Assembly: GCA_020718845.1 (NCBI GenBank)
Contig: DYRG01000021.1
Span: 7,648-46,745, forward strand
Source of the DNA: Thiomargarita sp.
GTDB taxonomy: Bacteria; Pseudomonadota; Gammaproteobacteria; Beggiatoales; Beggiatoaceae
Direction: 5' to 3'
DNA: 39,098 nucleotides
Shown: piece by piece, positions 1 to 39,098 of the stretch
How the letters are laid out: every line of letters starts with the position of its first letter
Numbering within the stretch: position 1 is the first letter of the stretch
Position numbers and translations under genes: made by a program
The notes under the pieces: model-generated
The model's database searches: none
Told to the model about the DNA's origin: nothing
What the model saw: only the letters and a program-made list of their open reading frames with translations

Positions 1-188
1 CATTAGAAACTGCCTTAGAATTGCTCAAACCAAAAGGCGATTTTGTTACTAAGTTATTTCAAGGCGAAGGATTTGATGCGTATTTGTTTCAATTGCGCAA
101 GCATTTTCAAAAAGTCCACATTAGAAAACCCAAAGCCTCTCGCCCTGAATCAAGAGAAGTTTATTTAGTTGCTCGACATAAGTTATAA
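1..188 (+). CDS. rlmE: 23S rRNA 2'-O-methyltransferase RlmE (FtsJ/RrmJ), C-terminal part
   Basis: Only the last 61 codons are present; the reading frame begins at base 3 and stops with TAA at 186-188. The visible text ([20 protein letters not shown], then [20 protein letters not shown]) matches the end of the Rossmann-fold methyltransferase RlmE, including the [12 protein letters not shown] tail that is nearly invariant in the family. RlmE methylates U2552 of 23S rRNA in the large subunit. In many gammaproteobacteria rlmE lies directly upstream of ftsH in a heat-shock operon. Here the same order is kept, but a Uma2 gene sits between them. The N-terminal part lies outside the window. Confidence 0.92.
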
Positions 189-201
189 TAGGGAACAAAA
201 T

Positions 202-627
202 ATGAGTCCGTCCTTTAATCATAGTTATTTGCAAGCTCGATTAGTTGTGGAATTATCAAAAATAAAACAATACACCGTTTTATCCGAATTATCTTTAGAT
301 ATTGATGGTAAAGAATATCGCCCTGATATTTGTTTATATTCAAATAGAAAGGCTAATTACTTTCGTGATATTATCAGAATGAAAGAAATGCCTTTATTGG
401 CAATTGAAATTTTATCAATGAGCCAAACAATTCAAGAGCTTATTGATAAATTTGAAGTTTATTTTAAAGCGGGAATAAAATCTTGCTGGTTAGTAATGCC
501 AATTCCAAGTAGTATTACTATTTTCAAAGACTCTGATGACATAGAAACTGCCATTACTTTTAATAAGAAAGGTGAGTTATTTGATCCACAATTAGATATA
601 AGAATCTCGCTTAATGAATTGTTTTAA
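202..627 (+). CDS. Uma2 (DUF820) family protein, short form
   Basis: Protein of 141 residues with the PD-(D/E)XK-like core of the Uma2 family of putative nucleases. The candidate acidic and basic residues are D42 (YRPDI), E69 (LLAIEIL) and K83 (IDKFEVYF). I chose ATG at 202 because AGGGA at 190-194 is well spaced; an upstream in-frame TTG at 169 lies inside rlmE. Against a full-length member such as the one at 21204, it lacks about 40 N-terminal residues and begins at the S-x-x-H-S segment that normally follows strand 2. It is therefore either a natural short form or a truncated copy that kept its catalytic core. It lies 13 bp after rlmE and 42 bp before ftsH. The biological role of Uma2 proteins is not settled. 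Confidence 0.8.
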   Translation: MSPSFNHSYLQARLVVELSKIKQYTVLSELSLDIDGKEYRPDICLYSNRKANYFRDIIRMKEMPLLAIEILSMSQTIQELIDKFEVYFKAGIKSCWLVMPIPSSITIFKDSDDIETAITFNKKGELFDPQLDIRISLNELF

Positions 628-669
628 TTTTACGTTGTTTATTTTTCTATACTTTGAGGTAACAAACCT

Positions 670-2592
670 GTGAATGATATGTTAAAAAATGTTGTTGTGT
701 GGATTATCATTGCGTTAGTGTTAATGATGGTTTTTAACAATTTTGGAACAAAAACGCCCGATACTCGACAAATCGAATATTCAACCTTTTATCAAGCAGT
801 GAAACAAGGTCAAATTCAAAAGGTCATTATTGAAGGACGAACCATTCGTGCTCAAAAGAAAACCGGCGAAATTGTAACCACTTATAGCCCTGGTGATCCA
901 GAACTCATTAATGATTTGTTGAAATCCCAAGTCACTGTAGAAGGTCGAGCACCAGAACAACAATCTGTATTAATGCAAATCTTTATTTCATGGTTTCCAA
1001 TGTTGCTCTTATTTGGGATATTGGTATTCTTCATGCGTCAAATGCAAGGCGGTGGAGGAAAAGGAGCATTATCCTTTGGAAAAAGTCGTGCACGTTTAAT
1101 TGAAGAAGATCAAATCAAAATCACTTTCAACGATGTCGCGGGTTGTGATGAAGCAAAATCGGAAGTCTCTGAATTAGTTGATTTTTTACGCGATCCAGGA
1201 AAATTTCAAAACTTAGGTGGAAAAATCCCACGCGGTGTTTTAATGGTGGGTTCTCCTGGTACAGGAAAAACCTTATTAGCGAGAGCAATTGCGGGCGAAG
1301 CAAAAGTGCCTTTCTTTACGATTTCTGGATCGGATTTCGTAGAAATGTTTGTAGGGGTAGGTGCATCGCGGGTTCGTGATATGTTTGAACAAGCAAAACG
1401 TCACGCGCCGTGCATTATTTTTATTGATGAAATTGACGCGGTAGGAAGACATCGTGGCGCGGGTTTAGGTGGTGGTCATGATGAACGTGAGCAAACTTTA
1501 AATCAACTCTTAGTGGAAATGGATGGTTTTGAAGGTAATGAAGGCGTAATTGTGATTGCTGCAACTAACCGTCCAGATGTTTTAGACCCCGCTTTATTAC
1601 GTCCGGGGCGTTTTGATCGTCAAGTAGTTGTTCCGTTGCCCGATATTCGTGGACGTGAGCAAATTCTTAAAGTTCACATGAGAAAAATTCCTTTGTCAGA
1701 TGATGTTAATCCTTCCGTAATTGCGAGAGGAACACCTGGTTTTTCTGGTGCAGATTTAGCTAATTTAGTCAATGAAGCCGCGTTATTTGCAGCGAGAGCA
1801 AATAAGAAGATTGTAGAAATGGCTGATTTTGAGCAAGCGAAAGATAAACTCATTATGGGAACTGAAAGAAAATCAATGGTAATGAGTGAGAAAGAGAAAC
1901 GTTTAACTGCTTATCATGAAGCGGGTCATGCAATTGTAGGACGCTCTGTTCCTTCTCACGATCCTGTTTATAAAGTGACCATTATTCCTCGAGGAAGAGC
2001 ATTAGGTGTTACGATGTTTTTGCCATTGGAAGATCGTTATAGCATTAGTAAAGAACATTTAGAAAGCAATGTTTCAACTTTATTTGGTGGACGTATTGCA
2101 GAAGAAATGATTTTTGGCATTGAAGCGATTACAACGGGTGCAAGTAGCGATATTCAACGAGCAACCAGTGTTGCGAGAAGTATGGTTACAAAATGGGGTA
2201 TGTCAGAGCGTTTAGGACCTTTAACTTATGATGAAGAAGAAGGTGAGGTTTTCTTAGGTCATGCGGTTACTCGTCATAAAATGATGTCAGATGAAACTGC
2301 GCACGTTATTGATGAAGAAGTGCGTTCAATTATTGACCGTAATTATGCTCGCGCAGAAACCATTTTAAAAGATAACATCGATATTTTACACGCGATGTCT
2401 GAAGCACTTATGAAATATGAAACTTTGGATAGTGAGCAATTAGATGATTTAATGGCGCGTCGTGCAGTGCGTCAACCTGCGAATTGGGATGATTCTTCCG
2501 ATGGTAAAAACTCAGGAAATTTGCAAAGCAAATCTAATGTTGACAAACCTGATGATGATGTTTTAGGTGATCCTGCAAATCAGATCAATTAA
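670..2592 (+). CDS. ftsH: ATP-dependent zinc metalloprotease FtsH
   Basis: Membrane-anchored AAA+ protease that degrades membrane proteins and short-lived regulators; in E. coli RpoH is a substrate. Length 640 residues, normal for the family. Domains: TM1 about 5-24, periplasmic segment, TM2 about 101-122, AAA+ module with Walker A GSPGTGKT (194-201), Walker B IIFIDEID (249-256) and the second region of homology around [18 protein letters not shown], then the zinc protease motif HEAGH (416-420). The acidic C-terminal tail is typical. The start is GTG at 670 with GAGGT at 656-660; an in-frame ATG lies at 679. Walker A has Ser where most FtsH have Pro (GPPGTGKT). The stop codon directly abuts the folP start, so the two genes are co-transcribed. 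Confidence 0.98.
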
Positions 2593-3399
2593 ATGAAAAA
2601 CTTCCCTAAAATCATGGGAATATTAAATCTAACCCCCGATTCATTTTCTGACGGGGGTTTGTTTTTATCTCCCTTTCAAGCATTAGAACGCGCTAAACAA
2701 ATGATCGACGAAGGTGCGGATTATTTAGATTTAGGTGGTGAATCAACTCGACCTAATGCAAATCCCGTTTCTGAAACAGAAGAACTTAAAAGAGTTATCC
2801 CTGTTTTAGAAACCTTGAGAGTTCAATATCCAGATATAAAACTTTCGGTTGATACTTATAAACCCAATGTAATGAAAATGGCATTACAAGCGGGTGCAAA
2901 TATGATTAATGATGTGAGAGCCTTACAAATGCCCAACGCATTGGAAATTGTTGCTGAAAGTGAGGCAGAAATTTGTTTAATGCACGCGCAAGGAACACCT
3001 CAAACGATGCAAAATGCGCCGACTTATCAAAACGTAGTTTCTGAAGTAAAATATTTTTTAAAAAAACGGATTTTAATATGTGAGCAAATGGGAATTAAAA
3101 AAAAGAGATTATATATTGATGTAGGATTTGGATTTGGGAAAACCTTACAACATAATTTAACATTAATGAAACATTTAAAAGATTTTGAGGATTTAGATTG
3201 TAAAATGCTCGTTGGTGTTTCTCGCAAATCAATGATTGGATTAGTTTTAAATGAACCAGTAGAAAAACGCTTATTTGGTGGATTAAGTTTAGCGGTATGG
3301 GCTGCATTACAAGGTGCGGCGATTATTCGTACCCATGATGTGTTAGCAACTCGGCAAGCATTACAAATATTGCAAGCGGTTTTAGAAGCGGAGAATTAG
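2593..3399 (+). CDS. folP: Dihydropteroate synthase FolP
   Basis: Condenses 6-hydroxymethyl-dihydropterin diphosphate with p-aminobenzoate to form dihydropteroate in folate synthesis; cytoplasmic TIM barrel and the sulfonamide target. The 268-residue protein shows the family signatures MGILNLTPDSFSDGG near the N-terminus, GGESTRPNA (about 49-57), INDVRAL, and the lysine loop DVGFGFGKTLQHN. The ATG follows the ftsH stop with no gap (TAAATG), so translation is probably coupled. The ftsH-folP order is conserved in gammaproteobacteria; glmM usually follows, but here the next gene is murU. Confidence 0.97.
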   Translation: MKNFPKIMGILNLTPDSFSDGGLFLSPFQALERAKQMIDEGADYLDLGGESTRPNANPVSETEELKRVIPVLETLRVQYPDIKLSVDTYKPNVMKMALQAGANMINDVRALQMPNALEIVAESEAEICLMHAQGTPQTMQNAPTYQNVVSEVKYFLKKRILICEQMGIKKKRLYIDVGFGFGKTLQHNLTLMKHLKDFEDLDCKMLVGVSRKSMIGLVLNEPVEKRLFGGLSLAVWAALQGAAIIRTHDVLATRQALQILQAVLEAEN

Positions 3400-3401
3400 A
3401 A

Positions 3402-4058
3402 ATGAAAACAGCAATGATTTTAGCAGCAGGTCGAGGAGAAAGAATGCGTCCATTAACCGATTTCACGCCCAAACCGTTGCTTAAAATAAAAGGCAAAGCA
3501 TTAATTGAATATCATTTAGAGAAACTTGCTCTCGCAGGTTTTGAGAAAATCGTGATCAATCATCATTGGTTAGGTGAGCAAATTGAAATCTTTTTAGGCA
3601 ATGGTGATAAATATGGCATTCAAATAAAATATTCTAAAGAAATTAATGTGTTAGAAACTGGCGGCGGAATTGTTCAAGCCTTGCCACTTTTAGGAAAAGA
3701 ACCATTTTTAGTCGTAAACGGCGATATTTGGTGTAATCTTGATTTTAATGAAATAAATTTAAATATTGAAAAACTAGCGCATTTGTTTTTAGTTTCTAAT
3801 CCAGAGCATAATTTAAAAGGTGATTTCGGATTAGAAAATGGTTTTGTTATAAATGAACCGCAATTTACATTTAGTGGAATCGGTATTTATCATCCAAATT
3901 TATTTAAAGATTATGAAATAAAAAAATTACCACTTGCACCCATTTTAAGAAAAGAAATTTTAGAGAAAAATGTAACGGGAGAACATTTCAAAGGTCAATG
4001 GTTTGATATAGGAACACCCGCCCGTTTAGAAATGTTAGAAACGATGCTTGTTGTTTAA
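3402..4058 (+). CDS. murU: N-acetylmuramate alpha-1-phosphate uridylyltransferase MurU
   Basis: Sugar-phosphate nucleotidyltransferase of 218 residues, the size of Pseudomonas MurU. The signature LAAGRGERMRPLT (7-19) plus PKPLL (23-27) marks the nucleotide-binding loop; ETGGGI and VVNGDIWCN supply substrate and metal-binding segments. MurU makes UDP-MurNAc from MurNAc-1-phosphate and UTP, bypassing de novo UDP-MurNAc synthesis in peptidoglycan recycling. The assignment over other NDP-sugar pyrophosphorylases rests on size, lack of a C-terminal left-handed helix domain, and the AmgK-like kinase gene at 5114. ATG at 3402 has GGAG at 3390-3393 and starts two bases after the folP stop. The product could also be described as a mannose-1-phosphate guanylyltransferase-like enzyme. 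Confidence 0.85.
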   Translation: MKTAMILAAGRGERMRPLTDFTPKPLLKIKGKALIEYHLEKLALAGFEKIVINHHWLGEQIEIFLGNGDKYGIQIKYSKEINVLETGGGIVQALPLLGKEPFLVVNGDIWCNLDFNEINLNIEKLAHLFLVSNPEHNLKGDFGLENGFVINEPQFTFSGIGIYHPNLFKDYEIKKLPLAPILRKEILEKNVTGEHFKGQWFDIGTPARLEMLETMLVV

Positions 4059-4092
4059 AAAAATAAAAAAAGGCGAGCTAATTGCCCGCCTT
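4056..4092 (-). terminator. Rho-independent terminator of rpoH
   Basis: Nine-base arms 4070-4078 (AAGGCGAGC) and 4084-4092 (GCCCGCCTT) with one mismatch and a TAATT loop. Read on the minus strand, the hairpin is followed by a long T-run (complement of the A-rich 4056-4070), as expected for termination of rpoH. It also lies just past the murU stop and may block read-through from the plus strand. Confidence 0.8.
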
Positions 4093-4116
4093 AAAACTTA
4101 ACGCCCAATCAAATAG

Positions 4117-4974
4117 TTAAGCAGCTTGTTTCAAATTATTGCGGAGTTTGCTTAACGCATTTTGTTCTAATTGACGAATGCGCTCTGCGGATACGCTATA
4201 ATTTGTTGCTAAATCTTGTAACGTGTGTTTTTTATCTTCTTCTAACCAACGTTTCTTTACAATATCTTGGCTACGATCATCAAGTTTTGAAATCGCTTGA
4301 TATAAACATTTTTGATGATATTCGCTCCAATCTTCTTCTTCAGAAACATTTGCTGGATCATAACGATTATCTTCTAAATAAGCAGATGGGTTGTAATAAT
4401 CTTCGTCATCATCATTTTCGGGAGAACCGTCAAATGCAGTATCATTTGAATTCAAACGCCCTTCCATTTCTAAAACGTCTTTTAAACTTACACCCAAATC
4501 CTCTGCAACTTTCTTGGCTTCTTCACCACTCAACCAACTTGCCTTTTTCTTTGCGCTGCGTAAATTAAAAAAGAGTTTGCGTTGTGATTTGGTCGTTGCA
4601 ATCTTGACAATGCGCCAGTTCTTCAAAATATATTCATGAATTTCTGCACGAATCCAATGCACCGCAAATGATACTAAACGCACGCCGACATTTGGATCAA
4701 AACGTTTCACGGCTTTCATTAATCCAATATTGCCTTCTTGAATCAAATCTGATTGCGGCAAACCATAGCCTTTGTAACTATGTGCAATGTGAACGACAAA
4801 CCGCAAATGCGACATCACCAAACGCCGTGCAGATTCAATATCATTGTTTTGTTGCAAGCGTTCTGCCAAACTACGTTCTTCTTCCAAACTTAGCAATGGA
4901 ATACGTTTCAAAGTTTGCACATAACTTTCAATACTTTGCCCAGGTACTAACGATAATTGCATTGGCTGCGACAT
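4117..4974 (-). CDS. rpoH: Heat-shock sigma factor RpoH (sigma-32)
   Basis: Group 3 sigma-70 family factor of 285 residues directing RNA polymerase to heat-shock promoters. Region 2 contains LRFVVHIAHSYKGYGLPQSD, DLIQEGNIGLMKAVKRFDP and SFAVHWIRAEIHEYILKNWR. The RpoH box QRKLFFNLR (131-139), diagnostic for this sigma, follows. The C-terminal region 4 helix-turn-helix ends with LATNYSVSAERIRQLEQNAL. The ATG is preceded by a GGGGTGAG Shine-Dalgarno. A consensus sigma-70 promoter lies upstream. In E. coli FtsH degrades RpoH, and ftsH lies 1.5 kb away here. The gene is inserted between murU and amgK on the opposite strand. Confidence 0.97.
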   Translation of the reverse strand: MSQPMQLSLVPGQSIESYVQTLKRIPLLSLEEERSLAERLQQNNDIESARRLVMSHLRFVVHIAHSYKGYGLPQSDLIQEGNIGLMKAVKRFDPNVGVRLVSFAVHWIRAEIHEYILKNWRIVKIATTKSQRKLFFNLRSAKKKASWLSGEEAKKVAEDLGVSLKDVLEMEGRLNSNDTAFDGSPENDDDEDYYNPSAYLEDNRYDPANVSEEEDWSEYHQKCLYQAISKLDDRSQDIVKKRWLEEDKKHTLQDLATNYSVSAERIRQLEQNALSKLRNNLKQAA

Positions 4975-5067
4975 AACTCACCCCATTTGATTGATTTAAC
5001 TTGCATCTTGGCGTTAGGTTTGAAAAAATGCTCACTTTTAGAATGATTCTACGCCTGTTAATGACCG

Positions 5068-5096
5068 AGTATATTACTCAACTATTTGCCTGTCAA
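5068..5096 (-). promoter_or_regulatory. Consensus sigma-70 promoter for rpoH
   Basis: Minus strand reads TTGACA (5091-5096), a spacer of exactly 17 bases, then TATACT (5068-5073). The -35 is a perfect match and the -10 differs at one position. It sits about 95 bp upstream of the rpoH start, leaving a leader of roughly 85 nt. The -35 box lies only 17 bp before the amgK start on the other strand. Confidence 0.75.
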
Positions 5097-5113
5097 CTTA
5101 AAAAGATAACTTT

Positions 5114-6112
5114 ATGAATTTACGAGAAAATTTACTGATTGATTGGGTGCGCAACGCTTGCAATAATCCCCACGCGACCCTTCGAGCGATGCAAAATGAT
5201 GCAAGTTTTCGGCGTTATTTCCGCGTTTTTTTATCGGATAATACCACATTTATTGCAATGGATGCGCCGCCCGACAAAGAAAATTCCAAACCTTTTGTTA
5301 ATGTTGCACAACGTTTGTTCAAAGCGGGTTTAAATGTCCCAGAAATTAAAGCAATTGATTGGGAAAATGGGTTTTTATTATTAACTGATTTGGGTGATGA
5401 TTTATATTTGCCTATTTTAAAAGAAAATGATCGAATTAAAATCGATCGTTTATATTGTGATGCTTTAGCGGCTTTAGCGACTATGCAAACCTGCGTTGAA
5501 ACCGATCAATTACCACTTTATGATGAAAAGTTGCTTCGTTTTGAAATGAGTTTATTACCCGATTGGTTTATTACAAAACATTTAGGAATTATTTTAACCG
5601 ATAAAGAACAAAAAGAATTAGATAGTTGTTTTGATTTGCTAATAAAGAATGCTTTAGAACAACCGCAAGTTTTTGTGCATCGAGATTATCATTCGAGAAA
5701 CCTTTTAATTCACTCTCGACATAACCCCGCTATTTTAGATTTTCAAGATGCCGTGAAAGGTGCTGTGACTTATGATTTGGTTTCTTTATTAAAAGATGCT
5801 TATATTTCATTTCCAAAAGAATGGATCGATGAAAAGGTTGTTGGCTATCATCAATTAGCGACTCAAATGGGAATTATTTCTAATGTATCTGAAAAAGAAT
5901 TTCTCAAATGGTTTGATTGGATGGGATTACAGCGCCACATTAAAGTAGTGGGGATTTTTGCTCGATTATATCATCGAGATGGAAAAGCGGGTTATTTGAA
6001 AGATATTCCTTTAGTGTTGAAATACATTATAGAAACCGCTGATCTTTATCCAGAAATGCACGGGTTAAAAGAATTCATGAAAAGATTTGAAAGCGATCTA
6101 AAAACCCGTTAA
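5114..6112 (+). CDS. amgK: N-acetylmuramate/N-acetylglucosamine kinase AmgK
   Basis: Aminoglycoside-phosphotransferase-fold kinase, 332 residues. The catalytic loop HRDYHSRN (189-196) and the metal-binding Asp in AILDFQDA (D209) are intact. The N-terminus has the SFRRYFRV segment typical of AmgK. AmgK phosphorylates the anomeric position of MurNAc (and GlcNAc), giving MurNAc-1-phosphate, the substrate of MurU. In Pseudomonas amgK and murU are adjacent; here they are separated by rpoH and about 1 kb, which supports both names. The Shine-Dalgarno is weak (AAAAAGAT before the ATG). No terminator is evident before glyQ, 41 bp downstream. Confidence 0.87.
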
Positions 6113-6153
6113 AATCACTCATCTCATATTTTTACAATAAAAAGGATTACGGC

Positions 6154-7059
6154 GTGGCTAAACATTCTTTGCAGACTTTTCAAGGACTTATTTTAGCGTT
6201 GCAAGATTATTGGGCAGCGCAAGGCTGTGTGTTGCAACAACCTTACGATATGGAAGTGGGCGCGGGCACTTTTCATCCAGCGACTTTTTTGCGGGCAATC
6301 GGACCTGAACCTTGGAGCGCGGCTTATGTTCAACCGTCGCGTCGTCCTGCCGATGGACGTTATGGCGAAAACCCCAATCGCTTGCAACATTACTATCAAT
6401 ATCAAGTCGTTATCAAGCCTTCGCCTTTAAATATTCAGGATTTATATTTGGGTTCGCTCAAAGCGTTGGGCATCGATCCGTTGGTGCATGACATTCGTTT
6501 TGTTGAGGATAATTGGGAATCTCCCACACTCGGCGCGTGGGGATTGGGTTGGGAAATTTGGTTGAATGGCATGGAAGTCACACAATTCACCTATTTTCAA
6601 CAAGTTGGCGGTTTAGAATGCCGTCCCGTGACGGGCGAAATTACTTACGGATTAGAAAGAATTGCAATGTATTTGCAAGGCGTAGAAAGTGTTTTTGATT
6701 TAGTTTGGACGGACGGTCCTTTAGGTAAAATTACTTACGGTGACGTATTTCATCAAAACGAAGTTGAAATGTCGACTTACAACTTTGAACACGCAAATAC
6801 CGAAGCATTATTTAATTGGTTTGATGTTTGTGAAAATGAAAGCCAAAAACTCATTGCAGCAGGTTTGCCATTACCCGCGTATGAAATGACCTTAAAAGCC
6901 TCCCATACCTTTAATTTATTAGATGCACGTCGAGCAATTTCGGTTACTGAACGTCAAAGATTTATCTTGAGAGTCAGAGGGTTAGCGAGAGCAGTTGCCG
7001 AAGCCTATTTCAATCGTCGTCAATCACTTGGCTTTCCCATGTGTCAAACAGTTGCTTAA
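6154..7059 (+). CDS. glyQ: Glycyl-tRNA synthetase alpha subunit GlyQ
   Basis: Catalytic subunit of the bacterial alpha2beta2 class II enzyme that charges tRNA-Gly. Length 301 residues, close to E. coli (303). Typical stretches are [56 protein letters not shown] and [19 protein letters not shown]. The start is GTG at 6154 with AAAGGA at 6141-6146. The partner glyS follows about 500 bp downstream, separated by a small membrane-protein gene and a short putative remnant, so the usual tight glyQ-glyS operon is interrupted. Confidence 0.98.
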
Positions 7060-7067
7060 TTTATTTC

Positions 7068-7107
7068 CTCACCTTTTTTTTATTCTTTTAAATTTTGAAA
7101 AGGTGAG
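7068..7107 (+). other. Hairpin between glyQ and the small membrane-protein gene
   Basis: Perfect 10-base inverted repeat CTCACCTTTT (7068-7077) and AAAAGGTGAG (7098-7107) around an AT-rich 20-base loop. No T-run follows the right arm, so it is not a classic terminator. The right arm contains the purine-rich AAGGTGAG upstream of the ATG at 7123, so it could mask translation initiation of that gene or act as a processing site. Confidence 0.45.
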
Positions 7108-7122
7108 TGAGAATTAAAAAAC

Positions 7123-7437
7123 ATGAAAAAGTTACTCAAAATTTTATTTGGTTTTATTGGCGTTATTGTTATAGCAATGGCGGGATTTATTTGGATGTTT
7201 GAAACCGCCGCAAAAGACGTTGAACAGTTTTGTAAATTAGCCCAGCAATCTAAAACGTTTGGCGATTTAGAAAAACTAACAAACCATTTTGATTTGAAAC
7301 CAAATGATTTAAAAAACTACGTGAATAAAGAAACAACGATTGTTTTTCATACGCCTCGTTCTTATGGTCGCCATACTTGTGCTGTTGAAATCAAAAATAA
7401 TCAAATAATTAAAGCAACTTTTCGCTTTTTAGATTGA
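7123..7437 (+). CDS. Small single-pass membrane protein of unknown function
   Basis: 104 residues. I do not recognise a named family. A Lys-rich start (MKKLLK) precedes one hydrophobic helix at about 6-25; the rest is a soluble domain of about 75 residues probably facing the periplasm. It has two cysteines, C37 (EQFCKLA) and C86 (RHTCAVEI), that could form a disulfide. The end, CAVEIKNNQIIKATFRFLD, resembles a beta-hairpin rich small domain. The gene lies between glyQ and glyS in the same orientation and has a hairpin over its upstream region. Codon use looks like its neighbours, so it is likely a real resident gene. Confidence 0.65.
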   Translation: MKKLLKILFGFIGVIVIAMAGFIWMFETAAKDVEQFCKLAQQSKTFGDLEKLTNHFDLKPNDLKNYVNKETTIVFHTPRSYGRHTCAVEIKNNQIIKATFRFLD

Positions 7438-7443
7438 GGAAAA

Positions 7444-7509
7444 ATGATGAACGCTGCCTTAAAAATGATCATTTCACCTGAAGATTATTTAATTAGCTTT
7501 ATCATTTGA
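7444..7509 (+). pseudogene. 21-codon mini-ORF resembling the N-terminus of a Uma2 protein
   Basis: GAGGA at 7436-7440 precedes ATGATG, and the frame encodes MMNAALKMIISPEDYL followed by five residues and TGA. The segment A-A-L-K-x-x-I-S-P-E-D-Y-L is like the first residues of many Uma2/DUF820 proteins (compare FTREDYF at the start of the copy at 21204). Downstream bases give no continuing Uma2 reading frame before glyS starts at 7566. It may be the leftover of a deleted Uma2 gene, or a chance short peptide. Confidence 0.3.
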
Positions 7510-7565
7510 AGATATTTATGAAAACATTTCGTTTTAAAACAGATTTACATTTTTAAAGGATTTCT

Positions 7566-9641
7566 ATGATGCAAAAAGATTTATTGATTGAGATTGGAAC
7601 GGAAGAATTGCCACCAAAGTCATTAATGGCGTTGTCAGAGGCATTTCATTCGGGGATTTGTAGCGGTTTAGAAAATCGTGGTTTGAAGTATTTGATTGCA
7701 ACCCCATTTGCAACGCCGCGTCGTTTGGCTGTGTTAGTAAAAGGTTTAGAAACCACGCAGCCCACTCAAATGATTGAAAAACGCGGTCCAGTATTACAAG
7801 CAGCATTTGATAAGACTGGCAAACCTAGTAAAGCTGCTGAAGGTTTTGCGCGTTCTTGTGGGGTTGAAGTTTCTCAATTAGAAAAATTAGAAACTGATAA
7901 AGGAAGTTGGTTAATTCATAAAGTAGAACAAGTTGGAAAACCAACCGTTGAATTAGTTGCCGAGATTGTGAATCAAGCCTTAGCGTCGTTACCTATTGCA
8001 AAACGAATGCGTTGGGGTGATAAAGACTTTGAATTTGTACGTCCCGTACATTGGGTAGTTTTATTATTTGATGATCAAATCATCGATGCTGAAATTATGG
8101 GTGCAAAATCAAATCGTACTACGAGAGGACATCGCTTTCATTGTCCAGAAGAATTATCGATTGATCATGCCGCTAATTATCAAAAGATTTTAAAAGAGCA
8201 AGGTCATGTTATTCCAGTCTTTTCTGAACGCCAAGCACGAGTTGAACTTTTAGTAAAAGAAGCCGCTGAACAATATAATGGTGAAGCAATTATTGATGAA
8301 GAATTGCTTAAAGAAGTGGCGAGTTTAGTTGAATATCCCGTTGCAGTGGTAGGAAAATTTGAAGAACAGTTCTTAGAAGTTCCTCCTGAAGCGTTAATTT
8401 CAGTCATGAAAGGGCATCAACGTTATTTCCATTTGGTGGATAAAGAAACGGGTAAATTATTGCCTTATTTTATTACGTTAAGCAATATAGAAAGTCGCCA
8501 ACCAGAATTAGTGCAAGCGGGTAATGAACGGGTGATTCGCCCACGTTTAACCGATGCAATGTTTTTCTGGAAACAAGATTGCACAGTTTCTTTAGAAAGT
8601 CGTTTAGAAACATTGAAAACCGTCACATTTGAAAATAAACTCGGCAGTTTATATGAAAAATCGATGCGAGTTTCAAAGTTAGCGAGTTTCATTGCCAAAC
8701 AACTTCAAACTGACGAAAATGAAGCAAATCGTGCGGGGAAATTGTGCAAATGTGATTTGTTAAGTGGATTAGTGGGTGAATTTCCAGAATTACAAGGAAT
8801 CATGGGCGAATATTATGCTAAAAACGATAAAGAACCCGTAGAAGTTGCTCAAGCCATTCGTGAGCATTATTTACCACGTTTTGCGGGCGATGAATTACCG
8901 ATTTCAAATGCGGGACAGGCTGTTGCATCAGCGGATCGTTTAGATACTTTGGTAGGTATTTTTGGGGTAGGAAAAATTCCTTCTGGCGATAAAGACCCAT
9001 ACGGATTACGTCGAGCAGCGATTGGTTTATTAAGAATATTAATTGAGAGAAACTTAGCCTTAGATATTGAGCAACTCATTAAAGAAAGCGTTGCAAATTA
9101 TCCAGAGAAACTCTTAACGCCAGAAACCGCTGAGCAGGTTTATAATTTTGTGATAGAACGAATGCGGGCGTATTATTTTGATATTAGTCCCGATAGTATT
9201 GAAGCGGTGCTTTGCTGTCGCCCAACCAAACCGTTGGATGCGCATTTAAGAATTAGAAGTGTTGAAGAGTTTCGTAAATCGGTTTCTGCGGCGGCATTGG
9301 CGGAAGCAAATAAACGAATTCACAATATTTTGAAGAAAGTAGAAGAAACTATTTCTGATAAAGTGGAAGAATCTGCTTTACAAGAAACTTCTGAAAAAGA
9401 TTTGTATCAACTTTTACAATCTTTAGCAGGAAAAGTAGAGAATGCTGTTAAAAATAGTGATTATCAAGCGGCTTTAACAGAGATTTCAACTTTAAAAGAA
9501 CCGTTAGATGCGTTTTTTACGAATGTGATGGTAATGGTTGAAGATGTAAAAGTACGCCAAAACCGTTTAGCTTTGTTGCAATCTTTAAGAAACCTCTTTT
9601 TGCAAGTTGCCGACATTTCAAAACTGCAATTTAGTAAATAA
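7566..9641 (+). CDS. glyS: Glycyl-tRNA synthetase beta subunit GlyS
   Basis: tRNA-binding beta subunit, 691 residues (E. coli 689). Recognisable family stretches are LLIEIGTEELPPKSL at the start, ATPRRLAVLV, AKRMRWGD, FVRPVHWVV, LIEYPVAV-like SLVEYPVAVVGKFEEQF, MKGHQRYFHLVD, and the HD-domain-related VASADRLDTLVGIFGVGKIPSGDKDPYGLRR. The C-terminal anticodon-binding-like region ends near FLQVADISKLQ. Two adjacent ATGs (7566, 7569) share AAAGGA at 7555-7560; spacing slightly favours the second, but either is possible. It functions with GlyQ. Confidence 0.98.
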   Translation: MMQKDLLIEIGTEELPPKSLMALSEAFHSGICSGLENRGLKYLIATPFATPRRLAVLVKGLETTQPTQMIEKRGPVLQAAFDKTGKPSKAAEGFARSCGVEVSQLEKLETDKGSWLIHKVEQVGKPTVELVAEIVNQALASLPIAKRMRWGDKDFEFVRPVHWVVLLFDDQIIDAEIMGAKSNRTTRGHRFHCPEELSIDHAANYQKILKEQGHVIPVFSERQARVELLVKEAAEQYNGEAIIDEELLKEVASLVEYPVAVVGKFEEQFLEVPPEALISVMKGHQRYFHLVDKETGKLLPYFITLSNIESRQPELVQAGNERVIRPRLTDAMFFWKQDCTVSLESRLETLKTVTFENKLGSLYEKSMRVSKLASFIAKQLQTDENEANRAGKLCKCDLLSGLVGEFPELQGIMGEYYAKNDKEPVEVAQAIREHYLPRFAGDELPISNAGQAVASADRLDTLVGIFGVGKIPSGDKDPYGLRRAAIGLLRILIERNLALDIEQLIKESVANYPEKLLTPETAEQVYNFVIERMRAYYFDISPDSIEAVLCCRPTKPLDAHLRIRSVEEFRKSVSAAALAEANKRIHNILKKVEETISDKVEESALQETSEKDLYQLLQSLAGKVENAVKNSDYQAALTEISTLKEPLDAFFTNVMVMVEDVKVRQNRLALLQSLRNLFLQVADISKLQFSK

Positions 9642-9649
9642 TTGATTTG

Positions 9650-9677
9650 ATTCCCACGTTTGTTTAAGCGTGGGAAT
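9650..9677. terminator. Hairpin between the convergent glyS and lipoprotein genes
   Basis: Perfect 9-base arms ATTCCCACG (9650-9658) and CGTGGGAAT (9669-9677) in the 46-bp gap between two convergent genes. The flanks are AT-rich on both sides, so it probably serves as a bidirectional terminator. Confidence 0.6.
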
Positions 9678-9687
9678 TTAAATAAAA

Positions 9688-10137
9688 TCAATGAGTTACA
9701 CGAGTTTTACCGTCTTTTCCAGATAAAACACGAACGCGATCGCCGATTTGAAAAGAGGGTTCGGCAGCTTGAATGACCAATGCAGTTTGACCATTGTCGA
9801 GTTTGACGGTGAGTTCTAAGCCAAGTTCTTGAGTTACTTGACTTTCTAGTGCGTTTCCAATCACCAATCCGCCAATCACACCCACAACTGATGCAATACT
9901 ACTGCCGCGTCCGCCGCCGATTGCCCCGCCCGCTATTCCCCCCAACGCGCCGCCGCCAATCGTTCCTACGCCCGAATCTGTGCCTTGAATGGGGACGTTT
10001 TTCACCCGTTCGACCGTGCCCATTTCAACGCGATAGGATTGATTCAATTCTCGACGCGAAAAGCTATCGCTCGGTTGCAACGCACAACCAGCCAATAAAA
10101 AACTCATTAAAGCCGTACCTATAATTCGATTTAGCAT
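9688..10137 (-). CDS. Outer-membrane lipoprotein of the Pcp/SlyB glycine-zipper family
   Basis: 149 residues from ATG at 10137, chosen because AGGAG lies five bases upstream (10143-10147) and the lipobox LLAG-C18 then falls at the right place. The open frame extends upstream, but that part has no function I can see. The signal sequence is MLNRIIGTALMSFLLAG; lipidation would be at C18. The centre is a glycine-zipper 2TM segment (GGGALGGIAGGAIGGGRG). The C-terminal beta part (ELTVKLDNGQTALVIQ, IGDRVRVLSGKDGKTRV) matches SlyB/Pcp. Such lipoproteins stabilise the outer membrane and often belong to envelope-stress regulons. The symbol slyB is plausible but I leave it open. Confidence 0.85.
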   Translation of the reverse strand: MLNRIIGTALMSFLLAGCALQPSDSFSRRELNQSYRVEMGTVERVKNVPIQGTDSGVGTIGGGALGGIAGGAIGGGRGSSIASVVGVIGGLVIGNALESQVTQELGLELTVKLDNGQTALVIQAAEPSFQIGDRVRVLSGKDGKTRVTH

Positions 10138-10275
10138 AAAAGCTCCTGATATAAAAATAAAAAATGCAAAACAGAGTATCGTGAGATTGTAACCAATTAC
10201 AAAAAGCGCTACTCTAAAGTTTTGCGTATTATGCACTTTATTATCACAATTTTTAAGATTTCCTTAGGAGGAACA

Positions 10276-10779
10276 ATGAGAGTACAACAATCAACCATTA
10301 CATTAGGATTCATATCTATTTTAAGTATTACAAAGGTTTATGCAATTGAAAGCGCCACGCCCCACGAAATTGTTGCAAAAACTAAAGCAGCGGCGACCGT
10401 TCTTGCCAAAGAAAAAGAAACTGGACTCACTGAATTTAATAAACCTTTTGGGAGTAAATGGGCGTGGAAAGATACGTATGTATTTGTGTACGATTGCACC
10501 GCCGACAAAATGATCGGTCATCCAAAAGCCGCATTAGTTGGCAAACCGATCATGGATTTGAAAGACAAAAAAGGAAATTTGTTTTTTGCCAAACTATGTG
10601 ACGCAGCTAAAAAACCTCAAGGCGGATGGGTTGAATATTGGTGGCCCAAACCAGGTTCTGATGAAGGTTATCGTAAAATCACTTACACAATTAACATCCC
10701 CAATACAACTTTCCAAGTTGGCGCAGGCATTTACGATAAAAACGTAAGCATTTCTGATTTAGAGAAAATCAACAATTAA
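10276..10779 (+). CDS. Exported single-Cache-domain protein
   Basis: 167 residues from ATG at 10276 with AGGAGG at 10266-10271; an upstream in-frame ATG at 10222 has no such site. Signal peptide MRVQQSTITLGFISILSITKVYA, then a domain typical of the single-Cache sensor family: WAWKDTYVFVYDCTADKMIGH, PKAALVGKPIMDLKD, GGWVEYWWPKPG and FQVGAGIYDKNVSISDLE. No second membrane helix or signalling domain follows, so this is a soluble periplasmic ligand-binding Cache protein rather than a chemoreceptor or kinase. It may bind a small metabolite or haem and hand the signal to a partner; neither can be told from the sequence. Divergent from the lipoprotein gene. Confidence 0.8.
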   Translation: MRVQQSTITLGFISILSITKVYAIESATPHEIVAKTKAAATVLAKEKETGLTEFNKPFGSKWAWKDTYVFVYDCTADKMIGHPKAALVGKPIMDLKDKKGNLFFAKLCDAAKKPQGGWVEYWWPKPGSDEGYRKITYTINIPNTTFQVGAGIYDKNVSISDLEKINN

Positions 10780-10872
10780 TCGGTTTTATTTTTTATTGGT
10801 AATGGTGCAAATCTTGACTAAGAATTTTTTGAAGATTTCACCAACCAATTTGCATTAGCAACTCTGTTAAAA

Positions 10873-11694
10873 TCATGAAAGAAATAAACGATTTGGCAAT
10901 GCTTGACCACGCCCTGGTTGATAGCCACGTTGAAGGGTTTGCCAAGCGTAGGCTTGTGCGGCTTGAGTGGCGGTTAAAATATCTTCGCCTCGTGCCAAAC
11001 GCGCCGCAATCGTCGACGCTAACGTGCACCCCGAACCGTGATAACTTCCTGCCAAACGCGACCAATGGGTGCGAGATAATATTCGTCCTTCGCCGTATAA
11101 AATATTCACTACTTCGGGTGTGTGTTCGTGCGTGCCAGTGATTAAAACGTATTTACAGCCTTGATCTAAAAGGAGTTTTGCGGTTGTGTCCAAATCTTTA
11201 CCGCCTTCTGTTAATGAACGCGCTTCCTGACTATTTGGCGTGAGCAAGGTCGTTAATGGGAATAACAATTCTTTCATAGCTTGTTTAATATCTTGATCTA
11301 CAAGGTTTTTTCCACCACCAGCGGCTAAAATCGGATCGAAAATCACTGGAATATTCGGATAGCGCGTGAGGATATGTTTAACCACATCGATAATTTGAAT
11401 GCTTCCCAACAATCCAATTTTAAATGCCGCGACTGGAATATCGGCTAACACGGTGTCGGCTTGTTCACGAACGAGGTTAGCGGATAAAGGCTCTATTTTC
11501 AAGACGTTGCGCGTATCTTGAATCGTTAAAGACGTTAAAATTGGCAACGCATGACAGCCATTCGCCGCCAACGCTTCAATATCGGCTTGCAAGCCCGCGC
11601 CGCCCGTCGGATCATGTCCCGCAAACACCAGCACGCACGGCAACGGTTGCGGTTCAGTGAAAACGGTGTAAATATGTTTTTGTCGAGTTTCCAT
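10873..11694 (-). CDS. thiD: Hydroxymethylpyrimidine/phosphomethylpyrimidine kinase ThiD
   Basis: Ribokinase-fold enzyme of 273 residues that phosphorylates HMP and then HMP-phosphate in thiamine synthesis. Signatures: AGHDPTGGAGLQADI (25-39), VIFDPILAAGGG (118-128) and the anion-hole/catalytic GSYHGSGCTLAS with GSGC at 220-223. The N-terminal 18 residues are an extension before the usual first strand. ATG at 11694 has no clear Shine-Dalgarno and overlaps head-to-head with the start codon of the next gene. The gene is convergent with the Cache gene. Confidence 0.95.
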   Translation of the reverse strand: METRQKHIYTVFTEPQPLPCVLVFAGHDPTGGAGLQADIEALAANGCHALPILTSLTIQDTRNVLKIEPLSANLVREQADTVLADIPVAAFKIGLLGSIQIIDVVKHILTRYPNIPVIFDPILAAGGGKNLVDQDIKQAMKELLFPLTTLLTPNSQEARSLTEGGKDLDTTAKLLLDQGCKYVLITGTHEHTPEVVNILYGEGRILSRTHWSRLAGSYHGSGCTLASTIAARLARGEDILTATQAAQAYAWQTLQRGYQPGRGQALPNRLFLS

Positions 11695-12271
11695 GAGTTC
11701 TGTAATGAAAATAGTTGGGTTATTATTAGCGGCGGGATTGTCGCGGCGTTTTGGATCGAATAAGTTGTTGTTTAATATCCAAAAAGAGCCTCTTGTGCGA
11801 CGAACCGCTCGGTGTTTATTGGGCGCGGGCGTTGCCGAATTGATTGTTATTGTAGGGCATCAATCGGATCAAGTCGCGGAGGTTTTGGCGGATTTGCCGT
11901 TGCGTTGCGAAATTAATCAACAATATCAATTAGGTAGAATGCACAGCGTTCACACGGGTTGGACGCACATTCCCGACGATGCAGACGGCGTGTTGATTTG
12001 TCCGGCGGATTTGCCTTTTTTAGAAGTGATGGATATTCAAAAGGTTATTTTAGCATTTAATGAAAGTAACTCTTTGATTATCCCGTATTTTAATCAACAA
12101 CGTGGTCATCCGATTATTATTCCCGCCAAACACAAAAAAGACATTTTAGACTATTTACCTCGCGGCGGTTGTCGAGCATTTATTTCAGATCATCCTCAAC
12201 TTGTTCAACGCTTAGAAATGAATTCTTCAAACATTATTACTGATTTAGATAGCCCTGTTATCTTAGATTAG
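11693..12271 (+). CDS. MocA/MobA-like nucleotidyltransferase (NTP_transf_3)
   Basis: 192 residues, the size of MocA (molybdenum cofactor cytidylyltransferase). The nucleotide-binding loop LLLAAGLSRRFGSNKLL lies near 9-25; ICPADLPFL carries the metal-binding Asp, and RGHPIIIP and LPRGGCRAFI follow, all typical of the MocA/NTP_transf_3 group. Such enzymes transfer CMP or GMP to molybdopterin, or act on other phosphate acceptors; the exact substrate is not visible here and no other molybdenum genes are in the window. Start at 11693 or the fifth codon ATG at 11705; neither has a good Shine-Dalgarno. The start codon overlaps that of thiD on the other strand. Confidence 0.8.
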   Translation: MSSVMKIVGLLLAAGLSRRFGSNKLLFNIQKEPLVRRTARCLLGAGVAELIVIVGHQSDQVAEVLADLPLRCEINQQYQLGRMHSVHTGWTHIPDDADGVLICPADLPFLEVMDIQKVILAFNESNSLIIPYFNQQRGHPIIIPAKHKKDILDYLPRGGCRAFISDHPQLVQRLEMNSSNIITDLDSPVILD

Positions 12272-12334
12272 AACTTCCTCTCTTATTAGAAGAAATTGCT
12301 TAAAAGTATTTTCTTTCTTTTAAGGGAGGAAGTT
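12272..12334. terminator. Compound hairpin between convergent mocA-like and rhodanese genes
   Basis: Outer arms 12272-12284 (AACTTCCTCTCTT) and 12322-12334 (AAGGGAGGAAGTT) pair over 13 positions with one G-U. A competing perfect inner repeat CTTAAAAG (12299-12306) and CTTTTAAG (12317-12324) shares three bases with the outer right arm, so two folds exclude each other. The element fills the 70-bp gap between two convergent stops, which suggests bidirectional termination. Confidence 0.55.
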
Positions 12335-12341
12335 TATGGTT

Positions 12342-12770
12342 TTAACATTGCTCCCAAGGTAAGTCGTGAAAACGCCAACCGCCCAATGTGCTACGATGAT
12401 GATGTTCATCGAGAGAACCCTCAAACCCTTCTAACACATTGTACACATTATGAAATCCAGCTTCCATTAAACATTTACCCGCATCTAAAGACCGCACACC
12501 GCTTCGACAAATCAACACGACGGGCACAGCTTCCGCTAATTCATTTTCACAAATCCCACCCAGCGATAATTTCCTAATATCTTTAGCAAAATCTGGATTA
12601 ATTATCCAATCTGGCTCATCAATCCATGGGATATTAATCGCCCCTTTTGGATGCCCGACAAATAAATATTCCATCGACGACCGCACATCAATAAACAAAG
12701 CACGCGGATTATGTTCTAATAATTGCGCCGCCGCTTTTGGATCAACGGAATGAATGGTTGAATTGTTCAC
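12342..12770 (-). CDS. Single-domain rhodanese-like sulfurtransferase
   Basis: 142 residues. Rhodanese fold with FIDVRSSMEY (26-35), GHPKGAINIPW and the active loop LICRSGVRS with nucleophile C88. It ends with GGWRFHDLPWEQC, a tail common in small rhodaneses of sulfur-metabolising proteobacteria. No signal peptide, so cytoplasmic. It likely carries persulfide sulfur between donors and acceptors; the sulfide-oxidation genes at 31335-33968 make a role in handling reduced sulfur plausible. The start is GTG at 12770 with AGGAG just upstream on the minus strand. The alkD-like gene starts 27 bp away, divergently. Confidence 0.88.
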   Translation of the reverse strand: MNNSTIHSVDPKAAAQLLEHNPRALFIDVRSSMEYLFVGHPKGAINIPWIDEPDWIINPDFAKDIRKLSLGGICENELAEAVPVVLICRSGVRSLDAGKCLMEAGFHNVYNVLEGFEGSLDEHHHRSTLGGWRFHDLPWEQC

Positions 12771-12797
12771 AGAAACTCCTTAATTTTGGATTAGATT

Positions 12798-13505
12798 ATG
12801 ACTACTTTACTTGCCTTACAAACCGCATTGCAAACCTTAGCAACGCCTAATAAAAAACTCACATTACAACGTTTTTTTAAAACGGGAAAGGGTGAATACG
12901 CCGAAGGTGATATTTTTCTTGGAATTACTGTACCTGAGCAGCGTAAATTAATCAAGCAATTCCGTATGTTATCATTACAAGATATTGAAACATTATTACA
13001 AAATAATATTCATGAATACCGTTTTTGTGCGTTACTTTTATTAATTGATCATTATCAAAAAAGTGATGATTCAACAAAAACAAAAATATTTGAACTCTAT
13101 GTAAGAAATAGCTCACAATGGATTAATAATTGGGATTTGGTGGATATTTCTGCGCCGCATATTATGGGAGATTTTATTTTTAATTATGGTGATGAAGAAA
13201 TTTTAGAGAAACTTGCTGAATCTTTAAATCTTTGGCAACGACGCATTTCAATTGTTTCAACGTTATATTTTATTCGTCGCAATGAATTTCAACCGACTTT
13301 AAAAATAGGTGAGCAACTTTTATTAGATCAACACGATTTAATCCATAAAGCGTGCGGTTGGATGTTACGCGAAGTAGGCAAAAGAAATGAAGCAATTTTA
13401 TTAGATTTTTTAGAGAAACACCATCAAATAATGCCCCGCACGATGCTTCGCTACTCAATTGAGAAACTTTCCTTCGAACAACAACAATTTTTTAAAGCTA
13501 AATAG
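12798..13505 (+). CDS. AlkD-family DNA alkylation repair protein
   Basis: 235 residues, all helical HEAT-like repeats. The family signatures GITVPEQRKLIKQF, NNWDLVDISAPHIMG (catalytic Asp in NWDLVD), LWQRRISIVSTLYFIRR and KACGWMLREVGKR are present. AlkD glycosylases remove alkylated bases such as N3- and N7-alkylpurines without flipping the base. The gene is divergent from the rhodanese gene with only 27 bp between the starts, so its promoter must overlap the rhodanese gene or the two share a minimal region. Confidence 0.9.
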   Translation: MTTLLALQTALQTLATPNKKLTLQRFFKTGKGEYAEGDIFLGITVPEQRKLIKQFRMLSLQDIETLLQNNIHEYRFCALLLLIDHYQKSDDSTKTKIFELYVRNSSQWINNWDLVDISAPHIMGDFIFNYGDEEILEKLAESLNLWQRRISIVSTLYFIRRNEFQPTLKIGEQLLLDQHDLIHKACGWMLREVGKRNEAILLDFLEKHHQIMPRTMLRYSIEKLSFEQQQFFKAK

Positions 13506-13555
13506 TCAAACCTGTGCTAAACTTATCTGCATTACTTAACCAAAGGAGAATTGAC

Positions 13556-16198
13556 GTGATTACTAAACATATTTACTGGCTTATGCTGGTAATTTTTAAT
13601 AGCGTTGTGGCTCAAGATTTAACAATTTTAAATGATCCACCAGTTGCTCCAAATAGCCTAATAGGATTACCCTCTTCACCCATTAGAGCAATGGCAATTC
13701 AAGGTTTTGAGGTAAATGCTCAAAGTCGTGAAGAAGTGCGTAATTTCTACAACACTATTTTTCAAGCATCAGAAAATGTACCTGCTCAATGGACTGGAAA
13801 CACAAATTCATGTAATGCTGGAACGATTTCTCAAACCTATCAGGATGCGACTTTATTAAGAGTAAATTATTTTCGAGCAATGGCAGGTGTCCCAGCTAAT
13901 ATTACTTTTGATGAAACTAACAATGCAAAAGCTCAAAAAGCAGCATTAATAATGTTAGCAAATAATTCATTAAGTCATACTCCTCCAACTTCTTGGAAAT
14001 GTTATAGTGATGAAGGATATGAAGCCGCAGGAAAATCTAATCTTTCTTTGGGAAATTCTGGAGCAAATGCGGTTTTTGGACAAATGCAAGATGAAGGTGA
14101 TAATAATTACTATGTTGGACATCGCCGTTGGATTTTATATCCTCAAACTCAAATCATGGGTGCTGGAAGCGTTCAAACTGAAAGCTGGCAGGGAGCAAAT
14201 GCGTTATGGGTTTTTGATGATAATATGTGGAAAACTCGACCTAATGTTAGAGATGAATTTGTGAGTTGGCCCCCCAAAGGTTATGTGCCTAATTCATTGG
14301 TATTTGGACGTTGGTCATTTTCTTATCCTAATGCTGATTTTACTAATGCAAGTATTTCAATGCAACGTCAAGGAAAATCTATTTCTCTTACGAAAGAAAT
14401 TCCTAAAAATGGTGCGGGTGAAAATACCTTAGTATGGATTCCTAATTTGTCCTCTTTTTCCTCTATTGCAGACGATGTTACTTACACGGTAAATATTCAG
14501 GATGTGTTAATTCAAGGAATATCTCGTAATTTCAATTATACCGTCACCGCAATTGATCCTTCAAAATATGGTACAGATACAGTTTTACCAACCATTTCTG
14601 GAATAGATCAACCAGTGCTTAATAAAATCAATGCTTATTCATTGACAACTGTTCCAAAATCAACAGGTTATGAATGGCAATCTGCCCAATTAAAAGATTT
14701 TACTCAAACCGAAGGGGCAGAAAATGGATTAAATAACTTTACGACAAATACTTTAGGAGATTATGAAGTTATTATTTCAGATATTAAAGCAACTGGAAAT
14801 AAAAGTTTTCATTTGACTCATACACAACCCCAAGATCAAATTCTCACTTTTAAGCCCAAATTATTTGTTAATAATGGAGCACAACTCCAATTTGCAAGCC
14901 GCTTAGGATTAGCTTCTACAGCACAATTTGCGAAAGTACAAATTTCTACTGATGATGGGCAATCTTGGAAAAGCATTTTTGAGCAAGCTGGTAATGATTC
15001 TAGTGGAGAAACTTCTTTTTCTACTAAAACACTTAATCTAAATGAATTTGCAAATAAAACTGTTCAAATTCGTTTTATATATTATTATGAAATGGGAGGG
15101 ATGTATTATTATCAAAGTTCTAATGCTGTTGGTTGGTACATTGATGATATACGATTTACTAATGTTTCAGAGATTACAAATTCTGTAAAAACTAGTATTT
15201 CTAGCCCATCATTTTCTTTTACGCCAACTCAAAACAATACTCGCTATGTTTTGCAAGCAAGAGCGGTTGTATATAACAAATATCCATTAGAATGGGGGCA
15301 AGGTAAAATTGTAACTGTAGGTAGTAATGATACAATTCCCACAACACCTATTTCTCCCGTTACACCAACACCAGTTATACCAACGCCTACCACAGGGTTT
15401 CAAATTACTCCAGATATTTGGATCAATGCTAGCATTAATAGTGTAGAAAAAGGATTAATTAATGCGGTTTGGAAGCAGGGAGGAAGTGATAATACAAGTC
15501 GAGGAGATAAAGTTATTTGGGGACATTTCTATGCAAATCCCAATGATGTTAGTTGGGGAAGTGAGCAAAATCCCGATTTATTTGTTAAAGTATGGTTTGA
15601 TGTGAGTGGAAGAATTGATGTAAATTATTTCCACGTTTCTGTGCCCGATATTCAAGTGCAAAGTAATAAGAAAAATGGTACAAAATTGTCGAGCACCGCT
15701 ACTTTAACTGATCGTTATGTACGACATTATTTTAATGCGGATGATACTCAAAACAGTGCTGTTGAGAAAACAAAAGAAATTTTGAATATAAACAGCTATT
15801 TATCTCAATCTAAAAAGTATTCTTATCATACAGCGATTCCTTCTACATATATTTTAACAATGGAGAAAGGAACGATTGCTGGGCAATTATTTGATGGAGG
15901 TTCTGCATTAACAAAACGAGGAGATTTTGTTTATTGGGGATATTTCTACGCGGATTCTAAACAAGTTTCTTGGGGTAGTTTAAATAATCCCGAAGTTTTC
16001 TTTAAAATTTGGCGTGACGCAGCAACAGGACGTTATGATGTAAATTTCTTCCATGTTTCTGTACCAGATATTGAGGTAGATTCAAAACTTGCTTTTGGAA
16101 CATCTAGCACTTCTTTATTAGTAGATAATACTACGCTTTCTTCGAGCAAAGTTACATTACAACAACGTTATACTCGGCATGAATATCATTTGAATTAA
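13556..16198 (+). CDS. Exported CAP-domain protein with jelly-roll module and tandem novel C-terminal domains
   Basis: 880 residues from GTG at 13556, chosen for AAGGAG at 13543-13548 and because a signal peptide (MITKHIYWLMLVIFNSVVA) then starts the protein. Domains: a CAP/SCP-like domain about 95-205 (LLRVNYFRAMAGVPANITFD, NSLSHTPP with H141, GHRRWILYP with H189); a beta region to about 340; a jelly-roll module about 375-540 ending GWYIDDIRFTNV, as in MAM-like/choice-of-anchor modules; a Thr/Pro linker (595-613); then two copies of a domain with core RGD-x-V-x-WG-x-FYA and DVN-x-FHVSVP. The same tandem pair ends the glycoside hydrolase at 17238. Likely a secreted or surface protein. Function unknown; CAP domains occur in adhesins, proteases and lipid-binding proteins. 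Confidence 0.85.
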   Translation: MITKHIYWLMLVIFNSVVAQDLTILNDPPVAPNSLIGLPSSPIRAMAIQGFEVNAQSREEVRNFYNTIFQASENVPAQWTGNTNSCNAGTISQTYQDATLLRVNYFRAMAGVPANITFDETNNAKAQKAALIMLANNSLSHTPPTSWKCYSDEGYEAAGKSNLSLGNSGANAVFGQMQDEGDNNYYVGHRRWILYPQTQIMGAGSVQTESWQGANALWVFDDNMWKTRPNVRDEFVSWPPKGYVPNSLVFGRWSFSYPNADFTNASISMQRQGKSISLTKEIPKNGAGENTLVWIPNLSSFSSIADDVTYTVNIQDVLIQGISRNFNYTVTAIDPSKYGTDTVLPTISGIDQPVLNKINAYSLTTVPKSTGYEWQSAQLKDFTQTEGAENGLNNFTTNTLGDYEVIISDIKATGNKSFHLTHTQPQDQILTFKPKLFVNNGAQLQFASRLGLASTAQFAKVQISTDDGQSWKSIFEQAGNDSSGETSFSTKTLNLNEFANKTVQIRFIYYYEMGGMYYYQSSNAVGWYIDDIRFTNVSEITNSVKTSISSPSFSFTPTQNNTRYVLQARAVVYNKYPLEWGQGKIVTVGSNDTIPTTPISPVTPTPVIPTPTTGFQITPDIWINASINSVEKGLINAVWKQGGSDNTSRGDKVIWGHFYANPNDVSWGSEQNPDLFVKVWFDVSGRIDVNYFHVSVPDIQVQSNKKNGTKLSSTATLTDRYVRHYFNADDTQNSAVEKTKEILNINSYLSQSKKYSYHTAIPSTYILTMEKGTIAGQLFDGGSALTKRGDFVYWGYFYADSKQVSWGSLNNPEVFFKIWRDAATGRYDVNFFHVSVPDIEVDSKLAFGTSSTSLLVDNTTLSSSKVTLQQRYTRHEYHLN
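15395..15736 (+). repeat. Shared C-terminal domain, copy 1 of the CAP protein
   Basis: Residues 614-727. Core motifs: INAVWKQGG, SRGDKVIWGHFYANPNDVSW, NPDLFVKVWFDVSGRIDVNY, FHVSVPDIQV and terminal RYVRHYF. It is most like the first copy in the glycoside hydrolase, with which it shares PDxWINA and NAVWKQGG. Confidence 0.85.
15848..16195 (+). repeat. Shared C-terminal domain, copy 2 of the CAP protein
   Basis: Residues 765-880. Core motifs: EKGTIAGQLFDGG, KRGDFVYWGYFYADSKQVSW, NPEVFFKIW, GRYDVNFFHVSVPDIEV and terminal RYTRHEYHLN. The RY-x-R/Q-H-x-Y ending is common to all four copies in the window with small changes. Confidence 0.85.
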
Positions 16199-16266
16199 GG
16201 GTAATGAACCAACTAAAATAACGCCTCGTTTTATACCCGTAATGTTGGCAAATTACTCAAAGAAAA

Positions 16267-16312
16267 AACGGCTTCTTTTCAAATGGGGATTCCATTACTA
16301 AAGAAAGCCGTT
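16267..16312 (-). terminator. Terminator of bamD
   Basis: Arms AACGGCTTCTTT (16267-16278) and AAAGAAAGCCGTT (16300-16312) pair with one bulged base; the loop contains a further AATGG/CCATT pairing. On the minus strand the hairpin is followed by a T-rich run (complement of 16261-16268), as expected downstream of bamD. The rest of the 166-bp gap shows nothing else I can name. Confidence 0.6.
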
Positions 16313-16364
16313 AATCATAAGCAATCGTTATATTTAACTTCTCAAAGCATTTTCAGATTAAAAA

Positions 16365-17174
16365 CTAACGTAGTTTTAAAGGAGCTAGTTCTGCGGTTAA
16401 AGGCGGTATTTCTCTAATGTCTGTTGCTACTTCGGTATAATCAGAATGGTTTAACTTCAAGACTTTAAGTGTATTTTCAGACAAATCTTCGTAGCCCATT
16501 TTCTTATAGGCTTTTGCTAAAATTATTAAAGCATCTGGAGCAGCGGGCGTTCTATTAAAATGTTGAACCACATATTGAGCACGATTTGCGGCAGCTAAAT
16601 ATGCACTTCTTCTCATGTAGAAATCCGCAACGTTTAATTCATATTGAGCAAGTTGATTTCTCAAATAAATCATACGTTGTTTTGCATCATCGGCATAAGT
16701 GCTTTCTGGAAAGAGTTTCAACAACTCAGAAAAATTTTGAAAAGAACGTCGCGTAGCTGCTTGATCTCGTTCACTTAAATTCAACGGTAAATAACGTTCA
16801 ATTAATCCAAAATTCTCATTAAAATGCGCTAATCCCCGCATATAATACGCATAATCAACTTTGGGATGACGCGGATACAATTTAATGAAACGATCTGATG
16901 CCGCAATTGCCGATTCTGCTTCCTCAAATTTGTAATACGCATAAATCATATCTAATTGAGCCTGTTGCGCAAAAGTGCCCAATGGATAGCGCGCTTCCAA
17001 AATTTCGTAATATTTAATTGCCGTTTCGTAATCCCCTTCAGTCAACGCGGTTTTGGCAGCCGTTTGAATTTGTTGCGGAGTCCAATTTTTCGTTTCATCG
17101 CGTGGTTCTTTAAACAACGCACAACCTGTCAATTGCAGTGCAATTACAAAAAAAACTATATTTTTCAAATACAT
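16365..17174 (-). CDS. bamD: Outer-membrane assembly lipoprotein BamD (ComL/YfiO)
   Basis: Essential lipoprotein of the BAM complex that inserts beta-barrel proteins into the outer membrane. 269 residues. Signal MYLKNIVFFVIALQLTG with lipidated C18; then TPR-like helical repeats: AAKTALTEGDYETAIKYYE, LEARYPLGTFAQQAQLDMIY, FIKLYPRHPKVDYAYYMRGL, FSELLKLFPESTYADDAKQR and NVADFYMRRSAYLAAANRAQ, the last being a strong BamD signature. It lies 63 bp downstream of the glycoside hydrolase gene on the same strand, and a terminator follows it. Confidence 0.96.
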   Translation of the reverse strand: MYLKNIVFFVIALQLTGCALFKEPRDETKNWTPQQIQTAAKTALTEGDYETAIKYYEILEARYPLGTFAQQAQLDMIYAYYKFEEAESAIAASDRFIKLYPRHPKVDYAYYMRGLAHFNENFGLIERYLPLNLSERDQAATRRSFQNFSELLKLFPESTYADDAKQRMIYLRNQLAQYELNVADFYMRRSAYLAAANRAQYVVQHFNRTPAAPDALIILAKAYKKMGYEDLSENTLKVLKLNHSDYTEVATDIREIPPLTAELAPLKLR

Positions 17175-17237
17175 ACTAAAAAATCCTCATAATAAAACAA
17201 ACAGAGTTAGCAAATAAAACCGCCGCTAATCTACTTT

Positions 17238-20200
17238 CTATGGTTTGTAGTGGTGTTGGGCATAACGTTCCTTTTCAGTTACGATGGTTGCTGCACCGTA
17301 AGTTTTTGAACGTCCTGAATAAACAGTGATATTTGGTGCAGAAACGTGAAAGAAATTTACATCAATTCGATTTTCTGCGTTGTCATACCAAAACTTTACA
17401 TAAACATCGGGATTTTGTTCACTACCCCAATTAACATCCTTTGGATCGGCGTAGAAATACCCCCAAGCAACTTGATCACCACGTCCTGTCGTTCCAGAAC
17501 CCCCATTTTTCCAAACGCCCTCAATGGTTTTACCATCATCTAGTTGAAATATTCCTCCCAGTTCCACTTGTTGAAAAGGAAGTAGATAGTGTTTGGGATC
17601 ATCTTGTACTTTTCCAGAACCAAGCACGGGAGTATTTAGTAACTCTGCAACCTCAAGCTTATTTTCCTTAGGTTTGTACGCATGGCGCGCATAGCGTTTT
17701 ATTTGGGTAGTAATGTGATTAGAAGGAGAACAATTATTTACAGGTTTCATACAGCTGAATACCTCAATATTAGGTACAGAAACATGGAAAAAATTTACAT
17801 CAACTCGCCCACTTGTGTCAAACCAAATTTTAACAAAAGCATCGGGATTATTTTCATTTCCCCAAGTTACTTCTGTTGGATTAGCGTAGAAATAACCCCA
17901 AATTACACGATCACCTCTTTCTAGGGTTTGATCGCCTCCTTGTTTCCAAACCGCGTTAATTGTTCCTTTTTCCTCTGTATGAATAACGGCATTAATCCAA
18001 GTATCTGGGGTTACTAAATAGCCTACATTTTGTGTATTACTATTTGATATTCCCTTAATAACAACTGCAACGCTGTCAGAAACCTGTTTAAAATTAATTA
18101 CTGCATTAGTTTTAATCGATGATTTTCCTTCAAATAAAACTTGACCATTTTCAGGATTAATAATTTGAACAGAGGCTTCCCCGCTTGGAAGAGAAGGTAA
18201 CATCAAATTATTAATGGGTTTCTTCTCTGGATTATAAAGATAAATCGTTGCATTTGTTCCATCTTGTCGTACATAAGCGCGTAGGTTGTTTTGGGCAGCG
18301 TAATGATCAACTGTTAATTTATCCCCTCGCCATTTAATTCCATCCACTGCTTTCTTAAAAAACTTCAAATAAGAACGTTTGGTATCGCTAATTTGGTTAA
18401 TGGTATCTCGAGAGATTTGCTTTCTTAAATCAGCGGGCCAACCCAAATTAGCTCCCGCACCACCAGACACAAAATGTAACCATGCACTATCGCGAAATAT
18501 TTGATTATCTTTAGACTCATCAAATCCATTATCACCATATCCCTTTCGGTATAAGTGTGCGTTGGGTGAACTTTCTCCATCTTGCATTGGACGACCATCA
18601 CGAATTTGGTAGAAACCATAACTAATTCCTCGAGCCATTTCCGTTGGTGGAGAAAATTCAGCAGAAGATATTTCCCAAGGATTAGCAATATGTGCGTAAT
18701 AAGCATGTGTTACCGCCATATCAATGTTATGTAAGCGATAAGCTAGTTCTGCATCCATTCCTAAATAACTTGATTCGGTCATGTTTTCATTAGTTAATTC
18801 ATTTGCAGTTGTACCAATTGCTGCGCGATAAAAAGTGCTATCTTTGGGGTCCCAAGTTAGAAATGAATAAAATACCAAATGATTACGATCCATATCTTGA
18901 ACATAGTTAGACATTTCAATTAACCATTTCTTACGTTTTTCATAAGAAGCAGTATTAAAACGTTCTTTGTTGTCGATTTCATTCACAATATCCCAACCAA
19001 ATACATTAGGATCGTCACGGTATCTTTCTAATAGAGGTTTCATACGTTCTTTGTGCGCAGCATATAAATATTCTTCAAAAAAATCATCAGGATGTTGCGC
19101 ACCATTATTTTTTACCCACAAGGTATCTGACCACTTTTTGCCAGTCCCTCTAAAATTGTCGTCTTTGTAATAAAAAGTATCATACAAGCGAAATAAAACA
19201 TATACATCATTTTGACGAGCAAGATGCAATATATTGTCAAGAAATTTAATAACTTCATTTTGTTTCTGATCCAATAAGACAGGAGATGCATCTAAATCCA
19301 GTGATTCTACGAAAACAGTAAGAACATTGATACCATTTTCCTTTAATTTTTTGAAATACCGTTCAGCAACACTCACACCTTCAACAGGTTCTGTTGAAAT
19401 CAGAGAGCGTCCTTCGTTGTATGTACAATTATCGGTTGGGTCACGATCAGAAGGTGTTAACAAAGCAACTGTCTTACTTTGTCCATTTGTAAAAAAGCAG
19501 TAATGAAAAATCTTTTCAGCACTATAGTTTCTCCAAATACCAGAGATAGACTCTCCTTTTTTATTTTTACCATCTGAACTTGTGCAAGATTTAGCACGTT
19601 CCCATTGAGAATCATAAGGCGGTTTTGTAAAAAACTCTGAAGGATGTTCATCGCATAATTCACCAGGATACAAACCTCTCAATGGTAACCAAGGCATTAA
19701 GCCCGTTTCTCCAACAATTACAAAAGGAGTTCCATCACTTAAAACAAGTGCTCGTCCTGTAGGTGAAGTTGTAATGAATGGTTTTCTATCATCATTTTTT
19801 GTATCATTTTCTGTAACTAATATATCCTCACTCATTCTCCCGAATTCGTCGACCGCTCTTATTGCAAAAGTATAATGCTTTCCAGGTGTTAAACCAATAA
19901 CATCAAACTCTTGCCATTGCCCTGGTGAAACAGGTTTATAAGCCTGTTCAAATTCAGTCATTTGTTGCCAAGTATCTTTATTAACATGGAAACTACCTTC
20001 TTTGTAACGAACCGCATAACGATAAACACTTCCACCGTTTCCACGTTTTGGAGCTTTAAGTTGAATTCTTACCCTTCTTCCATCGACTGCTGAAGCAGAC
20101 CAACTATTGATCTCTTTTGATTCAAAAAAAGGTAAAGAATTTTCAGAAGGATTTACTAAAATAAATGCTTGCCATTCTTTTGGGTGAAAACGGTCTCCAT

Positions 20201-21077
20201 GATAAACAGTCCATTCATTTTTCATAATGCCATTAGGAGATTCTATTCCAATAGCATTTTGCATCATGCCATCAAATCTTGGAAGAATTAGCCCCTTATC
20301 ATCAGCATGAATACGATAAAAATTCATCCATAAAGGTGTTCCATCTTTCACAGGAAAACGAACAGGAATAACGCCATCCCCAATCGGGCAATTTTGTCCT
20401 TCAACGATTTTTTTATCAATTTTTGTTCCAACTAATTCCCAAGGAATGGCTGCTTCAAAACGCCATTCGTTGTTATCATAATGATGAGAAAATTTAATTA
20501 TTGTATTTTGAGGTGTTGGCTCAGGTTGTTTTGCCACACAAGGTTTCTGCCACATCCATAAATTAGTATTAAAGAAATCACCCGGATCATTAATTTTATT
20601 GATTGCATTGCCAGGTTTTTCTAAACCCGTTGTCATTTGACAACTCTCATTTTTCCAACACCCACGATCAAATCGGCGATACTTTCCTGTTGGTGTAAAT
20701 GCTAAAACACGGGAATTTTCATCTAGTTTATTAGGCAGTGGATAAGTTGGATGAAAATAAATTTCTAAACTATCACTATTCCAAGTTTGACTAACATCAC
20801 TATGGGCACTTCCATCTTCTTGAAAAGAATTATCTTGCAATTTTCCAGATACATATAAATAATTATTATCCCACATCGTCCATAAGTCGGTGAATTGATC
20901 GTTACCATAAAAACGAGCCATTCTCAAATGACCTAATTCATGCCACTCATTAGCCTCCATTACACCGTCAATTCTGGGCGTTCCAAATGGGATGAAGTTA
21001 TCTGCAAAACCTTGGGGAGTTATAAAAAATGCTAATGATATAACGGTAAGTAGACGTTCTACTTTAGAGAGTAACAT
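17238..21077 (-). CDS. Large exported glycoside hydrolase (clan GH-A, GH5-like) with CBM9-like, FN3 and tandem novel domains
   Basis: 1279 residues. Signal peptide 1-25 (ending PQGFA). A CBM9/DOMON-like beta-sandwich at about 28-305 starts with RIDGVMEANEW. An FN3 module lies at about 325-420. The TIM barrel (about 430-910) shows the acid/base Glu in FGWDIVNEID (E700), a HAYYAH strand (791-796) and the likely nucleophile in RPMQDGESS (E835), followed by a WLHFVSGGAGANLGWP strand. An insertion at about 470-560 has four Cys (C475, C498, C527, C551). A small beta domain (910-1010) precedes two copies of the domain also found in the CAP protein. ATG at 21077 has AGGAG seven bases upstream. The substrate is unknown; a polysaccharide of the cell's own matrix or of its surroundings is possible. 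Confidence 0.85.
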   Translation of the reverse strand: MLLSKVERLLTVISLAFFITPQGFADNFIPFGTPRIDGVMEANEWHELGHLRMARFYGNDQFTDLWTMWDNNYLYVSGKLQDNSFQEDGSAHSDVSQTWNSDSLEIYFHPTYPLPNKLDENSRVLAFTPTGKYRRFDRGCWKNESCQMTTGLEKPGNAINKINDPGDFFNTNLWMWQKPCVAKQPEPTPQNTIIKFSHHYDNNEWRFEAAIPWELVGTKIDKKIVEGQNCPIGDGVIPVRFPVKDGTPLWMNFYRIHADDKGLILPRFDGMMQNAIGIESPNGIMKNEWTVYHGDRFHPKEWQAFILVNPSENSLPFFESKEINSWSASAVDGRRVRIQLKAPKRGNGGSVYRYAVRYKEGSFHVNKDTWQQMTEFEQAYKPVSPGQWQEFDVIGLTPGKHYTFAIRAVDEFGRMSEDILVTENDTKNDDRKPFITTSPTGRALVLSDGTPFVIVGETGLMPWLPLRGLYPGELCDEHPSEFFTKPPYDSQWERAKSCTSSDGKNKKGESISGIWRNYSAEKIFHYCFFTNGQSKTVALLTPSDRDPTDNCTYNEGRSLISTEPVEGVSVAERYFKKLKENGINVLTVFVESLDLDASPVLLDQKQNEVIKFLDNILHLARQNDVYVLFRLYDTFYYKDDNFRGTGKKWSDTLWVKNNGAQHPDDFFEEYLYAAHKERMKPLLERYRDDPNVFGWDIVNEIDNKERFNTASYEKRKKWLIEMSNYVQDMDRNHLVFYSFLTWDPKDSTFYRAAIGTTANELTNENMTESSYLGMDAELAYRLHNIDMAVTHAYYAHIANPWEISSAEFSPPTEMARGISYGFYQIRDGRPMQDGESSPNAHLYRKGYGDNGFDESKDNQIFRDSAWLHFVSGGAGANLGWPADLRKQISRDTINQISDTKRSYLKFFKKAVDGIKWRGDKLTVDHYAAQNNLRAYVRQDGTNATIYLYNPEKKPINNLMLPSLPSGEASVQIINPENGQVLFEGKSSIKTNAVINFKQVSDSVAVVIKGISNSNTQNVGYLVTPDTWINAVIHTEEKGTINAVWKQGGDQTLERGDRVIWGYFYANPTEVTWGNENNPDAFVKIWFDTSGRVDVNFFHVSVPNIEVFSCMKPVNNCSPSNHITTQIKRYARHAYKPKENKLEVAELLNTPVLGSGKVQDDPKHYLLPFQQVELGGIFQLDDGKTIEGVWKNGGSGTTGRGDQVAWGYFYADPKDVNWGSEQNPDVYVKFWYDNAENRIDVNFFHVSAPNITVYSGRSKTYGAATIVTEKERYAQHHYKP
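17241..17558 (-). repeat. Shared C-terminal domain, copy 2 of the glycoside hydrolase
   Basis: Residues 1174-1279. Core motifs: KTIEGVWKNGG, GRGDQVAWGYFYADPKDVNW, NPDVYVKFWYD, RIDVNFFHVSAPNITV and terminal RYAQHHYKP. It is the extreme C-terminus of the protein. Confidence 0.85.
17673..18026 (-). repeat. Shared C-terminal domain, copy 1 of the glycoside hydrolase
   Basis: Residues 1018-1135. Core motifs: TPDTWINAVIHTEEKGTINA, WKQGG, ERGDRVIWGYFYANPTEVTW, NPDAFVKIWFD, GRVDVNFFHVSVPNIEV and terminal RYARHAY. It carries two extra Cys (C1109, C1116) not found in the other copies. Confidence 0.85.
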
Positions 21078-21112
21078 AAACTATCTCCTACATAATGAAA
21101 TATTATCCTCGC

Positions 21113-21118
21113 ATTATA
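21113..21118 (-). promoter_or_regulatory. Possible -10 element for the glycoside hydrolase gene
   Basis: Minus strand reads TATAAT 36 bp upstream of the start codon. At 17 bases spacing the -35 position reads ATTCCC, a poor match, so the promoter would need an activator or be weak. Confidence 0.35.
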
Positions 21119-21140
21119 CGACATTTTAAACTTTTGGGAA

Positions 21141-21169
21141 TAGTCAATGAATCAATAAAATGGTATAAT
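21141..21169 (+). promoter_or_regulatory. Sigma-70-like promoter for the Uma2 gene
   Basis: TAGTCA (21141-21146), a 17-base spacer, then perfect TATAAT (21164-21169), 34 bp before the Uma2 start at 21204. Confidence 0.5.
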
Positions 21170-21203
21170 TATCACCAGTATTTTGATATAGGGTATATTT
21201 AGT

Positions 21204-21767
21204 ATGCAAGCAGCAGCAATTCAATATTTTACACGCGAAGATTATTTTGCTTTTGAGGAAACTTCTGAAGAAAAGCACGAATTTTTTCGAGGCGAAATCT
21301 TTGCAATGCCAAGTGGGACTTTTAATCATTCAAGTATTCTAGGAAATGTTTTAGAAATGTTAAATGAAAAATCAAAAGGAAAGCCCTTTCAAGTCACAAA
21401 TAATCAATTGAAAATAGAAACGCCAAAAGGGTTAATTACTTATCCAGATGCAGCGGTATTTTGTGGAAAACCAGAATTAACGTCGAATCAATGCGCGTTA
21501 TTAAATCCAGTGGTGATTATTGAGGTTTTATCGCCGTCGACTCGACGTTATGATCAAAGCGATAAATTTTTATTATATCGTTCAATTGAAACTTTTAAGG
21601 ATTATATTTTAATTGACTCAGAGAAAATTCATGTTCAACATTTTCGTAAAACAGAGCAACTTGAATGGATTTTACACGAATATTTTGATTTAAAAGATGA
21701 GATTTATTTGAATTCAATTCAAGAAAACTTAAGTTTGTTAGAGATATATGAAAATATCGTTTTTTAG
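21204..21767 (+). CDS. Uma2 (DUF820) family protein, full-length form
   Basis: 187 residues with the complete family layout: FTREDYFAFEETSEEKHEFF, RGEIFAMPSGTFNHSSI, then the PD-(D/E)XK-like core D82 (TYPDAAVF), E107 (VVIIEVLSPSTRRYD) and K121 (SDKFLLYRS). Uma2 proteins are numerous in cyanobacteria and in large sulfur bacteria; they are predicted nucleases of unclear role, often near mobile DNA. It has its own promoter-like sequence, is divergent from the glycoside hydrolase, and lies 31 bp before thrC. It is the intact relative of the shortened gene at 202. Confidence 0.88.
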   Translation: MQAAAIQYFTREDYFAFEETSEEKHEFFRGEIFAMPSGTFNHSSILGNVLEMLNEKSKGKPFQVTNNQLKIETPKGLITYPDAAVFCGKPELTSNQCALLNPVVIIEVLSPSTRRYDQSDKFLLYRSIETFKDYILIDSEKIHVQHFRKTEQLEWILHEYFDLKDEIYLNSIQENLSLLEIYENIVF

Positions 21768-21798
21768 TTCTTTTAATGCTTGAGGAGCAGATTTAAAT

Positions 21799-22881
21799 AT
21801 GACATTTCACGGACGTTATACAGGTTTGATTGATAAATATCGTGATCGGTTGCCAGTTCACGATGATACACGAGTGATTTCATTAGGTGAAGGAAATACC
21901 CCGTTAATTAGATTACATAATATTCCTAATCTTTTAAAGAAAGATGTTGATATTTATGTTAAATTTGAGGGTTTGAATCCAACGGGTTCTTTTAAAGATC
22001 GTGGTATGACAATGGCGGTAACAAAAGCCGTTGAAGCGAGGAGCAAAGCAATCATTTGTGCGTCGACTGGAAATACCAGTGCATCGGCGGCGGCGTATGC
22101 AGCAAGAGCGGGCATTACAGCCTTTGTTCTTATCCCTGACGGTAAAATTGCGCAAGGAAAATTAGCCCAAGCAATGATGCACGGTTCTACGGTCATTCAA
22201 ATCAAAGGAAATTTTGATGAAGGAATGGCATTAGTTAAATTAGTCGGAGATCAAGCACCCGTTACCATTGTAAATTCAATCAATCCGTTTCGTTTGCAAG
22301 GACAAAAAACGGCTGCATTTGAAATCATTGAAGAGTTAGGAACTGCGCCAGATTTTCATTGTTTGCCAGTAGGAAATGCGGGTAACATTACGGCGCATTG
22401 GATGGGTTATACTGAATTTCATGCGCAAGGAATTTGTAATAATTTACCTAAGATGTGCGGGTATCAAGCAGCGGGTTCTGCGCCGTTTATAAAAGGGACA
22501 ATGGTCGATAATCCAGAAACGGTTGCAACTGCGATTAGAATTGGTCATCCACAATCGTGGGAGAAAGCGTGGCAAGTTCAAAAGGATTCACAGGGTTGGT
22601 TTGATGCGTGTTCAGATGAGGAAATTCTCACGGCTCAGAAACTTTTAGCAGAGAAAGAAGGGGTGTTTTGTGAACCCGCATCGGCGGCTTCGTTAGCGGG
22701 AGCAATGCGTGATATTAAAAACGGTAAAATTCCTCAAGGAAGTAAAATCGTTTGTACATTAACGGGTCACGGTTTGAAAGACCCCGACACCGCAATTAAA
22801 CAAAGCACTTCTCCTGTATTAACCATTCCTGCCGAATTAGAGGCTGTCAAAAGAGCTATTTTAGATAATATGACAGCTTAA
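21799..22881 (+). CDS. thrC: Threonine synthase ThrC
   Basis: PLP-dependent fold-type II enzyme that converts O-phosphohomoserine to threonine. 360 residues, the shorter threonine synthase form. The PLP lysine is K66 in NPTGSFKDRGMT. The phosphate-binding GNAGNITAHWMGY and STGNTSASAAAYAARAG segments are present, and the start RYTGLIDKYRDRLPV plus LGEGNTPLIRL is characteristic. ATG at 21799 has GAGGAG a few bases upstream. No hom or thrB gene is adjacent. A hairpin follows the stop. Confidence 0.95.
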   Translation: MTFHGRYTGLIDKYRDRLPVHDDTRVISLGEGNTPLIRLHNIPNLLKKDVDIYVKFEGLNPTGSFKDRGMTMAVTKAVEARSKAIICASTGNTSASAAAYAARAGITAFVLIPDGKIAQGKLAQAMMHGSTVIQIKGNFDEGMALVKLVGDQAPVTIVNSINPFRLQGQKTAAFEIIEELGTAPDFHCLPVGNAGNITAHWMGYTEFHAQGICNNLPKMCGYQAAGSAPFIKGTMVDNPETVATAIRIGHPQSWEKAWQVQKDSQGWFDACSDEEILTAQKLLAEKEGVFCEPASAASLAGAMRDIKNGKIPQGSKIVCTLTGHGLKDPDTAIKQSTSPVLTIPAELEAVKRAILDNMTA

Positions 22882-22889
22882 ACAAAAAC

Positions 22890-22920
22890 ATTTCTAGCGG
22901 TGATTGCAACTGCTAGAAAT
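22890..22920 (+). terminator. Hairpin after thrC
   Basis: Perfect 9-base arms ATTTCTAGC (22890-22898) and GCTAGAAAT (22912-22920) with a 13-base loop, nine bases past the thrC stop. The following tract is AT-rich but not a clean T-run, so termination strength is uncertain. Confidence 0.55.
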
Positions 22921-22942
22921 AAAATCTTAATTTAAAATAAAG

Positions 22943-22973
22943 TTGACATCTTGATTATTGTGGTGCACAATAA
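22943..22973 (+). promoter_or_regulatory. Promoter with overlapping palindromic operator upstream of the cytochrome c peroxidase gene
   Basis: Perfect -35 TTGACA (22943-22948), a 17-base spacer and CACAAT (22966-22971) as -10. A perfect inverted repeat with 8-base arms, TTATTGTG-GTG-CACAATAA (22955-22973), covers the spacer and the -10 box. This layout is typical of a repressor site or of a redox/peroxide regulator site; the regulator cannot be named from the sequence. Confidence 0.6.
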
Positions 22974-23028
22974 ATTTGTGCTTAGACTTATTCTAGGTTT
23001 TAATGTTAAGAACATGGAGAACAATTTT

Positions 23029-24018
23029 ATGTTATTAAAAACAACGACTTTAGCGGCGGCAATGTTAATTGCAAATTCCGCTTTCGCATCTGATGAACCA
23101 ATCAAACCCATTGAATTACCTAAAAATATTAACAGTGCCCAAGCAAAACTGGGCAAGAAACTCTATTTTGATCCGCGTTTGTCAAAATCGGGCTTTATTT
23201 CGTGCAATTCTTGCCACAATTTGAGCATGGGCGGCACGGATAATTTGAAAACGTCCATCGGGCACAATTGGCAACAAGGTCCAATTAGTGCGCCAACGGT
23301 GTTGAATTCAAGCATGAATGTCGCGCAATTTTGGGATGGACGGGCGGCGGATTTGAAAGCGCAAGCGGGCGGTCCGATTGCAAACCCCGGTGAAATGGCT
23401 TTTACGCATGAATTAGCGGTAAAAGTGCTCGAATCTATCCCGCAATATGTTGATGAATTTAAGAAAGTTTTTTCTAAAGAGCAAATTACCATTGAAGAAG
23501 TGACTCAAGCCATTGCTGAATTTGAAAAGACTTTAGTTACCCCAAATTCACGTTTTGACAAATGGTTGAAAGGTGAGAAAACCGCTTTAAATTCAGAAGA
23601 ACTTGAAGGCTATGAGTTGTTCAAAAATAGTGGTTGCGTTGCTTGTCATAATGGGGAAGCAGTCGGAGGAACTTCTTTCCAAAAAATGGGCGCAGTTGAA
23701 CCCTACAAAACAAAGAATCCCGCCGAAGGTTTGAAAGGCGTAACGGGTAAAGAAGAAGATCGTTTTAAATTCAAAGTTCCTACCTTACGCAACGTTGAAT
23801 TAACCTATCCGTATTTTCATGATGGTGAAGCAGCAACTTTAAGTGAAGCTGTAGAAATCATGGGACAAATCCAATTAGGTAAGAAATTTACTGCTGAAGA
23901 AACCGCTAAAATCGTCGCATTCCTCAAAACATTAACGGGCGATCAACCCAGTTTTGCAATGCCAATTTTACCACCTTCTACTGATAAAACTCCTCGCCCC
24001 GAACCTTTTACTAAATAA
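23029..24018 (+). CDS. Di-haem cytochrome c peroxidase
   Basis: Periplasmic peroxidase that reduces H2O2 to water with electrons from cytochrome c. 329 residues from ATG at 23029, selected for GGAGA at 23016-23020 and because the signal peptide MLLKTTTLAAAMLIANSAFA then begins cleanly. Two haem-binding motifs: CNSCH (59-63, peroxidatic) and CVACH (203-207, electron-transfer). LGKKLYFDPRLSKSG, NVAQFWDGRAADL, NPGEMAFTHE and VPTLRNVELTYPYFHDG are family signatures. The upstream palindrome suggests stress or oxygen control. A protective role fits an organism living at sulfide/oxygen interfaces. Confidence 0.93.
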   Translation: MLLKTTTLAAAMLIANSAFASDEPIKPIELPKNINSAQAKLGKKLYFDPRLSKSGFISCNSCHNLSMGGTDNLKTSIGHNWQQGPISAPTVLNSSMNVAQFWDGRAADLKAQAGGPIANPGEMAFTHELAVKVLESIPQYVDEFKKVFSKEQITIEEVTQAIAEFEKTLVTPNSRFDKWLKGEKTALNSEELEGYELFKNSGCVACHNGEAVGGTSFQKMGAVEPYKTKNPAEGLKGVTGKEEDRFKFKVPTLRNVELTYPYFHDGEAATLSEAVEIMGQIQLGKKFTAEETAKIVAFLKTLTGDQPSFAMPILPPSTDKTPRPEPFTK

Positions 24019-24024
24019 GGGCAT

Positions 24025-24060
24025 TTTCCTCTCTGTTTTTATTTCAATTCAGAGAGGAAA
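24025..24060. terminator. Bidirectional terminator between convergent peroxidase and CAP genes
   Basis: Perfect 11-base arms TTTCCTCTCTG (24025-24035) and CAGAGAGGAAA (24050-24060) with a T-rich loop, in the 51-bp gap between two convergent stops. Confidence 0.7.
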
Positions 24061-24069
24061 TATTATCAC

Positions 24070-24591
24070 TTAATAAGGTTTCTGACCTCGATAATTTCCT
24101 AGTGGATTGTAATTACAAACCCACACTTGGCTAAAATCTCCACAAACCGCCATTCCACAACCAATTTCGGTTGAAGTTTTCCAAACAACTTGTGTGTAAT
24201 GTCCGCATACTTTGCCAGTTGCGCAAGTATTTGAATCATAAGTATAATCTTTAATTTCATTACCCCAACTATCTACTGCTTTAGTGGGAGGAATTGTTTG
24301 TGCAGCAACCCGTCCATCTGAGTATTTCAAAGGGCTTGCCCAATAGAGATTTTCTCCATAACCAGTTCCCGTGCTATGCTGCATTTTACAGCCTTGGGAT
24401 TTCAAATTATCCGCCCAACTTTGAGCAACATCAGCTAATTTGCTCGACCAAGTTACAGCTGGAACACCCACTTTTGCTCTCCAAGTATTATGAGCTGTTA
24501 CCATTTCTGCTTGTTGGGTATCATTAAGCGTTGTTGCAGCAAAACTACTTTGACTGACAAATACCGCTAATGCAATTGACATATAACGCAT
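24070..24591 (-). CDS. Secreted PR-1-like CAP domain protein
   Basis: 173 residues, almost all CAP domain. Signal peptide MRYMSIALAVFVSQSSFA. All four CAP signatures are present: AHNTWRAKVGVPAVTW, HSTGTGYGENLYWAS, the strongly conserved CGHYTQVVWKTSTEIGCG and VCNYNPLGNYRGQ. Candidate metal-binding residues (His in HSTG, Glu in GEN, His in GHYT) are retained, and it has at least six Cys for disulfides. It resembles eukaryotic PR-1/CRISP proteins more than the divergent CAP domain of the 880-residue protein upstream. Function in bacteria is unknown. Confidence 0.9.
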   Translation of the reverse strand: MRYMSIALAVFVSQSSFAATTLNDTQQAEMVTAHNTWRAKVGVPAVTWSSKLADVAQSWADNLKSQGCKMQHSTGTGYGENLYWASPLKYSDGRVAAQTIPPTKAVDSWGNEIKDYTYDSNTCATGKVCGHYTQVVWKTSTEIGCGMAVCGDFSQVWVCNYNPLGNYRGQKPY

Positions 24592-24628
24592 TGTTACCTT
24601 CCTTTTTGGGTTGTGAGAAATAAAGATT

Positions 24629-25711
24629 TTAACCGTTTTTTAATGGCAAAGTAAAGAAAAAACACGAGCCTTTTTGAGGTTCGCTAATTATACCTACTTC
24701 TCCGCCATGTGCTTCAACAATTCTTTTGACAATTGCTAATCCTAACCCCGTACTTTTTTCTCCACCAGTGGGTTTGCTTCCTAATTTAGAGAAATGCCCA
24801 AATAAACGATGTTGTTTATCTAATGGGATACCCACACCTTCATCAAAAACTGAAATTTTTACTTGGTTCTTTTCTATAGAAAGTTGCACGCGAATTATTG
24901 TATTTTTAGGTGAATATTTAATGCCATTGCTTACTAAATTATCAATCGCTTGCCCAATCCGATCTTTATCAAAAGAAATCAAAAGTTTCTCTGGTAATTC
25001 AGTTTGAATTTGAATGTTTTTTTGTTGCGCAGTTAACGTAATTAAACGAATCCGATAGGCAATGAGTTCTACTAAATCATGTTCTTTAACGTGCAAATCA
25101 AATTTTCCGCTTTCAATGACGCTAATATCTAATAAATCATTTAACGTAAAAAGCATTTCATTGCTCACCTGATGAATAATATTTAGAAACTCTTGTTTGC
25201 TACTTTCATCTAAGGGCGTATTTAAAAGCAATTGACTAAAGCCAATAATTGACGTTAAAGGGTTTCTCAAATCATGAGCCGCCATACCTAAGAATTTGTT
25301 TTTTTGATCATCCAGTTCTAATAATCTTTGTTGATAATCTAAAGTGCGAGCTCCAACGCTTAAACGACTGCGCAGTTCTTCAGGTTGCACTGGTTTTGAA
25401 AGAAAATCATCTGCGCCCGCATCCAATCCCGTTACAATATCTTCTTTAGAGTTTTTGCTGGTTAATAAAATAACATAAATGAAAGGAAGTTTCTCAGTAT
25501 TTTTAATCTTTTGACATAATTCAATTCCATCCATGTTTGGCATCATCCAATCCAATAAAGCCAAACGCGGCGCATTTGCTTTATCTTCAGAAATAATATC
25601 CCACGCTTGTTCTCCATCAATCGCAGAAATAGGTTGATACCCCCAACTCGTTAGCCATTCTTCTAGCATTAAACGAGAAATCATCGCGTCTTCAGCAATT
25701 AGCACTTTCAT
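24629..25711 (-). CDS. Response-regulator/histidine-kinase fusion
   Basis: 360 residues, no membrane helix. Receiver domain 1-120 with phospho-acceptor D54 (ALLDWMMPNMDG) and K106 (FLSKP); then dimerisation/phospho-acceptor helix FLGMAAHDLRNPLTSIIGF with H146; then a HATPase domain with the N-box DRIGQAIDNLVSNGIKYSP, FDEGVGIP and STGLGLAIVKRIVEAHGGEV. Such REC-HisKA-HATPase proteins take phosphate from an upstream relay and signal onward. Its start overlaps the stop of the hybrid kinase gene by ATGA, so the two are translationally coupled and probably act in one pathway. No DNA-binding output is present; the final target is unknown. Confidence 0.92.
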   Translation of the reverse strand: MKVLIAEDAMISRLMLEEWLTSWGYQPISAIDGEQAWDIISEDKANAPRLALLDWMMPNMDGIELCQKIKNTEKLPFIYVILLTSKNSKEDIVTGLDAGADDFLSKPVQPEELRSRLSVGARTLDYQQRLLELDDQKNKFLGMAAHDLRNPLTSIIGFSQLLLNTPLDESSKQEFLNIIHQVSNEMLFTLNDLLDISVIESGKFDLHVKEHDLVELIAYRIRLITLTAQQKNIQIQTELPEKLLISFDKDRIGQAIDNLVSNGIKYSPKNTIIRVQLSIEKNQVKISVFDEGVGIPLDKQHRLFGHFSKLGSKPTGGEKSTGLGLAIVKRIVEAHGGEVGIISEPQKGSCFFFTLPLKNG

Positions 25712-28700
25712 TTTAAAAATGTATCCCAGTCAATCGTAAGCCAATGTTGTTTCAGTTGTTCAAATTCTGTTTTAAGTAAAGGTAAAGTTTCTTTAGCTTT
25801 TTCAATGTGTTGCTTTTTAATGGCTTGTTCTCCATAAAAAGCACATTCTCCTAAACGGAGCGCGCCCATATTTCGAGATTCTCCTTTAATTGAATGGAAG
25901 ATTCGTTCGGTGGTTTTCAAATCATTTAAGGTTTCTAAAAGTTGAAAAAGTTTATTAATTTGTAGTTCAGTATCTTCGGTAAAAATTGCTACCACTTTTT
26001 TGAGCAAATTCAAATTACCAATCACCACTCGACGTAATTGTTGTTCATCAAAAACAGGCAAGTCTTTGAAATCAACAATCACAGTAATTTCTTGAATAGG
26101 TGATGGCTGTGTTGAAATCACAGGTTCAACCACTATTTTCGGATGATAATATTTGTTAATTAACGCCGATAATTGATCAATTCCAAAAGGTTTTGCCAAA
26201 TAGTCATTCATCCCCGCCGTTAAACAACGTTCTTTGTCTTCTTTCATTGCATTTGCAGTAACCGCAATAATAGGCGTTGGCGTGGTAATATTGTACTCTT
26301 TTTCGTAATGTCGAATCCACTGAGTTGTTTCAAAACCATCCATTTCTGGCATTTGCACATCCATTAAGATTAAATCATAATTTTTCTTTGCTTGAATTGC
26401 GGTTTGCCAGATTTGTAATGCTTGCCGTCCAGTAGTTGCCATATCTATTTGACAATGCAATCGATGCAACATATTTGCAGCAACCATTGAATTGATTTCA
26501 TTATCTTCGGTTAATAAAACCCGAATGGGATGCGTATCTGGAGTTTCTATTATTTCAATTTTAGGAACAACTGGAGAATATTGTTTTAAAACAGGATGAG
26601 TAATATGTGTTGATAAATTAAGCCATTTTGGGGGAGCTTTTTGTTTCTGATATTCTGCGTACAAACACTCTAAAACATATTGAAATTGCGTTTTTGATAA
26701 AGGCTTAAACAAATAACCAGAGAAACCATTTGCTACCAAATGTTCATTATCTGGAATATTTGCGGCGGATGATAACATCACCAAACACAAATTATCAAAT
26801 GCTGGATTTTGACGAATTTGCATTCCCAAACGTAAGCCATCCATATTTGGCATCAAATAATCTACAATTGCCAACCAATAAGGATTTCCCGCGATTTGAG
26901 CCGCATTTAAGGCTTGCAAAGCGATTTCACCCTCTGCAACAGCCGTGCATTGTACTTTCATACTATTTAATTGCTCAGTTAAAATGTGTCGATTGATTGG
27001 ATTATCATCTATTACCAATACTTGAGTGTGAGCAATATCTTCACGAGGTTGAGAAGAATTTTCTAATGGTGAATCAGGGAGTTTTTCTATCGGCAAAGGT
27101 AATGTAAAACGAAAAATTGAACCTTTATTTAAAGAGCTACTTACACTAATATGTCCACCCATTAATTCCACTAATTGATGACAAATCGTTAAACCTAAAC
27201 CAGAACCTCCAAAACGTCGAGTAGTTGAAGTATCTGCTTGGGTAAATTTCTCAAAGATTTTTTGTAATTGTCCATGAGGAATTCCAATGCCAGTATCTTC
27301 AATTTGAAATGAAATATGTGCAATATGATTATGTGAAGAAGTTTGTTTTGAACAAGTCACGCTGACTAATACATGACCATGCTCAGTAAATTTAATCGCA
27401 TTTCCAATCAAATTCGTTAAAATTTGCCGTAATCTTCCCGCATCTGCTTTCACACCTCGAGGTGTATTGGGAGAAAAATGCACTAACATTTCTAATCCTT
27501 TTGCAGACGCATTCATTCCGAGCAAACGACTAACATCTAAAACCGCTGTTTCTAAATCAAAAACAGTGGGTTCTAAAACTAATTTTCCTGCTTCAATTTT
27601 TGAGAAATCTAAAATATCATTTAATAATGTTAATAACGCATGAGCGGATCGATGAATGGTTGTGGCATATTCAAGTTGTTTATTGCCTAATTCAGTGGTT
27701 AAAAGCAATTCTGTCATTCCAATCACCCCATTCATTGGAGTACGAATTTCATGGCTCATATTTGCAAGAAATTCACTTTTTGCTTGAGCAGCAGCTTCTG
27801 CGGATTCTTTAGCGCGTTGCAATATAATTTCAGTATGTTTTTGTTCAGTGATGTCGCGTCCAACTGCTTGATTTTCAAGGTGAACTTTATGATCATCAAT
27901 TAAAGCTCGATAAATCCATTGTTGCCATCGAATATCGCCATTTGGTAATACAATTTGATGTTCGATGGTAATCATTGGTTGAAATGCACCTAACAAATTA
28001 AGTTGTTCATCAACTTCTTCACGATCTTCGGGTTGTAAAATAGAAAGAAATTGTTTGCCTAACAAATCGATTTCATTCTTTTGTAAATAACGGCAATAGG
28101 CTTTATTTGCAAACGTAATAACTCCATTTGGGAGAAATCGACAAATCAATTCAGTTTGATCTTGAACAATTGCTCGATATTGAGCTTCACGAGATTGCAA
28201 TGCTCGCGTCATATTTTCACTACGTTCATCTGCGCGTCGAGCTAATAGCAACATAATTAAAATAAAAGCACTAAAAATACAAAAGATAATGACCACTTGA
28301 TCCCAAACATCTTGTTGTTGATTTTTAAATAATGCTTTAGGATAAATTGCAATTAAATTCCACTGTGTGTTGGGCACGGGCATTTCAATTAGAATGCGAT
28401 GTTGTTGATCGGTGGTTAAATAAGTTTTCTCGCCTGGTTTTAATTCGTGAGTAAAACGGGTGCTTACTTCGATGCGGTTTTTCTCGAGTCGATCAACTAA
28501 CATTAATTCATAACTATGTGGTCGACCATCGCGGAGAAACTTTGAAAGAACAGTGGGACGAAAACTTAAACAAAACCAACCATTTGTTTTAGACGTGTAC
28601 CAATATGATGCAACATCAAAATGGTGTGATTCGCTATCAAAATAAATATATAATGCGCGATTAGAAGTAAAACGTTCTTTGAATTGTTTTTCGCTAGAAC

Positions 28701-29088
28701 ATAATTCACCCACGGGGGATTCAAAATGATCTAAAAGTGGGCGACCGCTGGGATTTGAAATACTAAACGCTAAGGAGGTTGGAAAGTAATCTTTAATCAA
28801 ACGAGAAAGTTCTGTATGAGTTTGATTATTATCGGGTTTTTCTGTCAATAACCCGAGCATATCAGCATGATGACGTACAAATAATTCAACGCGGCGTTGT
28901 TCTTCGAGTAAAAAATGATTAATTTGATTTGTCACCCCTTGCAACGCCGTTTGGGCGGACAAGCGCTGATGCTGACGAAAATCTTCCAAACGGGCTTGAC
29001 CAATCCAACTGAGCACAATTACCAATAAAATCAGCGTACCGATACTAAATTCAAACACATACGATTTCGAAAACTTTAACTTTTTCAT
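25708..29088 (-). CDS. Membrane hybrid sensor histidine kinase (sensor-PAS-HisKA-HATPase-REC-REC-Hpt)
   Basis: 1126 residues. TM1 about 13-30 and TM2 about 263-284 flank a ~230-residue periplasmic sensor region resembling a Cache-type domain. A PAS domain lies about 297-415, then HisKA with H446 in NMSHEIRTPMNG and HATPase with NAIKF, DTGIGIP and GGSGLGLTI. Receiver 1 (about 688-805) has D743 (AIVDYLMPNMDG) and K795; receiver 2 (about 854-980) has D910 (LILMDVQMPEMDG) and K967. The C-terminal Hpt domain has H1065 in HSIKGESRNMGA. All phospho-relay residues are intact. It resembles BarA-type kinases but has two receivers. Probably passes phosphate to the downstream REC-kinase. The ligand is unknown. 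Confidence 0.93.
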   Translation of the reverse strand: MKKLKFSKSYVFEFSIGTLILLVIVLSWIGQARLEDFRQHQRLSAQTALQGVTNQINHFLLEEQRRVELFVRHHADMLGLLTEKPDNNQTHTELSRLIKDYFPTSLAFSISNPSGRPLLDHFESPVGELCSSEKQFKERFTSNRALYIYFDSESHHFDVASYWYTSKTNGWFCLSFRPTVLSKFLRDGRPHSYELMLVDRLEKNRIEVSTRFTHELKPGEKTYLTTDQQHRILIEMPVPNTQWNLIAIYPKALFKNQQQDVWDQVVIIFCIFSAFILIMLLLARRADERSENMTRALQSREAQYRAIVQDQTELICRFLPNGVITFANKAYCRYLQKNEIDLLGKQFLSILQPEDREEVDEQLNLLGAFQPMITIEHQIVLPNGDIRWQQWIYRALIDDHKVHLENQAVGRDITEQKHTEIILQRAKESAEAAAQAKSEFLANMSHEIRTPMNGVIGMTELLLTTELGNKQLEYATTIHRSAHALLTLLNDILDFSKIEAGKLVLEPTVFDLETAVLDVSRLLGMNASAKGLEMLVHFSPNTPRGVKADAGRLRQILTNLIGNAIKFTEHGHVLVSVTCSKQTSSHNHIAHISFQIEDTGIGIPHGQLQKIFEKFTQADTSTTRRFGGSGLGLTICHQLVELMGGHISVSSSLNKGSIFRFTLPLPIEKLPDSPLENSSQPREDIAHTQVLVIDDNPINRHILTEQLNSMKVQCTAVAEGEIALQALNAAQIAGNPYWLAIVDYLMPNMDGLRLGMQIRQNPAFDNLCLVMLSSAANIPDNEHLVANGFSGYLFKPLSKTQFQYVLECLYAEYQKQKAPPKWLNLSTHITHPVLKQYSPVVPKIEIIETPDTHPIRVLLTEDNEINSMVAANMLHRLHCQIDMATTGRQALQIWQTAIQAKKNYDLILMDVQMPEMDGFETTQWIRHYEKEYNITTPTPIIAVTANAMKEDKERCLTAGMNDYLAKPFGIDQLSALINKYYHPKIVVEPVISTQPSPIQEITVIVDFKDLPVFDEQQLRRVVIGNLNLLKKVVAIFTEDTELQINKLFQLLETLNDLKTTERIFHSIKGESRNMGALRLGECAFYGEQAIKKQHIEKAKETLPLLKTEFEQLKQHWLTIDWDTFLK

Positions 29089-29177
29089 CGACCGAGCCTA
29101 ACCTGACTGCCTTTCTTGGAACGTAATTGTTATGATAACAAGGATAGCAAAAACGCCTTCACCTTTGGACTTTAATT

Positions 29178-31220
29178 ATGCAACAAACTCACAAAAGAAC
29201 GATTTTAATGACCAGCGCGCTTCCTTACGCGAATGGACCGATTCATTTAGGACACCTTGTCGAATACATTCAAACCGACATTTGGGCGCGTTTTCAGCGT
29301 TTGCGTGGACATGAAGCCTATTATGTGTGTGCCGACGATGCGCACGGTACGCCAATTATGCTTCGTGCTCAACTCGAGGGCATCTCGCCTGACGAACTCG
29401 TCGCCAAAATGACCCTTCTCCATCAAGCTGATTTCGCCGATTTCGCCATTCATTTCGACAATTATTATTCAACACATTCGCCCGAAAATCGCCATTTCGC
29501 CGAACATATTTATTGCGGTTTGCGTGATAAAGGTCATATCGAACGCCGTTTAATTCGCCAAGCCTTTGATCCCATTAAACAAATGTTTTTACCCGATCGT
29601 TTCATTCGCGGCGAATGTCCTAAATGTGGCGCGAAAGATCAATACGGCGATAATTGCGAAGTGTGTGGTGCAACTTATTTGCCCACTGAATTGAAAAACC
29701 CTGTTTCTGCGATTTCTGGCGCGACCCCGATTGATAAAGAATCTGAGCATTTGTTTGTTAAATTAGGTGATTTTGAGGAAATGCTTAAACAATGGATGAA
29801 CAACGGATCATTACAACCCGCCGTCATTCACAAATTAAGCGAATGGTTTGAAGCGGGATTACAATCTTGGGATATTTCTCGTGATGCACCTTATTTTGGT
29901 TTTGAAATCCCCGATGCGCCAAATAAATATTTCTACGTTTGGTTAGACGCACCGATTGGTTATTTAGCAAGTTTCAAAAATCTTTGTGATAGAAACGGAC
30001 TTGATTTTGATCATTTCTGGAAACCCGATAGCACTGCGGAAGTTTATCATTTCATTGGAAAAGATATTATTTATTTCCACGCGCTTTTTTGGCCCGCATT
30101 ATTATTTGGAGGAGATTTCCGCAAACCGACCGCGATTTTTGCGCATGGTTTCTTAACTGTCGATGGTCAAAAAATGTCGAAATCTCGCGGGACTTTTATT
30201 ACGGCGCGGAGTTATTTAAATCATTTGAATCCAGAGTATTTGCGTTATTATTTTGCCGCTAAATTAGCTTCTGGAATTGATGATATCGACTTGAATTTAG
30301 AAGATTTTTCAAATCGTGTGAATGCGGATTTAGTGGGTAAAGTGGTGAATATTGCAAGCCGTTGTGCGGGTTTCATTACGAAAAATTTTGCAGGTCAATT
30401 AGCATCAGAATTACACAAACCAGATTTATTTGAACAATTCATTTCAAAAGGTGAAGAAATTGCTCAAGATTATGAAAATCGCGATTATAGCAAAGCGGTT
30501 CGTGAAATCATGGCGTTGGCAGATAAAGCAAACCAATACATCGACGAATTTAAACCTTGGGTAATTGCCAAACAAGCGGGTCAAGAACATTTATTACAAA
30601 GTGTTTGTACACAGGGTTTGAATTTATTTAATGTCATGATGGGTTATTTGCAACCGATTTTACCCGTAATGGCACAAAAAGTTGAATTGTTTTTAAATTC
30701 ACCGATTACTTGGCAACCTCAACCATTACTTTCTCATCAAATTGCTACATTTCAACCGTTAATGATGCGCTTAGATTCAAAACAACTTGACGCAATGTTG
30801 AATGAAAATAAACCTTTAACTCCTGTCGAAGAAAAGCCTAAGAAAGCCGCGAAAAAAGTTGAAGTGCCCGCCTTTGAACCGATCAAAGAAAATATTGATG
30901 TTGATTTGTTTGGAAAAATCGATTTGAGAGTGGCGAGAATCGTTGAAGCAAATTTAGTGGAAGGCGCAGACAAATTATTACAACTTACTTTAGATGTTGG
31001 CGAAGGAAAAACGCGCAATGTTTTCGCAGGAATTAAATCCGCTTATTCTGATCCGAGTGTTTTAAAAGATCGTCACGTTGTAATGGTTGCAAACTTAGCA
31101 CCGCGTCAAATGAAATTTGGTTTGTCAGAAGGGATGGTTTTAGCCGCTGGCGATGGTAAAGGAGGCTTATTTCTCGTTTCTCCCGATTCAGGTGCGCAAG
31201 CGGGTAATCGTGTGAAATAA
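29178..31220 (+). CDS. metG: Methionyl-tRNA synthetase MetG
   Basis: Class I synthetase charging tRNA-Met and initiator tRNA. 680 residues, like E. coli MetG. HIGH-type motif as HLGH (23-26 in GPIHLGHL), zinc knuckle [23 protein letters not shown] at 332-336 ([11 protein letters not shown]), an anticodon-binding helical domain, a Lys/Ala/Pro linker around 555-570, and a C-terminal EMAP/Arc1p-like tRNA-binding dimerisation domain ([46 protein letters not shown]). It is divergent from the hybrid kinase gene. Confidence 0.98.
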
Positions 31221-31232
31221 ATTTTATAGTTT

Positions 31233-31268
31233 AAGACTGCCACTTCAAAGAAATGACAGTCTTTTAGT
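31233..31268 (+). terminator. Terminator of metG
   Basis: Arms AAGACTG (31233-31239) and CAGTCTT (31257-31263) with partial pairing inside the loop, followed by TTTAG; it starts 13 bases after the metG stop. Confidence 0.6.
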
Positions 31269-31280
31269 GAACATAACAAA

Positions 31281-31318
31281 AAAACAGAATACAAAGTGTC
31301 TCAATTGTATTCTGTTTT
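31281..31318. terminator. Strong terminator for fccB, probably bidirectional
   Basis: Perfect 14-base arms AAAACAGAATACAA (31281-31294) and TTGTATTCTGTTTT (31305-31318) with a 10-base loop. On the minus strand a T-run follows; on the plus strand TTTTGATTTGATTTT follows. It lies between the ends of metG and fccB. Confidence 0.75.
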
Positions 31319-31334
31319 GATTTGATTTTAATGA

Positions 31335-32627
31335 CTAACCAAACATATCTTCGGTGATGTTATTAAACCAGCTTAGACCATAAAGCATTTCACGTTTGCG
31401 GTCTTCGGCGGAAGCGTCTTTGGCTGACACGCCGCCCGCGCCTTGAACGGGTGCAATGCTGTTGTCGTCGGCTTTGTAGTTATAAACTGCGGCAACCGAA
31501 ATTCCGTAATCATGTCCAACGATGCTGTAGCAAGTGTTCACATACGCGGGGGCGACCATTTCTTTGCCTTGCAAGGCGGCGACAATCGCGGCGGCGCACA
31601 CTTTCGCTTGAGAGTTAGCGGCATAGGCTGCTTTAGGCATTGCGTCTGCCATGCACGCATCACCAATCACATGAACGTCTTTGGCTTGGCTGGATTCGAA
31701 GGTTTTGCGATTGACGGGACACCAGCCCGCGTCGTTGGTTAAACCTAAAGCAGTGGCGATTTTACCCGCGCTTTGAGGGGGAATAACGTTGACGACCGCG
31801 CCGACAATTTCATCGCCCATTTCACCCGCGTAGACGGCGTTTTTGGCGGCATCGACACGAGAAACTTTGCCTTGATTTGCCGCAGAACGCCATTCGATCA
31901 ATGACTTATCTGTGCCGTAACCGTACAATTCTTTCCACGCTTGTTCGAACAAACCTTTTTTCGCAAAATCATCTTTTGCATCTAAAACAATGACTTTTGA
32001 TTTAGGTTTGTGGTGTTTGAGGTATTGTGCGACCAAACTGGCGCGCTCGTAAGGTCCGGGAGGGCAACGGAAAGGATTGGCGGGTGCAGTGATTAAAACC
32101 ACGCCGCCGTCTGGCATCGCTTCGAGTTGTTTGCGCAATAACGCGGTTTGAGGACCGGCTTTCCATGCGTGAGGCATTTTTTCGGAAGCGGCTTCGTCGT
32201 ACCCTTCGACCGCGCCCCATTTCATGTCGACCCCAGGGGAAACGACTAATTTGTCATAATTCAAAGACTTATCGCCAACTTTGATGGTTTTAGCGTTTAA
32301 ATCACCGCCAGTGACTTCGCCGATAATAACGTTAATCCCATGTTTTTTAAGGCGTTCATAGTTAAATTTGATGGATTCAATTTTGCGATCGCCGCCGATG
32401 ACTTCGTTGCTCATAAAGCAAGTGAAATAATCTGCGTTTCTTTCGATTAACGTGACATCTAAAGAATTATCCATTTTTTTCAAATACTTAGCAGCGATTG
32501 TGCCGCCCGCGCCGCCACCGATCACAATAACTTTTTGACCTGCGCCTTTCGCAATGTAAGGGATGCTGATTAAGCCCGCTGCCATTGAACCGAGTGCAGT
32601 GGTTTTGAGAAACTCTCTACGATTCAT
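31335..32627 (-). CDS. fccB: Flavocytochrome c sulfide dehydrogenase, flavoprotein subunit FccB
   Basis: 430 residues. Tat signal with NRREFLK and a hydrophobic stretch ending at AKG. FAD-binding VIVIGGGAGGTIAAKYL (33-49). C70 in DYFTCFMSNEVIGG matches the Cys that covalently binds FAD in Allochromatium FccB. The redox cysteine pair is present as C188 (FRCPPGPYERA) and C366 (NTCYSIVGHDYG). The IGDAC motif contacts the flavin. The enzyme oxidises sulfide to polysulfide/sulfur in the periplasm and passes electrons to FccA. Last gene of the operon, starting 11 bp after fccA; GGAGAAC precedes the ATG. Base composition is visibly more GC-rich than the surrounding genes. Confidence 0.95.
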   Translation of the reverse strand: MNRREFLKTTALGSMAAGLISIPYIAKGAGQKVIVIGGGAGGTIAAKYLKKMDNSLDVTLIERNADYFTCFMSNEVIGGDRKIESIKFNYERLKKHGINVIIGEVTGGDLNAKTIKVGDKSLNYDKLVVSPGVDMKWGAVEGYDEAASEKMPHAWKAGPQTALLRKQLEAMPDGGVVLITAPANPFRCPPGPYERASLVAQYLKHHKPKSKVIVLDAKDDFAKKGLFEQAWKELYGYGTDKSLIEWRSAANQGKVSRVDAAKNAVYAGEMGDEIVGAVVNVIPPQSAGKIATALGLTNDAGWCPVNRKTFESSQAKDVHVIGDACMADAMPKAAYAANSQAKVCAAAIVAALQGKEMVAPAYVNTCYSIVGHDYGISVAAVYNYKADDNSIAPVQGAGGVSAKDASAEDRKREMLYGLSWFNNITEDMFG

Positions 32628-32638
32628 CTGTTGTTCTC

Positions 32639-33313
32639 CTATTTAGCTTTTTTGTCTTGTTGGCTGGCGTAGAAATGTGCGACTTCCTCTAAAGATTTAT
32701 CGCCATTATCTTTGATCATTGCGTTTAAGCGTTTAGCCATTTTCTCAGGCATTTCACGTTTTTTCGCATTAAAATCAGCCATTTGGAATTGTAAGTAGGG
32801 CAACCATTGACCCGCTAAAATGGAAGAACCGTCTTCATCTTTGAAACCGCCTTCTTCATGGCATTTTTCACAGTTATCTTTATGGAGTTTCTTACCTGCT
32901 TTAACTTTTGCAGGGTCAGTTTTTTGAGCAACGCGGACAAATTTTTGTGTGACGAAATAATTTGCCATTTCCGCGATGTCTTCGTCGGTGTAGCCTTTTG
33001 CCAAACGCCCCATGACGGTTGAAGGACGTTTGCCTTCACGATAGGCTTTCATTGCGTCGGTGAAGGTGTCGATCGCCATGCCAGAGATGGTTGGGGTTGC
33101 GGGACCGAGGCTCGATCCGCCTTGACCATGACAGCCCACGCAAGTGTTCGCCAACATTAAACCCCGCGGTGAAACGGGTTTAGCGGCGGTGGCGGTTTTC
33201 TTTTTTTTTTTGTCATCGTCTTTATCATCATCTTTCGACGCGAATGCGGACGGCGCGTTAAACAACAGCCCACAACAAGCCATTGCCAGCGCGGAAGTAC
33301 GGAGATGTTTCAT
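32639..33313 (-). CDS. fccA: Flavocytochrome c sulfide dehydrogenase, di-haem cytochrome subunit FccA
   Basis: 224 residues with signal peptide (cleavage after PSAFA, about 25). Two class I c-type domains with haem motifs CVGCH (58-62) and CEKCH (148-152); likely Met ligands are downstream in each half. This two-domain layout next to FccB identifies it as the electron-accepting subunit. The mature N-terminus has an odd Asp/Lys stretch (about 27-39) encoded in part by a run of eleven A residues on the coding strand (33201-33211). AAGGAGG precedes the ATG. It sits between a NapC/NirT-type cytochrome gene and fccB in one transcription unit. Confidence 0.9.
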   Translation of the reverse strand: MKHLRTSALAMACCGLLFNAPSAFASKDDDKDDDKKKKKTATAAKPVSPRGLMLANTCVGCHGQGGSSLGPATPTISGMAIDTFTDAMKAYREGKRPSTVMGRLAKGYTDEDIAEMANYFVTQKFVRVAQKTDPAKVKAGKKLHKDNCEKCHEEGGFKDEDGSSILAGQWLPYLQFQMADFNAKKREMPEKMAKRLNAMIKDNGDKSLEEVAHFYASQQDKKAK

Positions 33314-33356
33314 GTGTTGCCTCCTTTAGGGGTTTATGGAAATTACGTTGGTCATT

Positions 33357-33968
33357 CTAAGACTTTTTCTCAGATGTTTCAGGTTTTTTATCATCATCGG
33401 ACGTTTTTTGGGGTTCTTCGGGTTCGTCGGGTTCGGTGTGGGCGATGCCTTTATGACATTCGATACAAGTTTTGCCTTCTTCTTGGGCACGAGTGTGTTT
33501 TTTACGCGCACTTCCGTCTTGATCTTCGAGTTTCATCGCGTCCCAACTGTGGCAATTACGACATTCTCTCGAATCACTGGCTTTCATTTTATCCCACACG
33601 GCGTTTGCCATTTGCCAACGACGGGCTTCGTATTTTTCGGGTGTTGAGATTGTGCCCATGACTTCGTGATAAACGTCTTTGGCAGCCATCACTTTGGCGA
33701 AGAGTTTTGGACCCAATTGTTTGGGAACGTGGCAATCCGCGCAGCCAACCCGCACGCCGATCCGATGCGAATAGTGAGAGGTTTTCTTTAATTCTTCCAA
33801 ATTAACTTTCATGGTGTGACAACTGGTACAAAATTCAGTTGTGTTGGTGGCATCGAGCGCGGCACTAAATACGACGGTAAAAATTGCTCCGGCGGTAAAG
33901 ATTGCAAGCGCATAAATGGCGATGGTTCGAGTGGAGCGGCGGGGATTATCCGACTTTTGCTCTGGCAT
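33357..33968 (-). CDS. NapC/NirT-type membrane-anchored tetrahaem cytochrome c
   Basis: 203 residues. One N-terminal helix (about 16-37) anchors a periplasmic domain with four haem motifs: CTSCH (47-51), CADCH (76-80), CRNCH (136-140) and CIECH (168-172). HTMKVNLEELKKTSHYSHRIG and GVRVGCADCHVPKQLGPKLFAK are hallmarks of the NapC/NirT/NrfH family, which pass electrons between the quinone pool and periplasmic enzymes. The C-terminal 30 residues are a charged, low-complexity tail. First gene of the operon with fccA (43 bp) and fccB; GAGGAG precedes the ATG. Functionally it may connect FccAB to quinone. It has no nitrate or nitrite reductase neighbour. Confidence 0.9.
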   Translation of the reverse strand: MPEQKSDNPRRSTRTIAIYALAIFTAGAIFTVVFSAALDATNTTEFCTSCHTMKVNLEELKKTSHYSHRIGVRVGCADCHVPKQLGPKLFAKVMAAKDVYHEVMGTISTPEKYEARRWQMANAVWDKMKASDSRECRNCHSWDAMKLEDQDGSARKKHTRAQEEGKTCIECHKGIAHTEPDEPEEPQKTSDDDKKPETSEKKS

Positions 33969-34123
33969 TCTGGTTCTCCTCAGATGATGGGGGCTACTTT
34001 ATGGTAAGATGTTACTCTTATTTAAGACAAACGAACCCATTGTACAAAAAAGTCACTAGAGTACAAATAATAAAATTCTATAACCTGCACGTCTTCCCTT
34101 TAGGAAAACCACATTTCACCCGC

Positions 34124-36562
34124 ATGACGAATCCATCTTCGACAGATATTTTGCGCAAAACCCGCCGTTTAACAGGGAGTTTGGCGATTTTAGCGTTATT
34201 TTTGGGGATTGTGGGCGCGTACAATTTTATGGCTTATCGAGAGGCACAACAGCAAATTTTTTTCGCCGAAGAGGCAAAACGTAAAGCCCAACACAAAGCC
34301 GCACTCTCAGATCAAGCCGCTCAACGCGCCGCCCAGCAAGTTCAACTCGCCCTTCAAGAAAAAAATTATGCCTTTTACACTCAATCGCTATTTTTAACCT
34401 CATTAAGTGAACGTGAAACCGCCAAAGGCAATGCAACCGATGGGGCTTTGTTAGCTTTAGAAGCCCTTCCCAAAAATATGACAAGTCCAGATCGACCTTT
34501 TTTAATGCAAACCGAAATTAGTTTGCGCCAAGCCCTTGATAAACTTTATGAAAAACAATTATTTCGCGGGCACAAAGAAGAAATTTGGCAACTTATTTTA
34601 AGTCCCGACGGCAAAACCTTAGCGAGCGCGTCGGCGGATCACACGGTAAAATTATGGGAAATCTCGACGGGCAATCTGAAACATTCTTTACAACACGACG
34701 ATCAAGTCTGGGAAATCGCTTTTAATTCAACGGGTTCACAACTTTTAAGCGCGTCACTTGATTACAATGCGCGTTTATGGTCGGTTGACAGTGGCGAACT
34801 TTTGGCAATTTTTCCGCATCAAAAAGAAGTCTATACTGTTGTTTTTATTGATAATTTAATCGTCAGCGCGGACGCGGGCGGCACAATCAAAATTTGGGAA
34901 AATGGGCAATCCAAAACCATTTCAAATGCGCATCGAAGCGCGATCCATAAATTGAGCGTAAGTCCTGATTCTAAAACGTTTTTAAGCGCGTCACAGGATT
35001 TCACCGCTAAATTATGGGATTTAAACGGCAAAACTTTGCAAACGTTTAAAGGTCATCAAGCCTCTGTAAATACAGCGATTTTTTCGCCCGACGGCAAATT
35101 AATTTTAACTGCCAGTGCCGATCATCAAGCGTTTTTATGGGATGTATTTACAGGTAAAGTATTGAAAAAATTAGAATTTAATGATGAAATTAATGGTGCA
35201 GTATTTCATGGGGATCAAATTTTGTTATTTGGCGCGGGAAATACGGCAGAATTATGGACAATATCTGGCACAAAAACCGCTATTTTCAAGCATGATCAAG
35301 GACTTACCGAAGCAAAATTCAACGCGGATGGTTCTCAGATTTTGACCAGTTCTGAAGATGGCACATTAAAAATCTGGAAAAATTCGGGCGGATTGATCAC
35401 GACTTTAGCGGGTCACGATGGCGAAGTTTATGATGGTCTTTTTTATAAAGAAAATCAAATACTTAGCGCGGGCGAAGATGCGCGAATTCGACGGTGGGAA
35501 TTAAAAAGTAGCCATCATTTAGCGGAGGTTTCGTCGTTTCGAGGTGCGGTGTTCAATTCGAGCGGTCAAAAAATGATTCTTTTCAATGAATTAGGCGCAA
35601 ATCTTTTAAATGTCGAGAATGGCGAACTTCTTCACAAATTGACCGATCAACCCATTGTTTCTGCGGCATTTAGTTTTGATGGACAAATGATCGCGGTTGG
35701 TGGAAGTGATGGAAAAGCGCAACTCTTTGATTTAACTGGACAATTAGTAGCCACTTTTCAAAATGATTTTGAGCAAATTTCAAAACTTTCTTTTAGTCCA
35801 AATGGTCAACGTTTATTAGTTTTATCGTCTGAAGGCGTGCGATTGTGGGAAACCTTGCGACCTTTTGATTTAACTATATTTATCGAGGGAAAATTTACAA
35901 CGGCGGGTTTAAGTTCCGATGGTCAAATGCTTTTCACCGCTGACGAATTAGGGCAAATTGTATTTTGGGAAGGGGCGGAAGCCTTTCGAACCATCGACGC
36001 GCATTCTCAAGCGATCAATCAAGTTATTTTTAGTCCCGATGGAAGCAAATTTTTGAGTATTTCCAAAGACTTAACCGCCAAACTTTGGCACACCGACAGC
36101 GGGCATTTTTTAACAACTTTAAGCGGACACAACGGCGAATTGCGTCACGCGGCATTTGCCCCGACTGGCGATAAAATCCTCACCACAGCAGCGGACGGAA
36201 CAGCGCGTTTGTGGGATGGTTTCAGCGGCGCGCCGTTGGGGGTATTGCGAGGGCACAAAGGCGTTGTTTTATCTGGAAAATTTAGCGCGGACGGGCTTCG
36301 AGCGGTGACTTCGGGCGACGACGGCGACGTGAAATTGTGGGACATCAAAACTACTCACGAAATCGCAACTTTAGCGAAAAAAGCCTTGATTGTGGGGATA
36401 AATCGCCAATTAACGCGCTTCGTGACTTGTCATGAAACGCACGCGACTTTATGGTCGATGTTTCCCGACACCCAAAGCATCATCAATCGTGCACAACAAA
36501 TTTTACCGCGCCCTTTAAGTGCCGAACGCCGAGTGCGTTTTTTCTTAAAAGATGGTATGTAA
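34124..36562 (+). CDS. Membrane-anchored WD40-repeat protein resembling the C-terminal half of STAND/WD40 proteins
   Basis: 812 residues from ATG at 34124; the open frame reaches further upstream but that part overlaps the divergent cytochrome gene and looks non-coding, and the Shine-Dalgarno is weak. Order: basic DILRKTRRLTGS, one TM helix (17-34), a coiled coil (36-82), a helical ATDGALLALEALP segment, then about 15 WD40 repeats from 148 (WD-type ends such as HTVKLWE, TAKLWD, GTARLWD, GDVKLWD), enough for two propellers, and a tail (AQQILPRPLSAERRVRFFL). This layout is what follows the NTPase in bacterial nSTAND-WD40 proteins, but no NTPase, peptidase or TIR domain is present. Likely a scaffold or sensor. 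The restriction enzyme gene begins 16 bp downstream, so the two may be co-transcribed. Confidence 0.85.
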   Translation: MTNPSSTDILRKTRRLTGSLAILALFLGIVGAYNFMAYREAQQQIFFAEEAKRKAQHKAALSDQAAQRAAQQVQLALQEKNYAFYTQSLFLTSLSERETAKGNATDGALLALEALPKNMTSPDRPFLMQTEISLRQALDKLYEKQLFRGHKEEIWQLILSPDGKTLASASADHTVKLWEISTGNLKHSLQHDDQVWEIAFNSTGSQLLSASLDYNARLWSVDSGELLAIFPHQKEVYTVVFIDNLIVSADAGGTIKIWENGQSKTISNAHRSAIHKLSVSPDSKTFLSASQDFTAKLWDLNGKTLQTFKGHQASVNTAIFSPDGKLILTASADHQAFLWDVFTGKVLKKLEFNDEINGAVFHGDQILLFGAGNTAELWTISGTKTAIFKHDQGLTEAKFNADGSQILTSSEDGTLKIWKNSGGLITTLAGHDGEVYDGLFYKENQILSAGEDARIRRWELKSSHHLAEVSSFRGAVFNSSGQKMILFNELGANLLNVENGELLHKLTDQPIVSAAFSFDGQMIAVGGSDGKAQLFDLTGQLVATFQNDFEQISKLSFSPNGQRLLVLSSEGVRLWETLRPFDLTIFIEGKFTTAGLSSDGQMLFTADELGQIVFWEGAEAFRTIDAHSQAINQVIFSPDGSKFLSISKDLTAKLWHTDSGHFLTTLSGHNGELRHAAFAPTGDKILTTAADGTARLWDGFSGAPLGVLRGHKGVVLSGKFSADGLRAVTSGDDGDVKLWDIKTTHEIATLAKKALIVGINRQLTRFVTCHETHATLWSMFPDTQSIINRAQQILPRPLSAERRVRFFLKDGM

Positions 36563-36578
36563 AAAAAGGAATTTTAAA

Positions 36579-39098
36579 ATGGATTGTGGATTAAAAGCAG
36601 AACATAAAGTGATTAAAAGTTTCTATGAAGAAACGACAGCGGCTATTTTGCAAGGTCATGATAATGAAGGGAATTTATCAAACTATTTTGCAAATATTTT
36701 ACAACATTGTGTGAAGAAAAATCCTAATCGAGAGTTTAGAACCCAATTTGAATATATTGAGAACAAAAAACGTTTAGTATTTGACGGCGCGATTTTCAAT
36801 AAATTTAATGATTCGATGGTGTATGGAATTTGGGAAGCCAAAGATTTAAAAGATAAATTAGAGAAAGAAGTCGATAGCAAATTTAAGAAAGGTTATCCAA
36901 AAGATAATATTTTATTTCAAACGCCGCATCGTTTGATGTTGTTTCAAAATGGGGAGTTGTGTTTTGATAAAAATATCAAAGATTCGCCGACTAATTTAAT
37001 TGATGGATTAGAAATCTTTTTTAATTATAGTAAACCCGCGTATGAAGATTGGGAAAAAGCCTCGGTTGCCTTTAAAGAAAAAGTCGAAGGATTAGGTAAA
37101 GGTTTAATTGAACATATTCATCAAGAATTACAGAAAAATCAAATATTTATTAAGGCATTTGAAGATTTTAAAACTTTATGTCAACAATCGATTAATCCGT
37201 CGATTTCAAATAATTTAGTGATGGAAATGTTGGCGCAGCATCTTTTAACCGAACGTTTGTTTAGAAATGTGTTTAATAATTCCGATTTTGTGAATAGAAA
37301 TATTATTGCGAGAGAAATTGAAAAAGTGATTTCTGCATTGATTTCAAAATCCTTTAATCGGGAGCATTTCTTAAAAGATTTAGATCATTATTATGAAACG
37401 ATAGAAACGGCGGCAAAAACTTTTAAAGATTTTCATCGAAAACAAACGTTTTTAAATAATATTTACGAGCGGTTTTTTCAAGGTTTTGCCATTAAAACAG
37501 CGGACAAACACGGCATTGTTTATACGCCGCAACCCATTGTTGAATTTATGATTAATTCGGTTGAGCATTTGCTCAATACTTCTTTTGAGAAAAAACTCTC
37601 GCTTTCTTCGCCCAATGTTCATATTTTAGACCCATTTGTCGGAACGGGTAATTTTATGGTGCATATTTTAAACAAAATTGATTCATTTCATTTAAAAGAA
37701 AAATATCAACACCAATTACATTGCAATGAAATCAATTTGTTACCTTATTACATTGCAACTATTAATATTGAACACGCTTATTTTGAAAGAACAAATGAGT
37801 ATTTGCCCTTTGAAGGAATTTGTTTAGTCGATACCTTTGAAACCTTAGATTCAACGCAAATTCAATTGTTTAATTCTGAAAATACCGAACGGGTTAAAAA
37901 ACAAAAGGATGCGCCGATTTTTGTGATTATTGGAAATCCGCCTTATAATGCAGGGCAAGAAAATGAAAACGATAACAATAAAAACAAACCGCATAAAATC
38001 ATCGATGATTTTGTAAGAGAAAATTATGCAAAAACCTCTAAAGCAACACTTACAAATTCATTATATGATCCTTATGTAAAAGCCTTTGCGTGGGCAACAA
38101 AACGCTTGGAAAAACAAGATAATGGCATTGTTGCATTTGTTTCTAATAATAGTTTTCTTGAAAGCATTGCATTCGACGGAATGAGAAAACATTTAGGTGA
38201 AAATTTCTCAAAAATCTATCATATCAACTTAAAAAGTAATGCTCGCACATCGGGAGAAAGAAGAAGACAAGAAGCTGGTAATGTGTTTAATGATCAAATC
38301 CGTGTAGGTGTTGGAATTACTTTTTTAGTAAAGCAACAAAATAATCAAAATCAATTAGCAGATGTTTTCATTTATTCGATTGATGACTATTTAAAGTCAG
38401 AGGATAAACACAATTTTTTAGAAAATTCAATATATTATAATAATATAGAATTTGATAAGGTGAATGTAGATGAAAAGCAAAATTGGCTAACGGAAGGATT
38501 GCATTTAGAATTTGATGATTTTATTGCAATGGGTTCAAAAGAAGGAAAAGCCGATAAAAATAAAACTGAAAATGTTATTTTTAAAACTTATAGTAGAGGA
38601 GTTTGTTCAAATGAAGATGCTTATGTTTTTAATTTTAGTGCTAAATGCTTAACTGAAAATGCTATAAAAATGGTTGAAAATTTTAATAGCGAATATGATC
38701 GTTGGAAAAGAAACGGTAAGCCAAAAGATATTGAAAGTTTCTTAAATGTTAATGAAAAAGTATTGAAATGGATTAGAAATACCAAACGTCATTTATTGAG
38801 AGATAAAGATGTCTATTTCAATCAAGATAAAATTCGCAAAGCAATTTATCGCCCATTTTGTAAGCAATTCATATTTTTTGAAAAAGCCTTTAATGAAGAT
38901 GTTTATCAATTTCCCAAAATATTTCCAACAGTAGAAACTGAAAAAGAAAATTTAGTTATTTGTTGTACAAATCATTCTCAAATTCCTTTTGTTGTTCACA
39001 TTACAAATGTTATTCCTGAAGTGGCGAATGGAGGAAGAACTGGACAATGTTTTCCTTTCTATGTTTATGATGAAGAAGGAAATAATCGACAAGAAAAT
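36579..39098 (+). CDS. Single-chain restriction-modification enzyme (type ISP/IIG-like), truncated by window end
   Basis: 840 codons are open to the last base; the C-terminus lies outside. ATG at 36579 has AAAAGGA at 36564-36570. Near the N-terminus D69 (FDGAIF) and E86-A-K88 (GIWEAKD) form a PD-(D/E)XK nuclease site. A helical region leads to an N6-adenine methyltransferase: GIVYTPQPIVEFMI, motif I ILDPFVGTGNFMVHIL (DPFVGTG 351-357) and motif IV GNPPYN (NPPY 453-456). The target-recognition part then runs to GGRTGQCFPFYVYDEEG. The methyltransferase and following text match type ISP enzymes (LlaGI-like), but the DEAD-box helicase those have between nuclease and methylase is absent, since only about 260 residues separate the two. 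It would both methylate and cut DNA at one asymmetric site. Confidence 0.88.
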   Translation, partial: MDCGLKAEHKVIKSFYEETTAAILQGHDNEGNLSNYFANILQHCVKKNPNREFRTQFEYIENKKRLVFDGAIFNKFNDSMVYGIWEAKDLKDKLEKEVDSKFKKGYPKDNILFQTPHRLMLFQNGELCFDKNIKDSPTNLIDGLEIFFNYSKPAYEDWEKASVAFKEKVEGLGKGLIEHIHQELQKNQIFIKAFEDFKTLCQQSINPSISNNLVMEMLAQHLLTERLFRNVFNNSDFVNRNIIAREIEKVISALISKSFNREHFLKDLDHYYETIETAAKTFKDFHRKQTFLNNIYERFFQGFAIKTADKHGIVYTPQPIVEFMINSVEHLLNTSFEKKLSLSSPNVHILDPFVGTGNFMVHILNKIDSFHLKEKYQHQLHCNEINLLPYYIATINIEHAYFERTNEYLPFEGICLVDTFETLDSTQIQLFNSENTERVKKQKDAPIFVIIGNPPYNAGQENENDNNKNKPHKIIDDFVRENYAKTSKATLTNSLYDPYVKAFAWATKRLEKQDNGIVAFVSNNSFLESIAFDGMRKHLGENFSKIYHINLKSNARTSGERRRQEAGNVFNDQIRVGVGITFLVKQQNNQNQLADVFIYSIDDYLKSEDKHNFLENSIYYNNIEFDKVNVDEKQNWLTEGLHLEFDDFIAMGSKEGKADKNKTENVIFKTYSRGVCSNEDAYVFNFSAKCLTENAIKMVENFNSEYDRWKRNGKPKDIESFLNVNEKVLKWIRNTKRHLLRDKDVYFNQDKIRKAIYRPFCKQFIFFEKAFNEDVYQFPKIFPTVETEKENLVICCTNHSQIPFVVHITNVIPEVANGGRTGQCFPFYVYDEEGNNRQEN

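Follow-up and report, generated by a model that had tools for sequence, protein, structure and literature searches.

Two genes that converge in the window (the whole stretch of 39,098 nucleotides of Thiomargarita sp. DNA that was analysed) encode exported proteins, one of the CAP superfamily and one resembling CBM9-bearing glycoside hydrolases, and each protein has a signal-peptide-like stretch at its start and a pair of domains of about 110 residues at its end (Table 1). The four copies, two closing each protein, are where the first-pass annotation had put them according to the profile positions, and their motifs come in the order it described. The length of 880 residues that it gave for the CAP protein implies a later start than the GTG of the 894-residue frame. 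The copies are 46–59% identical to one another in pairwise comparison (BLASTP E 8e-31 to 1e-51, far beyond chance). When the domains are masked, no BLASTP similarity links the CAP protein and the glycoside-hydrolase-like (GH) protein, and the remainders of the two proteins are thus unrelated, as had been proposed. The description of the domain as aromatic-rich also stands (F, W and Y make up 14% of it against a background of 9%). [The GH protein additionally has Pfam matches to fn3, at 7e-4 and under the cut-off, and weakly to DUF4434, at 0.004.]

Table 1. Genes and domain copies at the locus, in coordinates of the window (GH, glycoside-hydrolase-like; aa, amino acids).
Feature	Coordinates	Strand	Description and evidence
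CAP-superfamily exported protein	13514..16198	+	894 aa, GTG start; C-terminal domain pair; ORF and PF00188 5.7e-11
CAP domain, aa 116-233 of CAP protein	13859..14212	+	Pfam
CAP protein domain copy 1, aa 626-742	15389..15739	+	profile 5.1e-62; identities
Inter-domain linker, CAP pair	15740..15817	+	profile match boundaries
CAP protein domain copy 2, aa 769-893	15818..16192	+	profile 5.6e-54
bamD	16365..17174	-	PF13525 2e-67; neighbour only, judged outside the system
GH protein domain copy 2, aa 1160-1279	17241..17600	-	profile 8.1e-59
Inter-domain linker, GH pair	17601..17669	-	profile match boundaries
GH protein domain copy 1, aa 1017-1136	17670..18029	-	profile 4.7e-62
Exported CBM9 / glycoside-hydrolase-like protein	17238..21077	-	1279 aa; C-terminal domain pair; ORF, CBM9_1 1.6e-6, homologue with Cellulase/GH5

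Between the 3′ ends of the two genes lies bamD, on which they had been said to converge. It is not near any other carrier locus that was fetched, so that its neighbourhood here is probably incidental, and a meaning for the adjacency was rejected on this ground. The genome to which the window belongs (2.98 Mb in 123 contigs) has 12 matches to the domain, which amount to full pairs in five proteins, one of them truncated where its contig stops, with fragments at two contig edges in addition. Elsewhere in the window (33902-36562, + strand) is an 886-residue frame whose sole match is a sub-threshold one to the NCBIfam T9SS sorting domain.

The domain family is new and unnamed, and is of a known functional kind. 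Neither the whole proteins nor 50-copy alignments gave anything above cut-off for it in Pfam, NCBIfam or PHROGs (the Pfam search covered two alignments, each of 50 domain copies and overlapping in part), in agreement with the first-pass annotation, which knew no name for it. The only recurrent Pfam family was VinK_C, below its cut-off and over about 19 residues; in one case the whole-protein sum reached 27.2 against a cut-off of 27, although each stretch by itself fell short. It was judged a chance match in view of the all-beta prediction for the domain and of the fragmentary coverage. A description of the domain was not found in a literature search, and plasmids and phages contained no copies. 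AlphaFold predicts a single domain to be eight-stranded and all-beta (pLDDT 96.3), and the prediction for the pair (pLDDT 95.7) has a pTM of 0.92, from which the two halves would have a defined and confident placement relative to each other. There was no significant match to the domain in the PDB by sequence or by fold, and none with E below 1e-3 in Foldseek searches of PDB and BFVD; propeller-like Foldseek matches were discarded with an rmsd near 19 Å. The best of the weak fold neighbours are beta-sandwich portions of carbohydrate enzymes, with VIA Z up to 6.2, a value common among unrelated beta-protein models. With such scores the fold family cannot be named, nor can a new fold be claimed.

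Two other resemblances were noted. Residues 511-558 of Vip4 share a short NPE-x-F-x-K ... V-S-V stretch with the domain (E 0.014 with the best profile), but it covers just 48 of 116 positions and is not significant for a family claim. A gammaproteobacterial contig (G793:C45, 4847-5620; L153 and L154) encodes domains of about 100 residues in tandem, with FxVEVxWRDF ... WEMLVK ... NPLG, that were retrieved with a bait sequence which itself has no Pfam match. Like the present domain, they form a C-terminal pair, there on a beta-propeller/PKD protein, and have a short N-x-E-x-x-V-K motif. However, hhalign gives the comparison a probability of 0.5% and a score of 13.6, within a shuffled range that extends to 17.8. 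A resemblance to an 'N-V-E-L-V-V-K-V-L-D-G' domain is accordingly not supported by hhalign with shuffles, for which the natural pair came from G793 and comprised only two natural sequences.

Pairing is the rule among the relatives, as the window copies had suggested: 87 of 114 distinct carriers have exactly two copies. A divergent subfamily (GGD ... NFFHVG ... RHDY) often has a single copy, but its partners (CAP and LVIVD propeller) are of kinds that the pair has too. In 40 of 78 pairs the linker has 32 residues, within a range of 24 to 60. A tree of 185 copies largely separates first from second copies, with 9 label changes where shuffles give about 61 (having few columns for many rows, the tree is unreliable at single forks). 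By this separation the pair is an old duplication that moves as a single module, and for the most part it has not been re-duplicated protein by protein. What it is attached to has changed far more than the module itself. The catalytic parts of the GH protein of the window and of its homologues outside the family are 23–25% identical, whereas the figures are 57–64% for domain 1 and 43–52% for domain 2. Similarly, the non-domain parts of two CAP carriers cannot be aligned (E 1.4), but their domains are 76% and 71% identical. The module is thus under a common constraint that its partners escape.

The partners of the 114 carriers form about 59 groups with no relation to one another, an upper estimate since each open or short frame was counted as a separate group. 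Partners include S41, C1 and M4 peptidases, CAP proteins, propellers of the NHL, RCC1, LVIVD and Vgb types, PKD and Ig arrays, VWA and GH5-like proteins with CBM9; most of the groups are not CAZymes, and the domain also occurs on CBM9/GH homologues in other genomes. At several loci (L049, L070, L082 and L096) carrier genes are adjacent. The first of these (G006:C44, 3572-17860) has five on the same strand within 14 kb, with RCC1, NHL, GH, Excalibur-type and one other partner, and between them a gene for a beta-helix protein on the opposite strand. L096 and L098 (JAUCGI010000002.1, 38211-50558 and 53034-65381, Desulfobacterales HSG2) appear to be an identical inverted duplicate on one contig, with two carriers of S41-peptidase type, either a real repeat or an assembly artefact. 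In L135 (5923-7776) and L114 (3073-4284) an apparent frameshift or stop in or between the copies breaks the carrier genes, through assembly error or decay.

That carriers are exported, a proposed check, is upheld by a hydrophobic N-terminal stretch in 83% of them versus 38% of control frames. The position in the window had further suggested a domain tied to the extreme C-terminus, and with it a signal for export or surface sorting read by a secretion or anchoring machine. The T9SS C-terminal sorting domain (TIGR04183) is likewise a common beta domain on many unrelated exported proteins, and in complete gammaproteobacterial carriers the pair is indeed C-terminal in 21 of 28. However, in the full set of 90 complete carriers, 47 have it at the C-terminus, 30 at the N-terminus after the signal peptide and 13 at an internal position. 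The tie to the C-terminus thus fails in 43 of 90, and a sorting signal of the classical, strictly C-terminal form is excluded, internal positions being found, but in proteins of exported type. The present domain is also in bacterial groups other than those of the T9SS domain, and no NCBIfam family, the TIGR04183 sorting model included, matched any of 50 copies at E up to 0.1. The carriers moreover have an N-terminal signal of their own. Of the 42 species in the window's family, 40 have a type II secretin that scores over its cut-off, non-carriers as commonly as carriers, and co-occurrence with so nearly universal a secretion system is uninformative. Sorting in any form is very unlikely to be what the module does.

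The conserved residues suggest where a ligand might bind. Nine positions are invariant in 50 copies (G43, W54, N59, P60, K65, W67, V81, R110 and H114). Strands C, D and E are conserved on both faces, one of them hydrophobic (V40, W42, V64, I66, V76 and F78) and the opposite one near-invariant (G43, F45, K65, W67, D75, N77 and F79); strands A and F, by contrast, vary on this second face. The simplest reading is of a core face and a ligand face, with the conserved patch presumably exposed to solvent, judging from the alternation of residues. The RGD of the shared motif was considered as an integrin-binding site and rejected because it opens a strand and the divergent subfamily has GGD in its place. 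A structural spacer or stabilising domain that has no ligand would be in keeping with the very common accessory role of all-beta domains and with the PKD and Ig-like arrays among the partners, but it is hard to reconcile with conservation far above that of the partner, polar residues on the presumed outer face included, or with the fixed pairing and linker, and is highly improbable.

The best explanation, to which we give a probability of about one half, is that the window copies are two instances of a rigid, non-catalytic extracellular tethering module of about 255 residues, whose shared ligand belongs to the matrix or surface and is most likely a glycan. Shuffled as one unit onto many unrelated exported proteins, it would offer one conserved patch on each beta-domain, and the twin may thereby gain avidity for a single common ligand. 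Peptidases, glycosidases, CAP proteins and beta-propellers would in this way be tethered to the same extracellular place. The ligand may well be a glycan in the sheath, mucilage or biofilm matrix of the cell itself, the likeliest choice since the carriers may share that habitat. The mean net charge of the module across carriers is −15 (−1 and −5 for the window pairs), which argues against an anionic glycan. The action would be that of a tandem carbohydrate-binding module outside any known CBM family. Such modules are also small, non-catalytic, aromatic-rich beta domains, at either end of exported enzymes and in tandem. In the present case, however, neither 50-copy alignment matched a CBM profile in Pfam, most carriers are not glycosidases, and the polysaccharide binding that was the other suggestion of the first-pass annotation is something we only infer.

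The main rival is a protein as ligand, the twin docking on a dedicated surface or scaffold protein in the manner of cohesin and dockerin and so assembling exported enzymes on the cell. Dockerin and cohesin too involve a duplicated unit as a common tag on many exported enzymes, and cohesin/dockerin adhesion modules have been reported in consortial sulfate reducers (PMC10553843). The very different proteins that bear the domain (with up to 31 copies in one genome), the adjacent carrier genes and the strong conservation irrespective of partner would all suit docking. The present domain, however, is a beta domain of about 110 residues rather than a short calcium repeat; predicted to be all-beta, it gave no Pfam match to dockerin with either 50-copy alignment, and there is no cohesin match either. 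In L049, the cluster with five carriers, the non-carrier genes that were tested (encoding the beta-helix protein, a solute-binding protein, a permease fragment, DUFs and one protein with no match) yielded no receptor candidate. Docking is a tentative and somewhat unlikely alternative to a glycan-binding tether.

The distribution is patchy. In the window's family (the Beggiatoaceae group, which takes in metagenome-assembled genomes, MAGs, named Thiomargarita and Thiotrichaceae) 12 of 42 species have the domain and 30 lack it. When 369 genomes were sampled evenly across the class, matches were confined to the window's genome and one other of its family. The order of one sulfate-reducing carrier has 11 positive genomes of 242, some Desulfobacterales having as many as 31 copies in a genome, and in 395 sampled genomes of its phylum the query genome alone was positive. 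[One carrier MAG is labelled Methylomonas (JALXCS; L111 and L134), the name of a methanotroph, by mis-binning or through transfer.] The named scan relied on one exact peptide pattern; it may therefore overlook divergent relatives in other groups, and close copies are favoured in the carrier set.

Beggiatoaceae have a mucous sheath to which other bacteria attach, and for Desulfonema a host-specific association with them has been reported and horizontal gene transfer between the two suggested (PMC8612568; PMC6390638), though the carriers found here are not shown to be Desulfonema. An unlikely but specific extension of the tether would have the module serve as an address for the sheath or mat matrix of giant sulfur bacteria, both in Beggiatoaceae, which make the sheath, and in sulfate reducers dwelling in or on it. 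The two groups would have exchanged the module, and its copies would have grown to dozens. If this were true, two phyla would have one shared code for matrix attachment. An unnamed but well-delimited family labels many exported proteins of ecologically important, mostly uncultured bacteria of the sulfur cycle. To know its ligand would be to know what holds these exported enzymes in place, and a single protein module would then offer a test of the reported exchange, physical as well as genetic, of giant sulfur oxidisers with filamentous or consortial sulfate reducers.
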